A DNA stretch of 64,000 nucleotides, taken from Pseudotamlana haliotis (lineage in GTDB: Bacteria > Bacteroidota > Bacteroidia > Flavobacteriales > Flavobacteriaceae). The translations under genes and the position numbers were made by a program. Under the pieces are notes generated by a model. That model did no database searches. It saw nothing but the letters and a program-made list of their open reading frames with translations, and was not told the DNA's origin. Location of the stretch: contig NZ_WAAT01000004.1 in NCBI RefSeq assembly GCF_008806375.1, positions 215 through 64,214 of the forward strand, in the 5' to 3' direction. This document shows positions 1-64,000 of the stretch, one piece after another (the stretch's first letter is position 1; the number at the start of each line of letters is the position of its first letter).

Positions 1-655
1 CGCAGTTATCAGAATAAGTATTTTCTATTGCTGAAATATCTGAAGCTGTTGTTACTAAAGTATCAATATCAGCTTCTATCGGACAAGCATTAATATTTGT
101 AGTTCCGCTAGGAGTATTTCCTGTAGCAGCTTCTAGATCACTACCAGAGTGTGTGATTGTGATGTCAAAATCATTAGTAGAACAACCATCAGAAATAGTA
201 TAAGTACGCTCTAAACTCCACGCACATTGATCGCCAGTAAGTGTTTGACTAACAAATGTCGCAGTTACGGTACCACAGTTATCAGAATAAGCTGTTTCTA
301 TTGCTGAAATATCAGCAGCCGTTGTTACTAAAGCATCAATATTAGCTTCTGCCGGACAAGCATTTATATTTGTAGTTCCGCTAGGGGTGTTTCCTGTAGC
401 CGGCGTTTGATCACTACCAGAGTGTGTGATGGTTATGTTGAAGTTATTAGAAGAAATACCATCAGATATTGTATAAGTACGTTCTAAGCTCCATGCACAT
501 TGATCGCCCGTTAGGGTTTGATTTACGAAAGTAGTTGTTACCGTTCCGCAGTTATCAGAGTAGGCGGTTTCAATGTCCGTGATATCCGAAGCTGTAGTTA
601 CAATAGCATCGATTTGAGTTTCAGCAGGACAAGCATTAATATTAGTTGTACCTGG
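1..655 (-). repeat. 273-bp (91-residue) tandem repeats inside the adhesin gene
   Basis: The same landmark (cagttatcaga) recurs at 3, 276 and 549, and another (ggacaag) at 81, 354 and 627. Both give an exact 273-bp period, 91 codons, with no indels. About 2.4 units are visible and the array continues off the left edge. The unit nearest the N-terminus is the most diverged and has Ile where the next has Cys in the DG(C/I)S segment. Confidence 0.9.
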
Positions 656-2284
656 AGGGGTTGTTCCTGAAGGAGGTGTTGTATCTGAAGATGTATTAAT
701 AACAAAACTTTTATCTGTACTACAGCCTTTAGCATCTGTTACTGTGACAGTATAGTTTCCTGGTTCTAAATTTGTCAAGTCTTTAGTGGTCGCTGTGAAA
801 GAGTTCGGTCCAGTCCAACTATAGGTATAATTAGGAAGTCCTCCAGTAACGGTTAGGTCTATTTTTCCTGAAGGTGTTGGGCTACAGGCGTCTTCTGATG
901 AGTTTCCGTCGATTTTTAAATCAAATAAATCTAAAGTTGCAGTAGATGTTCCTAGGTCACAATTGGTGAAGGTGCTTCTAACGTTGATGGTGTAAGAACC
1001 TTCAATTAGACTCATGAAGGTTGTTGTTGATTGATAGGTTGTACCTCCATCGAAGGAATATTCATATTCGGCGGGGTCTGTGCCAATCGGACTCGTAATT
1101 TCAACCGTAAAATCATTCGGGTTGTTGCAGGTTACATTATAGGTAGGAGCGGGAGGGCGAGCAACGTAGCTTAATTTTACAGAACCTGTTTCTCTCACAT
1201 GATTATTTGGAGCAGCTAATTCTAATTCATACTCAAATTCTACATCACCCATAAAATTAGCATTTGGAGGTGTGTAAGTATAAGTTCCGTCAGCATTTAG
1301 GGATAGGTTACCTACAGAAGGTTGATTTGTAACACGATATTTGGTTTTAGCTGGTGCATTATTAAGCACGGTTAAATCTCCCTGATAACTACTACCTAAA
1401 CACTCAATAAGTTGCTGGTCAACAGCATATTTTTGAAGTAATAAAAATTTACCATCACCATGATCTGTGGTAGCTCCTCGAAATTGAATTTTTGTAATGT
1501 TAGATCCGAGAGGAACAATATCACTCAAGTAAAATAAGGCAATACCAATGGTACCATTATTTACATTTACGCGTTCTGATAACCAATAATCAGTACCAGT
1601 GTTGGGCACTGCACCTCCTTGAGGACCATATATTGCACTATTGTTGGCTGTGATAAATGTTTGGCCGAGTAAACCTTCTGACCCACCTCCTTTAGGCGTA
1701 CCATAAATAGCAATATGAAAACAGTTATTTGCATTACGTTCTGTAACCATTAAAACACCATCCTCATTAGCTGGAATTGCAGGGTCATAAGAAATAGCCT
1801 GTACTTGAGGAGGCGCACTATAGGGATAATTTAATGGAGGATTATCATTAACCTCTACAATTAAACCATAGTCATTACAAATGTCTTTACCATTCTTATC
1901 TGAAGTAAAATAATGATTTAAATTTTGATCTTTAAAGGCATTTAAAGCATTAAGATTCCATGAACTGCTAGCGCTTGTACCTTCAATTTCAATATCACCA
2001 TTATAAATTTTGTTAGCTGTATCACCTTCTTCTCCAAGTCTAGATAACTCATAGCTAGTAGGAACAACAAAGGTGTTGTACTGTGTACCGTTAATAGTGA
2101 TATAATCTAAAACTGCGGGATCTTTTGGGGCACTTTGTGGATCTGCCCAACTAAAAGTAACGCCTGTTTTTATAGAATTGGCATTAGTTTGTCCGTATAT
2201 GAAGATTGGGGAAATAACAAAAAATGCAAGAATTAAAGCATTTTTCAAGATGTTTACCGAAATACAATTGTAATTATTTCTCAT
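1..2284 (-). CDS. Large secreted adhesin, N-terminal part (SprB and HYR-like repeats)
   Basis: The frame is open from an ATG at 2284-2282 to the left edge (761 whole codons, no stop), so the C-terminus is outside the window. The N-terminus reads MRNNYNCISVNILKNALILA and continues hydrophobic to IYGQ, a signal peptide. About 400 residues of unassigned ectodomain follow, then a cadherin-like segment (TYTYTPPNANFMGDVEFEYE), then an Ig/SprB-type module with the recognisable end GNYTVTVTDAKGCS, then 91-residue tandem units starting NINACPAE and containing DNCGTVTATFV and AWSLERTYTISDGC, which resemble HYR-like domains. Such proteins in Flavobacteriaceae are usually exported by the type IX system and act in adhesion or gliding. 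That role is inference, because the C-terminal sorting domain is not visible. No nearby partner gene supports a specific ligand. Confidence 0.85.
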   Translation of the reverse strand, partial: MRNNYNCISVNILKNALILAFFVISPIFIYGQTNANSIKTGVTFSWADPQSAPKDPAVLDYITINGTQYNTFVVPTSYELSRLGEEGDTANKIYNGDIEIEGTSASSSWNLNALNAFKDQNLNHYFTSDKNGKDICNDYGLIVEVNDNPPLNYPYSAPPQVQAISYDPAIPANEDGVLMVTERNANNCFHIAIYGTPKGGGSEGLLGQTFITANNSAIYGPQGGAVPNTGTDYWLSERVNVNNGTIGIALFYLSDIVPLGSNITKIQFRGATTDHGDGKFLLLQKYAVDQQLIECLGSSYQGDLTVLNNAPAKTKYRVTNQPSVGNLSLNADGTYTYTPPNANFMGDVEFEYELELAAPNNHVRETGSVKLSYVARPPAPTYNVTCNNPNDFTVEITSPIGTDPAEYEYSFDGGTTYQSTTTFMSLIEGSYTINVRSTFTNCDLGTSTATLDLFDLKIDGNSSEDACSPTPSGKIDLTVTGGLPNYTYSWTGPNSFTATTKDLTNLEPGNYTVTVTDAKGCSTDKSFVINTSSDTTPPSGTTPPGTTNINACPAETQIDAIVTTASDITDIETAYSDNCGTVTTTFVNQTLTGDQCAWSLERTYTISDGISSNNFNITITHSGSDQTPATGNTPSGTTNINACPAEANIDALVTTAADISAIETAYSDNCGTVTATFVSQTLTGDQCAWSLERTYTISDGCSTNDFDITITHSGSDLEAATGNTPSGTTNINACPIEADIDTLVTTASDISAIENTYSDNC

Positions 2285-2733
2285 ATTGCATTTAATAATA
2301 TGGTTATATATATTTATTAGGATCACATTTAATCATTGTATTTAAATCTTGAGCAGAAAGAAATACATGATTAAGTTGAAATCTTGATAAGGTTTTAGCG
2401 TTAAAAAATGAGGGAAGACAAATTATGTCAGCATGGTACAGGGATGTTTTCGTTCGGTTTGGGTACATAAGCTATGTCTTTTGTAGGTGAGACAAATGAA
2501 GCTATATGACCGTTGAAGTTCAAAAATAAATGTTAAATCACTTAAATATTCGTTTAAGAGTTTGTTAAAAGTTGTTAAACGGAATAATTAGTAATTTGTC
2601 GTATGGAGTGTATTTATTAATTAATTCTCATGTTTTTATTGGTTTTGATTAATATTTGTAGGTTTTTTAAATCGAAATATGTATAATCATTAAATTTTAA
2701 AAGCGGTGCAATAATCTTAATTTACCTGATATT
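2285..2733. other. Intergenic region between adhesin and sixA-like gene
   Basis: This is a 449-bp AT-rich divergent region. It must carry promoters for both flanking genes. A minus-strand TATTTTTG, matching TAnnTTTG, lies at 2521-2528 but is about 240 bp from the adhesin start, so I hold it only weakly. I see no ORF, RNA gene or hairpin with a T-tract. Confidence 0.5.
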
Positions 2734-3219
2734 ATGAAAAACTTAATTTTAGTAAGACATGCAAAATCTTCTTGGGAGTTTGATGTTATAGATCATGAAC
2801 GTCCGCTTACCCAAAGAGGTGTGGAAGATGCCCATTTGGTTTCAAAAGCACTTAAAAAAGAGGGGTTAGAGATTGATATGCTTGTTTCTAGTGACGCCAA
2901 ACGTGCGAAAAACACAGCTGAGGTTTTTATATCAAATTTGAATATAAATCAAGAAATTGTGACCTATAATTATGACTTATATGATTTTGCAGGTTATAAC
3001 CTTCTTGAATTTATTAAATCGAGTGACGATTCTATAAATACTTTGATGGTTTTTGGACATAATCATGCCTTTACAGATTTTGTTAATACTTATGGTGATT
3101 TGAACATTGATAATGTGCCTACTGCTGGTTTTGTTAAAATTCAATTTAATATCTCCCATTGGAGAGATTTAAATAAAGGTAAAACGGTTAAAACATTATT
3201 TTCTCGAGATTTAAAATAA
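2734..3219 (+). CDS. sixA: SixA-like phosphohistidine phosphatase (histidine phosphatase family)
   Basis: This 161-residue protein opens with MKNLILVRHAKSSWE, the RHG-type catalytic motif (here RHA) of the histidine phosphatase superfamily. The next block, RPLTQRGVEDA, and the later GHNHAFTDFVN, which supplies the second catalytic histidine, match the small SixA branch rather than phosphoglycerate mutases. SixA enzymes remove phosphate from phosphohistidine on signalling or phosphotransfer proteins. The gene lies 138 bp upstream of ppk1 on the same strand, but a separate promoter-like box precedes ppk1, so co-transcription is uncertain. The substrate cannot be read from sequence, and a small-molecule phosphatase is the alternative. 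Confidence 0.85.
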   Translation: MKNLILVRHAKSSWEFDVIDHERPLTQRGVEDAHLVSKALKKEGLEIDMLVSSDAKRAKNTAEVFISNLNINQEIVTYNYDLYDFAGYNLLEFIKSSDDSINTLMVFGHNHAFTDFVNTYGDLNIDNVPTAGFVKIQFNISHWRDLNKGKTVKTLFSRDLK

Positions 3220-3324
3220 AAAAGAAATAAGATCTTTATACCTCCAATCTTAAATTATCATTAATTCTGACCTATTTTTAAGGATTACAAGGGGTTTTTC
3301 TTAACATTATTACAGTAAATACGA

Positions 3325-3332
3325 TATATTTG
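3325..3332 (+). promoter_or_regulatory. Bacteroidota -7 box upstream of ppk1
   Basis: TATATTTG matches TAnnTTTG and lies 25 bp before the ppk1 ATG. No clear TTTG -33 element is seen at the usual spacing. Confidence 0.5.
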
Positions 3333-3357
3333 TTTAGGATAATTAAAATAATGCTGA

Positions 3358-5421
3358 ATGACAAAACCAGATGCTTCCGTAAGTAATAGTTATATAAATA
3401 GAGAAATAAGTTGGCTACAATTTAATGCTAGAGTGCTGCAAGAAGCAGCAGATGAGGCTGTTCCTTTAATTGAGAGATTACGGTTCTTAGGTATTTTTTC
3501 TAATAACTTAGATGAATTCTTTAAAGTGCGTTATGCGACCGTAAAGCGTATTGTAGAAGCAGGAAAAGGTGCGAAAAATGAACTTGGCGGTATTAAAGCA
3601 AAGGAATTGCTTGAAATTATAACTCAAATTGTAATTAACCAGCAAAGCGAGAGTTTAGATATTCTTCATGAAATAGGTAATAAATTAAAAGAAGAAAATA
3701 TTCATCTCATTAATGAGACTCAAATTGATTCTGGTCAGCATGAGTTTATAAAAGAATATTTTCTTAAAGAAGTTAGTCCAGCGCTAGTCACTATTATTCT
3801 TAATGATGAGGTCGTTCTTCCTAACTTAAAAGATAGTGCGGCATATCTAGCCGTAAGAATGTTAATGCCTGGTGATAAAAAGCAGTTTGCTTTAATAGAG
3901 ATTCCAAAATCTGTTAATCGATTTGTAGTACTACCAAAACAAGGTGATAAATTCTTTATTATTGCTGTAGATGATTTGCTACGTCATTGTTTGAGTGATA
4001 TTTTTAATATTTTCGATTATAAAAGTATCTCTGCACATATGATTAAAATCACACGTGATGGTGAGTTGGATTTTGAGAGTGACTTAAGTAAAAGTTTTAT
4101 AGATAAATTATCTGATAGCGTTAAGCACCGTGAGGTAGGAGAACCAGTGCGATTTGTTTATGATAAAACGATTCATAAAGATACGCTACAATTCTTGATG
4201 TCTAAAATGGGTATTAATGAAACGGATAGTATTATTCCTGGCGGACGTTATCACAATAGAAGAGATTATATGGGGTTCCCAAGTTTAGGACGAACAGATC
4301 TTTTATATGATAAAATAGAAGCTTTACCAGTAAAAGGCTTGAGTTTACAGGATAGTATACTAAAATCAATTTCTAAGAAAGATTATTTACTTCATGCGCC
4401 TTACCAAACTTTTTCATACATCGTTAAGTTTTTAAGAGAGGCGGCATTAGATCCAACAGTTAAGACGATAAAAATTACAATATATCGTCTGGCTCAAATT
4501 TCACATATCGCTAGTTCATTGATAAACGCCGCTATTAACGGGAAGTCTGTTACGGTTTCAATTGAACTTCGAGCACGATTTGATGAACAGGCCAATATTA
4601 ATTATGCCAAACAAATGGAAGAAGTTGGAGTGAACTTGATCTTTGGTGTGGCAGGACTTAAAGTGCATAGTAAAATGTGTGTGATTGAACGTGAAGAAGG
4701 CAAAAAAACACGACGTTATGGGTTTATAAGTACAGGAAATTTTAACGAATCTACAGCTAAAATTTATACAGATTATACACTCTTTACAGCCAATCAAAAG
4801 ATTTTAAAAGATGTAGATAAGATCTTTGAGTTCTTTAAAACCAATTATAAAATTAATAAGTATAAACACCTGATTGTATCACCTCATTATACTAAAAAGG
4901 AAGTTTTTAATCTTATAGATAAAGAAATAGAAAACGTTCGCCAAGGCAAGGAAGGTCTTATCAGATTAAAAATGAACAGTATCTCTAGTTATGATATGGT
5001 TGATAAACTTTATGAAGCTAGTCGTGCTGGTGTAAAAATACAAATGATTGTTCGTGGTTTATGTTGTTTAATACCAGGTGTTCCAGGAATGAGTGAGAAT
5101 ATAGAAGTTATTAGTGTTGTTGATAAATTTTTAGAACATTCTAGGCTTTATATTTTTGGTAATAATGGTGATCCAAAAGTTTATATTTCATCAGCAGATT
5201 GGATGACTCGAAATATTGAAAATAGAGTAGAGGTAAGTTGTCCTATTTATGATCAAGACGTTAAACAAGAAATCATTGATACTTATAATATTTGTTGGGC
5301 AGATAATGTTAAGGCTCGAATATTAAATGATTCACAGGAAAATGAATACCGTCGTAATAATGATGAGAAAATACGTTCTCAATATGCCATTTATGAGTAT
5401 TATCAAAAGAAACTAGATTAA
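3358..5421 (+). CDS. ppk1: Polyphosphate kinase 1
   Basis: The 687-residue length is typical for PPK1, which transfers the gamma phosphate of ATP onto polyphosphate through a phosphohistidine. The N-terminal domain contains NREISWLQFNARVLQEA and the head contains the FLGIFSNNLDEFFKVRYA signature. The catalytic region has GLKVHSKMCVIER with the likely autophosphorylated His437, followed by FISTGNFNESTAKIYTD. The C-terminal domain includes IRGLCCLIPG-like residues (MIVRGLCCLIPGVPG) and NRVEVSCPI. An earlier ATG at 3351 is out of frame. It is followed after 6 bp by the Ppx/GppA gene, so the pair probably forms a synthesis/degradation operon for polyphosphate. Confidence 0.97.
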   Translation: MTKPDASVSNSYINREISWLQFNARVLQEAADEAVPLIERLRFLGIFSNNLDEFFKVRYATVKRIVEAGKGAKNELGGIKAKELLEIITQIVINQQSESLDILHEIGNKLKEENIHLINETQIDSGQHEFIKEYFLKEVSPALVTIILNDEVVLPNLKDSAAYLAVRMLMPGDKKQFALIEIPKSVNRFVVLPKQGDKFFIIAVDDLLRHCLSDIFNIFDYKSISAHMIKITRDGELDFESDLSKSFIDKLSDSVKHREVGEPVRFVYDKTIHKDTLQFLMSKMGINETDSIIPGGRYHNRRDYMGFPSLGRTDLLYDKIEALPVKGLSLQDSILKSISKKDYLLHAPYQTFSYIVKFLREAALDPTVKTIKITIYRLAQISHIASSLINAAINGKSVTVSIELRARFDEQANINYAKQMEEVGVNLIFGVAGLKVHSKMCVIEREEGKKTRRYGFISTGNFNESTAKIYTDYTLFTANQKILKDVDKIFEFFKTNYKINKYKHLIVSPHYTKKEVFNLIDKEIENVRQGKEGLIRLKMNSISSYDMVDKLYEASRAGVKIQMIVRGLCCLIPGVPGMSENIEVISVVDKFLEHSRLYIFGNNGDPKVYISSADWMTRNIENRVEVSCPIYDQDVKQEIIDTYNICWADNVKARILNDSQENEYRRNNDEKIRSQYAIYEYYQKKLD

Positions 5422-5427
5422 ACTTAT

Positions 5428-6333
5428 ATGCTTTCAATAAAAAAATACGCTGCCATAGATATTGGTTCCAATGCGGTACGTTTACTTATTTCGAATATCA
5501 TAGAACAAAAGGGACGTCCTGTACAGTTTAAAAAGAACTCTTTAGTTAGAGTTCCAATTCGTTTAGGCGCAGATGTATTTGTAAAAGGCAAAATTTCAAA
5601 AGAAAACACACAGCGTATTCTTGATACCATGCTTGCTTTTAAGCTATTAATGAAATCGCATAAAGTTGTTAAGTATAAAGCTTGTGCAACTTCAGCTATG
5701 AGAGAGTCAACTAATGGTAAGCAGATTGTAGATTTAGTCTTAGAGCAGTCAGGAATCAGTATTGATGTGATAGGAGGGGAAGAAGAAGCTGCTATTATTG
5801 CGGCAACTGATTTGAACTCATACATTGACCCTAATAAAACCTATTTATATGTTGATGTAGGTGGAGGAAGTACTGAGTTTACGGTATTCGACCAAGGGAA
5901 ATCAGTAGCTTCTAAATCATTTAAAATTGGTACGGTAAGACTCTTAAATGATATGGTAAAGAATGAAGCTTGGCAAGAACTACGTGAGTGGATCGCTTCA
6001 AATGCCTTAGGTTTTGATAAGATTTCAGTGATAGGTTCTGGAGGAAATATCAATAAAATATTCAAGATTTCAGGAAAATCAATGGGAAAACCTCTGTCGT
6101 ATTTCTATATGAGCTCTTATTACAACAAGCTTCAGAGCTATTCGTATGAAGAGCGTATTACAGAGCTGGACCTTAATCAAGATCGCGCAGATGTTATCAT
6201 TCCAGCTATGCGCATATATCTATCTGCTATGAAGTGGAGTGGAGCTAAAAATATTTATGTTCCGAAAATCGGATTGGCAGATGGCGTTATAAAAAGTATT
6301 TATTTCGATACCGTTTCTAGCAATACACAGTAA
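5428..6333 (+). CDS. ppx: Ppx/GppA family exopolyphosphatase
   Basis: This 301-residue protein has the actin-like ATPase fold motifs of the family: AAIDIGSNAVRLLISNI at the N-terminus, GGEEEAAI around residue 112, and YVDVGGGSTEFTVF around residue 142. It consists of the two core domains only and lacks the C-terminal HD-like extension of E. coli Ppx, as is usual for short Bacteroidota members. Only 6 bp separate it from ppk1, so it is probably translated from the same message and hydrolyses the polymer that Ppk1 makes. pppGpp hydrolysis (GppA activity) is an alternative that sequence alone does not exclude. Confidence 0.93.
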   Translation: MLSIKKYAAIDIGSNAVRLLISNIIEQKGRPVQFKKNSLVRVPIRLGADVFVKGKISKENTQRILDTMLAFKLLMKSHKVVKYKACATSAMRESTNGKQIVDLVLEQSGISIDVIGGEEEAAIIAATDLNSYIDPNKTYLYVDVGGGSTEFTVFDQGKSVASKSFKIGTVRLLNDMVKNEAWQELREWIASNALGFDKISVIGSGGNINKIFKISGKSMGKPLSYFYMSSYYNKLQSYSYEERITELDLNQDRADVIIPAMRIYLSAMKWSGAKNIYVPKIGLADGVIKSIYFDTVSSNTQ

Positions 6334-6440
6334 AATTCTGCACTTCACCTTTTATTGTTGTACGACTTTATAATTATAATATATATTCGTCTTTATTAAG
6401 ATTTACGATACCCCAACTATCGCTTAAATACTACTAAGGA

Positions 6441-7547
6441 ATGAAATTATTATACATTGTTAATCAGCTAAATGGTACGACTGGGCAAGAGCGTATTATA
6501 GCCATAAAAACCGATTATTTTATAAAAGAATATCATTACGACATTGTGGTTGTAGCGCTTGATGAAGAAGGTGACGTTCCTTTCTTTGAGGTAAATCCCA
6601 AAATCAAAAAGTACAATTTACCTAAAACAAAAGAATCTTTATTTTCTAGTCTTTCAAAAATGAAACAAGTTAATAAGATCCTTAAAGATGAAAACCCTGA
6701 TGTAGTGGTTGTGGTGGTTGATAATATTTCGGGACTTTATATTCCAAACTTTTTAAGCAATAAATATAAATATGTGTATGAACGCCATAATTCTAAAAGC
6801 GTCAATTATACTCAAGATTCAAATTCTATATCAACTAAGTTTTTAAATAAAGCAAAAAAGGCTTTGTTAGACCAAGGAGGAAAAGCCTATGATAAAGTTG
6901 TTTTACTTTCTGATGATCATATTGAAGAGTGGAAATACCTAAAAAACATTGAAATAATAAGTAATCCGTTAATTTTTTATCCGGAAAATTATGCGCCGTT
7001 AGAAAATAAACGAGTTTTAGCTGTTGGTAGACACACCCATCAGAAAGGCTTTGATTTCCTTTTAAAAAGTTGGTTGGAAGTGGTGAAAGTTCATAAAGAT
7101 TGGACTTTAGATATCTACGGAAAGAAAGATGAACATTCTAGGTACGTTAAATTAGCTGAAGATTACGGAATTTCTCAATATATAAATTTTCATGAGCCTG
7201 TTTCTAATATTATGGATGTGTACTTAGAGTCTTCAATCTACGCATTATCTTCAAGATTTGAAGGCTTTCCTTTAGTTCTAATTGAAACTATGGCCTGTGG
7301 TGTTCCTGCTGTAGCATTTAATTGTCCGTGTGGAGTAAAGGAGCTCATTACAGATCAAGAAGACGGTTTTTTAGTAGAAGTTAATGATACAGAAGCTTTT
7401 GCTAAATCATTAATGAAGCTTATAGAAAATCCTAAGAAACGTAAATCAATGGGAGCAGCTGCTCGAAAAAATATTTTAAGATTATCACCTGAAGAAATAT
7501 TTCCGAAATGGAAGCATATGTTTGAAGAACTTATCGAAATTAATTAA
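6441..7547 (+). CDS. Glycosyltransferase, GT4 family (GT-B fold)
   Basis: This 368-residue GT-B protein starts MKLLYIVNQLNGTTGQERI, a variant of the usual GG-ER acceptor-side motif. The C-terminal Rossmann half has LAVGRHTHQKGFDFLLKSW and the family-4 EX7E motif in SSRFEGFPLVLIETMACG, followed by CGVKELI. It resembles enzymes that add amylovorose- or glucose-type residues to surface glycans, but donor and acceptor cannot be assigned. It is not in the main polysaccharide locus: it stands 107 bp after ppx and 23 bp before an outer-membrane beta-barrel gene. It may serve an LPS core step or a separate glycan. Confidence 0.88.
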   Translation: MKLLYIVNQLNGTTGQERIIAIKTDYFIKEYHYDIVVVALDEEGDVPFFEVNPKIKKYNLPKTKESLFSSLSKMKQVNKILKDENPDVVVVVVDNISGLYIPNFLSNKYKYVYERHNSKSVNYTQDSNSISTKFLNKAKKALLDQGGKAYDKVVLLSDDHIEEWKYLKNIEIISNPLIFYPENYAPLENKRVLAVGRHTHQKGFDFLLKSWLEVVKVHKDWTLDIYGKKDEHSRYVKLAEDYGISQYINFHEPVSNIMDVYLESSIYALSSRFEGFPLVLIETMACGVPAVAFNCPCGVKELITDQEDGFLVEVNDTEAFAKSLMKLIENPKKRKSMGAAARKNILRLSPEEIFPKWKHMFEELIEIN

Positions 7548-7570
7548 CTAACCCAAATAACCTATTTATT

Positions 7571-8098
7571 ATGAAATATATCTATTTATTCTTATTCATT
7601 ACGTTATGGTCTTTAAAAGGTTATACTCAAGGTGTCAAATACGGTGTTCGTGGTGGCATGAACATTTCTAGTCTAGATTTTTACAGTGAAATTCCGGTGG
7701 ATAACACGCACAGAAATAGTGTCTATTTTGGTGCTTTAGCAGATATATATTTAACCAAAACGATATCACTTATTCCTGAACTTCAATTTTCTTATGAAGG
7801 TTCTAAAGCTGAAGAATTACAGTTTGACTATATTCAAATGCCTATTTTAGTGAGTATTAATATCTTTAAAAATATTCGTGTAAATTTTGGTCCGCAAATT
7901 GGTTTAAAAGTTCATGAGGTTGATGATATGGCTGCTAACTTTGGGTTTTCATCCATACTCGGGCTCGAATATCGTATCAATTATGCCTTATTTGTTGATG
8001 TACGTCATTCTAACGGACTTAGGAATGTATTTGATGACGATTCAGGGCTTGGTGCTAAAAACAAGAACTTCCAAATAGGTGTCGGTTATAAATTTTAA
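7571..8098 (+). CDS. Outer-membrane beta-barrel protein (PorT-like/OMP_b-brl family)
   Basis: This 175-residue protein has a signal peptide (MKYIYLFLFITLWSLKGYTQ, probable cut after TQ). The mature part starts VKYGVRGGMNISSLDF, the typical first strand of small Bacteroidota beta-barrels. Alternating amphipathic strands continue to a C-terminal aromatic strand (FQIGVGYKF), a signature of outer-membrane insertion. The size suggests an eight-stranded barrel. The function is unknown. Its stop codon overlaps that of the convergent miaE gene, leaving no room for an intergenic terminator. Confidence 0.8.
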   Translation: MKYIYLFLFITLWSLKGYTQGVKYGVRGGMNISSLDFYSEIPVDNTHRNSVYFGALADIYLTKTISLIPELQFSYEGSKAEELQFDYIQMPILVSINIFKNIRVNFGPQIGLKVHEVDDMAANFGFSSILGLEYRINYALFVDVRHSNGLRNVFDDDSGLGAKNKNFQIGVGYKF

Positions 8099-8676
8099 CC
8101 GTGAATAGATTCATAAGTGCCTAAATTTCGCATAATTTCGGCTTCATATTCTAAAAGTGCTTGCCATTTTGTATCCACTTCTTTTTTGTCACCATATTGT
8201 CTAGCAAACCCTAAAAACATAGTGTAATGATTGGCCTCACTTACCATAAGGTTTCTGTAAAATGTCGCTAATTCTTGGTCTTCCAGTTCCTCTGAAAGCA
8301 ATCTAAAACGTTCACAACTACGAGCCTCAATCAAAGCGGCATATAATAATCTATGAGTGAGTTGTGTGGTTCGGCTGCCTCCTTTAGGGAAAAACTTTAT
8401 TAACTGTAACACGTAGTCATCACGTCTGTCTCGACCTAAAACCCATCCACGTTCAATGATTTTATCATGAACCATTTTAAAATGACTGATTTCTTCCTTG
8501 ACTAAAGCGGTCATTTCCTGAACCAAATCGGTATACTCAGGAAAACTTACAATTAAAGAAATTGCTGTGCTAGTTGCCTTTTGTTCGCAAAAAGCGTGAT
8601 CGGTTAAAATTTCTTCTATATTTTTTTCTACAATATTTACCCAACGCGGGTCGGTTGGTAATTTTAATCCTAGCAT
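8095..8676 (-). CDS. miaE: tRNA-(ms2io6A37) hydroxylase, MiaE
   Basis: This 193-residue ferritin-like protein is a diiron mono-oxygenase that hydroxylates the isopentenyl group of 2-methylthio-N6-isopentenyladenosine at position 37 of tRNAs. The di-iron ligands are visible as three carboxylate/histidine blocks: EEISHFKMVH, EARSCERF and SEANHYTMFLG, together with FCEQKA. The N-terminus MLGLKLPTDPRWV is typical of the family. It lies 31 bp downstream of dnaX on the same strand and may be co-transcribed. The oxygenase makes sense in an aerobic or facultative organism. Confidence 0.92.
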   Translation of the reverse strand: MLGLKLPTDPRWVNIVEKNIEEILTDHAFCEQKATSTAISLIVSFPEYTDLVQEMTALVKEEISHFKMVHDKIIERGWVLGRDRRDDYVLQLIKFFPKGGSRTTQLTHRLLYAALIEARSCERFRLLSEELEDQELATFYRNLMVSEANHYTMFLGFARQYGDKKEVDTKWQALLEYEAEIMRNLGTYESIHG

Positions 8677-8707
8677 AATTTTAGATTTTTAAAATTTAAT
8701 AAAAAGG

Positions 8708-10420
8708 TTAAAGTCCTAAATCGAAAGTTCTTCTTAAAAGATCAATACTAGGGTTTTTCTCTTTTAATTTTTCAAATTTCTCAACGGTTGTATAGGCGTA
8801 TTGTTTTTCCTTAACTTCATTAACAGCTATTTCTAATGAAATGTCATAATTACTCAAAGATTTTCTTATATGCAATAAGAGTTCATACTGTTGACGTTCT
8901 ACTTCAATTTTATTGGTAGCATTAGGAAATTCTATATGAGCGGTTGTGCCTTTTAATTTTGGGGTATCAATGGCTAAAATAGATGCGAGATTATGTTTTC
9001 CTTCCTTTCTTAATATCCCGATGTATTCATTCCATACTTTGTGGAAGTCAGCTTCTTCAAAGGCATCAGTAGGCAAGTTTTCTTCATCAACTACGACCTC
9101 CATTTGTTTAATTTGATGATCTTTTTTAGCTCTTATACTGCTAAGTGATAGTCCAGAAGTACGCTTGGTATCTTTTTTTAGTACCACTTTAGGAGGCTGC
9201 TGTACTTGAAAGGCTGTCGTCGCTTTATTTTTTGCTTGGTTTAAGGGTGTTTCTGTTGTTTCAGACGGTTCTTTAGTAGGCACCTGAACAGCAATAGGAG
9301 TAATGCCTTTCTTTTGAAAATAGGAAGCTGGTATTATGAAAGGTTTACCATTTTTTTTTTCTCCATCGAAAGTGATAGAGGCAAGCTGCATGAGGCATAG
9401 TTCAACGAGTAGTCGCTGATTTTTACTGGTTTTGTATTTGAGATCACAATCATTAGCCAGGTTAATACCCTCCATTAAAAATTCTTGTGAAGCCTTTTTA
9501 GCTTGTTCTAGGTATTTTTCTTTGGTTTGTTCACCAACCTCTAGAAGTTCTATCGTTTCTTGGTTTTTGCTAACTAGTAAATCTCTAAAATGTGAGGCTA
9601 AACCAGCGATAAAATGATGACCATCAAAACCTTTTGAAAGCGTATCATTGAACTGAATCAACAATTCTGGAATTTTATTTTCTAGAATAAGATCCGTACT
9701 CTTAAAGTAAGTTTCGTAATCAAGAACATTTAAGTTTTCGGTAACCGCTTGTCGCGTCAAGTTTTTACCTGAGAAACTCACCACACGATCAAAAATAGAG
9801 AGCGCATCACGCATCGCACCATCAGCCTTTTGGGCAATGATGTGTAAAGCGTCATCTTCAGCAGTAATTCCTTGTTCTTCGGCAATATATTTTAAATATT
9901 CCTTAGCATCTTTAACAGTAATACGTTTAAAGTCAAATATTTGACAACGTGATAAAATGGTAGGGATTATTTTATGTTTTTCTGTAGTTGCTAAAATAAA
10001 GATACAGTGCTTTGGTGGTTCTTCTAATGTTTTAAGAAAAGCATTAAAAGCGGCTTGAGATAACATATGAACCTCATCAATAATATAGACCTTGTATTTA
10101 CCAACTTGTGGCGGTATACGAACTTGATCAGTTAAATTCCTAATGTCATCAACCGAGTTGTTTGAAGCAGCATCCAGTTCAAAAACATTAAAAGCAAAAT
10201 CTTCATCACCAGATTCTTGTCCGTCACTATTAATCATTTTAGCCAAAATACGTGCACAAGTTGTTTTACCAACACCACGCGGACCAGTGAATAATAGGGC
10301 TTGAGCTAAGTGGTTGTTATCAATGGCATTTAATAATGTATTTGTAATAGCTTGCTGACCCACGACGTCTTTAAACGTTTGGGGTCTGTATTTTCGAGCC
10401 GATACAATAAAATGTTCCAT
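8708..10420 (-). CDS. dnaX: DNA polymerase III subunit gamma/tau
   Basis: This 570-residue clamp-loader ATPase has SARKYRPQTFKDVVGQ at the N-terminus, Walker A TGPRGVGKTTC (about 45-55), Walker B VYIIDEVHML (111-120) and the sensor/SRC box TILSRCQIFDF. The four zinc-binding cysteines normally found between Walker A and ELDAASNN are absent: residues 62-78 are short, acidic and cysteine-free. The C-terminal 200 residues are a variable linker plus a tau-like polymerase-binding region. No slippery heptamer for a gamma frameshift was recognised. A promoter-like box lies just upstream, divergent from rnpB. Confidence 0.96.
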   Translation of the reverse strand: MEHFIVSARKYRPQTFKDVVGQQAITNTLLNAIDNNHLAQALLFTGPRGVGKTTCARILAKMINSDGQESGDEDFAFNVFELDAASNNSVDDIRNLTDQVRIPPQVGKYKVYIIDEVHMLSQAAFNAFLKTLEEPPKHCIFILATTEKHKIIPTILSRCQIFDFKRITVKDAKEYLKYIAEEQGITAEDDALHIIAQKADGAMRDALSIFDRVVSFSGKNLTRQAVTENLNVLDYETYFKSTDLILENKIPELLIQFNDTLSKGFDGHHFIAGLASHFRDLLVSKNQETIELLEVGEQTKEKYLEQAKKASQEFLMEGINLANDCDLKYKTSKNQRLLVELCLMQLASITFDGEKKNGKPFIIPASYFQKKGITPIAVQVPTKEPSETTETPLNQAKNKATTAFQVQQPPKVVLKKDTKRTSGLSLSSIRAKKDHQIKQMEVVVDEENLPTDAFEEADFHKVWNEYIGILRKEGKHNLASILAIDTPKLKGTTAHIEFPNATNKIEVERQQYELLLHIRKSLSNYDISLEIAVNEVKEKQYAYTTVEKFEKLKEKNPSIDLLRRTFDLGL

Positions 10421-10438
10421 TGAAAAATCTTAGAACAA

Positions 10439-10446
10439 CAAAGTTA
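10439..10446 (-). promoter_or_regulatory. -7 box of dnaX
   Basis: On the minus strand this reads TAACTTTG (TAnnTTTG), 18 bp before the dnaX ATG. The leader would be very short. No convincing -33 element is seen. Confidence 0.45.
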
Positions 10447-10510
10447 AAAATTCGGTGATTAAAACTGAATTCATAAGGTAAAAATTAACAGGAGTTATTA
10501 ACAATTTATG

Positions 10511-10518
10511 TACTTTTG
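10511..10518 (+). promoter_or_regulatory. -7 box of rnpB
   Basis: TACTTTTG matches TAnnTTTG and ends 5 bp before the first base of the RNase P RNA P1 helix, the distance expected for a Bacteroidota promoter initiating directly at the RNA 5' end. Confidence 0.75.
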
Positions 10519-10523
10519 CGCCC

Positions 10524-10846
10524 AAGTAAATCGCCTTATCGCTGTTCATGCAAATGAACGGAGGAAAGTCCGAACACCATAGTGCAACATAGTGGTTAAT
10601 GGCCACCAGTCGTGAGATTAGGAAAAGTGCAACAGAAAGTATGTACAGGTAATGCTGTAGTGAAACCCGGTAAACTCTATGTGGTGCAATGTCATGTAAA
10701 CTAGCGCTCCGATACTTATCGGGAGAAGGCGGCACGTTTGATGCTAGAGGGTAGGCAGCTAAAGTGTACAGGTAACTGTACATTCAGATAAATGATAAGG
10801 GTGTTTAATTTTTTAAACATACAGGATTCGGCTTATAGATTTACTT
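10524..10846 (+). ncRNA. rnpB: RNase P RNA (M1 RNA)
   Basis: The catalytic RNA of RNase P trims 5' leaders of tRNA precursors. The universal 5' core GGAGGAAAGTCCG lies at 10560-10572, the CR-II/III type elements ACAGAAA and GTGAAACCCGGTAAACTC follow, and the 3' core contains GATAAATGATAAGG and ACAGGATTCGGCTTATAG. The ends are set by a perfect P1 helix, AAGTAAATC (10524-10532) with GATTTACTT (10838-10846), giving about 323 nt. It has its own promoter and a strong terminator. A 117-codon minus-strand reading frame over this region is spurious. Confidence 0.97.
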
Positions 10847-10854
10847 AAGCATAA

Positions 10855-10886
10855 ATAAACCCTTCTTTTTAAAAAGAAGGGTTTAT
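10855..10886 (+). terminator. Terminator of rnpB
   Basis: This is a perfect 16-bp inverted repeat (ATAAACCCTTCTTTTT and its complement) starting 8 bp after the end of rnpB. The arms are T-rich and A-rich, so the hairpin carries its own U-run. It could act in both directions. Confidence 0.8.
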
Positions 10887-11086
10887 CATTTAAAAACTAG
10901 TGACTAACTAATAATTATAATCTTTAAAAAGTCACATTAATATGCTTAATGGTTTTTAAGTTTAGTGCCAAAAAACTCTCACTCTAAACCAAACATAAAT
11001 ATGCTCGTGTTTTGATTGTGATAGACTAATAATATTATCTTAGTAGGGGAGTTCTAAAGTACTGAAAAAAAGTGAATTATAATAAT

Positions 11087-11632
11087 TTATGATTCAGTAA
11101 TTTCAAAAAAGCTAAACATATTGCCACCATAACTTTTAGAATAAGAGAAATGCCTTACATCAGAGAGGTTGGTATGTTTAGAATGCTCAACAATCAGCAC
11201 GCCGTCTTCAAGTAATAAGTTATTTTCAAAAACCAAATCTGGAATTCTTGAAAACTGTTCTACTGAAAAATCGTAAGGCGGATCGGCAAAGATGATGTTG
11301 GTTTGAAGTTTTGATTTTTCTAAGAATTTGAAAACATCACTTTTAATGGTTTGAATAGGCATATCAAAAGCTTCTGCTGTTTGGTTTATGAATTTGATAC
11401 ATCCAAAATTTTGATCAACACTAGTGATAGATTCTGTGCCTCTAGAAGCAAATTCATAACTAATATTACCAGTTCCTGCGAAAAGATCTAACACAGAAAT
11501 TTCATCAAAATAATACAGGTTGTTTATAATGTTAAATAAAGACTCCTTTGCCATATCAGTAGTGGGGCGTACAGGCAAGTTTTTAGGTGCTATAATTTTT
11601 CTGCTTTTATATAATCCTGATATGATTCGCAT
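11087..11632 (-). CDS. rsmD: 16S rRNA (guanine966-N2)-methyltransferase, RsmD family
   Basis: This 181-residue Rossmann methyltransferase begins MRIISGLYKSRKI, has the SAM motif VLDLFAGTGNISYEFASRG (about 46-64) and the amino-methyltransferase motif IFADPPYDF (about 114-122), and uses SAM to methylate 16S rRNA. It starts 1 bp into the stop region of the upstream DUF3822 gene, a coupled arrangement. The length agrees with the family. The exact target base is assumed from the family. Confidence 0.93.
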   Translation of the reverse strand: MRIISGLYKSRKIIAPKNLPVRPTTDMAKESLFNIINNLYYFDEISVLDLFAGTGNISYEFASRGTESITSVDQNFGCIKFINQTAEAFDMPIQTIKSDVFKFLEKSKLQTNIIFADPPYDFSVEQFSRIPDLVFENNLLLEDGVLIVEHSKHTNLSDVRHFSYSKSYGGNMFSFFEITES

Positions 11633-12453
11633 TAGATATTTTTTATTAAAGTGAAGTTGGAATACCTTGTTTGTGGTTGAGTGTCAAATTTAAAACGATC
11701 ATTTCGGTTACCAAAACTAATATGACGTATGTATTTGTATGCAATATTATATAAATGGTCGTCTTTATCAATGGCACCTAAGAGAACTAATTTAAGTGTT
11801 TCCGGATCTAATTTTAATTGTTCGGCAGTAAATAAAATGTAATAAATAAAATCAGCTTCAGTACCATAAGCAAAGCTGTTGTATAATTTTAGTTTACCAT
11901 GTTCAACAATGACTATTTCAAAATGATCAGTACAAACGTGAACATATAAACGGGTGTTCATTTTGTTTCTTTCAATTTGAAGAATGTTTTCTATTAAAAC
12001 TGTTGAACTGTGTTTAAACGTAAAGGCCCCAAACTTATCATAAATGAAGTTGTTTATATTAATATATGGAACGTAAACATTAACACTATGGTTTTCTAAA
12101 ATCGAATCAAAAGTGATGTAGTCTGATTTTAAAATTTTAGCATTGAATTTTAAATAATCTGCTAAATGATCTTCATTAAATAAATCCTGTGGCATTAAGG
12201 CAGAAAGATCGTTGTCATGAACAACGGAAACCTTAGAAAAGTTTAATGATAAGGCCTGTTCTGTATTAAATAGATCTTTTAATCGATCTAACAAGGCTAG
12301 GGGATTGAGTTTCTTTTCAAACTGAAATTCGCTCAAATTAATAATCGTATTGCTATTACGATTTAGTATACAAAAAGAAAGTCCACTCAAACTTATTTGA
12401 ATGGACAATTCTGTATTTGTGAGTTCGTTAGAACTGTTATTCGTTTGCGCCAT
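11632..12453 (-). CDS. DUF3822 family protein (actin/ASKHA-like)
   Basis: I chose the ATG at 12453 (MAQTNNSSNELTNTELSIQ), giving 273 residues. An earlier in-frame ATG at 12489 would overlap the upstream gene by 53 bp and add residues unlike the family. The pattern LSIQISLSGLSFCIL followed by INLSEFQFE and a later GAIDKDDHLYNIAYKYIRHI is what I associate with the Bacteroidota-specific DUF3822 family, which is regularly coupled to rsmD. The function is unknown. Its stop overlaps the rsmD start, implying translational coupling. Confidence 0.75.
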   Translation of the reverse strand: MAQTNNSSNELTNTELSIQISLSGLSFCILNRNSNTIINLSEFQFEKKLNPLALLDRLKDLFNTEQALSLNFSKVSVVHDNDLSALMPQDLFNEDHLADYLKFNAKILKSDYITFDSILENHSVNVYVPYININNFIYDKFGAFTFKHSSTVLIENILQIERNKMNTRLYVHVCTDHFEIVIVEHGKLKLYNSFAYGTEADFIYYILFTAEQLKLDPETLKLVLLGAIDKDDHLYNIAYKYIRHISFGNRNDRFKFDTQPQTRYSNFTLIKNI

Positions 12454-13174
12454 ATGTTTTAGGCCAGTTTCCGGTTGTATTAACCTCATCCATAGAACCT
12501 ACTCTCAATTCATCACCATTAACACCATCAACAGAGATTACTTGCTTTTCTTGAACTACAAGGTCTTTATTTTGGTCGTATAATAAAACATCTTTTTTCA
12601 CAGAAGCTTTAAAAACAGGGATGTTAATATTATTTTGTTCGATATATCCAGATTCCATTTTAAATTTTTCACCTTCTTTTCCAACAGGAACATTCATCAT
12701 CGTTTTATATCTATTTGAAGATTTAAATAAAGAATCTTTAACTGGTACAAAGCCTAAGGTATCTATAACTACAATTTCTTTATAAGAGTCAACACCGTAT
12801 AATTTAGTCTTCTCTTCATCAAGAACAGTAGAATCTCTACGTTGCGTAATAGTATACTCCGCAGTATCAATAAATTTTATTAATTTATTAAAATCGCCTT
12901 CAAATTTACCAGTAACTTGACGGTGAGCTAATTGAGAATCTCTAATATCTTTTAAACTTTCAATAACTTGAACGTAACGCTTGTTTTTTAATTTGTTAAA
13001 TTTAATTGGCTCATAAACAGACATATATGTTAAATAACCTAGGTAGCCAATTAAAATCCATAGGGCAATAGTTAAGACAGGTTTAAGTTTTTGAGGAATA
13101 ACTTTGTCAATTAACTTCACCAAGCCAATTGTAACTAGTATTACAGCAACTGCAATAAGAATAAATGTTAACAT
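12437..13174 (-). CDS. Membrane-anchored protein of unknown function
   Basis: This 245-residue protein has two hydrophobic segments near the N-terminus (about 2-22 and 35-52), then a soluble basic/acidic domain including KNKRYVQVIESLKDIRDSQ and a later stretch of beta-rich sequence to the end. The part after the second segment (QLAHRQVTGKFEGDFNKLIKF) resembles a pseudopilin-like helix plus loop, but this is weak. It heads a three-gene run with DUF3822 and rsmD and has a -7 box upstream. I do not recognise a named family. Confidence 0.7.
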   Translation of the reverse strand: MLTFILIAVAVILVTIGLVKLIDKVIPQKLKPVLTIALWILIGYLGYLTYMSVYEPIKFNKLKNKRYVQVIESLKDIRDSQLAHRQVTGKFEGDFNKLIKFIDTAEYTITQRRDSTVLDEEKTKLYGVDSYKEIVVIDTLGFVPVKDSLFKSSNRYKTMMNVPVGKEGEKFKMESGYIEQNNINIPVFKASVKKDVLLYDQNKDLVVQEKQVISVDGVNGDELRVGSMDEVNTTGNWPKTYGANE

Positions 13175-13215
13175 AATATGTTCTTTAATTAAAAATTATT
13201 TATAAAGGTATTTAG

Positions 13216-13223
13216 CAAATCTA
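13216..13223 (-). promoter_or_regulatory. -7 box of the membrane protein/DUF3822/rsmD run
   Basis: The minus strand reads TAGATTTG (TAnnTTTG), 42 bp before the ATG. A TTTG (13250-13247 on the minus strand) stands 23 bp upstream, slightly longer than usual spacing. Confidence 0.5.
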
Positions 13224-13268
13224 CAATTTTTTTTTAACCGTAAAAACAAAGAGAGTAAAAATCATTTC

Positions 13269-13276
13269 TATCTTTG
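13269..13276 (+). promoter_or_regulatory. -7 box of the RecD-like helicase gene
   Basis: TATCTTTG matches TAnnTTTG, 28 bp before the ATG. It is back-to-back with the minus-strand promoter at 13216-13223, making a compact divergent promoter region. Confidence 0.5.
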
Positions 13277-13304
13277 AATAAAAAAAATCCCCAGACTCCA
13301 TTAG

Positions 13305-14729
13305 ATGAATGTTTCTCAATTTTATCTGCTTATAAAACAGCAGTTTCCGTTTAATCCAACCCTAAAACAAAATATTGTATTACAGCAATTATCTGAATTT
13401 ATTTTAAGTGATTCACCAAATGCACTATATTTATTAAAAGGTTATGCTGGAACGGGAAAAACAACGATAGTAGGGGCTATAGTTTCTAATTTATGGAAGG
13501 CCAAGAAAAGCGCGGTTCTATTGGCTCCAACGGGGCGAGCAGCTAAAGTTATTTCTAATTATTCAGGAAAGGAAGCCTTCACAATCCATAAAAAAATCTA
13601 TTTTCCGAAGAAAGAAAAGGGCGGTGGGGTCAAATTTGTTTTGCAACCTAACAAGCACAAAAACACGGTTTTTATAGTCGATGAAGCTTCCATGATTCCA
13701 GATACTCCTGGCGAATCTAAATTTGTAGAAAACGGCTCGCTATTAAATGATTTAATGCAGTATGTTTATTCAGGACACCATTGTAAGTTACTTTTAATTG
13801 GTGACACCGCTCAATTACCTCCAGTAAAATTAGATCTAAGTCCGGCATTAGATGAAAACACGCTTAGGCTTAATTATAACAAGGAAGTCACCAGAATGGA
13901 GTTAGACGAAGTAGTACGGCAGGAACAAGATTCAGGAATACTTGTTAATGCCACCGTTTTAAGAGAAACTCTAGCGAGTTCGTTTTTTGATGCGTTTAAA
14001 TTTGAAGTAGGGCCTTTTAAAGATATCGTAAGGCTTGTTGATGGTTATGAGATTATGGATGCTATTAATGATGCTTATAGTGACTTGGGTAATGAAGAAA
14101 CAGCTATTATCGTTAGAAGTAACAAACGCGCCAATCTATATAATCAACAAATAAGATCAAGAATTTTATTTAATGAAAATGAATTGTCTGCTGGTGATTA
14201 TCTCATGGTAGTGAAGAATAATTATTTTTGGATTAAACCTATTACTGAAGCTGGATTTATAGCAAATGGCGATATCATTGAGGTGTTAGAAATCTTTAGC
14301 ATACAAGCTTTATACGGTTTTCGTTTTGCTGAAGTTAAAATAAGAATGGTTGATTATCCGAACATGAAACCTTTTGAAACCGTACTACTTTTAGATACTA
14401 TAGAAGGCGAGACCCCATCTTTATCTTATGAAGATTCCAACCGACTTTATCAAGAGGTTTTAAAAGATTTTGAAAATGAAGGCAGTAATTATAAAAAGTT
14501 TTTAAAAGTAAAAGCGAGCAAACATTTTAATGCTCTACAAGTGAAGTTTTCATATGCGATAACCTGTCATAAATCCCAAGGTGGTCAATGGCACACGGTA
14601 TTTGTTGAGCAACCATATTTACCAAACGGCATTGATAAAGATTATCTACGTTGGTTGTATACCGCGGTCACTCGAGCTAAAGAAAAATTGTACTTGATTG
14701 GTTTTAAAGATGATTTTTTTGAAGAATAG
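13305..14729 (+). CDS. RecD/PIF1-like ATP-dependent DNA helicase (SF1B)
   Basis: This 474-residue AAA helicase has Walker A LLKGYAGTGKTTIVGA (about 44-59), LLAPTGRAAKV (motif Ia), FIVDEASMIPD (motif II, about 125-135), LLIGDTAQLPPV (motif III) and the C-terminal UvrD_C_2 motif FSYAITCHKSQGGQW followed by YTAVTRAKEKLYLIG (motif VI). It is a single-protein helicase with no RecB/RecC partners nearby and no N-terminal RecD2 extension, so it is unlikely to be an exonuclease V subunit. It probably works 5'-3' in repair or replication. It stands alone with its own promoter, 64 bp before kdsB. Confidence 0.9.
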   Translation: MNVSQFYLLIKQQFPFNPTLKQNIVLQQLSEFILSDSPNALYLLKGYAGTGKTTIVGAIVSNLWKAKKSAVLLAPTGRAAKVISNYSGKEAFTIHKKIYFPKKEKGGGVKFVLQPNKHKNTVFIVDEASMIPDTPGESKFVENGSLLNDLMQYVYSGHHCKLLLIGDTAQLPPVKLDLSPALDENTLRLNYNKEVTRMELDEVVRQEQDSGILVNATVLRETLASSFFDAFKFEVGPFKDIVRLVDGYEIMDAINDAYSDLGNEETAIIVRSNKRANLYNQQIRSRILFNENELSAGDYLMVVKNNYFWIKPITEAGFIANGDIIEVLEIFSIQALYGFRFAEVKIRMVDYPNMKPFETVLLLDTIEGETPSLSYEDSNRLYQEVLKDFENEGSNYKKFLKVKASKHFNALQVKFSYAITCHKSQGGQWHTVFVEQPYLPNGIDKDYLRWLYTAVTRAKEKLYLIGFKDDFFEE

Positions 14730-14742
14730 CTTTAAAATTAAG

Positions 14743-14750
14743 TACTTTTG
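14743..14750 (+). promoter_or_regulatory. Promoter of kdsB
   Basis: TACTTTTG (TAnnTTTG) with a TTG at 14719-14721, 21 bp upstream, and 43 bp before the GTG start of kdsB. It is a good match to the Bacteroidota two-box promoter. Confidence 0.6.
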
Positions 14751-14793
14751 AAGTGAAATTGAAGGATCATAAATCAATTTAAAATTTAAACCT

Positions 14794-15519
14794 GTGAATA
14801 TAATTTCAATGATTCCGGCGCGATATGCAGCTTCGCGCTTTCCAGGAAAACTTATGCAAGATCTTGGTGGTAAAACCGTTATTTTAAGAACTTATGAAGC
14901 CACTGTAGCAACAAAACTTTTTGACGATGTATTTGTTGTAACCGATAGTGATGTTATTTTTCAAGAAATTGTAAATAATGGTGGCAAAGCCATTATGAGT
15001 AAAAAGGAACATGACTGTGGCAGTGATCGTATTGCGGAAGCTGTTGAGTTTATGGATATAGATATTGTAATTAACGTGCAAGGTGATGAACCTTTTACCG
15101 ATAAAGAATCACTTGCTAAACTCATTGATGTTTTTAAGGAGGATAAAGACAAAAGTATTGATTTAGCTTCGTTAATGGTTCATATTACAAATGAAGATGA
15201 AATCCAGAATACTAATACCGTAAAAGTTATTGTAGATAAATTTAACTTTGCGCTCTATTTTTCACGTAGTCCCATTCCATACTTAAGAGATAAAGATGCT
15301 GGAGCTAAATTTTTTAAACACAAAGGTGTTTATGCTTTTAGAAAGGAGGCGATTTTAGATTTTTATAGATTACCAATGCTGCCATTAGAAGCTTCTGAAA
15401 AGATTGAATGTATCAGGTATTTGGAGTACGGAAAACGTATAAAAATGGTTGAAACCGATGTTGAAGGTGTAGAAATTGATACTCCTGAAGACTTAGAACG
15501 CGCAAAAAAAATATGGTAG
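14794..15519 (+). CDS. kdsB: 3-deoxy-manno-octulosonate cytidylyltransferase (CMP-Kdo/Kdo8N synthetase)
   Basis: This enzyme activates Kdo, or its 8-amino form, with CTP for attachment to lipid A. The protein is 241 residues: [19 protein letters not shown] at the N-terminus, [20 protein letters not shown] and the end motif [14 protein letters not shown]. The start is a GTG at 14794. The next ATG (14809) would remove strictly conserved leading residues, so GTG is preferred. It overlaps the next gene by 7 bp. The KdnB-like dehydrogenase just downstream suggests the substrate may be 8-amino-3,8-dideoxy-Kdo. Confidence 0.95.
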
Positions 15520-16214
15520 ATTATAGTAATATTAAAGTAATAGGTTTTGATGCCGATGATACTTTATGGGTAAATGAAACCTATTTTAGAGATGCAGAAA
15601 CAGAATTTGCAAAGTTGCTGTCTAAATATGAAACTCCTAATAAAATAGATCAAGAGCTTTTTAAAATGGAAATTGGCAACTTACCATTATATGGTTACGG
15701 TGTTAAAGCCTTTACCTTATCAATGGTAGAATGTGCTTTAGAATTATCCAATAAAAATGTTTCGTCAAAAACTATTGAAGCCATTTTAAATATTGGGAAA
15801 GACATGCTGAATAAGCCTGTTGAAGTGCTTGTTGGTGTAGAAGATGTTTTGGAGGAATTATCAAAAAAATACCGTTTGATATTAGCAACAAAAGGGGATT
15901 TACTAGATCAAGAGCAAAAATTAGAGAAATCTGGATTAACGAAATATTTTCATCACATTGAAGTATTAAGTGATAAAAAGGAAAATAATTACTCAAAGTT
16001 ATTAAAACATTTAAAGGTAGATCCAAAAGAGTTTCTAATGATAGGTAACTCTTTAAAATCTGATGTTTTACCACTAGTGAATATCAATGCACATGCCATT
16101 CATGTCCCATTTCATACCACATGGGCTCACGAACAGGTGAAAGAAGAAGAAACTAATGGTAAAACGTATAAATCTATAGATTCAATAAGCGAAATTTTAA
16201 ATATTTTAAAATAG
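15513..16214 (+). CDS. HAD-superfamily hydrolase
   Basis: This 233-residue protein has HAD motif [14 protein letters not shown] (about 9-21, nucleophile Asp14 and acid Asp16), motif [10 protein letters not shown], and motifs III/IV around [15 protein letters not shown] helical C1 cap sits between motifs I and II. It overlaps the end of kdsB by 7 bp, so translation is probably coupled. The family includes nucleotidases and sugar-phosphate phosphatases. It is not KdsC-like in length or cap, so a Kdo-8-phosphate phosphatase role is only a contextual guess. Confidence 0.85.
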
Positions 16215-16307
16215 CTTAAGAAATAATGACCTTTTTGAACAGTTTTTAGAGGTCGTTTTAAAGTGATATTTTGACAGGAATTACGGCTGTAAAAGTTAAA
16301 TTAATTG

Positions 16308-16315
16308 TATTTTTG
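16308..16315 (+). promoter_or_regulatory. -7 box of the kdnB-like gene
   Basis: TATTTTTG matches TAnnTTTG, 25 bp before the ATG at 16341. No TTTG is found at normal -33 spacing. Confidence 0.45.
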
Positions 16316-16340
16316 GCAATTCTAAAAGCAAACGTGTTAA

Positions 16341-17429
16341 ATGAGTTATAAGAACTTTCCAATGGTACCAAGAGTTATTTTTGGTAGAGGTAGTTTTAAT
16401 CAGTTAGATGAAATTTTAGCGGCTAAACGCTTGAGTGTTAATGCTCCTTTTATTTTTCTTGTAGATGATGTTTTTAAAAACAACAATGAGTTAACTTCAA
16501 GAATACCATTGTCTTACGAGGATAGAATTGTTTTTATTTCAACAAAAGAAGAGCCTAAAACTTATCAAGTTGATGAACTCGTTGAAGATATTATTTTAAA
16601 AACAAAAGCACAACCATCTGGTATTATAGGTATAGGAGGAGGCTCTATTTTAGACTTAGCTAAAGCCGTTTCAATCATGTTAACCAATGAAGGGGAGGCT
16701 AAAGATTATCAAGGCTGGGATTTGGTTAAAAATCCTGCTATTTATCACGTTGGCATTCCTACAATTTCTGGTACAGGCGCAGAAGTTTCAAGAACAACAG
16801 TATTAACTGGTCCGGATAAAAAATTAGGAATTAATTCTGATTATACCCCGTTTGATCAAGTTTTGTTAGATTCTGAATTAACTAAAGATGTGCCTAAAGC
16901 ACAATGGTTTTATACAGGAATGGATTGCTTTATTCATTGTGTAGAATCTTTAAAAGGTTCTTATTTAAATGCTTTTAGTCAAAGTTATGGTGAGAAATCT
17001 TTTGATTTATGTAAAGAGATCTTTTTAGAAAAAACTTATGATGCTTCTGATGTTGATTCTCAAGAGAAATTAATGATGGCTTCATGGCATGGTGGAATGA
17101 GTATTGCCTATTCCCAAGTTGGCGTAGCCCACGCCATGAGTTATGGTTTATCTTATCTTTTAGGAACCAAGCATGGTATAGGAAATTGTATTGTATTTGA
17201 TCACTTAGAGGAGTTTTATTCAGAAGGTGTGGCGATGTTTAAGGAAATGAAAGCCAAGCATAATATTGAATTGCCTCAAGGTATTTGTGCGCACTTAAGT
17301 GACGATGAATTTAATATTATGATTGATGTTGCTTTGGGGTTAGAGCCTCTTTGGGAAAATGCCATAGGTAAGAACTGGAAGAAAACGATTACTAGAGAAA
17401 AATTAAGAGGGCTTTACCAAAAGATGTAA
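16341..17429 (+). CDS. kdnB: 3-deoxy-alpha-D-manno-octulosonate 8-oxidase-like, iron-containing alcohol dehydrogenase (KdnB)
   Basis: This 362-residue protein is of the iron-dependent alcohol dehydrogenase/dehydroquinate-synthase fold. It has the nucleotide loop GIIGIGGGSILDLAKAVSI (about 94-112), GIPTISGTGAEVS, and metal ligands in GMDCFIHCVESL and the HAMSYGLSYLLGTKHG segment. KdnB from Shewanella oxidises C8 of Kdo so that the aminotransferase KdnA can make 8-amino-Kdo, and this protein has the same overall pattern and length. The nearby kdsB supports the assignment. No KdnA-like gene is adjacent. A general alcohol dehydrogenase is the alternative. Confidence 0.75.
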   Translation: MSYKNFPMVPRVIFGRGSFNQLDEILAAKRLSVNAPFIFLVDDVFKNNNELTSRIPLSYEDRIVFISTKEEPKTYQVDELVEDIILKTKAQPSGIIGIGGGSILDLAKAVSIMLTNEGEAKDYQGWDLVKNPAIYHVGIPTISGTGAEVSRTTVLTGPDKKLGINSDYTPFDQVLLDSELTKDVPKAQWFYTGMDCFIHCVESLKGSYLNAFSQSYGEKSFDLCKEIFLEKTYDASDVDSQEKLMMASWHGGMSIAYSQVGVAHAMSYGLSYLLGTKHGIGNCIVFDHLEEFYSEGVAMFKEMKAKHNIELPQGICAHLSDDEFNIMIDVALGLEPLWENAIGKNWKKTITREKLRGLYQKM

Positions 17430-17430
17430 C

Positions 17431-17982
17431 ATGATGCAAAGCCTGGCTAAATTTATTTTCTTCAAATGTTTAGGCTGGCGTATAGTTGGTAACTCAGACT
17501 TCTCAAAAAACAGGGTCAAAAAAGCGATTCTTATCGCGGCGCCACATACCAGTTGGCATGATTTTTATATTGGTATTCTAATTCGGGCAGTAGTTCAGTT
17601 TAAAAGTAATTTTATAGCAAAGAAAGAATTGTTTGTGTTTCCTTTAGGGTGGTTTCTGCGGACTGTTGGTGGTAGTCCTATAAACCGTCAAGCAAACGAG
17701 AATAAGGTAGATGCTATAGCCAAATTATTTGATGATAAAGAGGAATTTAGAATAGCCTTAGCACCTGAAGGAACACGACAAAAAGTGGAGACGTTTAGAT
17801 CAGGTTTTTACTATATCGCTAAAAAAGCACAAGTGCCTATTATCATGTTTACTTTAGATTATGAAAATAAACAAACTAAAGTTTCCGAACCGTTTTATCC
17901 TTCCGAAAATATAGAAGATGATTTTAAATACATCTACGATTTCTTTAAAGATGTTAAAGGTAAAATTGTCGAATTCTCTTAA
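17431..17982 (+). CDS. 1-acyl-glycerol-3-phosphate acyltransferase-like (PlsC family)
   Basis: This 183-residue protein has the acyltransferase HX4D motif in APHTSWHDFYIG (about 36-47), FPLGWFLRTVGGSPINR as the substrate block (motif II/III) and LAPEGTRQK (motif III). It lacks a long N-terminal membrane segment and is shorter than classic PlsC, as is common in Bacteroidota. It transfers an acyl chain to a lysophospholipid or related glycerolipid. It starts 1 bp after the stop of kdnB, so it is in the same transcript, but a shared pathway is only suggested by lipid A-related neighbours. Confidence 0.85.
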   Translation: MMQSLAKFIFFKCLGWRIVGNSDFSKNRVKKAILIAAPHTSWHDFYIGILIRAVVQFKSNFIAKKELFVFPLGWFLRTVGGSPINRQANENKVDAIAKLFDDKEEFRIALAPEGTRQKVETFRSGFYYIAKKAQVPIIMFTLDYENKQTKVSEPFYPSENIEDDFKYIYDFFKDVKGKIVEFS

Positions 17983-18236
17983 ATTATTTAGTTTAGTTAT
18001 GATCTTTAATTTGCTTAAAATTAACACTTTGTATGTTTATTAGTTGCGTAGTTTTAATTCTAAGTTTTCAGTGATTATATTTTAATCATTTTTGCACTTC
18101 AGGATGAACTTCATTAACTGAAATCTAGGTAAGCTTCTCTTTAAAAAAAAATTAAAAGTATTTATAAAGCCTTATTTGTGAAATAAATTGAAGTAATTCC
18201 GTTTATAGAATTTCAAATTAGGCTATATTTATAACT

Positions 18237-18974
18237 ATGATAAAAGACACAAAAATTGCAGTTTTAATTGATGGTGATAATATCCCAGCAAAGTACATTT
18301 CTGAAATGATGGAAGAAATTACTAAATACGGTACACCTACCATTAAAAGGATTTATGGTGATTGGACAAAGCCTTATTTAGCGAAATGGAAAACTGTTCT
18401 TCTTGAAAATGCGATTACTCCAATTCAACAATACGGATATACCACAGGGAAAAATGCAACAGACTCAGCGATGATTATTGATGCTATGGATGTTTTGTAT
18501 TCTGAAAAAGTTGATGGCTTTTGTTTAGTATCTTCAGATAGTGATTTTACTAAACTGGCTACCCGATTAAGGGAGGCAGGTTTAGTGGTTTACGGAATGG
18601 GTGAGAAAAAGACTCCCAATCCATTTATTGTGGCTTGTGATAAGTTTATATATTTAGAAATTCTAAAGAAAGATGCGCCCCATCCGAAACAAGTTGATGG
18701 TTCAGAAAAAACAAAAGAAAATTTATATAATATTACGCCTAAGGTTATTCAGTTCTTGAAAAATGCTGTAGATGATTGTGCAGATGATGATGGCTGGGCT
18801 TTTTTAGGTGATGTAGGTTCTTTAATTATTAAAAAGCAGCCTAATTTTGATTCACGTAATTTTGGTTTTCAGAAATTAACACCGCTTTTTAAATCTTTGG
18901 ATCAATTTGAATTGGAACAGCGAGATCAAACTAACGGACGTTTTAAACTGATTTATGTAAAGAATAAAGGCTAA
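18237..18974 (+). CDS. NYN (PIN-like) ribonuclease-type protein with OST-HTH/LOTUS domain
   Basis: This 245-residue protein has an N-terminal NYN domain with the acidic site residues in IAVLIDGDNIPAKY (about 7-20), ATDSAMIIDAMDVL (about 79-92) and FCLVSSDSDFTKL (about 98-110). A C-terminal LOTUS/OST-HTH-like domain (about 160-240) contains VIQFLKNAVD, DGWAFLGDVGSLI and FGFQKLTPLF. The combination suggests RNA binding and RNA cleavage. It stands alone, with a 254-bp gap upstream in which I see no clear promoter. The convergent Gfo/Idh gene follows across a hairpin. Confidence 0.88.
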   Translation: MIKDTKIAVLIDGDNIPAKYISEMMEEITKYGTPTIKRIYGDWTKPYLAKWKTVLLENAITPIQQYGYTTGKNATDSAMIIDAMDVLYSEKVDGFCLVSSDSDFTKLATRLREAGLVVYGMGEKKTPNPFIVACDKFIYLEILKKDAPHPKQVDGSEKTKENLYNITPKVIQFLKNAVDDCADDDGWAFLGDVGSLIIKKQPNFDSRNFGFQKLTPLFKSLDQFELEQRDQTNGRFKLIYVKNKG

Positions 18975-19016
18975 TTATTAAGCACTGAAGAAACATCGAA
19001 GTTTTGAATAATTTTA

Positions 19017-19046
19017 TAGAGATCAGTATTTAAATACTGACCTCTA
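19017..19046. terminator. Probable bidirectional terminator between convergent genes
   Basis: The 18-bp palindrome TCAGTATTTAAATACTGA is extended by TAGAG/CTCTA arms with one mismatch. It sits between the NYN-LOTUS stop and the oxidoreductase stop. There is no strong T-run on the plus strand. Confidence 0.5.
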
Positions 19047-19073
19047 TTGATTTAAGTAAAATATGGTTTCTTA

Positions 19074-20060
19074 CTAAAGTTCACCCAGTATTTTATCCAT
19101 TACCCAACTTGTATGCAAGGCTGTTTCTCCTGTAGAAGGATGGGTTTTACTCGGATCTTGAAAATAGTACATCATATTTTCAACATGTGTGAATTGAATA
19201 TGTTTTGGGTTTTCAATAAAAACTTCTTTTTTCAGGGATTCACACTTTAGGATGATGGGCTTTTCATGAAATACAGAAAATTTTATGGTGCCTTTTGAAC
19301 CATAAATTGTGACTTTGTCAATATGCTCATTACAACCAAAGTTCCAAGTTCCTGAGCCTGTAACACCTGATTCATGTAACCAATTTGCACTCACAGCATC
19401 TTTTGCAGTGTATAAGTTTTGCTGGTTGACACTAATGCCATTAGCTTCTTTTATATTGCCGAAAAAGTAAGTGTACAAGTCTAATTCGTGACTAGCTAAA
19501 TCGTCAAAGTATCCTCCTGGTGCAATATTTTCATCTGTTCGCCAATTGTATGTTTTAGACATATCAATTTCACTTGGAGGCTTGCTTAAATGTGAAGTAA
19601 TATGTCTCACTTCGCCTATATACCCTTGATCAATCCATGATTTTATTTTTAAAAATCTAGGAAGTGATCGTCTATAATAAGCAACAAATAGGGGAAGGTT
19701 ATTTTCATTAAAAGCCTTATAAATTTCTAAACTATCCTTGTAGCAAGGAGCAAGAGGTTTTTCTATACAACAAGGTTTTCCTGCGGCTGCAACTTTTAAG
19801 GCGTAGTACTTATGTGAATCAGGTGGTGTGGCAATGTAAACCGCGTCTACATTGTCATCATTTATAAGGGCATCAGCATCGGTGTAGTAGGTATCAACAT
19901 TATGACGTTTTGCATAATCTTTAACTTTGTCTGCGTTTCGGCGCATAACTGCAGAAATGGTAAAACCATTGGTGATCTTGTAGGCAGGGCCACTTTTAAT
20001 TTCAGTGACATTACCGCAACCAATAATTCCCCATCTCAAGTCTTTGGATAACTCTTTCAT
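19074..20060 (-). CDS. Gfo/Idh/MocA family NAD(P)-dependent oxidoreductase
   Basis: This 328-residue protein has the dinucleotide motif WGIIGCGNVTEIKSGPAY near the N-terminus, the catalytic EKPLAPC block (about 95-101, with the conserved EKP lysine), and the C-terminal domain with GGYFDDLASHELDLYTYFFG. Family members oxidise or reduce hydroxyls on sugars, inositols and related compounds, and the substrate here is not identifiable. It is not placed in an obvious carbohydrate operon. It is flanked by a hairpin on one side and a 371-bp gap on the other. Confidence 0.88.
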   Translation of the reverse strand: MKELSKDLRWGIIGCGNVTEIKSGPAYKITNGFTISAVMRRNADKVKDYAKRHNVDTYYTDADALINDDNVDAVYIATPPDSHKYYALKVAAAGKPCCIEKPLAPCYKDSLEIYKAFNENNLPLFVAYYRRSLPRFLKIKSWIDQGYIGEVRHITSHLSKPPSEIDMSKTYNWRTDENIAPGGYFDDLASHELDLYTYFFGNIKEANGISVNQQNLYTAKDAVSANWLHESGVTGSGTWNFGCNEHIDKVTIYGSKGTIKFSVFHEKPIILKCESLKKEVFIENPKHIQFTHVENMMYYFQDPSKTHPSTGETALHTSWVMDKILGEL

Positions 20061-20431
20061 GGTAGTATGTGTTCTTTAAGTAGTGGTTTGTACATTCACA
20101 CAACCTGATCTGGTAAGGTATCAGATTGCATACAAGCGTACTTTAGTTTAGTTGTGCATCTAAAATACTAATAAAAATGCATTAGCTGAATTAAAAAGAT
20201 AATTCATTTTAGTTAATTTTTGAAGATTTCACCAAAACATTTAGTAAGTATTCATATTCAAAACTTTAAGTATGCTATTTGTGAGATTTTAATAAAAACT
20301 CAGCTTATTTGAAGTATTTAAAAAATGTGGATTTAGTTTTTTACTATGGTTATTTAGAGTAAGTTAAATAGTAACGTTATCAATAGATGTCAAAAAAAAA
20401 GAGAGCCATTAAGCTCTCTTTTAAAAATATT
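20061..20431. other. Intergenic region upstream of Gfo/Idh gene
   Basis: This 371-bp AT-rich stretch contains only the terminator hairpin of the yebC gene (20392-20422). No other ORF or RNA is recognised. It must also hold the promoter of the oxidoreductase, which I cannot pick out by the TAnnTTTG pattern. Confidence 0.5.
20392..20422 (-). terminator. Terminator of yebC
   Basis: On the minus strand AAAAGAGAGC and GCTCTCTTTTTTTTT flank a short loop, giving a hairpin with an eight- or nine-base T-run about 10 bp after the yebC stop. Confidence 0.85.
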
Positions 20432-21151
20432 TTATTCAGCAGTTTCTTCCATGGTATGGTACACGTTTTGGACATCGTCGTCCTCTTCGAGTTTTTCAAG
20501 TAGTTTGTCTACGTCGGCAGCCTGTTCTGTAGATAAAGGTTTTGTTACTTGTGGGATGCGCTCAAATCCGGAAGATAGGATCTCAATATCTCGGCTTTCC
20601 AATTCAGCTTGAATAGCACCAAAACTTTCAAAAGGGGCATAGATTAAGATGCCATCATCATCGGCGAAAACTTCTTCAGCACCAAAATCTATAAATTCTA
20701 ATTCCAGCTCTTCAGGATCTAAACCTTCGGCATTAATTCTAAAGTTACAAGTATGATCGAACATAAAAACCACAGAGCCTGAAGTTCCTAAACTTCCGTC
20801 ACACTTATTGAAATAGCTTCTTACATTAGCCACAGTACGTGTATTGTTATCTGTAGCCGTTTCAACTAAAACCGCAATACCATGCGGGGCATAGCCTTCA
20901 AAAATAACTTCTTTATAATCACCTTGATTTTTATCGCTTGCTCTTTTTATGGCGCGTTCTACATTGTCTTTAGGCATGTTTACTGCCTTGGCATTTTGTA
21001 TTACAGCACGTAAGCGGGCATTACTATCTGGATCTGGACCGCCTTCTTTTACGGCCATTACAATGTCTTTACCAATACGTGTAAAGGCTTTACTCATTGC
21101 CGACCAACGTTTCATCTTTCTTGCCTTTCTAAATTCGAAAGCTCTTCCCAT
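20432..21151 (-). CDS. yebC: YebC/PmpR (TACO1) family protein
   Basis: This 239-residue protein starts MGRAFEFRKARKMKRWSAM and continues FTRIGKDIVMAVKEGGPDPDSN, the typical N-terminal domain. IEFEGYAPHG-type sequence (VIFEGYAPHGIAVLVE) and YFNKCDGSLGTSGSV follow. Members have been described as transcriptional regulators and, more recently, as ribosome-associated factors that relieve stalling at proline stretches. The gene has its own two-box promoter and terminator and is monocistronic. Confidence 0.95.
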   Translation of the reverse strand: MGRAFEFRKARKMKRWSAMSKAFTRIGKDIVMAVKEGGPDPDSNARLRAVIQNAKAVNMPKDNVERAIKRASDKNQGDYKEVIFEGYAPHGIAVLVETATDNNTRTVANVRSYFNKCDGSLGTSGSVVFMFDHTCNFRINAEGLDPEELELEFIDFGAEEVFADDDGILIYAPFESFGAIQAELESRDIEILSSGFERIPQVTKPLSTEQAADVDKLLEKLEEDDDVQNVYHTMEETAE

Positions 21152-21217
21152 AATTATATAAGTTATTCTGCCTAGGCTGGCATTATGTTAATTTTAATAA
21201 ATTGATATTAAGTTTCG

Positions 21218-21248
21218 CAAATTTAAAAACCTTAAAATCAAAAACAAA
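21218..21248 (-). promoter_or_regulatory. Promoter of yebC
   Basis: The minus strand reads TTTG (21248-21245), 19 bp spacer, then TAAATTTG (21225-21218). This is the full Bacteroidota sigma-A consensus, and the -7 box is 66 bp before the yebC ATG. It is one of the clearest promoters in the window. Confidence 0.75.
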
Positions 21249-21257
21249 TAATTAGTC

Positions 21258-21551
21258 TTAATCTTCTTCGGGTTCTACAATTTGCTCAATGGCTCTAGCT
21301 AACTCAAAATCTTTTTTGGTAACGCCATTAGCACTGTGTGTAGATAACGAAATGGTAAGCACGTTGTAAACGTTTGTCCAATTTGGGTGATGGTCTAGCG
21401 CTTCACATTCAAAAGCAATTCTACTCATTGCGCTAAAGCAATCTTTAAAGTTTTCAAATTCAAATTCACTATGAATGGCATTATCGAAATATTCCCAATC
21501 TGGTAAACGAAGTAATTTTTTTTCAATGTCTTGTTCTGATAGTTTACTCAT
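21258..21551 (-). CDS. phhB: Pterin-4a-carbinolamine dehydratase
   Basis: This 97-residue protein has the family signature EALDHHPNWTNVYNVL (about 51-66) and then STHSANGVTKKDFELA, with the active-site histidines visible. It dehydrates 4a-hydroxytetrahydropterin during aromatic amino acid hydroxylation. No phenylalanine hydroxylase gene is in the window, so its partner is elsewhere. It is the last gene of the minus-strand run after gcvT, glsA and the RmlD-like gene, 57 bp after the latter. Confidence 0.92.
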   Translation of the reverse strand: MSKLSEQDIEKKLLRLPDWEYFDNAIHSEFEFENFKDCFSAMSRIAFECEALDHHPNWTNVYNVLTISLSTHSANGVTKKDFELARAIEQIVEPEED

Positions 21552-21608
21552 AATTTGGTATCCTTTTTAAATTAAGTACAATTTACGCAATTGCAATTAG
21601 GGAATCAA

Positions 21609-22442
21609 CTATAATTTTAAATCAGCTAAGATTTCATCACTTTTTAGTTGAAGATGTTTAGGGAGTTTATTGAATTTGGGTAAAACAGCGAGATAGCGCT
21701 CGTCATTAGTGGTGTAGACTTGCTTAAATTTTGCTTTTTGCTCCAGGTCATAACTAGCTATAATTTCCTTTACAAAATCATCATGATGTACCAAATCTTC
21801 ACTTCCTAAGTGAAAAATTCCAGATTTATCGCGGTTGATGATGTAATGAATTTGTTGTGTCACTTTAGAGTCGTTTGTCACATTCATCACAAGATTAGGG
21901 AATATTTCAATGGGCTCATTGGCTTTGAAAAAATGCAGTATTTCTTGAATTCTAGGTGATTGTGCCCCAAAAACCATTGGAAGCCTGATAATAGCTACTT
22001 TGTCTGAAGGTAATCGTAATAGTAGGTTCTCTATTTTAATTTTAAAATGTCCGAAAATACTATGACTGTAGGTTTTATCTAATTCGTAACTTGGGAACTT
22101 ACTATAGGCGTCAAATACGTTGGCTGAAGATAGAAATAGCAACTTAACAGGATTGTGCAATACATATTCAGCCAGATGCTGATGTAGTAACACTTGTTTG
22201 GAAAAATCACCACGAAGTGCAGAAATAAGAACTGTAGGCTTAACGATATCAAGAATTTCGTAGATATCATCTTCCTCAAAATTATATTGAAAAAAATGAT
22301 TGTTCTTTTCTAAAGCACGATTACTAATATTATAGGTGCCAAAGGTTCTAAAATAGGGGCAGAGTTCTTTGTAAATAGCGCCTCCTAAAAATCCGCTACC
22401 TCCTAATATCAATATTCTATGTTTGTCCTCTCGTTTTAACAT
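21609..22442 (-). CDS. RmlD-like NAD(P)-dependent sugar-nucleotide/epimerase-type reductase
   Basis: This 277-residue short-chain protein has the Rossmann motif ILILGGSGFLGGAIY (about 9-23). The usual catalytic YxxxK is not clearly present: SYELDKTYSHSIFGHFKIKIENLL occupies that position, with Tyr and Lys spaced irregularly. Family members reduce or epimerise dTDP-sugars (RmlD-type). No other rhamnose genes are near it. The location between glsA and phhB suggests co-transcription without a clear pathway link. Confidence 0.75.
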   Translation of the reverse strand: MLKREDKHRILILGGSGFLGGAIYKELCPYFRTFGTYNISNRALEKNNHFFQYNFEEDDIYEILDIVKPTVLISALRGDFSKQVLLHQHLAEYVLHNPVKLLFLSSANVFDAYSKFPSYELDKTYSHSIFGHFKIKIENLLLRLPSDKVAIIRLPMVFGAQSPRIQEILHFFKANEPIEIFPNLVMNVTNDSKVTQQIHYIINRDKSGIFHLGSEDLVHHDDFVKEIIASYDLEQKAKFKQVYTTNDERYLAVLPKFNKLPKHLQLKSDEILADLKL

Positions 22443-22467
22443 AAATAACCCGTGACATTTTAAACAT

Positions 22468-23382
22468 CTAAAAAATGGATAATTTGGTTTTGGTGGTGAA
22501 TTCCTCTAAAGCGAGCATGCCTAGCTTAGAGTTTCCTTTTTTATTTAAGCCAGGGGACCAAACGGTAATTATAAATTTTTCAGGTAAAAGTGCTACAATG
22601 CCACCGCCAACACCACTTTTACCAGGTAACCCTACCTCAAAGGCAAATTCACCAGCCTCATCGTAAAATCCGCAAGTAAGCATTAATGCGTTAATACGTT
22701 TGACCTGCTGGTTGGTAATTTGCACCTTATTTTGTAAGCAGCTTCCTTTGTTACTAAAAAAGTAAAAGGCCTTAGATAGCTGGCTACAGGTCATTTCTAT
22801 GGCGCATTGGTGAAAGTAGAAATCTAAAACTTCCTCAACAGGATTATTCAGATTATTAAAAGATTTTAAAAGATTTGCAGTGGCATAGTTTTTAAAACCA
22901 GTAAGTTTTTCTGAATTGGCAACTTCCTTATTATAGTTGATGCTTTGGTCGTTTGTTAAAGTTCGGATGTATTCTAAAAAATCAGCCTTTGGGTTTTTTA
23001 AATTTGAAACTAATATATCGGCTATAACAATAGCACCTGCGTTTATGAAAGGGTTTCTAGGAATACCATTTTCAACTTCAATTAAGGCTAAATAATTAAA
23101 CGGGTTTCCGCTAGGTTCAACATCAACGCGTTTCCAAATATCTTCGCCAATAAGTGACATGGCTTTTGCTAAGGCTAAAACTTTTGATATACTTTGAATT
23201 GAAAATGGTTTTTCAAAATCACCAATACCAAAAGTTTCACCTGCGGAAGTTCTTAAATGTATACCGAAATTATCACGATTTACATGAGCCAATTCTGGGA
23301 TGTACGAAGCTACAACACCTTTATCTTCAGTGTTTTTTGTATCTTGATAAATGGTATTTAGAATGGCTTGATAGTCGTGCAT
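22468..23382 (-). CDS. glsA: Glutaminase
   Basis: This 304-residue glutaminase has the serine-lysine catalytic motif in FSIQSISKVLALA (about 62-74) with GDFEKPFSI before it. The conserved EPSGNPFNYLALIE and RNPFINAGAIV follow, and PGKSGVGGGIVAL is near the end. It hydrolyses glutamine to glutamate and ammonia and belongs to the beta-lactamase-like fold. It starts 2 bp after the gcvT stop, so the two are transcribed together. The length matches the family. Confidence 0.95.
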   Translation of the reverse strand: MHDYQAILNTIYQDTKNTEDKGVVASYIPELAHVNRDNFGIHLRTSAGETFGIGDFEKPFSIQSISKVLALAKAMSLIGEDIWKRVDVEPSGNPFNYLALIEVENGIPRNPFINAGAIVIADILVSNLKNPKADFLEYIRTLTNDQSINYNKEVANSEKLTGFKNYATANLLKSFNNLNNPVEEVLDFYFHQCAIEMTCSQLSKAFYFFSNKGSCLQNKVQITNQQVKRINALMLTCGFYDEAGEFAFEVGLPGKSGVGGGIVALLPEKFIITVWSPGLNKKGNSKLGMLALEEFTTKTKLSIF

Positions 23383-23384
23383 AT

Positions 23385-24467
23385 TTATGACTTATAAAAC
23401 GGTAGTTTAACTACAGTAGCCGGAACCGCTTTTTTTCTAATTTGAATATTTATTTTGCTATCAACCGCTATGAAATCGGTAGGAACATAACCTAAACCAA
23501 TGCCTTTCCCTATACTAGGAGACATGGTTCCCGAAGTCACATTTCCGATTTTATTACCTATTTCATCAACAATATCATAACCTTGACGCGGAATACCTCT
23601 TTCGTCTAATTCAAAGGCAATTAACTTACGTTTTGGACCTTCTTCTTTTTGAGCTTTTAAGGCTTCAGAGTTAGTAAAGTCTTTGGTGAATTTTGTAATC
23701 CAACCTAAACCAGCTTCAATAGGCGAGGTGGTGTCATCAATATCATTGCCATATAAGCAATAGCCCATTTCTAAACGAAGCGTATCACGAGCGGCTAGTC
23801 CTATTGGTTTGATACCATATTCTGCACCAGCTTCAAATACTTTATCCCATACTTGTTGGGCTTCACTGTTTTTACAGTAAATTTCAAATCCGCCACTACC
23901 TGTATAACCAGTTGCTGAAATAATGACGTTTTCAATACCTGCAAAATCACCAACTACAAAATTGTAAAATTTAATAGCTGCTAAGTCATGACTTGTAATG
24001 CTTTGCATAGCCTCAATAGCTTTTGGTCCTTGAATGGCTAAAAGCGAATAGTCATCACTTAAATTCCTCATGGTAGCACCAACATCATTTTTAGACTGAA
24101 TCCAGTTCCAGTCTTTTTCAATATTACTTGCGTTGACCACTAGTAAATACGTTTCTTCTTTAATTTTATAGATGATTAAATCATCAACAATGCCGCCATC
24201 ATCATTAGGTAAACAACTGTATTGAGCTTTTCCTATAGTTAATTTTGAAGCATCATTACTTGATACTTTTTGAATTAAAGCTAATGCATGTTCCCCTTCA
24301 ACTAAAAATTCACCCATGTGAGATACATCAAAAACACCCACCGAATTTCTAACAGTTTCATGCTCTAAATTAACCCCTTCATATTGTACGGGCATGTTGT
24401 ATCCTGCAAATGGAACCATTTTGGCTCCAAGAGCAATGTGTGTTTCGGTTAAAGCTGTATTATTCAT
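23385..24467 (-). CDS. gcvT: Aminomethyltransferase, glycine cleavage T protein
   Basis: I place the start at the ATG at 24467 ([17 protein letters not shown]), giving 360 residues, because a longer frame from 24491 would begin inside the promoter -7 box. The typical GcvT pattern follows: [12 protein letters not shown] near the N-terminus, VSHMGEF, and the tetrahydrofolate-binding block [13 protein letters not shown]. It takes the aminomethyl group from GcvH and releases ammonia while forming methylenetetrahydrofolate. No gcvH or gcvP is near. Confidence 0.96.
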
Positions 24468-24490
24468 TTTATGTATTTTTGAGTGTTGCA

Positions 24491-24498
24491 CAAAAGTA
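24491..24498 (-). promoter_or_regulatory. -7 box of the gcvT-glsA run
   Basis: The minus strand reads TACTTTTG (TAnnTTTG), 23 bp before the ATG at 24467. It covers the first base of the longer candidate reading frame and so argues for the shorter start. Confidence 0.6.
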
Positions 24499-24702
24499 TT
24501 GAAATTTATCTGGTTTAATTGGCGGTACTTTTGTTAAATACCGTTAAAAAGTGAAGTGTTTTATGGGGAGGATAGAAGGGGTTTTCCAATTATTACTAAT
24601 GAAATTTAAGTCATATTTTTAGATTTTTTACTGAATTATGATCTTTTTAATCTAAATAAGAATAAAATCTATGCATTTTTAAGAATAACTTTAAAGTTAA
24701 AA

Positions 24703-24735
24703 TTTGCATATAACTGTCTATTATACTTATTTTTG
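24703..24735 (+). promoter_or_regulatory. Promoter of the hybrid histidine kinase
   Basis: TTTG (24703-24706), 21 bp spacer, TATTTTTG (24728-24735). Both boxes fit the Bacteroidota consensus, 17 bp before the ATG. Confidence 0.65.
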
Positions 24736-24752
24736 AGTCTTGCTATCTCTCA

Positions 24753-26486
24753 ATGACACAAACACTCCATACACTTAAATTTAAAGATTTAATACGTAAA
24801 ACTTCTTTTAAGTTAGCAGTAAATATTTATTTAGCCGCTATACTATTTAACTTGTATTATGCCTATATCAGTTTTGAAAAAGGTATGACAGCATCTTTTC
24901 TCCTAATATTATTACCATTAATAAGTTTCACAATTAGTGTTTACGCTTTTGTTGTAAAGCGTAATTATTTGGTAGGACCTTATATTGTTTTTTTGTTTTT
25001 GGGCACTGCTACTGCAGGATTAACTTATTTAGAAGGTATCATGTCGGGGTATTATTGGTTCCAATTCGGATTACTTTTTTCATTGCCCTACGTCATTCGT
25101 AGAGAAGTCTATTTTAAAAAACATACTAGCACGCTTTATGCGATTATGTTAGCTTTTTTAGTGGTAATGTTTTTAATCTCTCCCATGTATTCCGAATATT
25201 ACCCAAATTTATCTAAAGAGCAGATTCATTATCGTTTCATGCTAAATTCTGTAGTTAATTTTGGGGTTATGATGGTTTTTTCACTTCAAGCATTATCTTA
25301 TAATAAATCAGTAATTAAAAAGATTTCCTTTGATAAAGAGCATGCCGAAATTGAAAAGGTCAGACGTACCATGGTATTATCTAATTTAGGGCATGAATTG
25401 CGTACTCAAATTAACAGCATTAATGGGGTTACACAGTTGATTTTAGGTAATGACACTAAAGAAGTTAAAAACAAGAAATACTTTGAGATTTTAGATCACT
25501 GTAATAACAACATGTTATTATTGGTGAATGACATGTTAGATGTGCATAAAATTGAGTCAGGACTTTTTGAACTGGACAATGAACCTAAGCAGGTTCACAC
25601 TTTTTTAAATAAAATTACGGTTCCGTTTATCAATAAGGCAGAAGAGAAAAATTTAGAACTAGAATCTTATATTGACTCAAAACTCAATGGTTTAACAGTT
25701 GATGTAGACGGAAAACGTCTTGCGCAAGTGATTTATAACCTCATATCAAACGCTATAAAATTTACAGAGCAAGGAGGTATTACATTTTCAGCTAAGGTTA
25801 TTGATTTAAATGAGCGTGCGGTTCAAATTGAATTTGAAGTTAGAGACACGGGAATAGGAATTGCTCCAAAAAATTTAAAAAGAGTTTTTGAAAGTTTTCA
25901 GCAGATTAAAAATGAAAAGAACCCTGTGTATGGCGGTACTGGTTTAGGTTTGTCTATTTCTCAATCCATCATTAAAGCGATGGGGTCTGAAATAAAAATA
26001 GAAAGTGCTATTAATAGAGGAACACGTTTTTACTTTCCGTTAAGTCTCGATTTAACAACCTTAGAGAAAAAAAGTAAAAAGGATAGTGATGCGTTTAATG
26101 ATGATTTCAAATTAAATTTAAACATCTTATTGGTTGAAGACAATATGGTGAGCATGATGTATGCTAAAAAGCTCTTGAAAAAGCATGTGCTTAATATTCA
26201 TGAAGCCACAAATGGTATAGAGGCTATTGAAAAAGTTAAAGATAATAACGAGATCAATTTAGTGCTTTTAGATCTTGAGATGCCTAAAATGAATGGTTTT
26301 AAAGCAATCACACATATTAAAAAATTAAGACCTCATGTTAGAGTGGTTGCGTTTACCGCGAATATTCCGAGTACAGAATTTGTGGCTGAATTAGAAAATC
26401 TCGGATTTGATGATATCCTATCTAAACCCTTTAGTAGAGAAGATCTTTTTGCAGTTTTGAAACATGATACCAAACAACTCGTTTAG
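24753..26486 (+). CDS. Hybrid sensor histidine kinase with C-terminal receiver
   Basis: This 577-residue protein has an N-terminal membrane domain with about six hydrophobic segments (about 20-180), then HisKA with the phosphoacceptor in SNLGHELRTQINSI (His214), HATPase_c with ISNAIKFTEQGG, DTGIGI and GGTGLGLSIS, and a receiver domain (about 455-575) with LLVEDN and LLDLEMPKMNGF (phospho-Asp near 507). The usual proline after HELRT is replaced by Gln219. There is no periplasmic sensor, so the signal is probably in the membrane or is an intracellular state. No dedicated response regulator is adjacent. The LamB-like porin gene lies downstream. Confidence 0.9.
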   Translation: MTQTLHTLKFKDLIRKTSFKLAVNIYLAAILFNLYYAYISFEKGMTASFLLILLPLISFTISVYAFVVKRNYLVGPYIVFLFLGTATAGLTYLEGIMSGYYWFQFGLLFSLPYVIRREVYFKKHTSTLYAIMLAFLVVMFLISPMYSEYYPNLSKEQIHYRFMLNSVVNFGVMMVFSLQALSYNKSVIKKISFDKEHAEIEKVRRTMVLSNLGHELRTQINSINGVTQLILGNDTKEVKNKKYFEILDHCNNNMLLLVNDMLDVHKIESGLFELDNEPKQVHTFLNKITVPFINKAEEKNLELESYIDSKLNGLTVDVDGKRLAQVIYNLISNAIKFTEQGGITFSAKVIDLNERAVQIEFEVRDTGIGIAPKNLKRVFESFQQIKNEKNPVYGGTGLGLSISQSIIKAMGSEIKIESAINRGTRFYFPLSLDLTTLEKKSKKDSDAFNDDFKLNLNILLVEDNMVSMMYAKKLLKKHVLNIHEATNGIEAIEKVKDNNEINLVLLDLEMPKMNGFKAITHIKKLRPHVRVVAFTANIPSTEFVAELENLGFDDILSKPFSREDLFAVLKHDTKQLV

Positions 26487-26564
26487 TTATACAATAAGCT
26501 ATAGTTATGGCTAAGGTGGTTTATTTATTTCCTAAAGAAGTTAGATTAATGGCAAAAAAAGAGA

Positions 26565-26595
26565 TTGATTCTAATAAACTTTACTTGTATATTTG
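26565..26595 (+). promoter_or_regulatory. Promoter of the LamB-like porin
   Basis: TTG (26565-26567), 20 bp spacer, TATATTTG (26588-26595). The -7 box overlaps a TTG that a frame finder would take as a start codon, so the true start is the ATG at 26614. Confidence 0.65.
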
Positions 26596-26613
26596 TTAGA
26601 AACCAACCAAACC

Positions 26614-28086
26614 ATGAACCAAAACCTTTCTTTACTCATTGATAATCAGTGTTTTTTTAAAAGGTTTTATTTCATAGGGCTTCTTTTTATTATAAGTTTC
26701 AATAGTTATTCTCAAATAAATTATGAATACGCCAAGAACAAGAATTTCTATTTAGGCTCTTATGGTAGAGTAGGTGTTGATTGGACTTTTGAAAATGGTG
26801 GATCGGTTGGAAGACGTCTTAACCTTAACAACATGGGAAGTATTGGTGGTCGATTAGAAGAACAGGATTACTTGGAATTGGTTCCTAATTTGGTTTTCAC
26901 ACCACAAAAAGGTGATAGTACCGAAATTCATGTACAAATACGATTATCAGCCTATTCTACAAGTTTAACTTCTATTGGAAACACTTCTACATCAAGTGTT
27001 GGGGGCTTAACATTGGCCTTACCTGAAATATATGCTGAAGCGAGAAATATAAGAGGGGCAGGCTTAAATGTATGGATTGGTTCCAGAATGTACCGGGGTG
27101 CTGATGCTCATATTGCAGATCATTTTTATTTTAATGATCACTCAGGTCAAGGTGTAGGTGCGGAATATAAAAAAACGAGGTTAGCGACTATTTTCGTGGC
27201 TTCAGTAGATACGACGTCTACTTTACCACCATATTTTTATCTTAATATTAAAACAGGGACACCAAGCGCTTCCTTAAGACAGCGTACTGTTTTTATTGGT
27301 GAACACGATTTCACTATTGATAATAATAACAGTTTCACAGCTCTTGCAGAATATCATCACATGGAAAGCGGAGAAAATGAAGCTTTAAATGATGACACTG
27401 AAGATAATTTAGAAGATGCTGTAAATTACCCCTCTGATTATGGTTACGTGTTGGGTGTACGTTATCATAGGAATTTTAAAAAACTAAAATCAGGTTCTTT
27501 TAATGATTTTACTTTGCGGTATGGTGCTGGTATTGCCAATGGTGGCGATGGAGGTTTATCAAAAACCTGGCTCACTTTTGGAGCGCCTGATAACCATAGT
27601 TTAACATTTAAAGGTGCTTATTCATTAGCCTTAGTAAATCATACCGTATTAAACATATCACGTAATTATACCTTTAATGGCTATGTTATTTATACAAAGA
27701 GTAAAGGAGGCTCTGATTTAGATAATCTTGCGCCAACTTATTTTGATCAGGAAGTTTATAATAGAAAAACGGATTTTACGGTAGGTTCTAGACACGAATT
27801 TTTTCTTACTGATTATTTTCATTTAATGGCAGAATTGCATTACTCTCAACGAAAGGATGGTACAAACCCATATGCTTCAATGACTAAACTTAGTATTGCA
27901 CCTGTTTTAGTGCCTACAGGGTTGCGTGATATTTGGGCGAGGCCACATTTAAGATTTGTAGCTTCCGTAGCGCGTTATAATGATTATGCCATGAAAAGCT
28001 TATATTCACCTTATTTACAGTTTACGGGTGAAAATAGATGGGGTTATTATTTGGGCTTTAAAGCCGAGTGGTGGCTATGGAAATAA
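26614..28086 (+). CDS. LamB-like carbohydrate porin
   Basis: From the ATG at 26614 the protein is 490 residues, with a signal sequence ending around FNSYSQ, followed by NYEYAKNKNFYLGSYGRVGVDW. The loop GGRLEEQDYLEL and the segment VWIGSRMYRGADAHIADHFYF resemble the maltoporin domain, where a comparable aromatic run sits near the constriction. Alternating beta-strand sequence continues to the C-terminal aromatic strand (YYLGFKAEWWLWK). It probably lets sugars or oligosaccharides across the outer membrane. The substrate is unknown. It is 127 bp after the kinase gene and has its own promoter. Confidence 0.8.
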   Translation: MNQNLSLLIDNQCFFKRFYFIGLLFIISFNSYSQINYEYAKNKNFYLGSYGRVGVDWTFENGGSVGRRLNLNNMGSIGGRLEEQDYLELVPNLVFTPQKGDSTEIHVQIRLSAYSTSLTSIGNTSTSSVGGLTLALPEIYAEARNIRGAGLNVWIGSRMYRGADAHIADHFYFNDHSGQGVGAEYKKTRLATIFVASVDTTSTLPPYFYLNIKTGTPSASLRQRTVFIGEHDFTIDNNNSFTALAEYHHMESGENEALNDDTEDNLEDAVNYPSDYGYVLGVRYHRNFKKLKSGSFNDFTLRYGAGIANGGDGGLSKTWLTFGAPDNHSLTFKGAYSLALVNHTVLNISRNYTFNGYVIYTKSKGGSDLDNLAPTYFDQEVYNRKTDFTVGSRHEFFLTDYFHLMAELHYSQRKDGTNPYASMTKLSIAPVLVPTGLRDIWARPHLRFVASVARYNDYAMKSLYSPYLQFTGENRWGYYLGFKAEWWLWK

Positions 28087-28097
28087 TGTTTTAATGT

Positions 28098-28715
28098 TTA
28101 TGCCTTTTGAGCTCTAACAATATGAAGTGGGGCCTGAATTTCGTTTAAATCTACAGAAACATCGCTAGGTGAAAGTACACGATTAGCTGTTTTTAGTAGA
28201 ATTTGGAAATCTAACTGCCAAGACAAATGATCTACATAATACACGTCATACTCTAGTTTTTTATCCCAGTCCAAGAAATTTCTGCCATTTACCTGTGCGT
28301 AACCTGTAATTCCTGGTCTTACTTGATGTCTTTTCTTTTCTATGCTAGTGTAATATGGTAGATAAATTGGTAAAAATGGGCGTGGCCCTACAAGTGACAT
28401 ATCGCCCTTTAATACATTTATAAGTTGCGGAATCTCATCCAGAGAAGTTTTTCGAATGAAATTTCCAAATTTAGTAACGCGCTCGGCGTCTGGCAATAAA
28501 TTTCCAGAGGCATCTTTTTTATCGGTCATCGATTTGAATTTGATGATGCTAAAAATCTGTTCATTTAAGCCAGGACGTTTTTGAAAAAAAAATGGATTAG
28601 ATTTATTTGTGAACAGAAGAATCAAGTATACTGTAATAAAAACAGGAGATAAAACTATAAGTCCGAAAAAAGCACTAAAGAAGTCAATAAAACGTTTAAT
28701 AAATTTAGCGTACAT
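28098..28715 (-). CDS. Initiating sugar-phosphate transferase (PglC/WbaP C-terminal family)
   Basis: This 205-residue monotopic enzyme has one N-terminal membrane segment (about 9-32), the KFKSMTDKKDASG basic loop, TSLDEIPQLINVLKGDMSLVGPRP (catalytic Asp-Glu, about 95-117) and VRPGITGYAQVNGRN. It moves a sugar-1-phosphate from a UDP-sugar to undecaprenyl phosphate, the first membrane step in assembling a repeat unit. It is of the short PglC-type. It stops 11 bp from the convergent porin gene. The PglE/PglF-like genes at 49868-52947 could supply an amino-sugar substrate. Confidence 0.92.
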   Translation of the reverse strand: MYAKFIKRFIDFFSAFFGLIVLSPVFITVYLILLFTNKSNPFFFQKRPGLNEQIFSIIKFKSMTDKKDASGNLLPDAERVTKFGNFIRKTSLDEIPQLINVLKGDMSLVGPRPFLPIYLPYYTSIEKKRHQVRPGITGYAQVNGRNFLDWDKKLEYDVYYVDHLSWQLDFQILLKTANRVLSPSDVSVDLNEIQAPLHIVRAQKA

Positions 28716-28751
28716 GGTGAGCAGTTGGATAGTTAGTAAAAGTTTTCTTCG

Positions 28752-29897
28752 TTAGGTTAAATTCTGGTATTCTTTTAATAAAGCTTCCCAAATCACTTTG
28801 CGTTCGAAATGCTTGATTATAAATTGTCTGGACTTTTCACCCATAGTTTTGGCTTTTTCTGGGTTAGCTAAAATAGTTTCCATAGCCATATACAAGGCTT
28901 CCGTGTTTTTGGGAGGGATAATTAATCCAGAAACATTTTCTTGAATAATTTCATTACAACCATTAATATCTGACACTATTCCAGGGAGTTCCATGGCACC
29001 TGCTTGAAGCACTACATTAGGAAAACCTTCACGGTAACTTGGGAAAACCAAGCAGTCTGAAATAGAAAGATATGGTCTCACGTCATTTTTCCAACCCGGA
29101 TTAACGATGTTTTTATTTGTTTTAATAGCTTTTAGACTTTCTGGTTTTAAAGGATCTAGATGACTTTCATAACTTCCAACTAATAATAATTTTATATGCT
29201 GGTATTTCTGTGATAGTTTTGAAAAAGCAGCAATCAACTCATTGATACCTTTATCGGTTACTAATCGTCCAACAAAAACAAAAACAAAATCATCCTCAGT
29301 AAAACCAAGATCCTTTCTTAAGTCTTTTAAGTCATTATTGAATTCAGGAGAAAAGTGCTTCGTGTCTATCCCATTAGAGCTACCATTGCCTATGACCTTG
29401 AGTTTTGCTTTAGACGTGAATTTATTGTCCAAAATAATATCATGAAGCCCTTTAGAGTTAGGATACACTTTAGTTGCGCAAGTGTAGGTTAGTTTTTCTG
29501 CATTATTTAAAATAGTACGTTTAAAACCTGTAGCCTCTAATAAAGGCATACCTGCAACTGTATGTAAACGGTGAGGAACACCAGCTAGTTTAGCGGCCAA
29601 CATGGCAACAATACCAGCCTTTGGCGTATGTGAATGTATTATATCCGGTTTTTCTTTTTTTAAAACCTTATAAAGTTTCCAAACACTTTTTAAATCTTTT
29701 GCCGGTGTTATTTGTCTAGTGAGTTCTATGGGTATCATAGGAATTCCCTCTAGTTTAGCTACGTCATTTATATCGTTTCCGTCTGGTGAAGAAGCCCCAA
29801 TGACCTCAAAATGATTGGACATAAATTGACATTGCCCTGAAAGCAATATGTTTAATGAGTAGGGTACCGTTGTTACTCTAAACAACTTTTTTTTCAT
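28752..29897 (-). CDS. Glycosyltransferase, GT4 family
   Basis: This 381-residue GT-B enzyme starts MKKKLFRVTTVPYSLNILLSGQ. The N-terminal half contains HSHTPKAGIVAMLAAKLAGV, and the C-terminal half has FVFVGRLVTDKGINELIAAF and the EX7E motif in FPSYREGFPNVVLQAGAME. It resembles enzymes that add the second sugar after the PglC-type transferase (PglA-like or a WbnK-type). The gene lies 36 bp upstream of the sugar transferase and is in the same direction, which supports a joint initiating pair. The donor sugar is unknown. Confidence 0.9.
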   Translation of the reverse strand: MKKKLFRVTTVPYSLNILLSGQCQFMSNHFEVIGASSPDGNDINDVAKLEGIPMIPIELTRQITPAKDLKSVWKLYKVLKKEKPDIIHSHTPKAGIVAMLAAKLAGVPHRLHTVAGMPLLEATGFKRTILNNAEKLTYTCATKVYPNSKGLHDIILDNKFTSKAKLKVIGNGSSNGIDTKHFSPEFNNDLKDLRKDLGFTEDDFVFVFVGRLVTDKGINELIAAFSKLSQKYQHIKLLLVGSYESHLDPLKPESLKAIKTNKNIVNPGWKNDVRPYLSISDCLVFPSYREGFPNVVLQAGAMELPGIVSDINGCNEIIQENVSGLIIPPKNTEALYMAMETILANPEKAKTMGEKSRQFIIKHFERKVIWEALLKEYQNLT

Positions 29898-30428
29898 GTT
29901 TTTTCGTCCTGAAATTCAGAGTTTGAAAGTATAAAACTTAATTAATATTTAAAAGTAAAACAGTGTTTCATTTTAAGATTTATTAAACATTATTTTAATT
30001 CTTTGTCTTATAGCTGTTTGTTGTTTGTCGATCATTTTAAAAAGAAGATGTCATTGTCTTAATAGTTTGATGTACAGTTTATTAAATGGATATCTACTCC
30101 TTAGGAAGGCTTATTTGAATAAAACAAAAACATATAATACAGGTTGTTTATATTACTTATTGATATATAGTGTTTTACATGAGTTATATGTTGTTAAAAA
30201 TATTTTTTTTAAATAAATAAAATCCAAAATATAGAATAGTACGTAGCTCTAAGAGTGAAAAGATTCAAAAAATAGTGTAATTCAGCTAATTAATTTACAT
30301 TTCACCGATTTTTTAGTTTAATTTATGTATTTTGTCGATGAAATAGAATGTTTTAACGATATTTTTTTGATGATTTTTCTATTTATTATTTAGACCAAAT
30401 TATTTACGTACTACAAATCATTACCTTT
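29898..30428. other. Intergenic region upstream of beta-helix lipoprotein gene
   Basis: This 531-bp very AT-rich divergent stretch lies between a minus-strand glycosyltransferase and a plus-strand lipoprotein. A 63-codon plus-strand reading frame in it looks random (no family pattern, low-complexity AT coding). No TAnnTTTG match is close to either gene, and no RNA is recognised. Confidence 0.5.
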
Positions 30429-32168
30429 ATGAAAACAAATTATAACCTTATGTTGCTCGCTTTAATTTTACTTTTTGTCACGACATCTTGTAATACTGAA
30501 GAACTACTTGTTGAAGATGCGCTTGAAGAAAATCAAGAAGAAATTACCGAAGAAGAAAAAGGAGACATTGAGCTGAATGAAAAGGAATTCACCTTTATCC
30601 CAGAACGTTGGGGTATTGTTGAAGGTGTTGTAGACTCTAATACGGCACTTAAAAACAGAGATATTTTAGAATCAATAATGCTGGAAGCCAAATCTAACGG
30701 TTTTACGACTTTTAAAATAGGTGCAATGGATGCTTACTTTGAGGTTGGTCTTGTAACAAGCGGCACATCGAATCAAAATTTTTATGCGACTAGAGAAGCT
30801 ATAAATGTCCCTTCTGATTTTAATTTAGTGATGACTGAGAATACCCACCTACGTGTACAGCCAAATAATGCCCCACAATATTGCTTATTAGCCTTAAGAG
30901 ATGTTAGTAATGTTACAGTTAAAGGGGGGAATTTATATGGAGATCGTGATCAACATGATTATTCTGGAGGAGGACAGCATGGTTCTCATGAGTGGGGTAA
31001 CGTTATGGAATTACATGCAGCAAAGAATTCTATCGTAGAGAATGTAACAATGAAATATGGTTCTGGAGATGGACTTAGAATTTCTAGCTTAAAGCATGCA
31101 TGGGAGGCAGATTATAATGCTTCTCACACTTTAATGGTTCGTAATTGCACTTTTGATAGTAATAGAAGAAATAATATTTCTATTGTTGACGGTTATAATA
31201 TTGATATAGACAATAATTTAATTATAAATGCAGGGGTTGATACTCCTAATTCTACTGGAGCGGCTCCTAAATTCGGACTTGACGTAGAAGCAGTTCGTGA
31301 AGCTGATGGTAATGGTGGATATATCTATTGGCAGAAGGCTGAGGATATTCGAATAACTAATAATACTGAACGCGGTAGCGCTGCTGGAGGCTTTATAGTG
31401 TTTATTGGTTATGATGTAACTTTGGAAGGTAACTATTCTGAAAGTGGCTTAAGTTATACTTATGCGCATGGTACCAAAATTATTAATAACACTATTATAG
31501 ATCCAACAGGTAATGGAGGAGTTGGAGTAAAAGGTGGTAAAAACTCAGATTCTCAATCTATTTATAACAATATTATTGCGGGAAACACTATTAAAGGATT
31601 TGAGACTGGAATAAATGTTAGTAATAGGGATGTAGAGGTTTACGATAATGCGATAGACGATTTTGTAAACGGAATCTACCCTATTAATTTATCCGATTCT
31701 AAAATTTATAATAATACATTAAAAAGTTCAAGAGATAAAAGTAAAGGAATTTATGTTTATGGTTCTGATATGAATAATGTCATATTTGAAAATAATAATA
31801 TTTCAGCACTTGCTAATTCTCTTAAAATTGAAAGATGTAACAATTCAGGAGAAGCTTTAGATTATTCGTTTATTGTTAAAGGTAACACTTTTACCTCCCC
31901 TAATTACACTAGAATTAATGATGTTTCTGGAGTAGAATTCCTTAATAATACGTTTTATCACGGTCTTCATATTTATGATTCTGATGACTTAAATTTTACA
32001 AATAATAAAATTTCTAGAGATGGACATGACGGTATACGTTTTAGAAATACTAACACTAATATGTTGTTAGTTGGGAATAACATCTCAGTTGGCTCGAAAA
32101 CATGCGTGCGTATTGATTCTAGTACTCAGGCGAGTCAAATAAAAGAATCCAATACTTCTTGTAATTAA
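30429..32168 (+). CDS. Surface-exposed lipoprotein with right-handed parallel beta-helix
   Basis: This 579-residue protein has a lipoprotein signal with the lipobox ending TTSC (Cys21), followed directly by a strongly acidic stretch (NTEELLVEDALEENQEE). Such acidic tracts after the acylated Cys direct lipoproteins to the cell surface in Bacteroidota. From about residue 100 the protein is built of beta-helix repeats with many N-N and G-N turns (for example YNNIIAGNTIKG, NRDVEVYDNAI). The fold is shared by polysaccharide lyases, epimerases and binding proteins. A GGGQHGSHEWG segment (about 178-188) may be part of a site. It is the only plus-strand gene in this half of the polysaccharide locus. 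Confidence 0.8.
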   Translation: MKTNYNLMLLALILLFVTTSCNTEELLVEDALEENQEEITEEEKGDIELNEKEFTFIPERWGIVEGVVDSNTALKNRDILESIMLEAKSNGFTTFKIGAMDAYFEVGLVTSGTSNQNFYATREAINVPSDFNLVMTENTHLRVQPNNAPQYCLLALRDVSNVTVKGGNLYGDRDQHDYSGGGQHGSHEWGNVMELHAAKNSIVENVTMKYGSGDGLRISSLKHAWEADYNASHTLMVRNCTFDSNRRNNISIVDGYNIDIDNNLIINAGVDTPNSTGAAPKFGLDVEAVREADGNGGYIYWQKAEDIRITNNTERGSAAGGFIVFIGYDVTLEGNYSESGLSYTYAHGTKIINNTIIDPTGNGGVGVKGGKNSDSQSIYNNIIAGNTIKGFETGINVSNRDVEVYDNAIDDFVNGIYPINLSDSKIYNNTLKSSRDKSKGIYVYGSDMNNVIFENNNISALANSLKIERCNNSGEALDYSFIVKGNTFTSPNYTRINDVSGVEFLNNTFYHGLHIYDSDDLNFTNNKISRDGHDGIRFRNTNTNMLLVGNNISVGSKTCVRIDSSTQASQIKESNTSCN

Positions 32169-32191
32169 AAGATTTAGATCCTCATCTATAA

Positions 32192-32228
32192 AAAATGTGC
32201 CCCTAAAGTTTTAGGAGCACATTTTTTA
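32192..32228. terminator. Bidirectional terminator after beta-helix lipoprotein gene
   Basis: AAAATGTGCCCCTAAA and TTTAGGAGCACATTTTTT form a hairpin with a T-run on the plus strand and an A-rich arm that gives T's on the minus strand. It lies between two convergent genes. Confidence 0.8.
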
Positions 32229-32251
32229 TTTTAAAATCTTTAGTTTCTAAG

Positions 32252-33184
32252 TTAAACAAAATATCCTAATATCCGTACAAACGGAATGGCTATTAAGGGC
32301 AAAGCAATAAACACCAACATGTAAAAGATAGAAGCTTTTGTAATTTGATTTTCTTTAGTAGACTGAATATAGCCTAAGGCTGCTAATATAATAGCAAACC
32401 CATAAACTGTTGCAATAGGGTAAGTAGTGATTATAAATGCAATAAGAAAAACATTTCTGTATTTTGAGAGTGAAAATTTACTAGGTAAACAAAATGAAAT
32501 GGCAATCATCCCTTCAATAAAAATTGTCCAATAAGATATAATGAGTCCGATTGTTTTTAAATTTTCAACCCCATTTAATTTAAACGAAAAAGTGGTGTTA
32601 TTTGTATTTAGTAAATGATCAATATTTGCAGCATTTTCAAGGAGTAGGGTAGGGTTAACTCCTGCAACATAGGAGGTGAAACCAAAAAACCTTGGATCGG
32701 TTGTATTTGTGAATTCAAAAAAACCACCGTTTAAAAATTCTGGTGCTAAAAACTTACCAATTACGGCAAATAAAAAACACAAGCCTATAATATATTTGGC
32801 CTGATCCCTGAGCTTTGATAGGATTTCATCTTCTTTAAAAAAGAAAAACAATAAGCATATAGAAACTAACACATAAGCGTAGATATGCTTATGGTTTGGT
32901 ACATAACCATCTAAATCAAAGATTAAATATGGAAATGCACTAATCAAAGCCATGATCAGCCAAAAAAATTTGTTTAATAGTACCTTTTGGAATAACAATG
33001 CTGGTACAATGATAACGGGCATAAAAATACCCAGAACAGCGTTATCATTCATTTTCAAAAGCATAATTAACAGAATCATTTTTAATATTAATATTAATGA
33101 TGATTGTTCGTTTAAGGTATGTTTTTGAGAAGAACGATATAAAAAATCTATAAAATTTCTGTTAGTGGTTATTGTTTTCAACAT
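32252..33184 (-). CDS. Multi-pass membrane protein of unknown function
   Basis: This 310-residue protein has about eight to nine hydrophobic segments. It includes a conserved-looking luminal part, FLAPEFLNGGFFEFTNTTDP, and FGFTSYVAGVNP. Its organisation recalls HTTM/vitamin-K-carboxylase-like membrane proteins, which often travel with DCC thioredoxin-like proteins, and such a gene is two places upstream. I cannot confirm family membership, because I do not see the carboxylase motifs. It overlaps the end of the next upstream gene (33162-33650) by 23 bp, so the two are translationally coupled. Confidence 0.7.
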   Translation of the reverse strand: MLKTITTNRNFIDFLYRSSQKHTLNEQSSLILILKMILLIMLLKMNDNAVLGIFMPVIIVPALLFQKVLLNKFFWLIMALISAFPYLIFDLDGYVPNHKHIYAYVLVSICLLFFFFKEDEILSKLRDQAKYIIGLCFLFAVIGKFLAPEFLNGGFFEFTNTTDPRFFGFTSYVAGVNPTLLLENAANIDHLLNTNNTTFSFKLNGVENLKTIGLIISYWTIFIEGMIAISFCLPSKFSLSKYRNVFLIAFIITTYPIATVYGFAIILAALGYIQSTKENQITKASIFYMLVFIALPLIAIPFVRILGYFV

Positions 33185-33650
33185 GGTTAATGCGGTTTAG
33201 TTGTATCATATCACTTTCTCTGTTGTAGTCAATTCGGTATACTTCCATATCAACAATGTTTTCTGGATTCACAGGTTCAGTACATATCGTATTATCGTAA
33301 ATAGTGGTTGGCTCTTTAAACATAATTTTATCGGCTTCAGCGTTGTAACACCAATCAAACTTTTTAAGTTGTTCTATAAATTCTGTTAAACGTTCATCAT
33401 TGGGCATGATTCTACTTTCAACATAAATATCTTCTAATGTTTTAATATCTCTTAGGTTTACAAAATACACCTTGTTGTTATGCTTAATATTTATACCTGA
33501 AACGCGATAAAGCATTTTATCAATTTTACCAAACATTCTCATGCCACCTCCCATCCAGCTATCTAGGTGATCGGTTTCAACAAGAATCAAGTTTCTAACA
33601 AAAAAGAATAGCATGATGCACGGGATAGCGTATTTTATATATTTTTTCAT
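33162..33650 (-). CDS. Membrane-anchored protein of unknown function
   Basis: This 162-residue protein has one N-terminal hydrophobic segment (about 5-24) and a soluble domain with mixed charge. It contains LDSWMGGGMRMFGKIDK, a glycine/methionine-rich motif, and two cysteines (CYNAEAD and TICTEP). I do not recognise a family. It is coupled to both neighbours: it overlaps the downstream multi-pass gene by 23 bp and stands 12 bp after the DCC-type gene. The trio probably works together. Confidence 0.65.
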   Translation of the reverse strand: MKKYIKYAIPCIMLFFFVRNLILVETDHLDSWMGGGMRMFGKIDKMLYRVSGINIKHNNKVYFVNLRDIKTLEDIYVESRIMPNDERLTEFIEQLKKFDWCYNAEADKIMFKEPTTIYDNTICTEPVNPENIVDMEVYRIDYNRESDMIQLNRINHVENNNH

Positions 33651-33662
33651 AATTAATTTAGA

Positions 33663-34070
33663 TTATATAAACTGTTTGCGTTCGTTTTCCGTTGGAATTC
33701 TACAAGTGCTTTTTTTTCCGAAGAACACATAGCGATTCTTAGCAATAAAGCTGTATAATCCGTCACGAATAAATTCAGGAATAATCATCAATACTTTAGC
33801 AAAAATGGCATAGCTAGGTGAAAGTTTTGAAAAAACTCTTAAAACTGCTGATGATTTAGTGTATAATGTATTATTTGTGTAAAAATAAATTGTTGAAAAA
33901 TCAGAAGTATTCTCCTGTATGAACTCGTCTTTTAATGTAGATTTAGCAAAATCAGACTGTAGTGTTGCGTAATAAATTGTACCGTTTTTATCTCGACTTA
34001 TTACAAAATTTATAAACCCATTACAAAGGTTACAAACACCATCAAAAAATACTATGTTTTCTTTTTTCAT
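33663..34070 (-). CDS. DCC1-like thiol-disulfide oxidoreductase family protein
   Basis: This 135-residue protein starts MKKENIVFFDGVCNLCNGF, the DxxCxxC-type motif that defines the DCC family (thioredoxin-like DUF393). The C-terminal half has a hydrophobic helix and ends NRYVFFGKKSTCRIPTENER. Family members have been linked to membrane-bound HTTM-type partners. Its ATG shares a base with the stop of the upstream GT2 gene (TAATG), indicating coupling to the polysaccharide operon. Its substrate or partner is not evident. Confidence 0.85.
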   Translation of the reverse strand: MKKENIVFFDGVCNLCNGFINFVISRDKNGTIYYATLQSDFAKSTLKDEFIQENTSDFSTIYFYTNNTLYTKSSAVLRVFSKLSPSYAIFAKVLMIIPEFIRDGLYSFIAKNRYVFFGKKSTCRIPTENERKQFI

Positions 34071-35056
34071 TAGTACAAGTTTTTTATTGGTTGAGTAAAT
34101 CGGAATAGATTAAAATTTTTAAGTAATACTTTTCTAAACCAATCTTTTCTTTTATTCATAACTGGGTAATTCACAGAATATACGCCGCTTCCTTTCAGTT
34201 TGCTTTTAAAGTTATTCATTTCTTTAAATGAATACTTATTGCTATACATTAAATAGAAAGCGTTTATATTAACTAAAGTTAAGCGTTCTTTAAAAAATGA
34301 ATCCACTTGATTGTTTGGAACCCCTGTTATTTTGTTATGAAACGTATTGATGTTTTTTAATATGATATGAAAGTCATTTAGATATTTATCTTTTTTAGAC
34401 TTGTCATTGTTTCGTGTTATTGAATCTGACGATTGTAAAAATGCGGTGCACACATTATTTATGGCTTTTACCCGTTTTGCGAAATAGAATGCACGGGTAT
34501 TAAATTCAAAATCTTCACCATAAATTTTCTCTAAGAAAAATAGTTGGTTGTTTTTTAAAAAATCTAAAGCATATAATTTATTACAAGCAGATCCACCGTA
34601 AGCGATATTCCAATAATAATTTACGCCGTCATAAACTTCTCCTAAGCTATCAGCTGAAAGAGTGTTGATCACAGTATCATCTTCAGCGACTATCTGTGCG
34701 CCAAACTCTAAAATATCTAATTGGTCCTTATCTGCAATCTTAATGAGTTCTTTAATACGGTTTGGTAAAAACCAATCGTCAGCATCAAGAAATAACAAAT
34801 AGCGCCCTTGGGCATTGTTTATTCCTGTATTTCTAGCACCTCCTAAACCTTTATTTTGTTGAGAAATAATCTTAATAAAAGGATGTTTTTTAGCAAGTTC
34901 TTCTGCAACTTGAAGACTATTATCAGGGGACTCATCATTGACCATAATAATTTCAATAGCTTCCGAATCAAAGTTTTGAATACAAACAGAGTCCACACAT
35001 TTGTTTAAATATTTGGAGACGTTGTACATTGGTATGATTACACTAAGGTCTTTCAT
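34070..35056 (-). CDS. Glycosyltransferase, GT2 family
   Basis: This 328-residue GT-A enzyme starts MKDLSVIIPMYNVSKYLNKCVDSV. It has INNAQGRYLLFLDADDWFLP (the D-x-D motif around residues 96-98) and QNKGLGGARNTGIN. The C-terminal region is less conserved and probably sets acceptor specificity. It stops in the ATG of the DCC gene. Within the locus it is the likely enzyme for one glycosidic bond of the repeat unit. Donor and linkage are unknown. Confidence 0.92.
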   Translation of the reverse strand: MKDLSVIIPMYNVSKYLNKCVDSVCIQNFDSEAIEIIMVNDESPDNSLQVAEELAKKHPFIKIISQQNKGLGGARNTGINNAQGRYLLFLDADDWFLPNRIKELIKIADKDQLDILEFGAQIVAEDDTVINTLSADSLGEVYDGVNYYWNIAYGGSACNKLYALDFLKNNQLFFLEKIYGEDFEFNTRAFYFAKRVKAINNVCTAFLQSSDSITRNNDKSKKDKYLNDFHIILKNINTFHNKITGVPNNQVDSFFKERLTLVNINAFYLMYSNKYSFKEMNNFKSKLKGSGVYSVNYPVMNKRKDWFRKVLLKNFNLFRFTQPIKNLY

Positions 35057-35069
35057 GGTTTATAATAAT

Positions 35070-36155
35070 TTATTCGATATAATAAAAGGAATACATTAAA
35101 TAGGTAAACCCAAAATAGGCTAGAACTACTTGCCCAATTACAATATGTTGATTGATATGATGTTTTTCCTTTAAAAGTGGGTAAATAATAATTAACGACA
35201 TTAAAAACCACGACAAATATGCAAATCTATTGGAAAAAGCAGCCCTAATAACTAATATCCAAAAGGCATTAGAAATTAAGTAGGTACAAAATAGTTGATT
35301 ATATAATTTATCTTGAAACTCCTTTTTAAAAACATAATAACATCCTGAAATAAGTGGAAAGGAGCTATAAAATAAGAAATCAAATCTAAACTTAGAACCT
35401 CCTCCTCCATTTGAAAGGTAACCACCAATTCTATCATCAGCAAAACCTAAAGAGGTAAATATTGCCTCCCAAAAACTACCTAAACCAAGAGATAGCGGAA
35501 TAGCTAATACCCATAAAATCAAGTATGTTTTAGGGTTGCTATACAATAATGTTATAGCAAAAGCAAAAATGGGTAATAATAATGTTTTATGAAACAAAGC
35601 AGAGAGAACCAAGAATGTAATCATAATTGGTTTTTGTTTGTAAAATGAAATTGCTAATAGAAATATGGAAGTAGCAATCCCATTACGAATCCCGTTAACA
35701 GCATATGGCCAAAACGAAAAGGAAACAACAAATAATAAAAAGGAATAAAACCAATATTCTTTAAAAAATGTTTTAGAAACACGATACATGGGATAAATGT
35801 ACAAGATAGCACAAACAAGAAAGAAGTTTTGAACGGTCATAATTGAGGTACAAAGCTTAATGAATATCTCAAAGAAAAGATCTTTTTCTGTTTTTAACTC
35901 GCCCCCCTTAGCATAATATAAAAAAGTATTAGCATATGTACGCATGTCGGCAAAATACCTTCCACTTATGGGGCGCAATCCGATATAAAGAATAATTAAA
36001 ATGAGAAAAATATACCCCACAGATTTTGTGTAGATAAGATTTTTTGGATCATCTAGTTCCAATGTCCAACTATGAATGAGAGTAAACAGGACAATAGCTA
36101 ACGATACATTTATAAAATAAACATAATAAAGATCTAATGGAATAAAGTTAATCAT
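35070..36155 (-). CDS. EpsG-family polysaccharide polymerase (Wzy-like)
   Basis: This 361-residue integral membrane protein has about ten hydrophobic segments. The EpsG signature appears as ILYIGLRPISGRYFADMRTY (about 57-76) and the block WPYAVNGIRNGIATSIFLLA (about 149-168). It likely polymerises repeat units on the periplasmic side. No other Wzy candidate is in the locus. It lies 14 bp from the GT2 gene and 17 bp after the next glycosyltransferase. Confidence 0.85.
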   Translation of the reverse strand: MINFIPLDLYYVYFINVSLAIVLFTLIHSWTLELDDPKNLIYTKSVGYIFLILIILYIGLRPISGRYFADMRTYANTFLYYAKGGELKTEKDLFFEIFIKLCTSIMTVQNFFLVCAILYIYPMYRVSKTFFKEYWFYSFLLFVVSFSFWPYAVNGIRNGIATSIFLLAISFYKQKPIMITFLVLSALFHKTLLLPIFAFAITLLYSNPKTYLILWVLAIPLSLGLGSFWEAIFTSLGFADDRIGGYLSNGGGGSKFRFDFLFYSSFPLISGCYYVFKKEFQDKLYNQLFCTYLISNAFWILVIRAAFSNRFAYLSWFLMSLIIIYPLLKEKHHINQHIVIGQVVLAYFGFTYLMYSFYYIE

Positions 36156-36172
36156 TGTGGAGAGGGTTGGTT

Positions 36173-37396
36173 TTAGTTTACAGGTTTTAAGTATTGTTTT
36201 GCTACATATTCTAAATTAAATTTTTTTAATAGTTCTTGTTTATTAAGGTGTAATTTTTCTTTGTATTCTTCAGAATTGTTTATGACTTTAAGCAAGGCTT
36301 TGGCTAATAATTTTTCTTCATAAATCAATGAAAACGATTTGGGGATTCCAATTTCTCCATTAAAAAAATTTGGAGTTACTATTCCGGCTTCAACCTCTAT
36401 ATTAGAATCTGTTTCGTTATAATCTTTAGTGCTCATGAGTTCAATTATTCCTTTTGTACAAAAAGAACTAACTACAGGAGTACCTACCGCTATTGATTCT
36501 ACAATAACATTAGGTGTACCTTCGTAAAGTGAAGATAAGACCAACACATTTGAGGCATGGATGTATTTATATGGGTTACTTTTTCTTCCCAATAAATGTA
36601 CATTATTACTTAAATTTAAGTCTTTTATTCTTGAATATACAATTTGTTGCACGGCATAATCACCATCTCCTACTAAAATTAAATTAATTTTTTTATCTGT
36701 TGAAATGACTTCAGCAAATGCATTTAGCAAATGCCAAGGTGATTTTTGAACAGATAATCTACCCAAAAAGAGAATTGTTTTTTTTAAAAACAACTCTTTT
36801 TCTAAAGGGTCTTTAATTGTTTCTTGGCTACGTTTAACTATTTCAGAGGTGTTATGTGGGTTATATATAACTTCTAAGTTGGAAAATTTATAAGCACAAT
36901 TAGCAATTAAATCTTCTTTAATAGCCTTGCTAATACAAACTAACTTGTTAAGCTTTCCGTAAAGGTGTTTGTATCCAAATCGAGTAAGTTTATTAAAAAA
37001 GGTGTTTGTAATTAATTCTACACTTTTAAGAGCATGAATACTTCCTATTTTAAATTCTTTGGTTTGTGTTAAAGAACTAAATAAATTGGCCATGTCCCCA
37101 AAAGCAATCGAATGGGTGATATTATACTTTTTTATTATTTTCCTAATATGTATAGGTGATTTTGCATAAAATAATAAACGTTTAGAGGCCTTCATTTCGG
37201 AAAAATCAACAGTACTTAAATACAATTCATCTTCACCAAAATTTATGATGTCATTTTGTAGTTGTATTAATTTAAGAACTTTTATTTGATGTCCTTTTTC
37301 TTTGTAATAATCATAAAAGGTTAAAGCCAGGCGCTCCATACCGCCAACACTACCGTACGGCATTATTAATAAGATATTTTTTTTACTATTTATCAT
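36173..37396 (-). CDS. Glycosyltransferase, GT4 family
   Basis: This 407-residue GT-B protein has MPYGSVGGMERLALTFYDYY near the N-terminus, and C-terminal LFLGRLSVQKSPWHLLNAF and the EX7E-type LSSLYEGTPNVIVESIAVG with SFCTKGIIEL. It is not highly similar to the GT4 at 28752, so the two are different linkages. It lies in the tight minus-strand run (spacing 6 bp from the SGNH gene). Confidence 0.9.
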   Translation of the reverse strand: MINSKKNILLIMPYGSVGGMERLALTFYDYYKEKGHQIKVLKLIQLQNDIINFGEDELYLSTVDFSEMKASKRLLFYAKSPIHIRKIIKKYNITHSIAFGDMANLFSSLTQTKEFKIGSIHALKSVELITNTFFNKLTRFGYKHLYGKLNKLVCISKAIKEDLIANCAYKFSNLEVIYNPHNTSEIVKRSQETIKDPLEKELFLKKTILFLGRLSVQKSPWHLLNAFAEVISTDKKINLILVGDGDYAVQQIVYSRIKDLNLSNNVHLLGRKSNPYKYIHASNVLVLSSLYEGTPNVIVESIAVGTPVVSSFCTKGIIELMSTKDYNETDSNIEVEAGIVTPNFFNGEIGIPKSFSLIYEEKLLAKALLKVINNSEEYKEKLHLNKQELLKKFNLEYVAKQYLKPVN

Positions 37397-37402
37397 AATA
37401 GT

Positions 37403-38335
37403 TTAATGCTTTTGGATTTCAAGTTTAACGTTAATTGAATCACAAAGTGCTTTAGTAAATGGAACCCCTCCAAATTTATCAATATGAATTCCATCATAAG
37501 TATTAAAGGTGTTTTCAACTTCAGAGAATGTTATATATTCAATGTCATTTTTGTTGGACATGTTTCGCATATCAATATTGAATGTATTCCAAAATTCATT
37601 TTCTATTGCTATAAGTTCTTTATCGATGGGGAGTCTTACAAGAACTACATGTCCATGATTTTTTAAATACAGAATTAATTTTTCTAAATACTCTAGTCTA
37701 ATTTCAGATTTGAGCCATTTTTTTTGAAAACCATTATAAAGTGTGATTTGATTATCCTTCCATGTTTTTAATAGGGCTTTGTCGTCTGGTAGGTTCGTTT
37801 CTTCAAGCCAACCGTCTTTATGAGTTTTTGATGATTTTTTAATAATTCCACGAAAATGAAAATAATCGAAATTTTTAAGGAGGTATTCAAAATTTGGGCT
37901 ATTATTTACAAACCTCATGTTATGAGGTGGCATATCTGCTTCGAAAAACTCGCCTTGTTTCTCTTCTTCCTTTCCCGATCTATTTGCTAATAAAAATGGA
38001 TGTACCGAAATTATAAACAAACCATTTTTTGTTTCTGAATTTAATTTACGTTTTACACTTTCTAAATATGGCGGACCGTAAGCGGTTTGCTTTAAGGTAA
38101 AACTATAGTTTAAAATAGGCAGTTGTAATGGAAAATTTTCAAAATATGAGTCAACGATTGAAGGTTGAATTCCTTGAAAACTTCGAGAGTCTCCTAGTAT
38201 GATTGAATGGGCTTTTTTTGTAGTAAATTTTTCATAAAAATAATCAACATTTCCCCCATAATTCATTAAGATAAAGGACACAACTCCTATTACAACAGTA
38301 AAAAATGCGAAAGATTTTATTATAAATTTTTTCAT
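37403..38335 (-). CDS. SGNH-type, membrane-anchored protein, likely partner of the MBOAT acyltransferase
   Basis: This 310-residue protein has one N-terminal hydrophobic segment (about 6-25) and a periplasmic domain. It has SIILGDSRSFQGI (about 45-57), the GDS block with a potential nucleophile Ser50, and near the end YDGIHIDKFGG with Asp281 and His284 as the DxxH pair. This is the SGNH layout of AlgJ/AlgX or DltD-like transferases that put acetyl groups on polysaccharides. It is 3 bp from the MBOAT gene stop, which strongly suggests the two act together. I cannot tell which sugar is modified. Confidence 0.8.
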   Translation of the reverse strand: MKKFIIKSFAFFTVVIGVVSFILMNYGGNVDYFYEKFTTKKAHSIILGDSRSFQGIQPSIVDSYFENFPLQLPILNYSFTLKQTAYGPPYLESVKRKLNSETKNGLFIISVHPFLLANRSGKEEEKQGEFFEADMPPHNMRFVNNSPNFEYLLKNFDYFHFRGIIKKSSKTHKDGWLEETNLPDDKALLKTWKDNQITLYNGFQKKWLKSEIRLEYLEKLILYLKNHGHVVLVRLPIDKELIAIENEFWNTFNIDMRNMSNKNDIEYITFSEVENTFNTYDGIHIDKFGGVPFTKALCDSINVKLEIQKH

Positions 38336-38338
38336 ATT

Positions 38339-39769
38339 CTAGAATTGAAAATAAATAAATGATTGAGATTGCGCACCAAAAATTAAAATCAAACAAAATA
38401 CTATGGTATATATGGTCCATCTTACTGGCGTTAATTTGACATGATTTAGTTCAAGACCATGTTGTTTTTCTCTTTGTATCCATTCGACAAAAATTAAAAT
38501 AAAGACGTATAAGAAGGGCTTGATATCAACAGTTGGAAATTGTAATATGGATTTATTAAAGATATTTGAAATATAGCTAAATGCATGAGTAAGGCTGTCA
38601 GCTCTAAAAAATATCCATGCTAAAATAGTTAAGGTAAATGTTGTTAGTATTTGAGTAAACTCTTTAAAGTTAAAAAACATTTTACCCTCAGCAACTACAT
38701 TAGTATTGACACGGTTTTTATCAAGAAGCATTAATGGCATAAAATAAATTGCATTAAGTGCACCCCAAACAATGAAGGTCCAATTGGCTCCATGCCAAAA
38801 ACCACTTACTATGAAGATTATGAAAATATTTCTTATTTTTTTGGATAAATTTACACGACTGCCACCTAGAGGAATGTATAAATAATCTCTAAACCATGTT
38901 GATAAAGAAATATGCCAACGCCTCCAAAATTCTGCTATATCTCTAGAGAAGTAAGGAAATGAAAAATTCTGCATGAGATTAAAACCAAATAATCGCGAAG
39001 TACCTATGGCGATATCAGAATACCCTGAAAAATCACCATATATTTGAAAGGCAAAAAACACAGCACCTATAATCAATGAGCTAGCATTGAGATCTGAATG
39101 ATTTCCAAAAACTTCATTAACCACTATAGCACAGTTATCTGCAACAACAATTTTTTTAAATAAGCCCCAAAGTATTTGTCTTAAACCATCTGCTGCTTTA
39201 TGATATTCAAATTTTCTTTTTTTATAGAATTGAGGTAATAAATTAGTGGCGCGTTCAATGGGGCCTGCTACGAGTTGAGGGAAAAAGCTAACAAATGCAA
39301 AAAAAGCAATGATTTTTTTTGTAGGTTCTAATTTTCCTCTATAAACATCTATGGTATAGCTCATGGTTTGGAATGTGTAAAAACTAATACCAACCGGAAG
39401 TATAACGTCTAAAGTTATGGCATCTAATTCATATCCAATAGATAAAAAAGCTTCAGATAAAGAGGCTGAAAAGAAATTGAAATATTTAAAAAATCCTAAA
39501 AAGCCTAAATTGGCTATCATACTAAGACTTAACCATGCTTTTTTTCTAGTGTGATTTTTACTCTTTTCTATTTGAATTCCCGCAAAATAATCTAAGAAAG
39601 AACTAAAAATTATAAGGGATAAAAATCTCCAATCCCACCATCCATAAAAGACATAACTAACAATTAGTAATAATAAATTTTGCCAGCTTAATTTTTTATT
39701 GAAAATAAACCAGTAGAGTATAAATACTGTTGGAAGAAAAAATAAATATTCAAATGAATTAAATAGCAT
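38339..39769 (-). CDS. MBOAT family O-acyltransferase (AlgI-like)
   Basis: This 476-residue polytopic membrane protein has the AlgI pattern: FNSFEYLFFLPTVFILYW at the N-terminus, VLPVGISFYTFQTMSYTIDVYRG, FFPQLVAGPIERA, FWRRWHISLSTWFRDYLYIPLGG and the catalytic-histidine block VSGFWHGANWTFIVWG. It moves an acetyl group from the cytoplasm across the membrane to a periplasmic acetyltransferase. The SGNH gene lies next to it. It is part of the continuous minus-strand operon, 6 bp from the GT32 gene. Confidence 0.94.
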   Translation of the reverse strand: MLFNSFEYLFFLPTVFILYWFIFNKKLSWQNLLLLIVSYVFYGWWDWRFLSLIIFSSFLDYFAGIQIEKSKNHTRKKAWLSLSMIANLGFLGFFKYFNFFSASLSEAFLSIGYELDAITLDVILPVGISFYTFQTMSYTIDVYRGKLEPTKKIIAFFAFVSFFPQLVAGPIERATNLLPQFYKKRKFEYHKAADGLRQILWGLFKKIVVADNCAIVVNEVFGNHSDLNASSLIIGAVFFAFQIYGDFSGYSDIAIGTSRLFGFNLMQNFSFPYFSRDIAEFWRRWHISLSTWFRDYLYIPLGGSRVNLSKKIRNIFIIFIVSGFWHGANWTFIVWGALNAIYFMPLMLLDKNRVNTNVVAEGKMFFNFKEFTQILTTFTLTILAWIFFRADSLTHAFSYISNIFNKSILQFPTVDIKPFLYVFILIFVEWIQREKQHGLELNHVKLTPVRWTIYTIVFCLILIFGAQSQSFIYFQF

Positions 39770-39775
39770 TCTTAA

Positions 39776-40561
39776 TTATTGATTTTGTTTTTTTGAAAAA
39801 AACGAGTTGATTTTTTTTAATTGGAACAATTTGATAAAATTATCAATGGTTTTTACACCAAAAATACTCATCATTTTTCTTTTTATATTTGGTAGACGTG
39901 TTCTTTCTTTTGGAACCCATGACATTGCAAAATGATGTATACAAAAGGTGTTGACTGTTTTTTCAATAACCCCGGTTCCATGATCTTTAGCACAGAAATA
40001 ATCCTTTGGAAACATTGGTAAAGAAAGGTCATATTTGCTATATGAAAGATCATTAATAATAGGTTTTTCGAGCTCAATAACGCTATGATTTTTATGTATT
40101 TGTTGCATCATTATTTTAGGTAGAGTCAATGTGTTTAGAGCCCCACCTTTTCTAACAAATGATTTGTTATCGTAGTAGTCTAAACAGTCTTTAACCCATT
40201 TTGTACCTTTTTCTGCACCAAATACGCCTGCTTCAATGATACCGTGTCCTTCTGAGCCAATAAAATATGGTAAATGTAAGAGTTCATTAAAACTTTTTAG
40301 TACCTCTATATCTCCATCAAGGTAAATACCACCTTCAGTGTAAACCGCATACAACCTTATATAATCTGCTGCAAACGCATACTTTTTTGCTTCAAAAGCT
40401 TGTTTAACCCATATATTTTTATCTAAAGGAAACCTATTTAAGTCCCATAAAACAAGCTCATAATCAGGAAGATATTTCTTCCACGATTTTATACAGTTCT
40501 CAATGAGTTCTGGATATTCATCGCCGCTAAGCCAACAATAATGGATTTTTTTTGATATCAT
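39776..40561 (-). CDS. Glycosyltransferase, GT32-like family
   Basis: This 261-residue protein begins MISKKIHYCWLSGDEYPEL and has SWKKYLPDYELVLWDLNRF, then AADYIRLYAVYTEGGIYLDGDIEV (about 84-107), the GT32 DxD site. The OCH1/capsular-type GT32 enzymes add mannose- or galactose-type residues. The C-terminal third is basic and may contact the membrane. It is one bp from the pyruvyl transferase gene, in an operon that encodes the repeat-unit enzymes. Confidence 0.9.
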   Translation of the reverse strand: MISKKIHYCWLSGDEYPELIENCIKSWKKYLPDYELVLWDLNRFPLDKNIWVKQAFEAKKYAFAADYIRLYAVYTEGGIYLDGDIEVLKSFNELLHLPYFIGSEGHGIIEAGVFGAEKGTKWVKDCLDYYDNKSFVRKGGALNTLTLPKIMMQQIHKNHSVIELEKPIINDLSYSKYDLSLPMFPKDYFCAKDHGTGVIEKTVNTFCIHHFAMSWVPKERTRLPNIKRKMMSIFGVKTIDNFIKLFQLKKINSFFSKKQNQ

Positions 40562-40562
40562 T

Positions 40563-41531
40563 TTATTTAATAATAAATGCTTTACATTTTTCCTTTAGAG
40601 GTTCAGCTAACTCATGATGTAAACCTAAATTGGTAACCATGGTGTCTTTAGTGATTTTACCTTTCCATCCAAAGTTGTTTGTAAAAGAACCATCATCAGC
40701 AATATCAATACGATTGAACAAATCTATGATACCGTTAAATCTACAAGTGTCTACAAAGGTGTTAAATGAATTTAGAAATATTACAGGTGTCCCCATTGCT
40801 AGGCACGGTAGTGCACAATGAATTCGAGATGTTATGACTAATTTTGCTTTTGCGTATTTTTTTAAGCAATCTTCGGCATATTCAAATTTTTCTTCATCGG
40901 TTTGCTTACCAATTGGGAGTATTTGAGTCACATATTTTGCGTCTTCTAGTAAATCCTTGTCAATTACTTTCTTTAGTTGCTTTTGAATGCGGTTTAGCTG
41001 AAAGGCATCTCCTTTTAAAATGCCTTTAACTAAATCTTTTGTAGATTTAAACAATTTGTCTGTAGTAGGATAATTGTAAAACGGATCTACAATATAAACA
41101 TCATCACCTCTTAATGCGTCATCTACCTTATAGTTATCTAATGTAAGTGTTAAGCAACCGGTGAAATAAGCTTCGATTCCTTTATCTTTTAAAATTTTAA
41201 CTGTGTATTTGTCTCTACAACCAATAGGGGCATGGGTCTTTAAATAAGCGATGCCTTCTTCTGTTAGCATAAAAGGGGCAGCGGTAGAATTCATATGAAA
41301 AGAAACAAAAAGCGGATCTATTTGTTTAGCAGGAATCCAATGATGAATATTGTGAGTAAACCAACCATTCATAATTAATTTAACGTCATTACCGTTGTAT
41401 TCTTCCAATTTTTCTCGGTTCATGAATACATCGGTTTGTGGTAAAAATTGTTTTGCAGCTAAGCTTTGAACATAATCGCCAACATTGTATTTTTCTTTAC
41501 CTTCTTCGTAAGTTAGTAGTCCGTATTTCAT
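40563..41531 (-). CDS. Polysaccharide pyruvyl transferase family protein
   Basis: This 322-residue protein begins MKYGLLTYEEGKEKYNVGDYVQSLAAKQFLP, the start of the PS_pyruv_trans domain. It has APIGCRDKYTVKILKDKGI, YFTGCLTLTL and, near the C-terminus, LVITSRIHCALPCLAMGTPVIFL (conserved SRIH histidine). It probably adds a ketal-linked pyruvate from phosphoenolpyruvate to a sugar hydroxyl. Its ATG shares a base with the stop of the PP-loop gene upstream (TAATG), so the two are translationally coupled. Confidence 0.93.
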   Translation of the reverse strand: MKYGLLTYEEGKEKYNVGDYVQSLAAKQFLPQTDVFMNREKLEEYNGNDVKLIMNGWFTHNIHHWIPAKQIDPLFVSFHMNSTAAPFMLTEEGIAYLKTHAPIGCRDKYTVKILKDKGIEAYFTGCLTLTLDNYKVDDALRGDDVYIVDPFYNYPTTDKLFKSTKDLVKGILKGDAFQLNRIQKQLKKVIDKDLLEDAKYVTQILPIGKQTDEEKFEYAEDCLKKYAKAKLVITSRIHCALPCLAMGTPVIFLNSFNTFVDTCRFNGIIDLFNRIDIADDGSFTNNFGWKGKITKDTMVTNLGLHHELAEPLKEKCKAFIIK

Positions 41532-42808
41532 TATAATGATTTTATTTTTTGGTACACCTTGTATAGGTTAGGGAATTTATTTCTAAGTATATATTTACGT
41601 TTTTTATTTTCCTGAACCGTTTGTTGATTCTTATTAACAATCTCATCTAAATTCAAATTGATAAATTTTTCGATAGCTTTTTTTTCAGCATCTTCATCTT
41701 TTAGTACATAAAAACTATCAACACTTTTTGCTTTATCCTGAATGCATTGCCATTGGTATTTAATCCCTTCAGTCATGATACAATCATCTCCAAAGTTGTA
41801 AAATATTAAGTCATAAAAATTATCAGGTAAATCAAAACCATAATCTTTTGGATTAGCGCCAGACAAGATTAAACTTAGGGCTGTACGTTGACACTTATGA
41901 CAAGTATTACAATTTGCACCTTCACGTTCATCGGCATAACAAACACGTAGTGTGATGTTTTTTTTGTTTTTCTCTACAAATTGAACAACATGGTCTGTTT
42001 TATCAGTCCTTTTAAATTGAAAACCCTCATGGGTGACTTTAGTGTTGGCCCATTTCATGTTTTCATCAATATAAGGGGAGGAGCCCCAACTGTATTTTAT
42101 CTCATGTGTAGCAGAAGCTGCGATATTAATATCGGTAATTCCGAAGATAAAAGATACTGGTCCTAAAACACCTATTAATGCCATGCCATGTTGTACAGCA
42201 CCCCACCAACCTAGGTGATCAACTAACAAATCTACTTTATAAGTGTAGAATTCACGTAAGTTAGATTCAATATAGTGTAATCGTGATGCTTTAAGTACCT
42301 CTTCAGAATTGTTAAAGCTCTTAAAGGCATTCCAACGTTTAGTATCATTAATTTCTACATCAGCACCATGAATAGAAAATAAGTATGGATTTTTATGAAA
42401 ATGTCTCGTCAGAGAGTCATAAGAATCTAGACCCCCACTAAATAACAAGGAAGTTTCGTTACCCTGAATGGTATTTTTTATTTTCTTATTGAAATGAAGT
42501 TCACCAGAAATTGTTTTTTCCGGATGATATTTTTGGAACTGTTCTTTCAATTTCAATAATGAATTATAAAAGGTTTCATCAATTTCATCAATAAAAACAT
42601 CAAAACCTACAAACCAAGAGATAGGCATGATATTGGCTAAAAACGGAATGACCGCGATGCTATGTGGCGTATTTTCAATACTCTTATCATAGCATACATA
42701 ATAAGGGTTTTTGGAATTGAAATATTCTGAAATTCCTTTGGAAACTTCATAATCGTAAGAGATTTTTGTGTTTCCTTCTTCAAATGATATATCTTTAAGT
42801 TTTACCAT
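41531..42808 (-). CDS. QueC-like PP-loop ATP pyrophosphatase family protein, function unknown
   Basis: This 425-residue protein has a PP-loop in LLFSGGLDSYDSLTRHF (SGGLDS at 124-129) and a cysteine cluster C290-x9-C300-x2-C303-x2-C306 (EREGANCNTCHKCQRT). QueC, the 7-cyano-7-deazaguanine synthase, has the same order of motifs. Here about 115 residues without a known motif precede the PP-loop, and about 120 residues follow the zinc cluster, including a basic C-terminus. PP-loop enzymes adenylate a carboxylate or carbonyl to attach nitrogen or sulfur. Its location between wzx and a pyruvyl transferase, within an acidic-polysaccharide locus, suggests modification of a polysaccharide precursor, for example amidation of a uronic acid. 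That is inference. It overlaps wzx by 7 bp and the next gene by 1 bp. Confidence 0.7.
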   Translation of the reverse strand: MVKLKDISFEEGNTKISYDYEVSKGISEYFNSKNPYYVCYDKSIENTPHSIAVIPFLANIMPISWFVGFDVFIDEIDETFYNSLLKLKEQFQKYHPEKTISGELHFNKKIKNTIQGNETSLLFSGGLDSYDSLTRHFHKNPYLFSIHGADVEINDTKRWNAFKSFNNSEEVLKASRLHYIESNLREFYTYKVDLLVDHLGWWGAVQHGMALIGVLGPVSFIFGITDINIAASATHEIKYSWGSSPYIDENMKWANTKVTHEGFQFKRTDKTDHVVQFVEKNKKNITLRVCYADEREGANCNTCHKCQRTALSLILSGANPKDYGFDLPDNFYDLIFYNFGDDCIMTEGIKYQWQCIQDKAKSVDSFYVLKDEDAEKKAIEKFINLNLDEIVNKNQQTVQENKKRKYILRNKFPNLYKVYQKIKSL

Positions 42809-44334
42809 TTTAATTTCATTTTATTAAGGAAAGGATTTAAAGCATCCTTGAAGAGTTGTTTTTCAAAACCAATAATACCTAAGTTATAAATCACAACAAA
42901 ATATACTAACGAGTAACAGGTTGCTTTTGTGACAAAATTAATCCAGCCTTCGCCAGGTATAAAAGTTATGATATAACCTAAAGCAGAAACGAATAAAAGG
43001 GCGGGTAATGTCTTGTTAAATAGTTCTTTAAAGAATCTTGGTATGTTTAGACCGATAACGTTATTGTAATAGAAATTCATAACATTTTGAACGATGATCC
43101 ACCCAGAAAGTGAACCTATAATCATACCTAAAGCCCCATAAGATCTTGCTAAATAAGCTCCTAATACAGCCCCTGTTATTAGAAATACTAAATATATAAT
43201 AGCTTTAAAAGCTAGTTTGTTTTTGGCTTCTAAAATTGAATTTCCAAAACCTTGAATTAATGGTAAAGTATAAGCGATCATGATTAATAAGCCAATTAAC
43301 CAAACTTCACGGCTTGCAGTAGGACCGAGCTCACCACCAACCCAAAGTAATACGAATTGATAACCAAATAAGGAGAAAGCGCCCAAAATATACATAAGGA
43401 TAATAAAGGATATCCGACCAATTTTAATCATCATGGAGGTGAGTTCTTCGGTGGAGGCATTACCTACGGTCATTTTTGTTGCTCTAGGCAAGAACACGCT
43501 AGAAATGGCTGATGAAAATGCACCATAGTAAGTCCCTAGCATAATTCCTATACCATAAATTGTTAGGACTTCAGGAACAGAAATTCTACCTAAAATCCAG
43601 TGCCCAACCTTCCATTGAATAATGCCAACAAAAGAGAATACAAAAATCCAGATGGAATAACCAAAAATTTCTTTAAGGTATTTGGCTGAAAATTCATGAA
43701 GTTTAATACGAACATTCAACTTAAAAAAAACATAATAAGCATTGATAGCAATTATTATGATATTAAAAATAGTATCTATAATGACCAAAGAAATGGCTTT
43801 TCCTCCTAAGAGCAGTACACCAACAACAACCAAACTTCTTAATATATAGCGTATAATTTGAATTGTTTTTGGAAAAACAAAGGACTCATAACCATAGCAT
43901 ATTCCATTAAAAGTGTTACCTGGTAAGCTTATAGCCAAATTAAAAATAAGTAATGCGAAAATGGTTTTAGCAACAGATATCTCTTCAGAAGTCATTTTGG
44001 TGAAATAGCTATCAATTTGCCCATAAAATGCTAGTCCTGAAATTATAATGATTGAAGAAATTAACCCGTAAATAATTAATGTAATGGCAAGGAAATTTTC
44101 TTCTTTCTCTTTGTCATCTTCGGCTTTATATTTAGCAACAAACCTAATAGTTGTATTATTAAGTCCTAAATCTAGGATGGAAATTGTGCCAACTAAAGCA
44201 CCAATTGTGGTATATATACCATATTCTTCTTTTCCAATATGACTCAAAATAAAAGGAGTAAGAAACAGTCCAACTGCATTTGTCAGAAAAATGATGATAT
44301 AATTTAATGCAGCTCCTTTTTTTAGTTGACTCAA
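42802..44334 (-). CDS. Wzx-type lipid-linked repeat-unit flippase
   Basis: This 510-residue polytopic protein has 12-14 hydrophobic segments of the MATE/polysaccharide-transporter type. It begins LKKGAALNYIIIFLTNAVGLFLTPFILSHIGKEEYGIY, the usual first block of Wzx proteins (about 4-41), and TTIGALVGTISILDLGL follows. It is expected to flip the undecaprenyl-linked repeat unit to the periplasm, where the EpsG-like polymerase acts. It lies 30 bp from the tviB-like gene and overlaps the PP-loop gene by 7 bp. Confidence 0.93.
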   Translation of the reverse strand: MSQLKKGAALNYIIIFLTNAVGLFLTPFILSHIGKEEYGIYTTIGALVGTISILDLGLNNTTIRFVAKYKAEDDKEKEENFLAITLIIYGLISSIIIISGLAFYGQIDSYFTKMTSEEISVAKTIFALLIFNLAISLPGNTFNGICYGYESFVFPKTIQIIRYILRSLVVVGVLLLGGKAISLVIIDTIFNIIIIAINAYYVFFKLNVRIKLHEFSAKYLKEIFGYSIWIFVFSFVGIIQWKVGHWILGRISVPEVLTIYGIGIMLGTYYGAFSSAISSVFLPRATKMTVGNASTEELTSMMIKIGRISFIILMYILGAFSLFGYQFVLLWVGGELGPTASREVWLIGLLIMIAYTLPLIQGFGNSILEAKNKLAFKAIIYLVFLITGAVLGAYLARSYGALGMIIGSLSGWIIVQNVMNFYYNNVIGLNIPRFFKELFNKTLPALLFVSALGYIITFIPGEGWINFVTKATCYSLVYFVVIYNLGIIGFEKQLFKDALNPFLNKMKLKW

Positions 44335-44364
44335 AATATTATTTGTTTTTGTAAATTTTTAGGA

Positions 44365-45645
44365 TTATAATCTACCATCTACTTTATCCTTTAAAATCCC
44401 TTTTACATCATAGAGTACCCCATCTTTATTGATTAAAGTGTTTAAATCTTTATTCAAGAACTCTTTATGAGCAACGGTTAACACTACGGCATCAAAATTA
44501 TTTGATGGTAATTCTTGCGTTGTTTTTAGTCCGTATTCATGATATACTTCCTCTGGGTTAGCCCAAGGATCATAAATGGTAATATCTGTTCCGTAACTAT
44601 TTAATTGTTTTATAACATCTACAACTCTAGTGTTTCTAACATCCGGACAGTTTTCTTTAAATGTGATTCCAAGAATAAGAATCTTTGAATTTTTAATTCG
44701 AATATCTTTTTGAACCATGAGTTTGACAACTTCAGAAGCCACATATTGGCCCATGCTGTCATTCACACGTCTTCCTGCTAAAATAATTTCAGGGTGGTAC
44801 CCAACTTCTTGGGCTTTTTGTGCCAGATAATAAGGGTCAACCCCTATACAATGTCCTCCAACTAATCCTGGTTTAAAAGGCAAGAAATTCCATTTTGTTC
44901 CAGCTGCTTCTAAAACCGAATTGGTATCAATATTCATTAAGTTGAATATTTTAGCCAATTCATTAACAAAAGCGATATTGATATCACGCTGCGAATTTTC
45001 AATAACTTTAGCAGCTTCGGCTACTTTGATAGTAGGAGCGAGGTGAGTTCCAGCAGTAATGACACTTGCATAAAGTCCATCTACTTTTTTACCAATTTCT
45101 GGAGTAGAACCTGCCGTTACTTTTAAAATTTTATCTACTGTGTGCAGTTTATCCCCAGGATTAATACGCTCTGGGGAATAACCTGCATAAAAATCTTTAT
45201 TAAATTTTAAACCACTAATTTTTTCAAGTACAGGAACGCACTCATCCTCTGTTACTCCAGGGTAAACCGTTGATTCATATATAACGATATCGCCTTTTTT
45301 TAGTACTTGAGCAACAGTTTCACTAGATTTATAAAGTGGTGTTAAATCTGGTCTGTTGTTTTTGTCAATAGGTGTTGGCACCGTGATAATATAATAATTG
45401 CAAGTTTTAAGGTCGTCCAAATTAGCTGTGAAATACAACCCGTTCTCATCGTTAAAATCTGTTTTTAAAACAGATTTTAACGTATCAGAATCTACTTCTA
45501 AAGTAAAGTCATTTCCTTGAGAAAGTTCATCAATACGGTTTTGGTTGATATCAAAACCAACGACGTCGTATTTAGTGGCAAATAAGCGAGCTAGTGGTAA
45601 GCCAACATAGCCTAAGCCAATAATTGCAATTTTATCTTTATTCAT
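44365..45645 (-). CDS. tviB: UDP-N-acetylhexosamine 6-dehydrogenase (TviB/WbpO type)
   Basis: This 426-residue protein has the dinucleotide motif IAIIGLGYVGLPLARLF (about 7-23), the family signature YSPERINPGDKLH (about 152-164) and the catalytic cysteine in PGLVGGHCIGVDPYYLA (about 257-273). The match to the Vi-antigen TviB class is close along the whole length. It oxidises UDP-GlcNAc to UDP-GlcNAcA (or UDP-GalNAc to UDP-GalNAcA) with two NAD+. The TviC-like epimerase is two genes upstream, so together they would supply a GalNAcA-type residue. Confidence 0.92.
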   Translation of the reverse strand: MNKDKIAIIGLGYVGLPLARLFATKYDVVGFDINQNRIDELSQGNDFTLEVDSDTLKSVLKTDFNDENGLYFTANLDDLKTCNYYIITVPTPIDKNNRPDLTPLYKSSETVAQVLKKGDIVIYESTVYPGVTEDECVPVLEKISGLKFNKDFYAGYSPERINPGDKLHTVDKILKVTAGSTPEIGKKVDGLYASVITAGTHLAPTIKVAEAAKVIENSQRDINIAFVNELAKIFNLMNIDTNSVLEAAGTKWNFLPFKPGLVGGHCIGVDPYYLAQKAQEVGYHPEIILAGRRVNDSMGQYVASEVVKLMVQKDIRIKNSKILILGITFKENCPDVRNTRVVDVIKQLNSYGTDITIYDPWANPEEVYHEYGLKTTQELPSNNFDAVVLTVAHKEFLNKDLNTLINKDGVLYDVKGILKDKVDGRL

Positions 45646-45648
45646 ATT

Positions 45649-47028
45649 TTAACTTCCTATTGAATAATATTCGAAACCAATTTTATTCATTTCAGACTTG
45701 TCTAAAATGTTTCTTCCATCAAAAATGAAAGCTGGTTTCTTCATTTGTTTGTAAATCTTTTCCCAGTCATAAGATTTAAACTCATCCCATTCAGTCATTA
45801 TAGCTACAGCATGTGCATCATCTAAGGCCTCATAAGGAGAATCTGTAGATTGTAGGAGCGCTTTGTTTTCTTCAGGAGAACGGGTGTTTAAATAGTTTAA
45901 ATCTGATTGAACTTTTTCTTCAGAAACTTTTGGATCATAAACTGTAATTTCAGCTTGTTCGTTTAGCAAGTGATCGGCAACGTAAATGGCTGCAGACTCC
46001 CTAGTATCATTGGTATCTTTTTTAAAGGCCCAACCAAGCAAGGCTATTTTCTTTCCAGATACCGTATTGTAAAGTGTTTTAATTAGGTGATCAGAGAAAC
46101 GTCTCTTTTGGTGATCATTTAAAATAATAACCTGTTCCCAATAGTCGGCAACTTCATGTAGTCCATAACTTCTCGCGATATAAACGAGGTTTAAAATATC
46201 TTTCTGAAAACAAGAACCACCAAAACCAATTGAAGCCTGTAAAAATTTAGGTCCGATTCTAGAATCCATTCCAATGGCTTTAGCGACTTCATTTACATCA
46301 GCTTCAGTATGTTCACACAATTCAGAAATCGCATTTATAGAAGACACTCTTTGCGCTAGGAAAGCATTCGCTGTTAGTTTTGATAATTCTGAAGACCAAA
46401 CATTGGTTCTTAAAATTCTATCTTGAGGTACCCAGCTTCCGTAAATGTTAGCTAAACCATCAATAGCCTCTTCTGAATCTCCTCCAATCAAAACGCGATC
46501 AGGGTTTAGTAAATCTTGAACCGCGGTACCTTCAGCTAAAAATTCTGGGTTTGATAAGATGTCAAAATTAACACCACTACCTGTATTACTTAAAATACTT
46601 TTTATAGCTTGAGCAGTTCTTACCGGAAGCGTAGATTTCTCAACAACAATTTTATCTGTTTTTGCAACTTTTGCGATGTTTCTAGCACATAGTTCTACAT
46701 ATTTTAAATCAGCAGCCATACCTTTTCCCTTACCGTAGGTTTTAGTAGGGGTATTTACAGATATGAAGATCATTTCCGACTCATCAATAGCCTTATCTAT
46801 TTCAGTAGAGAAGAAAAGATTTTTCCCTCTGGTTTCTCCAACAATTTCAGCTAGTCCTGGTTCATAGATTGGTAGTTTTGATACATCAGTATCATTCCAA
46901 GCAGCTATTCGAGCTTCATTAATGTCTACAATCGTCACTTTAATGTTCGGATTTTTTTTAGCAATTACTGCCATTGTAGGTCCGCCAACATATCCAGCTC
47001 CAATGCAACAAATTTTGTTTATTTTCAT
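45649..47028 (-). CDS. ugd: UDP-glucose 6-dehydrogenase, eukaryote-like (UGDH) type
   Basis: This 459-residue protein begins [20 protein letters not shown] and contains [21 protein letters not shown]-like sequence ([20 protein letters not shown]), [12 protein letters not shown] and the catalytic block [17 protein letters not shown]. These are the hallmarks of the animal/plant UGDH branch rather than the shorter bacterial Ugd. It oxidises UDP-glucose to UDP-glucuronic acid. The predicted GlcA 4-epimerase at 48167-49195 could convert that to UDP-GalA. It is 3 bp from tviB. Confidence 0.94.
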
Positions 47029-47032
47029 GTTA

Positions 47033-48016
47033 CTATAGGTTTTTCCAATACCATTTTATAGCTTCTTTAATGCCTTCATCGATATTGAATTTGGGGTTGT
47101 ATTTTAATAATTGTTTTGCTTTCTCAACCGAGGCAAGCGAGTGGGGAATATCTCCAACTCTGTTTTCTCGGTGTTTTATATCTACATCATCAATAGATTT
47201 GTCATAATTAGACAAATGTTTTTTCAATAATGTTGTTAATTCTAAAAGGGTAGTTCTGTCACCATAAGCAACATTATATACTGTATTTAATGCTTCTTCA
47301 TTAGTTGTAGTAATTGCAAGAATATTCATTTGAACGACGTTGTCTATGTAGGTAAAATCTCTAGAATAACTTCCATCCCCGTTAATAATAGGTGATTCGT
47401 TTTTAATAAATTGTTTTACAAATAGAGGAATAACAGCAGCATAAGCGCCGTTTGGGTCTTGTCTTCTTCCAAATACATTAAAATAACGCAAACCAATAGT
47501 ATCTAAGCCATAGGTTTTTTGAAAAATATCAGCATATAATTCATTTACATATTTGGTAATGGCATAAGGAGAAAGCGGTTTACCAATCACATCTTCTACT
47601 TTAGGTAAAGCTTCGTGGTCACCGTATGTAGAAGAGCTAGCAGCATATACGAAACGTTTAACTTTGGCATCACGAGCAGCAACAAGCATATTTAAAAAAC
47701 CAGAAACATTGACGTCGTTTGTGGTTATAGGGTCATTTATTGACCTTGGCACAGATCCTAAAGCGGCTTGGTGCAAAACATAGTCTACATTTTCACAAGC
47801 TTTATGGCAATCTTCAACCTTTCGAATATCACCCTTAATTAATGTGAATAGTTTATTATCTAAGAAAGCGGTAATGTTTTCTTTTTTTCCGGTAGAAAAA
47901 TTATCTAAGCAAACAGTTTTGATTCCGTTAAAGAGTAGTTCTTCACAAAGATTAGATCCAATAAATCCAGCTCCACCTGTAACTAATACAGTTTTATTTT
48001 GTAGATTTTTAAACAT
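47033..48016 (-). CDS. tviC: UDP-N-acetylhexosamine(uronate) 4-epimerase (TviC/WbpP type)
   Basis: This 327-residue SDR has [20 protein letters not shown] (about 9-28), the [17 protein letters not shown] block, [10 protein letters not shown] and the catalytic [12 protein letters not shown] (Tyr and Lys around 149-153). The pattern is that of TviC/WbpP, which interconvert GlcNAc/GalNAc forms at C4. It is 4 bp from ugd and in the same run as tviB. I infer it makes the GalNAc(A) form. Confidence 0.9.
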
Positions 48017-48166
48017 TAATTTGGGTATTTTTTAATAACTCGAACAAATATGAAAAAAAATATGTTACTACAAGATATTATTATACTAAGTGGTGTTTTT
48101 AACGATAAAGTGACTATTAAATTTTAAATAGAACTTTAATCGATTAAAATAGCATTAAATCGAAAG

Positions 48167-49195
48167 TTATTTGTTGTAGTAGGTCTTATACCAATCTATA
48201 AATGATTTAACCCCTTCTTTTATTGAGGTGTTTGGCTGATAGTCATAATCTCTAATTAAGTCATCTACATTGGCCCAGGTACGTTCTACATCTCCTGGCT
48301 GAATAGGTAGCATTTCTTTGCTAGCCTTAATATTTAAGTTTGATTCTATTTCTTGAATAAAATCTATTAGTTTAACCGAATTATTATTCCCGATATTATA
48401 TAACTTATAAAGTGCATTGTTTTGAACTCTTTCTGTAGTTGATTTTTCTAGAACACGAACAACACCTTCTGCTATATCTTCTACATAGGTAAAATCTCTT
48501 TCCATTTTTCCGTGGTTAAAAACTTTAATAGCTTTATCATTTATAATAGCATCAGTAAATAAAAACATAGCCATATCAGGTCTTCCCCAAGGTCCATATA
48601 CGGTAAAAAAACGGAGGCCAGTAGTTGGTATTTTAAACAAATGACTATAAGTATGTGCCATTAATTCATTTCCTTTTTTAGTTGCAGCATATAAGCTTAT
48701 AGGTTGATCTACGTTATCGCTTATTGAGAATGGCACTTTTTTATTTAATCCATAAACACTAGAGCTACTTGCGTAAACCAAATGTTTTATACTGAAATTT
48801 CTACAACATTCTAAAAGATTAAGAAACCCAACGAGGTTAGAATCGACATAAGCTTCAGGGTTTTCTAGGCTATATCTAACACCTGCCTGTGCTGCTAAAT
48901 TACAAACCACATCAAACTTTTCAAGTTGAAATAAACTAGGAAGATTTTCACGGTCTTCTAAATTCAATTTTACAAATGAAAATAACTTATCGTCAGTGCA
49001 ATTGATGGCTTTCCTATTATATATAGAGGCGTCTTCTTTTGCAATGCCAAGTTCTTTTAGTCGGTCGAATTTTAAATTGATATCATAATAATCATTTATA
49101 TTATCGATACCTACCACCTCATGTCCGTTGTTTATCAAGGCTTTAGAAACGTAGTATCCAATAAAACCAGCAGCACCTGTAACTAAAATTTTCAT
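48167..49195 (-). CDS. UDP-glucuronate 4-epimerase-like protein
   Basis: This 342-residue SDR begins MKILVTGAAGFIGYYVSKAL and has GIDNINDYYDINLKFDRL, NLAAQAGVRYSLENPEAYVDSNL and the catalytic SLYAATKKGNELMAHTYSHL. The DNINDYYD and AQAGVRYS blocks are characteristic of the CapI/LpsL UDP-GlcA 4-epimerases that make UDP-GalA. It is the first gene in the minus-strand block, 150 bp before tviC. Confidence 0.92.
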   Translation of the reverse strand: MKILVTGAAGFIGYYVSKALINNGHEVVGIDNINDYYDINLKFDRLKELGIAKEDASIYNRKAINCTDDKLFSFVKLNLEDRENLPSLFQLEKFDVVCNLAAQAGVRYSLENPEAYVDSNLVGFLNLLECCRNFSIKHLVYASSSSVYGLNKKVPFSISDNVDQPISLYAATKKGNELMAHTYSHLFKIPTTGLRFFTVYGPWGRPDMAMFLFTDAIINDKAIKVFNHGKMERDFTYVEDIAEGVVRVLEKSTTERVQNNALYKLYNIGNNNSVKLIDFIQEIESNLNIKASKEMLPIQPGDVERTWANVDDLIRDYDYQPNTSIKEGVKSFIDWYKTYYNK

Positions 49196-49867
49196 TTACA
49201 ATTTGTTTAATTGTTTCAAGATTCAAAGATGTGAAAAATTACCATCATATTTCATTAAATTAGACCTAAAACCGCATCATCTAAATGAAAAAATAGTCGT
49301 TTAACATGTAAAATATAATGGAAGTTAAATTTCCATAATAGTTTCACTAATTTATTAAAAGTTTAAAGAAGCCTATATACAGTCCTGGTTTTTTCTACTA
49401 AACTTAATATATTGCTGGTTATATTTTATCAAAAGCAATTTTATAGAATGTTGATAATTTCGTTAAATAACTATTTTTTCAGTTGTAAATTTTAAAAAAA
49501 GGTAGTTAACCGATTATAATTATGCTTTTAGCGAATAAGACTATTTCAAAGGTTAATGCATTAAAACAATTGCTAAATTTACATTATATAATTCAAAATT
49601 AAATTGATTAATAGCGTGTTAGTTTAATTGTAATTTACAAGTTTTTATAAATAACTCTCAAAAGTTTCATAGTGTATTAAGTAATTATGAACATTATTTT
49701 ATTCTGAGAATTACAATTAAGGTTAGTAATGAAATTTAGATTTGATTTTATATAAATGGGGATTCAATCATTATTTTATTTTATCAAATTTCATAGTTTA
49801 AAAAATACTGTGACAGGTAATTTATGTAAAAAAGTGAATGAAAATTAATTTGAAGTATTAACAATTC
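49196..49867. other. Divergent promoter region of the polysaccharide locus
   Basis: This 672-bp, strongly AT-rich stretch separates the minus-strand sugar/assembly block from the plus-strand export block. It carries no ORF, RNA gene or strong hairpin that I recognise. One minus-strand TAATTTTG (TAnnTTTG) lies at 49594-49601. Its length suggests room for long leaders or regulator sites, but none can be named. Confidence 0.5.
49594..49601 (-). promoter_or_regulatory. Possible -7 box of the minus-strand polysaccharide block
   Basis: The minus strand reads TAATTTTG (TAnnTTTG), about 400 bp before the GlcA 4-epimerase ATG, which would give a long leader. No TTTG at usual -33 spacing was found. 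Confidence 0.3.
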
Positions 49868-50998
49868 ATGTTAACGAAAACAAAAATATATTTATCGTCG
49901 CCTCACATGGGAGGTACAGAACAAAAGTTTGTTAATGAGGCTTTTGAAACGAATTGGATCGCGCCATTAGGACCTAATGTTGATGGTTTTGAAAATGATA
50001 TTAAATCCTTTTTAGGAAACAATAGAGAAGTAGCTGTTTTAAGTTCAGGAACAGCTTCGATACACCTTGCTTTAGAACTTCTTGATGTTAAAAGAGGTGA
50101 TGAAGTATTATGTCAAAGTTTTACTTTTTCTGCTTCAGCAAATCCTATAATTTATCAAGGGGCGTCACCTGTATTTATTGATAGTGAAAAAGATTCATGG
50201 AATATGTGCCCTGAGTTGTTAGAAATTGCTATTCAAGATAGGATTCAAAAATACAAAAAACCAAAAGCGATTATCGCAGTTCATTTATATGGAATGCCAT
50301 ACAAGGCTAAGGAAATCAATGCTATTGCTAAAAAATATGATATTCCGGTAATAGAAGATAGTGCAGAGGCTTTAGGTAGTACTTATTATAATGAAGCTTG
50401 TGGAACACTTTCAGATATTGGTATTTTATCATTTAATGGTAATAAAATAATAACAACCTCTGGAGGTGGAGCATTGATTATTAAAAGCTTAAAGTTAAAA
50501 GATAAAGCAGTTTTTTTGTCAACGCAGGCTCGTGATAATGCACCTCATTATCAACATTCAACAATAGGATTTAATTATAGAATGAGTAATGTGCTTGCCG
50601 GTATTGGTAGGGGGCAAATGGAAGTTCTTGAGGATCGTGTTCAAGCCCGACGTGATAATTTTAAATTCTATAAAAAGCATTTAGAAAAATTTGAAAGTAT
50701 TGAATTTCAAAATGAGGCTGAAGGTATGTTTTCCAATCGATGGATCACATGCATAAAAACCGATTCATTTTCAAAAAGAGAAGCTATTAGACAAACTTTA
50801 CTTAAAGACGATATTGAATCACGACCATTATGGAAACCCATGCATTTACAACCAGTTTTCAAGGATAACTTACATTTTACAAATGGTGTATCTGAAGATT
50901 TATTTAATAAAGGGCTGTGCTTACCAAGTGGGTCAAATTTAAGTCCAGATGATTTGGCTAGAATTATGGAAAACATTTTAAAAACCCCAAAGTTATGA
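49868..50998 (+). CDS. DegT/DnrJ/EryC1/StrS aminotransferase (PglE-like)
   Basis: This 376-residue PLP enzyme starts IYLSSPHMGGTEQKFVNEAF. It has the cofactor motif VIEDSAEALGSTY (about 161-173) and the Schiff-base Lys193 in LSFNGNKIITTSGGG. It transfers an amino group to C4 of a keto-sugar and resembles PglE/LegC-type proteins. The adjacent gene encodes a 4,6-dehydratase (WbpM/PglF), so the pair would make a UDP-4-amino-4,6-dideoxy sugar. The 4-bp ATGA overlap with that gene shows coupling. No acetyltransferase (PglD) is present in the window. Confidence 0.92.
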   Translation: MLTKTKIYLSSPHMGGTEQKFVNEAFETNWIAPLGPNVDGFENDIKSFLGNNREVAVLSSGTASIHLALELLDVKRGDEVLCQSFTFSASANPIIYQGASPVFIDSEKDSWNMCPELLEIAIQDRIQKYKKPKAIIAVHLYGMPYKAKEINAIAKKYDIPVIEDSAEALGSTYYNEACGTLSDIGILSFNGNKIITTSGGGALIIKSLKLKDKAVFLSTQARDNAPHYQHSTIGFNYRMSNVLAGIGRGQMEVLEDRVQARRDNFKFYKKHLEKFESIEFQNEAEGMFSNRWITCIKTDSFSKREAIRQTLLKDDIESRPLWKPMHLQPVFKDNLHFTNGVSEDLFNKGLCLPSGSNLSPDDLARIMENILKTPKL

Positions 50999-52947
50999 TT
51001 AAGAATTACATTTCTCTCCTTTCTCATAAATACGCTTCTAAATGGCTTGTTTTTGGTATAGATTTAACATTAGTATTGTTGACGTTTATTGCGGCTTATT
51101 TTATTAGGTTTAATTTCACACTAAATTTTGATATTGAACACCTACTAATACAGTTGCCCTTTATTTTCTTAGTTGCTTCTTTAAGCTTTATGTTGATAGG
51201 CTCTTTTAAAAGTATTATTAGACACACTGGTTTTACTGATGTCATAAACCTATTTAAGTCCATATCAATAATGGCTGGAATCTGTATTACTTTGGTTTTC
51301 CTGAATAGAACAACTGGAGTTATGCCAAGTTTTACTATACCATTGTCTATCATTGTCATGCATGCTTTATTGAGTTTCGTAATATTAGCAGCGAGCCGAT
51401 TGGTGTTTAAAATTAGTTTTAAATACTTATGTTCTAATTTAAGTGATTCAAAGCGTGTGTTAATCTATGGTGCTGCAGACTCAGGTATTGTAACTTACAA
51501 TGCGTTAATAGGTAACCCTAATACAACATATCATGTCGTTGCGTTTATTGATGATAATCATAAAAAATCAGGCAGTAAAATTAATGGTATTTCAATAGTT
51601 AAAGGAGAAGAAATTACTAATGACTATGTAGAGGCCAATAGGATCGATGAAATTGTTGTGGCATCACAATCTATGACTACAGATAAACTAATGTATTTAG
51701 TTGATAAGTTAATAGATTCTAATGTGAAAATCACCAAGGTACCTCCAATAGAACAATGGATTAATGGTGAATTAAGTACAAAACAAATTAAACAAGTACA
51801 GATTGAAGATTTGTTAGGCCGAGCACCAATTGAGATTAATAACCCTAAATTAATCAAGGAATTTAATGGAGAAACGGTAATCGTAACCGGTGCTGCAGGG
51901 TCTATTGGTAGCGAATTAGTGAAGCAATTATCAAATTTAAATGTTAAAGAATTGATTTTGGTAGATCAGGCAGAATCTCCATTATATGACGTTCAACAGG
52001 AATTGAAAAGAGCTGGCAAATATAATTATGTTGCCATCGTTGCCGATATTAGAGATAGTTTAAGACTTGATGGAATATTTCAAAAATATAGACCAACCAT
52101 GGTGTTTCATGCTGCTGCTTACAAGCATGTTCCATTAATGGAACAAACACCATATGAAGCGATTAAGATTAATGTAAATGGAACAAAACTTTTAGCTGAT
52201 ACAGCTTCAAGTTATAATGTGAAAAAGTTTGTATTCATTTCAACAGATAAAGCTGTAAACCCTACTAGTGTTATGGGGGCAACAAAACGTATGGCCGAAA
52301 TGTATATTAGTTGTTTACAAAAACAAAGTAAAACAAAATTTATTACGACGCGATTTGGTAATGTATTAGGGTCTAACGGCTCTGTTATTCCATTATTTAA
52401 GAAACAAATAGAGGAAGGCGGACCATTAACCTTAACACATCAAGAAATTACACGATACTTCATGACTATTCCTGAAGCTTCACAACTCGTTCTCGAGGCA
52501 GGTACCATGGGAAAAGGTGGTGAGATATTTATCTTTGATATGGGTGAATCAGTGAAAATATTTGATTTAGCTAAAAACATGATAAAATTATCAGGACTTA
52601 AATACCCTGATGATATAGATATAAAAATTACGGGACTAAGGCCAGGAGAAAAATTGTATGAGGAGTTATTAGCTAATGGTGAAAACACATTATCTACTTA
52701 TCACAAAAAGATTATGATTAGTAGAACCAGGGCGTTGCAATACACAAAGATTAAAGCTGAAATTGAAGAATTATGTATGATAAATCGGTTTCAAAACAAT
52801 AATATAGTTTTGAAAATGAAACGATTAATTCCAGAGTACAAATCAAATAATTCAGATTATGAACGATTTGATAAGCAAGTTCAGCAGTATAAAAGTTCTA
52901 AAAATATTTTAGATAATGCAACTAACAAAACATACAGAAATCTGTAA
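50995..52947 (+). CDS. Membrane-bound UDP-sugar 4,6-dehydratase (WbpM/PglF/CapD type)
   Basis: This 650-residue protein has four hydrophobic segments (about 17-140), a first Rossmann-like domain with VLIYGAADSGIVTY (about 160-173), and the catalytic SDR domain with TVIVTGAAGSIGSELV (about 292-307), AAYKHVPLMEQTPYEA and the active-site STDKAVNPTSVMGATKR. The Met (not Tyr) in the VMGATK motif is normal for this long class. It removes water to give a 4-keto-6-deoxy sugar, probably UDP-linked. The next gene follows after 28 bp. Confidence 0.94.
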   Translation: MIKNYISLLSHKYASKWLVFGIDLTLVLLTFIAAYFIRFNFTLNFDIEHLLIQLPFIFLVASLSFMLIGSFKSIIRHTGFTDVINLFKSISIMAGICITLVFLNRTTGVMPSFTIPLSIIVMHALLSFVILAASRLVFKISFKYLCSNLSDSKRVLIYGAADSGIVTYNALIGNPNTTYHVVAFIDDNHKKSGSKINGISIVKGEEITNDYVEANRIDEIVVASQSMTTDKLMYLVDKLIDSNVKITKVPPIEQWINGELSTKQIKQVQIEDLLGRAPIEINNPKLIKEFNGETVIVTGAAGSIGSELVKQLSNLNVKELILVDQAESPLYDVQQELKRAGKYNYVAIVADIRDSLRLDGIFQKYRPTMVFHAAAYKHVPLMEQTPYEAIKINVNGTKLLADTASSYNVKKFVFISTDKAVNPTSVMGATKRMAEMYISCLQKQSKTKFITTRFGNVLGSNGSVIPLFKKQIEEGGPLTLTHQEITRYFMTIPEASQLVLEAGTMGKGGEIFIFDMGESVKIFDLAKNMIKLSGLKYPDDIDIKITGLRPGEKLYEELLANGENTLSTYHKKIMISRTRALQYTKIKAEIEELCMINRFQNNNIVLKMKRLIPEYKSNNSDYERFDKQVQQYKSSKNILDNATNKTYRNL

Positions 52948-52975
52948 ACCTCATTAACCCCAAATTATCGATCTT

Positions 52976-53752
52976 ATGAAAATATCGTCTTTGCTAAGTA
53001 AATTGATAGTTATTCTATTGATTATTGTAGTTAGCACATCCTGTACAACAAAAAAAGATGTTGTTTACTTTCAAAACGCTCAAGAATTTGAAAGTATAGT
53101 TGATACCAATACATTCAATGCTAAACTAAAAACAGGAGACATCCTTAATATTTTTATTTCAACACTTGACTTATCTGTTACTAAACCTTACAACCTTGTT
53201 GAATCTACTAATAACAGTCAAGGAGGAGAGGGGGCTGCTCTTGATTATTTAATTGATGCAGATGGAAATATAGATTATCCTGTTTTGGGAAAAGTCAAAC
53301 TGGCGGGATTAACTATTGAAGAAGCAAAAGAGGTAATGAAAAAGAAATTTGAGGATGGAAAATTACTCAAAAACCCTGTTGTTATTATAAGAATTAAAAA
53401 TTATAAAATCTCAGTATTAGGGGAGGTAAACAAACCTGGTGTTTATCCAATTGATGGTGAGCGAGTTACTATCCTAGAAGCTCTTGCCAGTGCTGGTGAT
53501 TTATCAATAACCGGTAGAAGGGATAACATTTTGGTAATTAGAGATTTCAGTGGTGCCAAAACATATACCAGAATTGATTTAACCAATAAAGAGGTTTTTA
53601 GTTCGCCTGTATATTTTTTAACTCAAAATGATGTTGTTTACGTTGAACCAAATACCAAAGGAATTAGTGCTGGTTCTGGAGATGCCAGAATTGGACTAGT
53701 GGCATCTTTATTAGGTTTAGCAATAACTATTGGACTTTTAATACAGAACTAA
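52976..53752 (+). CDS. wza: Wza-type polysaccharide export lipoprotein
   Basis: This 258-residue protein is a lipoprotein with the lipobox STSC (Cys23). The Poly_export domain follows (LKTGDILNIFISTL around 51-64, ADGNIDYPVLGKVKLAG), then one SLBB domain with ISVLGEVNKPGVYP (about 143-156). A C-terminal hydrophobic helix (about 232-256) is present. It forms the outer-membrane channel for the polymer. It is shorter than E. coli Wza, as usual in Bacteroidota. It precedes the wzc gene by 2 bp. Confidence 0.95.
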   Translation: MKISSLLSKLIVILLIIVVSTSCTTKKDVVYFQNAQEFESIVDTNTFNAKLKTGDILNIFISTLDLSVTKPYNLVESTNNSQGGEGAALDYLIDADGNIDYPVLGKVKLAGLTIEEAKEVMKKKFEDGKLLKNPVVIIRIKNYKISVLGEVNKPGVYPIDGERVTILEALASAGDLSITGRRDNILVIRDFSGAKTYTRIDLTNKEVFSSPVYFLTQNDVVYVEPNTKGISAGSGDARIGLVASLLGLAITIGLLIQN

Positions 53753-53754
53753 TT

Positions 53755-56124
53755 ATGGGTTTAGAAAAGAAGGATTTTAACTCAAAAGACGACAGTAATA
53801 AATTTGAATTTAAAAAGGCAGCTTTAACCTATCTCAAGCATTGGAAGTGGTTTCTTTTAAGTATAATAATATTTGGTGCTTATGCCTTTTATACCGCTAA
53901 AAATAGAGTTCCATTATATTCAGCTACAGCAAAAATAATGCTTAATGATGAGTCTAGTGGAGGCAACCCTGTGCTAAAAGACTTGTCTTTAATGTCTAAC
54001 GAAGAGAACTCTATGGTTAATGATGAAATACAGGTCATTAAATCTAGGAAGTTATTAGGTAGTGTTGCCAAAAAATTAAATATTAATGTTAGTTATCACG
54101 TTCTAGGAAGAGTTAATGCCTATGAACTTTACAAAAACAACCCTATAGATATCAATTTTTTAGCTTCCGACTCGATTATTCAAAAAACTAATAGTCAGTT
54201 TTATATCCATATCATTTCAGACTCAAATTTTGAATTTAAAATATTTGAAGAAGATGTTCCTAAAAATTATGCTTTTGGAGAATCAATATCAACTTCATTT
54301 GGAGAAATAATTATAACCCCTAAAGGTAATATAAAAGGGGCTCTTGATTCTAATATAAGAGTGACTATTACTTCAATAGAGAATATCATTGCTCAATTAA
54401 ATGGTGGGGTTTTTTTAGCGCAATCAGGAGAAGGATCAAAAATAGTGGATATTTTTATGAGTGCCCCAAATGTCAATAAATCAATTGATATTATAAATAC
54501 ACTTGTTGATGAATATAATTTAGCGACGATTAAAAAGAATAAAGAGCGCGCTGAATTTACTTCAAATTTTATCGATGATCGTGTTGAGTCCTTAACATCA
54601 GATTTAGTAAGTGTTGACGATAGTATTGTTAAATTTAAAGTGCGTAACCAAATAACCAATATTTCAAACAAAAGTGGTTTACTGTCAACAAATAGTATGT
54701 CGAGCCAACAAGAATTGCAAACATTACGTACCAAACGTAATATGTTAGATTATATGTTAGGGTTATTGGATAACGATTCGTATGAAATGATTCCGTCTAA
54801 TTTAGGAGTTGGTGATGCCTCCATAAGTGCCTTAGCAATTCGCTATAATGAACTACTAGAACGCAGACGTGTTTTACTTAAAAGTGCAGGTGAAAATAAC
54901 TCTGTTGTTTTGGAACTTGATCAAAGCTTAAACGCCATTAAGAAAAACTTAATAGCCAGTGTAAATAATAATATTGGGACCTTAACCATTCAAGTTAATA
55001 GTATTCAAGGTCAATTAAGTAGTTTAAATTCAAAAATATCTTATGTACCTGCACAAGAAAGTAAATTAATTTCAATCCAAAGAAGACAAAGTATAAAGGA
55101 ATCACTGTATTTATATTTATTACAGAAAAGAGAAGAAGCAGAGATTTCTCAAACTACTACATTGCCTAGTGCTAAAATTATAGACTCTGCCTATAGTTTA
55201 GGGGTAGTAAAAAACAGTAATAGTGTATTGTATTTTGGATCTATGTTGTTTGCCTTCTTATTACCATTTGGAGTGATATACATTCTAAATTTAATGGATA
55301 CTAAAATTCATAACAAAGAAGATTTAGAAAACCAGATTAGAACCATGACTGTTTTAGGTGAAGTTCCAAGAATTAAAAATAATGCAGATAAGTTAATTAC
55401 ATTTAATGACCGTTCTATTTTATCTGAATCTTTTAGAATTATTAGAACAAATTTTGAGTTCCTCAATAGGGATGTTAAAGCTGAAAAGTATCGTAATGTT
55501 ATTTTCGTTACATCTACAATAAACGGAGAGGGTAAATCTTTTATTAGTTTAAATACGGCATTAACCATTGCTAATACAGGTAAAAAAGTCCTTCTTATCG
55601 GTTCTGATTTAAGAAATCCACAAATTTTCACAGCTATAAATACGTCTAAGAAAGAAGAAAGGTCAAAAATTGGTCTTTCTGAATACTTGTCTGATTACGA
55701 TATAACTTTAAATGAAATTATTCATACAAAAGAAGTTAACAAAGTTAAATTAGACATGTTATTATCTGGTCAAATACCACCTAATCCTGCGGAGTTATTA
55801 ATGGATCCAAGGTTGGAAACTTTGTTTGATACAGTTTCAGAAGAATATGATTACGTCGTTGTTGATACAGCACCTTCTATGTTAGTTACTGATACTTTAT
55901 TAATGCATAAGTATGCCGGACATACAATTTATGTTACACGTGCTGGTTATACAGAGAAAAGAATTTTAAATTTTGCGAAGGAATTAAATGAAGACAAAAA
56001 ATTAAATCATATGATGCTTATTGTTAATGATGTAAAGGAGTCTAATTTTGGGTACGGCGCTAAATATGGTTATTACGGTGCACCAGAAAAGAAAGGGTTC
56101 TTTAAGCGTAAAAAGAAAGCTTAG
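53755..56124 (+). CDS. wzc: Wzc-type polysaccharide co-polymerase and tyrosine kinase
   Basis: This 789-residue inner-membrane protein has a Wzz domain with one membrane segment near 30-47, a long periplasmic coiled region, a second membrane segment near 490-510, and a cytoplasmic BY-kinase domain. The kinase has Walker A VTSTINGEGKSF (Lys594) and Walker A'/B blocks LLIGSDLRNPQ and DYVVVDTAPSML. The tail has a tyrosine cluster (NFGYGAKYGYYGAPEKKG). It controls chain length and export in phosphorylation cycles. No tyrosine phosphatase gene (wzb or PHP type) is next to it. Confidence 0.95.
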   Translation: MGLEKKDFNSKDDSNKFEFKKAALTYLKHWKWFLLSIIIFGAYAFYTAKNRVPLYSATAKIMLNDESSGGNPVLKDLSLMSNEENSMVNDEIQVIKSRKLLGSVAKKLNINVSYHVLGRVNAYELYKNNPIDINFLASDSIIQKTNSQFYIHIISDSNFEFKIFEEDVPKNYAFGESISTSFGEIIITPKGNIKGALDSNIRVTITSIENIIAQLNGGVFLAQSGEGSKIVDIFMSAPNVNKSIDIINTLVDEYNLATIKKNKERAEFTSNFIDDRVESLTSDLVSVDDSIVKFKVRNQITNISNKSGLLSTNSMSSQQELQTLRTKRNMLDYMLGLLDNDSYEMIPSNLGVGDASISALAIRYNELLERRRVLLKSAGENNSVVLELDQSLNAIKKNLIASVNNNIGTLTIQVNSIQGQLSSLNSKISYVPAQESKLISIQRRQSIKESLYLYLLQKREEAEISQTTTLPSAKIIDSAYSLGVVKNSNSVLYFGSMLFAFLLPFGVIYILNLMDTKIHNKEDLENQIRTMTVLGEVPRIKNNADKLITFNDRSILSESFRIIRTNFEFLNRDVKAEKYRNVIFVTSTINGEGKSFISLNTALTIANTGKKVLLIGSDLRNPQIFTAINTSKKEERSKIGLSEYLSDYDITLNEIIHTKEVNKVKLDMLLSGQIPPNPAELLMDPRLETLFDTVSEEYDYVVVDTAPSMLVTDTLLMHKYAGHTIYVTRAGYTEKRILNFAKELNEDKKLNHMMLIVNDVKESNFGYGAKYGYYGAPEKKGFFKRKKKA

Positions 56125-56155
56125 TATGAATTTATTATGATATTTAATTTGGGAT

Positions 56156-56196
56156 AAAAAAAACGGGCTAAACTTTAAGTTTAGTCCGTTTTTTTA
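56156..56196. terminator. Bidirectional terminator between wzc and aroB
   Basis: AAAAAAACGGGCTAAACTT and AAGTTTAGTCCGTTTTTTT form a hairpin with T-runs in both directions. It separates two convergent transcripts. Confidence 0.88.
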
Positions 56197-56213
56197 TATA
56201 AGATTTATGGTAA

Positions 56214-57281
56214 TTATTTAGCATAATAATCAAAAGCATCAATAATGATTTGGTTATCAACAAGGCAATCTATCTTGTGTTTTCCAATGTCTTCTAATAA
56301 AACAAAGTTGATGTTACCGTGGTTATTTTTTTTATCGTATTTAAGTAATTCTGTAATTGTTCCATACTCGCTTTTATCAATACTCACCTTGCCATAATAA
56401 CTTGTAAGTAAAGATTTAATAGCATTTGTTTTTTCCATAGGAAATCCGGTAAGTTCACTAGAAATATAGCACGCTAAAATCATGCCTACTACTACTGCTT
56501 CGCCGTGTAATAATGTTGTTTTATTTGGGCTACTTAAAAAATAGGATTCAATAGCATGGCCCAAAGTATGCCCAAAATTCAAGGTTTTTCTTAGTCCATC
56601 TTCAAAAGGATCTTCTTCAACCACATTTTTCTTAATTTCTATTGACTCATGAATTAAGCCATCTAAATCATCTAGAGATAGTTTTGATAAATCTTCAAAT
56701 TTACTCCAATAAACAGGACCAGTAATAAGTCCGTGCTTCAGCATTTCAGCCAATCCAGAACGCATTTGATTTTTGGGTAAAGTATTTAAATATTGGGTAT
56801 CAATTAAAACTAAATCAGGATTACTAATAACTCCTATTTGGTTTTTTAAATGCCCTAAATCCACTCCAGTTTTTCCACCCACAGAAGCATCAACCATAGA
56901 AAGTAGGGTAGTAGGTACATTGACATAAGAAATACCACGTTTAAAGGTACAAGCCACGAAACCTCCTAAATCGGTGATCACGCCGCCACCAATATTAATC
57001 ATTAAACTTTTTCTATCTGCATCTAATTCTGATAGCGTATCCCAAACCCCAACACAAGTATCAATGTTTTTATTAATTTCTCCAGATTCAATTTCTATTA
57101 TTTCAAGTGTTGTTTCTGTTTCTAATTTTTCTAAAAAAATAGGTAAACAATACTGATGCGTATTTTCATCAACTAAAATGAAGATTTTAGAAAAATTACG
57201 TTCAGCTAAATAATCGTTTAATGAGGAATAGCAAGTGTTATTGAAATGAATAAGACTATCATTTGCAGTAATAGAGTCCAT
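56214..57281 (-). CDS. aroB: 3-dehydroquinate synthase
   Basis: This 355-residue protein catalyses the second step of the shikimate pathway. It has LMINIGGGVITDLGGFVACTFKRG (about 94-117), the NAD-binding region, PTTLLSMVDASVGGKTGVDLGHLKN and HTLGHAIESY with zinc ligands. The length is normal. The location between wzc and a sugar-nucleotide enzyme is unusual for a core-metabolism gene, and no other aro genes are nearby. It is separate from the wzc transcript. Confidence 0.96.
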   Translation of the reverse strand: MDSITANDSLIHFNNTCYSSLNDYLAERNFSKIFILVDENTHQYCLPIFLEKLETETTLEIIEIESGEINKNIDTCVGVWDTLSELDADRKSLMINIGGGVITDLGGFVACTFKRGISYVNVPTTLLSMVDASVGGKTGVDLGHLKNQIGVISNPDLVLIDTQYLNTLPKNQMRSGLAEMLKHGLITGPVYWSKFEDLSKLSLDDLDGLIHESIEIKKNVVEEDPFEDGLRKTLNFGHTLGHAIESYFLSSPNKTTLLHGEAVVVGMILACYISSELTGFPMEKTNAIKSLLTSYYGKVSIDKSEYGTITELLKYDKKNNHGNINFVLLEDIGKHKIDCLVDNQIIIDAFDYYAK

Positions 57282-57408
57282 AAATGTTTATTATATTTTA
57301 AGGTGGTGAAATTAAGGAGATTTTAGATAAAATGGTAATTAAGCTGTGATAATATTTAACTGAAAGTTCAATATTATTTACAAGAAATTTCAAATAAAAT
57401 GCAGATAT

Positions 57409-58479
57409 TTATAGACACTCAAGCAAAATTGATTTTATCTCCTCTAGAGAATCATTTGCTGTTATGGTTTTTAAGCTTTTGAAATCTATTGGTTTTACTC
57501 GATGATCGGTTTTAGTTTTAACCATAAATACATCATGTAATTTTGTTGGAATTAAATATTCTGAATTAGATAAAATATCTTCATGAAGTTTTTCGCCAAG
57601 ACGTAGTTCTGTGATTTTAATTGGTGTAGAATCTATTGTTTTGGAGTAATTATAGAGCAAGCGTTCTACAATATCACTTATTTTTATTGGCTTACCCATA
57701 TTGAAAGTAAAAGTATTATTTTCTGTATTTTCAATTTGAGCAATTTTTAAAATTAATTCACAGGCTTTATGTTTACTAATAAAATATCTCGAAATATGCT
57801 TACTTGTAAGCGTTATGGGTAGTTCTGATTCTATTTGCTTTTTTAGTAACGGAAGTACTGATCCATTTGACCCAATAATATTTCCAAATCGTGTATTTAT
57901 GAATGTTGTTTTAGATATTGTATTTAAGTAATTTAAGTATACTTCGCTAATACGTTTTGACATTCCCATAACACTAATGGGGTTTACAGCTTTATCTGTT
58001 GAAATAAAAATAAAGCGATCAACAAGAAATTCCGAAGATAAATCTGCTAGTATTTGTGTTCCAAAAATATTGTTATTAACAGCCTTATAAGGGTTTTGTT
58101 CCATCAGTGGTACATGCTTATATGCCGCTGTATGAAAAACAATTGTAGGTTTATAAGTGTTAAAGGTGTTTTTTAAAGCTAGCTCATCGGTGATATCAAG
58201 AAGTTGATATACTAAATTGTTGGTGTTTTCAAATTCTAAATCCTTAATTAAATTATATAATGGAGATTCAGCAAAATCTATTAATATTAATTTTTTAAAA
58301 GTCCCTTTGACTAGTTTTTTAGTTAGTTCACTTCCAATGGTTCCTGCCGCACCTGTAACCAGAATGGTTTCTTCTGAAAAATTAAAAATCTCTTCTTTTA
58401 TCTTATCTTTTTTAATAAATGAAAATAGACCAGAATCAGAAAGTAATTCATCAATAATTTTAGAGGTCGATATTTCCAT
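57409..58479 (-). CDS. Soluble WbpM/CapD-like sugar-nucleotide dehydratase paralogue
   Basis: This 356-residue protein corresponds to only the C-terminal SDR domain of the 50995-52947 protein: ETILVTGAAGTIGSELTKKL (about 36-55), AAYKHVPLMEQNPYKAV and STDKAVNPISVMGMSKR. It has no membrane segments. The active-site Met (VMGMSK) is the one found in the long membrane class, not the Tyr of soluble FlaA1/PseB. I infer a truncated paralogue, still probably active on a UDP-sugar. It lies 59 bp upstream of a sugar-transferase gene on the same strand (reading after it). Confidence 0.88.
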   Translation of the reverse strand: MEISTSKIIDELLSDSGLFSFIKKDKIKEEIFNFSEETILVTGAAGTIGSELTKKLVKGTFKKLILIDFAESPLYNLIKDLEFENTNNLVYQLLDITDELALKNTFNTYKPTIVFHTAAYKHVPLMEQNPYKAVNNNIFGTQILADLSSEFLVDRFIFISTDKAVNPISVMGMSKRISEVYLNYLNTISKTTFINTRFGNIIGSNGSVLPLLKKQIESELPITLTSKHISRYFISKHKACELILKIAQIENTENNTFTFNMGKPIKISDIVERLLYNYSKTIDSTPIKITELRLGEKLHEDILSNSEYLIPTKLHDVFMVKTKTDHRVKPIDFKSLKTITANDSLEEIKSILLECL

Positions 58480-58538
58480 AGGGTATTATTTTTTGAAATA
58501 CAGTTTTTGGTTACGAAAGTTAACTAAAACAATAAATA

Positions 58539-59135
58539 TTATTTAGTAATTACTTTAATTACTGTCAACATAATAAGTTGTACATCAAAAAAGAAGTTTT
58601 GTTTTTTGATATACTCTTTATTATATCTCAATTTATCTGGAATAATAGTTTCAATAAAAAACTTCTCAGGATCATCAGCCTTTTCAAGAAGTTCAACTTC
58701 ATTTCTGTATTTTAATGATGCTAAACCTGTAATACCTGGTCTCACTTGAAAAATTCGCATATCGTCTTCAGAATAATAATTAACATAATGACGCAGTTCT
58801 GGCCTTGGTCCCACAAAACTCATATCACCTTTAATAATATTTATTAATTGCGGAAATTCATCAATTTTGTAACGCCTTAAAATGTAACCAGCATTGGTTA
58901 CTCTAGAATCATGATTGCCTAGTGTTAGTAATCCTTTGGAATCAGATTCCGCACGCATGGTTCTAAATTTATAAATATTAAAATCCTTATTATCTTTCCC
59001 TACACGGGTTTGAATGAAAAATATAGGCCCTGGTGAGTCAAATTTTATTAGAATAATAATGATTAGAAAAAAGGGTAGAAGTACAATTAAGCCGAGTAAA
59101 GCAAAAACAAAGTCAAAACAACGTTTAATCATCAT
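58539..59135 (-). CDS. Initiating sugar-phosphate transferase (second copy)
   Basis: This 198-residue PglC/WbaP C-terminal family enzyme has one membrane segment (about 7-30), a YKFRTMRAESDSKG loop, KIDEFPQLINIIKGDMSFVGPRP and VRPGITGLASLKYRNE. It differs from the 28098-28715 enzyme in the C-terminal part (SLKYRNEVELL against AQVNGRNFLDW), so it likely uses a different sugar or serves another glycan. It pairs with the soluble dehydratase next to it. It overlaps the start of the next-upstream gene by 11 bp. Confidence 0.92.
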   Translation of the reverse strand: MMIKRCFDFVFALLGLIVLLPFFLIIIILIKFDSPGPIFFIQTRVGKDNKDFNIYKFRTMRAESDSKGLLTLGNHDSRVTNAGYILRRYKIDEFPQLINIIKGDMSFVGPRPELRHYVNYYSEDDMRIFQVRPGITGLASLKYRNEVELLEKADDPEKFFIETIIPDKLRYNKEYIKKQNFFFDVQLIMLTVIKVITK

Positions 59136-59508
59136 ATTGGTTTAGTTTAATACTTTTTATTGTGGCGATGCTATCACAATTTTCAACAGTAAGAATGATA
59201 ATTTTTTTGTCTATTTCACCCTCAACCGAATACACACCACAAGGTTCTTGTCTTGGTGAACTCGTAGAAAAATTAATATCACCTTTTTTTAAGATTAGAA
59301 AAACTTCTGTGGTATCAGTAATTTTTTGGTTTAAAACCTGATTAGCTTCAGAGCTATATAAAATTTTTTTGGTATTGATATTTTTTAAAACTCTAGCATC
59401 TGGCCCGTAGCTACAGGATGTTTTTTTCCCACTTAAAAAAAATGCCAATAATACGAGTCCTAATGAAAAACCACCAAGATAGTAGCCAATACGTTGAATA
59501 AGTTTCAT
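59125..59508 (-). CDS. Small membrane-anchored protein (DUF4258-like)
   Basis: This 127-residue protein has one N-terminal membrane segment (about 9-26) followed by a soluble domain that includes SCSYGPDARVLKNINTKKILYS. In Flavobacteriaceae, proteins of this pattern are annotated as DUF4258-like and are often near alanine dehydrogenase, which is directly upstream here. The function is unknown. It overlaps the sugar transferase gene by 11 bp, so it is probably co-transcribed with it. Confidence 0.6.
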   Translation of the reverse strand: MKLIQRIGYYLGGFSLGLVLLAFFLSGKKTSCSYGPDARVLKNINTKKILYSSEANQVLNQKITDTTEVFLILKKGDINFSTSSPRQEPCGVYSVEGEIDKKIIILTVENCDSIATIKSIKLNQYDD

Positions 59509-59543
59509 TTAATAGAGTTGAGAGCAATAAAAGGGTAAGCTTT

Positions 59544-60743
59544 TTAAAATATGAGTAAATTAATATCACTATATTTTAAATCGAACCATTCACCAACAGG
59601 TTTGCTTGTTAAAATTCCGTGGTAAAAATACAATCCATTTTTTAAACCTCTGTCTAATCTTAAAGAATTTTCAAGTCCGCCGTCTTCAGCTATTTTTAAA
59701 AGGTAAGGTGTAAATATGTTACTAATTGAAATAGAAGCCGTACGTGGGTATCGTGCTGGAATATTTGGAACACAATAATGTACTACATTGTGTTTAACAA
59801 ATGTAGGTTGTCTATGCGAAGTCACTTCACTCGTATCAAAACATCCACCCATATCTATACTGACATCAATGATAATAGCACCTTTTTTCATGGTTTCAAC
59901 CATAGCTTCTGTAACAACTATTGGCGCTCTGTTTGAACCTCTCACAGCGCCAATAACCACATCACAACGTTTTAGAGCTTTTGCAAGATTTTTAGGTTGA
60001 ATGGTTGATGTAAATAATGGTCGCCCAAGGTGCATTTGTACATTTCTTAATTTGGTGATAGAATTATCAAAAATTTTCACACCAGCACCCAAGCCAAGAG
60101 CGCTTCTAGCGGCAAATTCTCCAACGGTACCAGCGCCTAAAATCACCACTTCTAATGGCGGAACTCCACTGATATTCCCAAACATGAGTCCGTTTCCATT
60201 TTTAGTTTCAGATAATAATTCTGAAGCAATTAAAACAGAAGCCGTTCCAGCAATTTCACTTAAAGATTTTACTGCAGGATAACTACCATCAGTGTCTCGT
60301 ATAAATTCAAAAGCCAAGGCCGTAATACGTTTTGTAGCAAGAGTTTCAAAGTATTTTTTTGACTGTGTTTTTAGTTGTAAAGCAGAAATTAAAATGGTTT
60401 GAGGATTAATCATTTTAATTTGTTCTAGAGTAGGAGGTTCTACTTTTAGAATCATGGGGCAAGAAAAAACTTTAGCCGTATCTTTTGTGATTTCTGCACC
60501 TGCCTCGCTATAATCTTTATCTGAAAAACTAGCGCCTTCACCAGCACCAGCTTCCATTAATACCCGATGTCCATTGCTTACCAAAGCATAAACAGCATCA
60601 GGGGTTAAACAAATACGTTTTTCCTGAAAAGCAGTTTCCTTTGGAACGCCTATAAATAGTTCGCCTTTTTTTCTAAAAATCTCAAGGGTTTCTTCTTGTG
60701 GAATAAGCTGCTGCTTAGTAAAGGGGGATAATTGTTTGGACAT
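59544..60743 (-). CDS. ald: Alanine dehydrogenase
   Basis: This 399-residue protein has ELFIGVPKETAFQEKRICLTPDAV near the N-terminus, the substrate loop, and the nucleotide-binding block EVVILGAGTVGEFAARSALGLG (about 202-223). VIIDVSIDMGGCFDTSE follows, then CVPNIPARYPRTAS. It catalyses the reversible oxidative deamination of L-alanine to pyruvate with NAD+. The N-terminal 25 residues are an extension relative to the shortest homologues. It is followed by the small membrane gene after 35 bp. Confidence 0.95.
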   Translation of the reverse strand: MSKQLSPFTKQQLIPQEETLEIFRKKGELFIGVPKETAFQEKRICLTPDAVYALVSNGHRVLMEAGAGEGASFSDKDYSEAGAEITKDTAKVFSCPMILKVEPPTLEQIKMINPQTILISALQLKTQSKKYFETLATKRITALAFEFIRDTDGSYPAVKSLSEIAGTASVLIASELLSETKNGNGLMFGNISGVPPLEVVILGAGTVGEFAARSALGLGAGVKIFDNSITKLRNVQMHLGRPLFTSTIQPKNLAKALKRCDVVIGAVRGSNRAPIVVTEAMVETMKKGAIIIDVSIDMGGCFDTSEVTSHRQPTFVKHNVVHYCVPNIPARYPRTASISISNIFTPYLLKIAEDGGLENSLRLDRGLKNGLYFYHGILTSKPVGEWFDLKYSDINLLIF

Positions 60744-60909
60744 TATTGGCTGCTCTTAATAAAAATTCAAATTACAAATAAATTTGTTAATGAAGCTTTT
60801 AAACTTAAAAATAAATAGGATCTGAATGTGATTAAAATTGACCGTTAATCTCAAAGATAAATTATGAAAATTAATCCATTTATTTATAAAACCAGCATTT
60901 TTAGCTTAA

Positions 60910-61458
60910 CTAAAAATAACTTCTAATTTTTCCCCAAAAACTTTTTGGAGTAACTCTTAACTCATCCTCTAAATCTTGAAGTGATTTATTGGCTTCATTT
61001 ATTTTATTAAAAATTCTAGCTCTAACTAAATAAATTGAGGGGATAATTATTGCCATAATTGGAATTAGAAAGAGAAGTTGTTTTGAATGATCAATATAGG
61101 TTAGGTCATCGTTTAGCATGCTAATTGTTTGATAAGCATACATGGTTATTGGTATTATTAAGGTGTGATACCACCATTGTCTGCAGGTAAAAAACCAAAT
61201 AAGTAGTAAATAGAGTGGAAGAATTTTGCTTGTTAAAATCCACATGGCAGTACTGGCATCTCCAAAATATTTGCTATCATAAGTAAATAAAAATGTGTGC
61301 CAAATTTGTTCTTTTGGAACGTTTTGGTGTAAATAAAAAAGATAAGGACTTATAGCAATTAAAAGCGCAACAATACTACCGCGTTGCAGACTTTTATTAG
61401 CGAGCTGTCGGAAATTTGAAGATTTGTTGTTTTTGATATTTGTTTGCTTGTCTTCCAT
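60910..61458 (-). CDS. Integral membrane protein of unknown function
   Basis: This 182-residue protein has about four hydrophobic segments (about 28-44, 70-92, 95-115, 128-146) and a short coiled C-terminal tail with RIFNKINEANKSLQDLEDEL. No recognisable catalytic motif is seen. The aromatic IWFFTCRQWWYHTLIIP segment resembles those in small Bacteroidota membrane proteins, but I cannot assign a family. It stands alone, with AT-rich flanks on both sides. Confidence 0.6.
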   Translation of the reverse strand: MEDKQTNIKNNKSSNFRQLANKSLQRGSIVALLIAISPYLFYLHQNVPKEQIWHTFLFTYDSKYFGDASTAMWILTSKILPLYLLLIWFFTCRQWWYHTLIIPITMYAYQTISMLNDDLTYIDHSKQLLFLIPIMAIIIPSIYLVRARIFNKINEANKSLQDLEDELRVTPKSFWGKIRSYF

Positions 61459-61653
61459 TAAAAATTATAGTTCATCACATTAGTTCAAATTTCTTTTCAA
61501 AGAAAACTTTGTAGTCGAAGAAAATAGAGAAGTGAAAAAACAGAAGTTTCTTTATTTTTAATAAGTTTTTAATTTAATGAAATTATTTGAAATAACATTA
61601 TGAAATTAAATGATATGTATAATTTTTAATATGTAAAAGTGAGAATTTGCAAA

Positions 61654-62067
61654 TTAATATTTTTGATTTAACTGTAACAAACGCTTGTTATTATCTGCTA
61701 TAGTAATATGAACTTCATCAAAGTCATCAAACAAATCAGCCTCTACTTTTTCGGGCCACTCAATGAGTTTCCAATGGTCAGAATCTAAATAATCTTCAAT
61801 ACCTAAATCATAAGCTTCCTCTGTGCTTTTTAATCGGTACAAATCAAAATGATAGAGTTTACCTTCAGTTAGACTGTATTCATTTACAATTGAAAAGGTA
61901 GGGCTACTCACTTCATCTTCACTTCCTAAACTTTGGACAATTTCCTTGATTAGCGTTGTTTTTCCAACCCCCATGTCGCCATAGAAAAGTAAAGTTTTTG
62001 TTTTTGAATTTTCAATGATTTGCTGAGCTACCTTCTCAATATCTTTTAGTTCGTATGTGATTTCCAA
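61654..62067 (-). CDS. tsaE: tRNA threonylcarbamoyladenosine biosynthesis ATPase TsaE
   Basis: This 137-residue P-loop protein has Walker A LFYGDMGVGKTTLIKEI (about 27-43) and the family block SPTFSIVNEYSL, then KLYHFDLYRLKSTEEAYDLGIEDYL and WKLIEWPEK. It works with TsaB and TsaD in making t6A37 on tRNAs that read ANN codons. The length matches the family. It lies 74 bp downstream of porX on the same strand and is preceded by a -7-like box. Confidence 0.95.
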   Translation of the reverse strand: MEITYELKDIEKVAQQIIENSKTKTLLFYGDMGVGKTTLIKEIVQSLGSEDEVSSPTFSIVNEYSLTEGKLYHFDLYRLKSTEEAYDLGIEDYLDSDHWKLIEWPEKVEADLFDDFDEVHITIADNNKRLLQLNQKY

Positions 62068-62087
62068 TTTGATTTGATTTAATAAAA

Positions 62088-62095
62088 CAAAATTA
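62088..62095 (-). promoter_or_regulatory. -7 box of tsaE
   Basis: The minus strand reads TAATTTTG (TAnnTTTG), 20 bp before the tsaE ATG. The spacing to a TTTG upstream (28 bp) is too long for certainty. Confidence 0.4.
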
Positions 62096-62141
62096 GCAAT
62101 AAGATGATATAAAACCTAGTAAACAAAACCTATCGAGATTT

Positions 62142-63695
62142 CTATTTCGGATTAAACACAGCAAAAGGAATAATCATTTCTTCTAAAGAAACACCACCAT
62201 GCTGAAAGGTGTTTCTAAAATAACTTACATAATGATTGTAATTATTTGGATAAGCAAAAAAGGAATCACCTTTAGCGAAAATAAACGAACTACTCATATT
62301 GATAGTAGGCAAGTGTAAATCTTTAGGGTTTTTAGCAAGAAGCACTTCCTTTTTATCGTAAGTCAAACTCCTACCTGTTTTATAGCGTAGGTTTAAGCTT
62401 GTGTCTCTATCACCTATTACCTTTGATGGGTTTTTAACATTAATGGTACCGTGATCTGTAGTTAAAATAAGTTTAAACCCTAAATGCTGGGCTTGTTGAA
62501 TCATGTCTAACAACGGTGAATTTTTAAACCAACTTAAGGTTAATGATCGGTAAGCTTTATCATTTGAAGCTAGCTCTTTAATCACTTCCATTTCTGTTTT
62601 GGAATGCGAAAGCATATCAACAAAATTATATACAACCACAGATAAATCATTGTTTTTTAATGATTTGAAGTTTTCTGCTAGCTTTTTACCCGATTTTAAA
62701 CTTGTTATTTTGTGATATTCATGATTTAAATGAGATAAACCTAAACGCTTTAACTGAGCTTCTAAAAAATCGGCTTCATGTAAATTTTTACCGCCTTCAT
62801 CGGTATCGTTTTTCCAATATTGTGGAAAAAGTTTTTCCATATCGGCTGGCATCAGTCCAGAAAATATGGCATTTCTAGCATATTGTGTAGCTGTAGGTAA
62901 GATACTGAAGAAAGCTTCTTCCTTTTCTTTTTTATAGTAATTATTAATGATTGGCTCAAAAACTTTGAATTGGTCATAGCGTAAATTGTCAATCACAATT
63001 AAAATTGTAGGCTGCTCTTTGCTAATTTCAGGCATTATTCTTTCCTTGAAAAGCGTATGCGACATGATAGGAGCGTCGGTATTTGGCTGAAACCAGTTTT
63101 CGTATCTTTTTTCAATAAACTTACCAAACTGTGTATTGGCTTCGCTTTTTTGAGATTCTAAAATTTCAAACATGCCAATGTCTTCAATCTCTTCCAGTTG
63201 AATTTCCCAATAGATGAGTTTTTGATATAAATTACACCATTCCTCATAAGAATTTACCATAGATAAATCCATAGCAATTTTTCTAAATTCCTGTTGATAA
63301 TTTGAAGTGGTTTTTTCTGAAATTAGTCGAGAATGATCTAAATTCTTTTTTAATGAAAGTAGGATTTGGTTAGGATTTACGGGCTTTATTAAATAATCAG
63401 CAATTTTGTTTCCAATAGCCTCTTCCATAATATATTCTTCTTCACTTTTGGTAATCATAACCACAGGAAGACTATCTTTTTTCTCTTTAATTTCATTGAG
63501 GGTTTCTAAACCTGTTAACCCCGGCATGTTTTCATCTAAAAAAACAATATCGAAATTTTCTTCATCTAAAATATCAATAGCCTCAGTACCGCTTTTACAT
63601 TTGGTGACTTTGTAGTTTTTACTTTCTAAAAATAAAATATGAGGTTTTAATAAATCTATTTCATCATCAACCCAAAGTATTTTTATTGTATTCAT
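62142..63695 (-). CDS. porX: PorX, T9SS two-component response regulator with PglZ domain
   Basis: This 517-residue protein has an N-terminal receiver domain (ILWVDDEIDLLKPH; FDIVFLDENMPGL with phospho-Asp54) and a C-terminal alkaline-phosphatase-superfamily PglZ domain with PTILIVIDNLRYDQF and KLILTTDHGTINVKNP. The length and order match PorX, which with the PorY kinase and SigP controls type IX secretion genes. The large adhesin at the left edge may be a T9SS client. The porY gene is not in the window. Confidence 0.93.
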   Translation of the reverse strand: MNTIKILWVDDEIDLLKPHILFLESKNYKVTKCKSGTEAIDILDEENFDIVFLDENMPGLTGLETLNEIKEKKDSLPVVMITKSEEEYIMEEAIGNKIADYLIKPVNPNQILLSLKKNLDHSRLISEKTTSNYQQEFRKIAMDLSMVNSYEEWCNLYQKLIYWEIQLEEIEDIGMFEILESQKSEANTQFGKFIEKRYENWFQPNTDAPIMSHTLFKERIMPEISKEQPTILIVIDNLRYDQFKVFEPIINNYYKKEKEEAFFSILPTATQYARNAIFSGLMPADMEKLFPQYWKNDTDEGGKNLHEADFLEAQLKRLGLSHLNHEYHKITSLKSGKKLAENFKSLKNNDLSVVVYNFVDMLSHSKTEMEVIKELASNDKAYRSLTLSWFKNSPLLDMIQQAQHLGFKLILTTDHGTINVKNPSKVIGDRDTSLNLRYKTGRSLTYDKKEVLLAKNPKDLHLPTINMSSSFIFAKGDSFFAYPNNYNHYVSYFRNTFQHGGVSLEEMIIPFAVFNPK

Positions 63696-63700
63696 ATAGC

Positions 63701-63708
63701 TATATTTG
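63701..63708 (+). promoter_or_regulatory. -7 box of the HD-domain gene
   Basis: TATATTTG matches TAnnTTTG, 27 bp before the TTG start of the HD-domain gene. Confidence 0.5.
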
Positions 63709-63735
63709 TAGATATTTAATTATAAAAGTTAAAGT

Positions 63736-64000
63736 TTGAACAAACTTAAAATATTAAACGACCCAATTTACGGATTTATTACCATTCCGAATTCGCTAAT
63801 CTTCGATTTAATTCAGCATAAATATTTTCAACGCTTACGACGAATAACCCAAATGGGGATGTCGTATTTAGTATATCCAGGCGCGCATCATACAAGATTT
63901 CATCATGCCATTGGTTGTGTGCATTTAATGCAACAAGCAGTTAATGTGCTTCGTTTTAAAGGGGTTATCATTTCAGAAGAAGAAGAAACAGGCTTATATG
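63736..64000 (+). CDS. HD-domain phosphohydrolase (SAMHD1/dGTPase-like), N-terminal part
   Basis: The frame is open from a TTG at 63736 to the right edge (88 whole codons), so the C-terminus is outside. It reads NKLKILNDPIYGFITIPNSL, QHKYFQRLRRITQMGMSYLV and YPGAHHTRFHHAIG, where the His residues and the later HD belong to the metal site of HD phosphohydrolases. The family converts dNTPs or related nucleotides, or acts as a phosphodiesterase. The TTG start is favoured because no in-frame ATG precedes the conserved block. It is divergent from porX. Confidence 0.85.
   Translation, partial: MNKLKILNDPIYGFITIPNSLIFDLIQHKYFQRLRRITQMGMSYLVYPGAHHTRFHHAIGCVHLMQQAVNVLRFKGVIISEEEETGLY
63741..63748 (-). 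promoter_or_regulatory. -7 box of porX
   Basis: The minus strand reads TAAGTTTG (TAnnTTTG), 45 bp before the porX ATG, so it lies inside the first codons of the divergent HD-domain gene. Confidence 0.45.

Follow-up and report, generated by a model that had tools for sequence, protein, structure and literature searches.

The window analysed here, a 64,000-nucleotide stretch of the Pseudotamlana haliotis genome, encodes a PP-loop protein that represents a real, conserved and unnamed enzyme family. FAM is the name used below for the protein at window 41531..42808 and for its family. On the basis of its predicted structure and the defining tests applied, FAM is a QueC-superfamily enzyme with a QatC-like architecture and is not QueC, QatC or Cap9. 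The gene lies in a polysaccharide locus beside a gene for a PF04230 pyruvyl transferase, and on balance we favour the view that FAM is a carboxylate-activating, glycan-tailoring enzyme that works with this transferase.

Gene and locus

FAM is encoded on the minus strand, the plus strand at 41531-42808 being full of stops (Table 1); an earlier sequence-only reading had named no strand. The run wzx - FAM - PF04230 has overlapping ends: FAM shares 7 nt with wzx and 1 nt (TAATG) with the gene for PF04230. Sugar-nucleotide genes of the TviB, TuaD and TviC types are found upstream of FAM, and glycosyltransferases, an MBOAT acyltransferase and an EpsG-type protein are encoded downstream. The coupling to wzx and a pyruvyl transferase claimed by the sequence-only reading is borne out by these overlaps and by a conserved association of FAM with Wzx and PF04230, and genes that fit the uronic acid synthesis it assumed are present, for nucleotide-sugar dehydrogenases and epimerases.

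Table 1. Positions of FAM, its domains and motifs, and neighbouring genes in the window.
Feature	Position	Strand	Basis and remarks
FAM gene	41531..42808	minus	425 aa; ORF and translation; 56+ aligned relatives; AF2 model
FAM N-terminal domain	42464..42808	minus	residues 1-115, b-b-b-a-b-a-b; W65, D77, F80 near invariant
QueC/QatC-like ATP-pyrophosphatase (PP-loop) domain	41834..42463	minus	residues 116-325; match to QueC 2pg3, Cap9
PP-loop SGGLDS	42422..42439	minus	residues 124-129; S124, G126, D128 conserved
Cys cluster C290-x9-C300-x2-C303-x2-C306	41891..41941	minus	predicted zinc site; invariant in 56 relatives and 16 distant ones
FAM C-terminal helical extension	41534..41833	minus	residues 326-425; secondary structure of AF2 model
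Polysaccharide pyruvyl transferase PF04230 (partner)	40563..41531	minus	322 aa; Pfam E 4.5e-19, 69.9 bits vs cut-off 25.3
Wzx-type flippase	42802..44334	minus	PF01943 E 7e-14; overlaps FAM start by 7 nt
TviB-like nucleotide sugar dehydrogenase (UDP-HexNAcA)	44365..45645	minus	NCBIfam NF011729 E 1e-166, just under cut-off
UDP-glucose dehydrogenase-like (TuaD-like)	45649..47028	minus	TIGR03026 over cut-off; TuaD model E 3e-107, under cut-off
TviC-like UDP-HexNAcA C4-epimerase	47033..48016	minus	NCBIfam NF011728 E 9e-123, under cut-off

The PF04230 gene of the window is the only copy found in the P. haliotis genome (G000). Its product keeps the Arg (GCRDK) and the R-x-H (SRIH) of the PEP-site motifs, which by motif reading correspond to R148, R306 and H308, residues that matter in CsaB mutagenesis (PMC10435577). 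Because these residues are kept, the partner is probably a real pyruvyl transferase.

Apart from the question of FAM itself, no queuosine gene was found in the window (contig C71), so the absence of other queuosine or preQ0 genes asserted by the sequence-only reading holds for the window. Elsewhere in the genome, QueD-type (PTPS family) genes lie on contigs C68 and C30 and a QueE gene on contig C76. In a set of 60 relatives, which includes G001-G059, QueC (PF06508, E 1e-8) is absent from 59. QueD-type and QueE genes are present in the nine Flavobacteriaceae that were checked.

Sequence motifs and predicted structure

At 425 aa, FAM is almost twice as long as QueC (about 222 aa), as had been claimed, and the PP-loop SGGLDS at 124-129 and the C-x9-C-x2-C-x2-C cluster at 290-306 lie exactly where they had been placed. 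Among 56 aligned members 22 positions are invariant in total, including S124, G126, D128, R267, K270, C290, N299, C300, C303, K305 and C306, and these named positions are also shared by almost all of 16 more distant relatives. Conservation across both sets shows that the motifs are not due to chance. With the 16 distant members included, the signature reads SGGxD ... G(A/F)D ... NxR ... WGSxPxxD ... H(D/E)G ... RxxK ... RVC-x(n)-NCxxCEKCxRT. The orthologue from the same genus is 78% identical, with dN 0.17 and saturated dS (3.5), and the protein is thus under purifying selection.

An AlphaFold2 model of FAM built with 56 sequences has a pLDDT of 94.4 and a pTM of 0.92. When the model was compared with the PDB by Foldseek, the sole match with E <0.001 was QatC (4.8e-6). 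VIA-align likewise matched the model to QatC with Z 13.1 over 293 residues (model residues 1-382, both domains), and to QueC 2pg3 with Z 11.3 over 189 residues at 3.5 A (model residues 116-363). Further matches were Cap9 (Z 9.7), LarE (Z 9.6) and the ArtA nitrile synthetase (Z 9.0), so that the fold matches include several carboxylate-activating enzymes. Profile comparison by hhalign gave 90-95% for QatC, the 95% figure extending over 255 columns and reaching into the N-terminal domain, and 76-96% for QueC.

The N-terminal domain folded alone (AF2) has a pLDDT of 95.0. Searched by itself against the PDB it gave no match above Z 4.4, just RNase H-like arrangements, which we do not read as evidence of homology. 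The whole-model alignment to QatC does cover this domain, and in our reading W65...D77xxF80 of FAM corresponds to WxR...DxxFW in real QatC sequences.

Comparison with characterised PP-loop enzymes

QatC, of the qatABCD anti-phage system (PDB 9y02/9y01), has a two-domain architecture with an N-terminal domain, a PP-loop and a four-Cys zinc site; FAM has the same parts, its zinc site being predicted. It also has a C-terminal helical extension (PMC13279940), which the FAM model shares and QueC does not have, so that the predicted fold of FAM, like that of QatC, places N- and C-terminal extensions round a QueC core. The surroundings differ: the QatC operon carries QatA, QatB (MGTS start) and QatD, whereas FAM neighbours Wzx and PF04230, its partner has no N-terminal MG motif, and its Cys cluster has the x9 spacing and reads CEKCxRT.

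With QueC (PF06508, preQ0 synthase) FAM shares the SGGxDS PP-loop, four Cys, an aromatic residue after the first Cys and the order of these elements. The QueC order proposed by the sequence-only reading therefore stands, together with a predicted QueC-like fold and zinc-type Cys order. The QueC zinc motif is C(x)8CxxCxxC and that of FAM is one residue longer; FAM nevertheless has both a PP-loop and a zinc motif of this kind. QueC substrate motifs are YxQxHxxE, VPxRN and YPDC (PMC13329287). All three are absent from the 56-sequence FAM consensus but present in the alignment of real QueC proteins, bar the divergent L148. Linkage to queD/queE, a feature of QueC, is replaced in FAM by polysaccharide genes, and in five host genomes (Psychrobacter, Moraxellaceae, Geothrix, Paenibacillus and Natronorubrum) a true QueC is encoded in addition to FAM. 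The close match to true QueC that would have spoken against a new activity was thus not found.

Cap9, the type IV CBASS deazaguanylase (9nto), has the same core fold as the FAM model, but it is only ~185 aa long, has no extensions, keeps the QueC substrate motifs and is linked to a CD-NTase (PMC13329287). Neither the window locus nor the set of commonest FAM neighbours contains a CD-NTase. N-acetyl sugar amidotransferases of the WbpG type are, like FAM, PP-loop enzymes found in polysaccharide loci; their Cys motif, CxxC(x)6CxC, stands in the reverse order to QueC (PMC13329287), whereas in FAM the Cys residues follow the PP-loop, in QueC order. The comparisons called for by the sequence-only reading thus place FAM closest to QatC, then QueC, and apart from WbpG.

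Annotation and distribution of the family

FAM is a large family for which neither Pfam nor NCBIfam has a model. The best Pfam match to the P. haliotis protein, QueC PF06508, scored 14.3 bits (E 0.03), below the gathering score of 22 bits, and the best PF06508 match among the 56 relatives had E 0.0065. An NCBIfam profile search gave nothing useful and no match to an N-acetyl sugar amidotransferase; the QatC model NF041925 matches 3 of the 56 members (best E 0.053). PADLOC, its QatC model included, returned no match. A sequence search of the PDB gave no true FAM relative, nor did a search of viral contigs. A 2026 survey of PF06508 covers QueC, QatC, Cap9, LarE, WbpG, GMP synthase and a few unassigned clusters, none of them tied to Wzx or a pyruvyl transferase (PMC13329287), and FAM is not on that map. 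In the open-licence literature, no report was found that links a gene of the QueC-like or PP-loop kind to a pyruvyl transferase.

A scan of species genomes found at least 381 relatives, 80 of which were retained. The family extends to haloarchaea, Bacillota, cyanobacteria and proteobacteria, and tblastn against plasmids gave 28 records, with Priestia, haloarchaea, Pseudobutyrivibrio, Gloeothece and Azospirillum as hosts; all those among the matches listed are labelled hypothetical protein. A match was found in 3 of 296 genomes of a phylum sample, a member in 10/369 sampled Gammaproteobacteria, and a close copy in about 4 of 60 near relatives of P. haliotis.

Two FAM copies are adjacent or one gene apart at L006:6584-9188, L066:7001-9702, L083:6920-9452 and L088:6980-11070, which suggests paired or heteromeric paralogues. 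Haloarchaeal loci L085, L086, L091, L092, L094 and L095 and plasmid loci L007, L008 and L012 are without PF04230. The haloarchaeal genes, often plasmid-borne, have among their neighbours type I phosphodiesterase-family genes and genes for conserved membrane-type proteins of ~600 aa, one of which carries the annotation DUF6541.

Coupling of FAM to the PF04230 pyruvyl transferase

In Bacteroidota, PF04230 is encoded on the same strand and <=150 nt from FAM in 52 of 58 loci, with two more convergent. Flavobacteriaceae keep the order Wzx - FAM - PF04230 almost without exception, with variable glycosyltransferases downstream. Among 29 other bacterial loci, PF04230 is on the same strand within 150 nt in ten, fused in one and elsewhere in the locus in five; none was found nearby in the remaining 13 or in any of 13 archaeal loci, and part of the family must therefore work without it. 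FAM-PF04230 adjacency also occurs in Psychrobacter, Moraxellaceae, Geothrix, Opitutae, a cyanobacterium and Azospirillum, where the pair stands alone among unrelated genes. After clustering of FAM at 50% identity, 19/37 bacterial clusters have PF04230 adjacent or fused, and PF04230 is the commonest Pfam family among neighbours of non-flavobacterial FAM (13/89). The junction between the two genes overlaps or abuts in 16 of 62 cases. In a gammaproteobacterial ORF of 754 aa (L134:7663-9924:+), FAM is fused to PF04230 (Pfam E 1e-12). The neighbourhood survey suggested by the sequence-only reading thus reveals a conserved association, and this fusion makes it stronger than that reading could have known.

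The dependence appears to run one way. PF04230 was found in 23/60 relatives and just four of its copies lie beside FAM, whereas FAM, in about 4/60, is always beside PF04230, which argues that FAM depends on its partner and not the reverse. No FAM was found at control PF04230 loci. A tree of the partner has at least four label changes, and the FAM-linked PF04230 proteins do not form one clade, although its long branches call for care; the pairing may therefore have recurred or been lost several times.

A stand-alone FAM member (L134:6494-7594:-) adjoins the fusion on the opposite strand, and at L079:1352-3379:+ and L080:1712-3760:+ a large ORF that includes PF04230 immediately precedes FAM, in one case overlapping it. 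The L079 ORF is a GT2 glycosyltransferase fused to PF04230.

Proposed function

QueC, Cap9 and LarE are ATP-pyrophosphatases that adenylate a carboxylate. As the nearest relatives of the FAM model are ATP-pyrophosphatases, and as the PP-loop, R267/K270 and four Cys are invariant, FAM may well carry out the same adenylation step, with zinc held at the predicted site. The presumed substrate is a surface glycan, on which FAM would act during assembly. The PP-loop would bind ATP, and a sugar, lipid-linked or nucleotide-linked, would attack it through a carboxylate (or carbonyl) to give an acyl-adenylate and pyrophosphate. A nucleophile, either ammonia or another amine and less likely water, would then displace AMP. 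It counts against this mechanism that the neighbours of FAM include no conspicuous glutaminase or amidotransferase as a partner.

FAM and the adjoining transferase would most likely act on the same residue. A pyruvate ketal bears a free carboxylate, and the ketal installed by PF04230 is therefore the simplest candidate for a substrate shared by the two proteins, with a uronic acid carboxylate second. Specific activation of the pyruvate carboxylate by FAM is a tentative proposal. It is equally no better than a possibility that the pair makes an undescribed glycan substituent, an amide or conjugate formed after adenylation of the carboxylate of a pyruvate ketal. The published O-antigen of Cellulophaga fucicola, with neither uronic acid nor pyruvate (PMC3210612), counts against a carboxylate-activating FAM that works with PF04230; this species carries FAM (L045), and the published O-antigen may stem from another locus.

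QueC-type enzymes are known from tRNA and DNA base synthesis and from anti-phage protein modification, and FAM puts the two-domain scaffold in surface-polysaccharide assembly across many phyla, alongside a fixed partner. If the pyruvate-ketal reading is true, two-domain QueC-like enzymes would have a third role, in surface-polymer chemistry, in several bacterial phyla. Activation of a sugar carboxylate would account for a modification step missed by current polysaccharide annotation and would change the predicted polymer charge in hundreds of loci.

The sequence-only reading had suggested amidation of a uronic acid. Here FAM would adenylate the carboxylate of GalNAcA, GlcNAcA or GlcA to give a uronamide or amino-acid amide, without regard to pyruvylation. 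QueC makes an amide first (PMC13329287), marine polysaccharides with amidated GalNAcA are known (PMC3210612), the window encodes TviB-, TviC- and TuaD-like proteins, and 46 of 56 Bacteroidota FAM loci encode a TviB-like dehydrogenase, a TviC-like epimerase and Wzx. However, TviB-like genes are present in 51 of 60 relatives, nearly all of which are without FAM, so the frequency of uronic acid genes in FAM loci is near background, and uronate linkage was dropped as specific evidence. No nucleotide-sugar dehydrogenase family ranks in the top 25 among neighbours of non-flavobacterial FAM, and amidation leaves the PF04230 tie and the fusion unexplained. We therefore regard it as rather unlikely: the idea of a QueC-like enzyme that modifies a polysaccharide is supported, but its uronic acid amidation is not established and is not favoured by gene context. 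A different use of the carboxylate is suggested by MurL, which converts ATP to AMP with a proposed carboxylate adenylation (PMC8788868, PMC5808125). A MurL-like FAM would adenylate a carboxylate to acidify the adjacent C-H, invert that centre (e.g. uronic acid C5) and then hydrolyse the adenylate. MurL acts on a glycopeptide carboxylate, and its PP-loop (GGGKDS) and subsequent C-x15-C-x2-C-x2-C cluster follow the FAM order behind an N-terminal domain of similar length. The hhalign match is weak and inconsistent, 53-87% for a distant FAM subgroup but only 3-6% for the full profile, and the N-terminal domains do not match by profile. MurL is paired with MurD2 and not PF04230; no Mur ligase adjoined FAM in the loci surveyed, while a MurD-like gene does adjoin real MurL. 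FAM is nearer to QatC and QueC than to MurL, and such an epimerase, though a serious alternative, is improbable.

The likeness to QatC, the closest fold to FAM, raises the question of 7-deazaguanine chemistry, in which FAM, like Cap9 and probably QatC, would join CDG to a protein N-terminus or a glycan. CDG may be made in P. haliotis, whose genome has QueD-type and QueE genes and no QueC. Yet QueC is missing from almost all relatives with or without FAM, which makes CDG use unrelated to FAM; the guanine-recognition motifs YxQxHxxE and YPDC are not present in FAM; and partner proteins mostly start MKY, not MG, which ruled out deazaguanylation of the PF04230 partner through an MG start. This chemistry is accordingly most improbable for FAM. 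That FAM is a true QueC, a preQ0 synthase lying by chance in a polysaccharide locus, can hardly be credited. PF06508 is its best Pfam match and the genome has no other clear QueC, but the score is under the cut-off, three QueC motifs are missing, the protein is twice the QueC length and five hosts have their own true QueC. Nor does FAM replace QueC, being found in few relatives although nearly all are without QueC. Carboxylate activation in concert with PF04230 therefore remains our preferred reading.

Further observations

The MurL sequences used were those found in real genomes (85% identity to an approximate query), beside MurD-like genes. Although MurL has been described as without known conserved domains (PMC5808125, PMC8788868), the genes at L149, L154, L155 and L156 have the PP-loop and Cys cluster in QueC order, and MurL itself looks like a PP-loop enzyme.

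The Wzc protein of the window starts MG, and that of relative G020 starts MS. The polysaccharide locus also contains, at window 32252-34070 on the minus strand, a gene for a DCC1-like thiol-disulfide oxidoreductase; the two genes next to it belong to no clear family, and one of them is membrane-protein-like.
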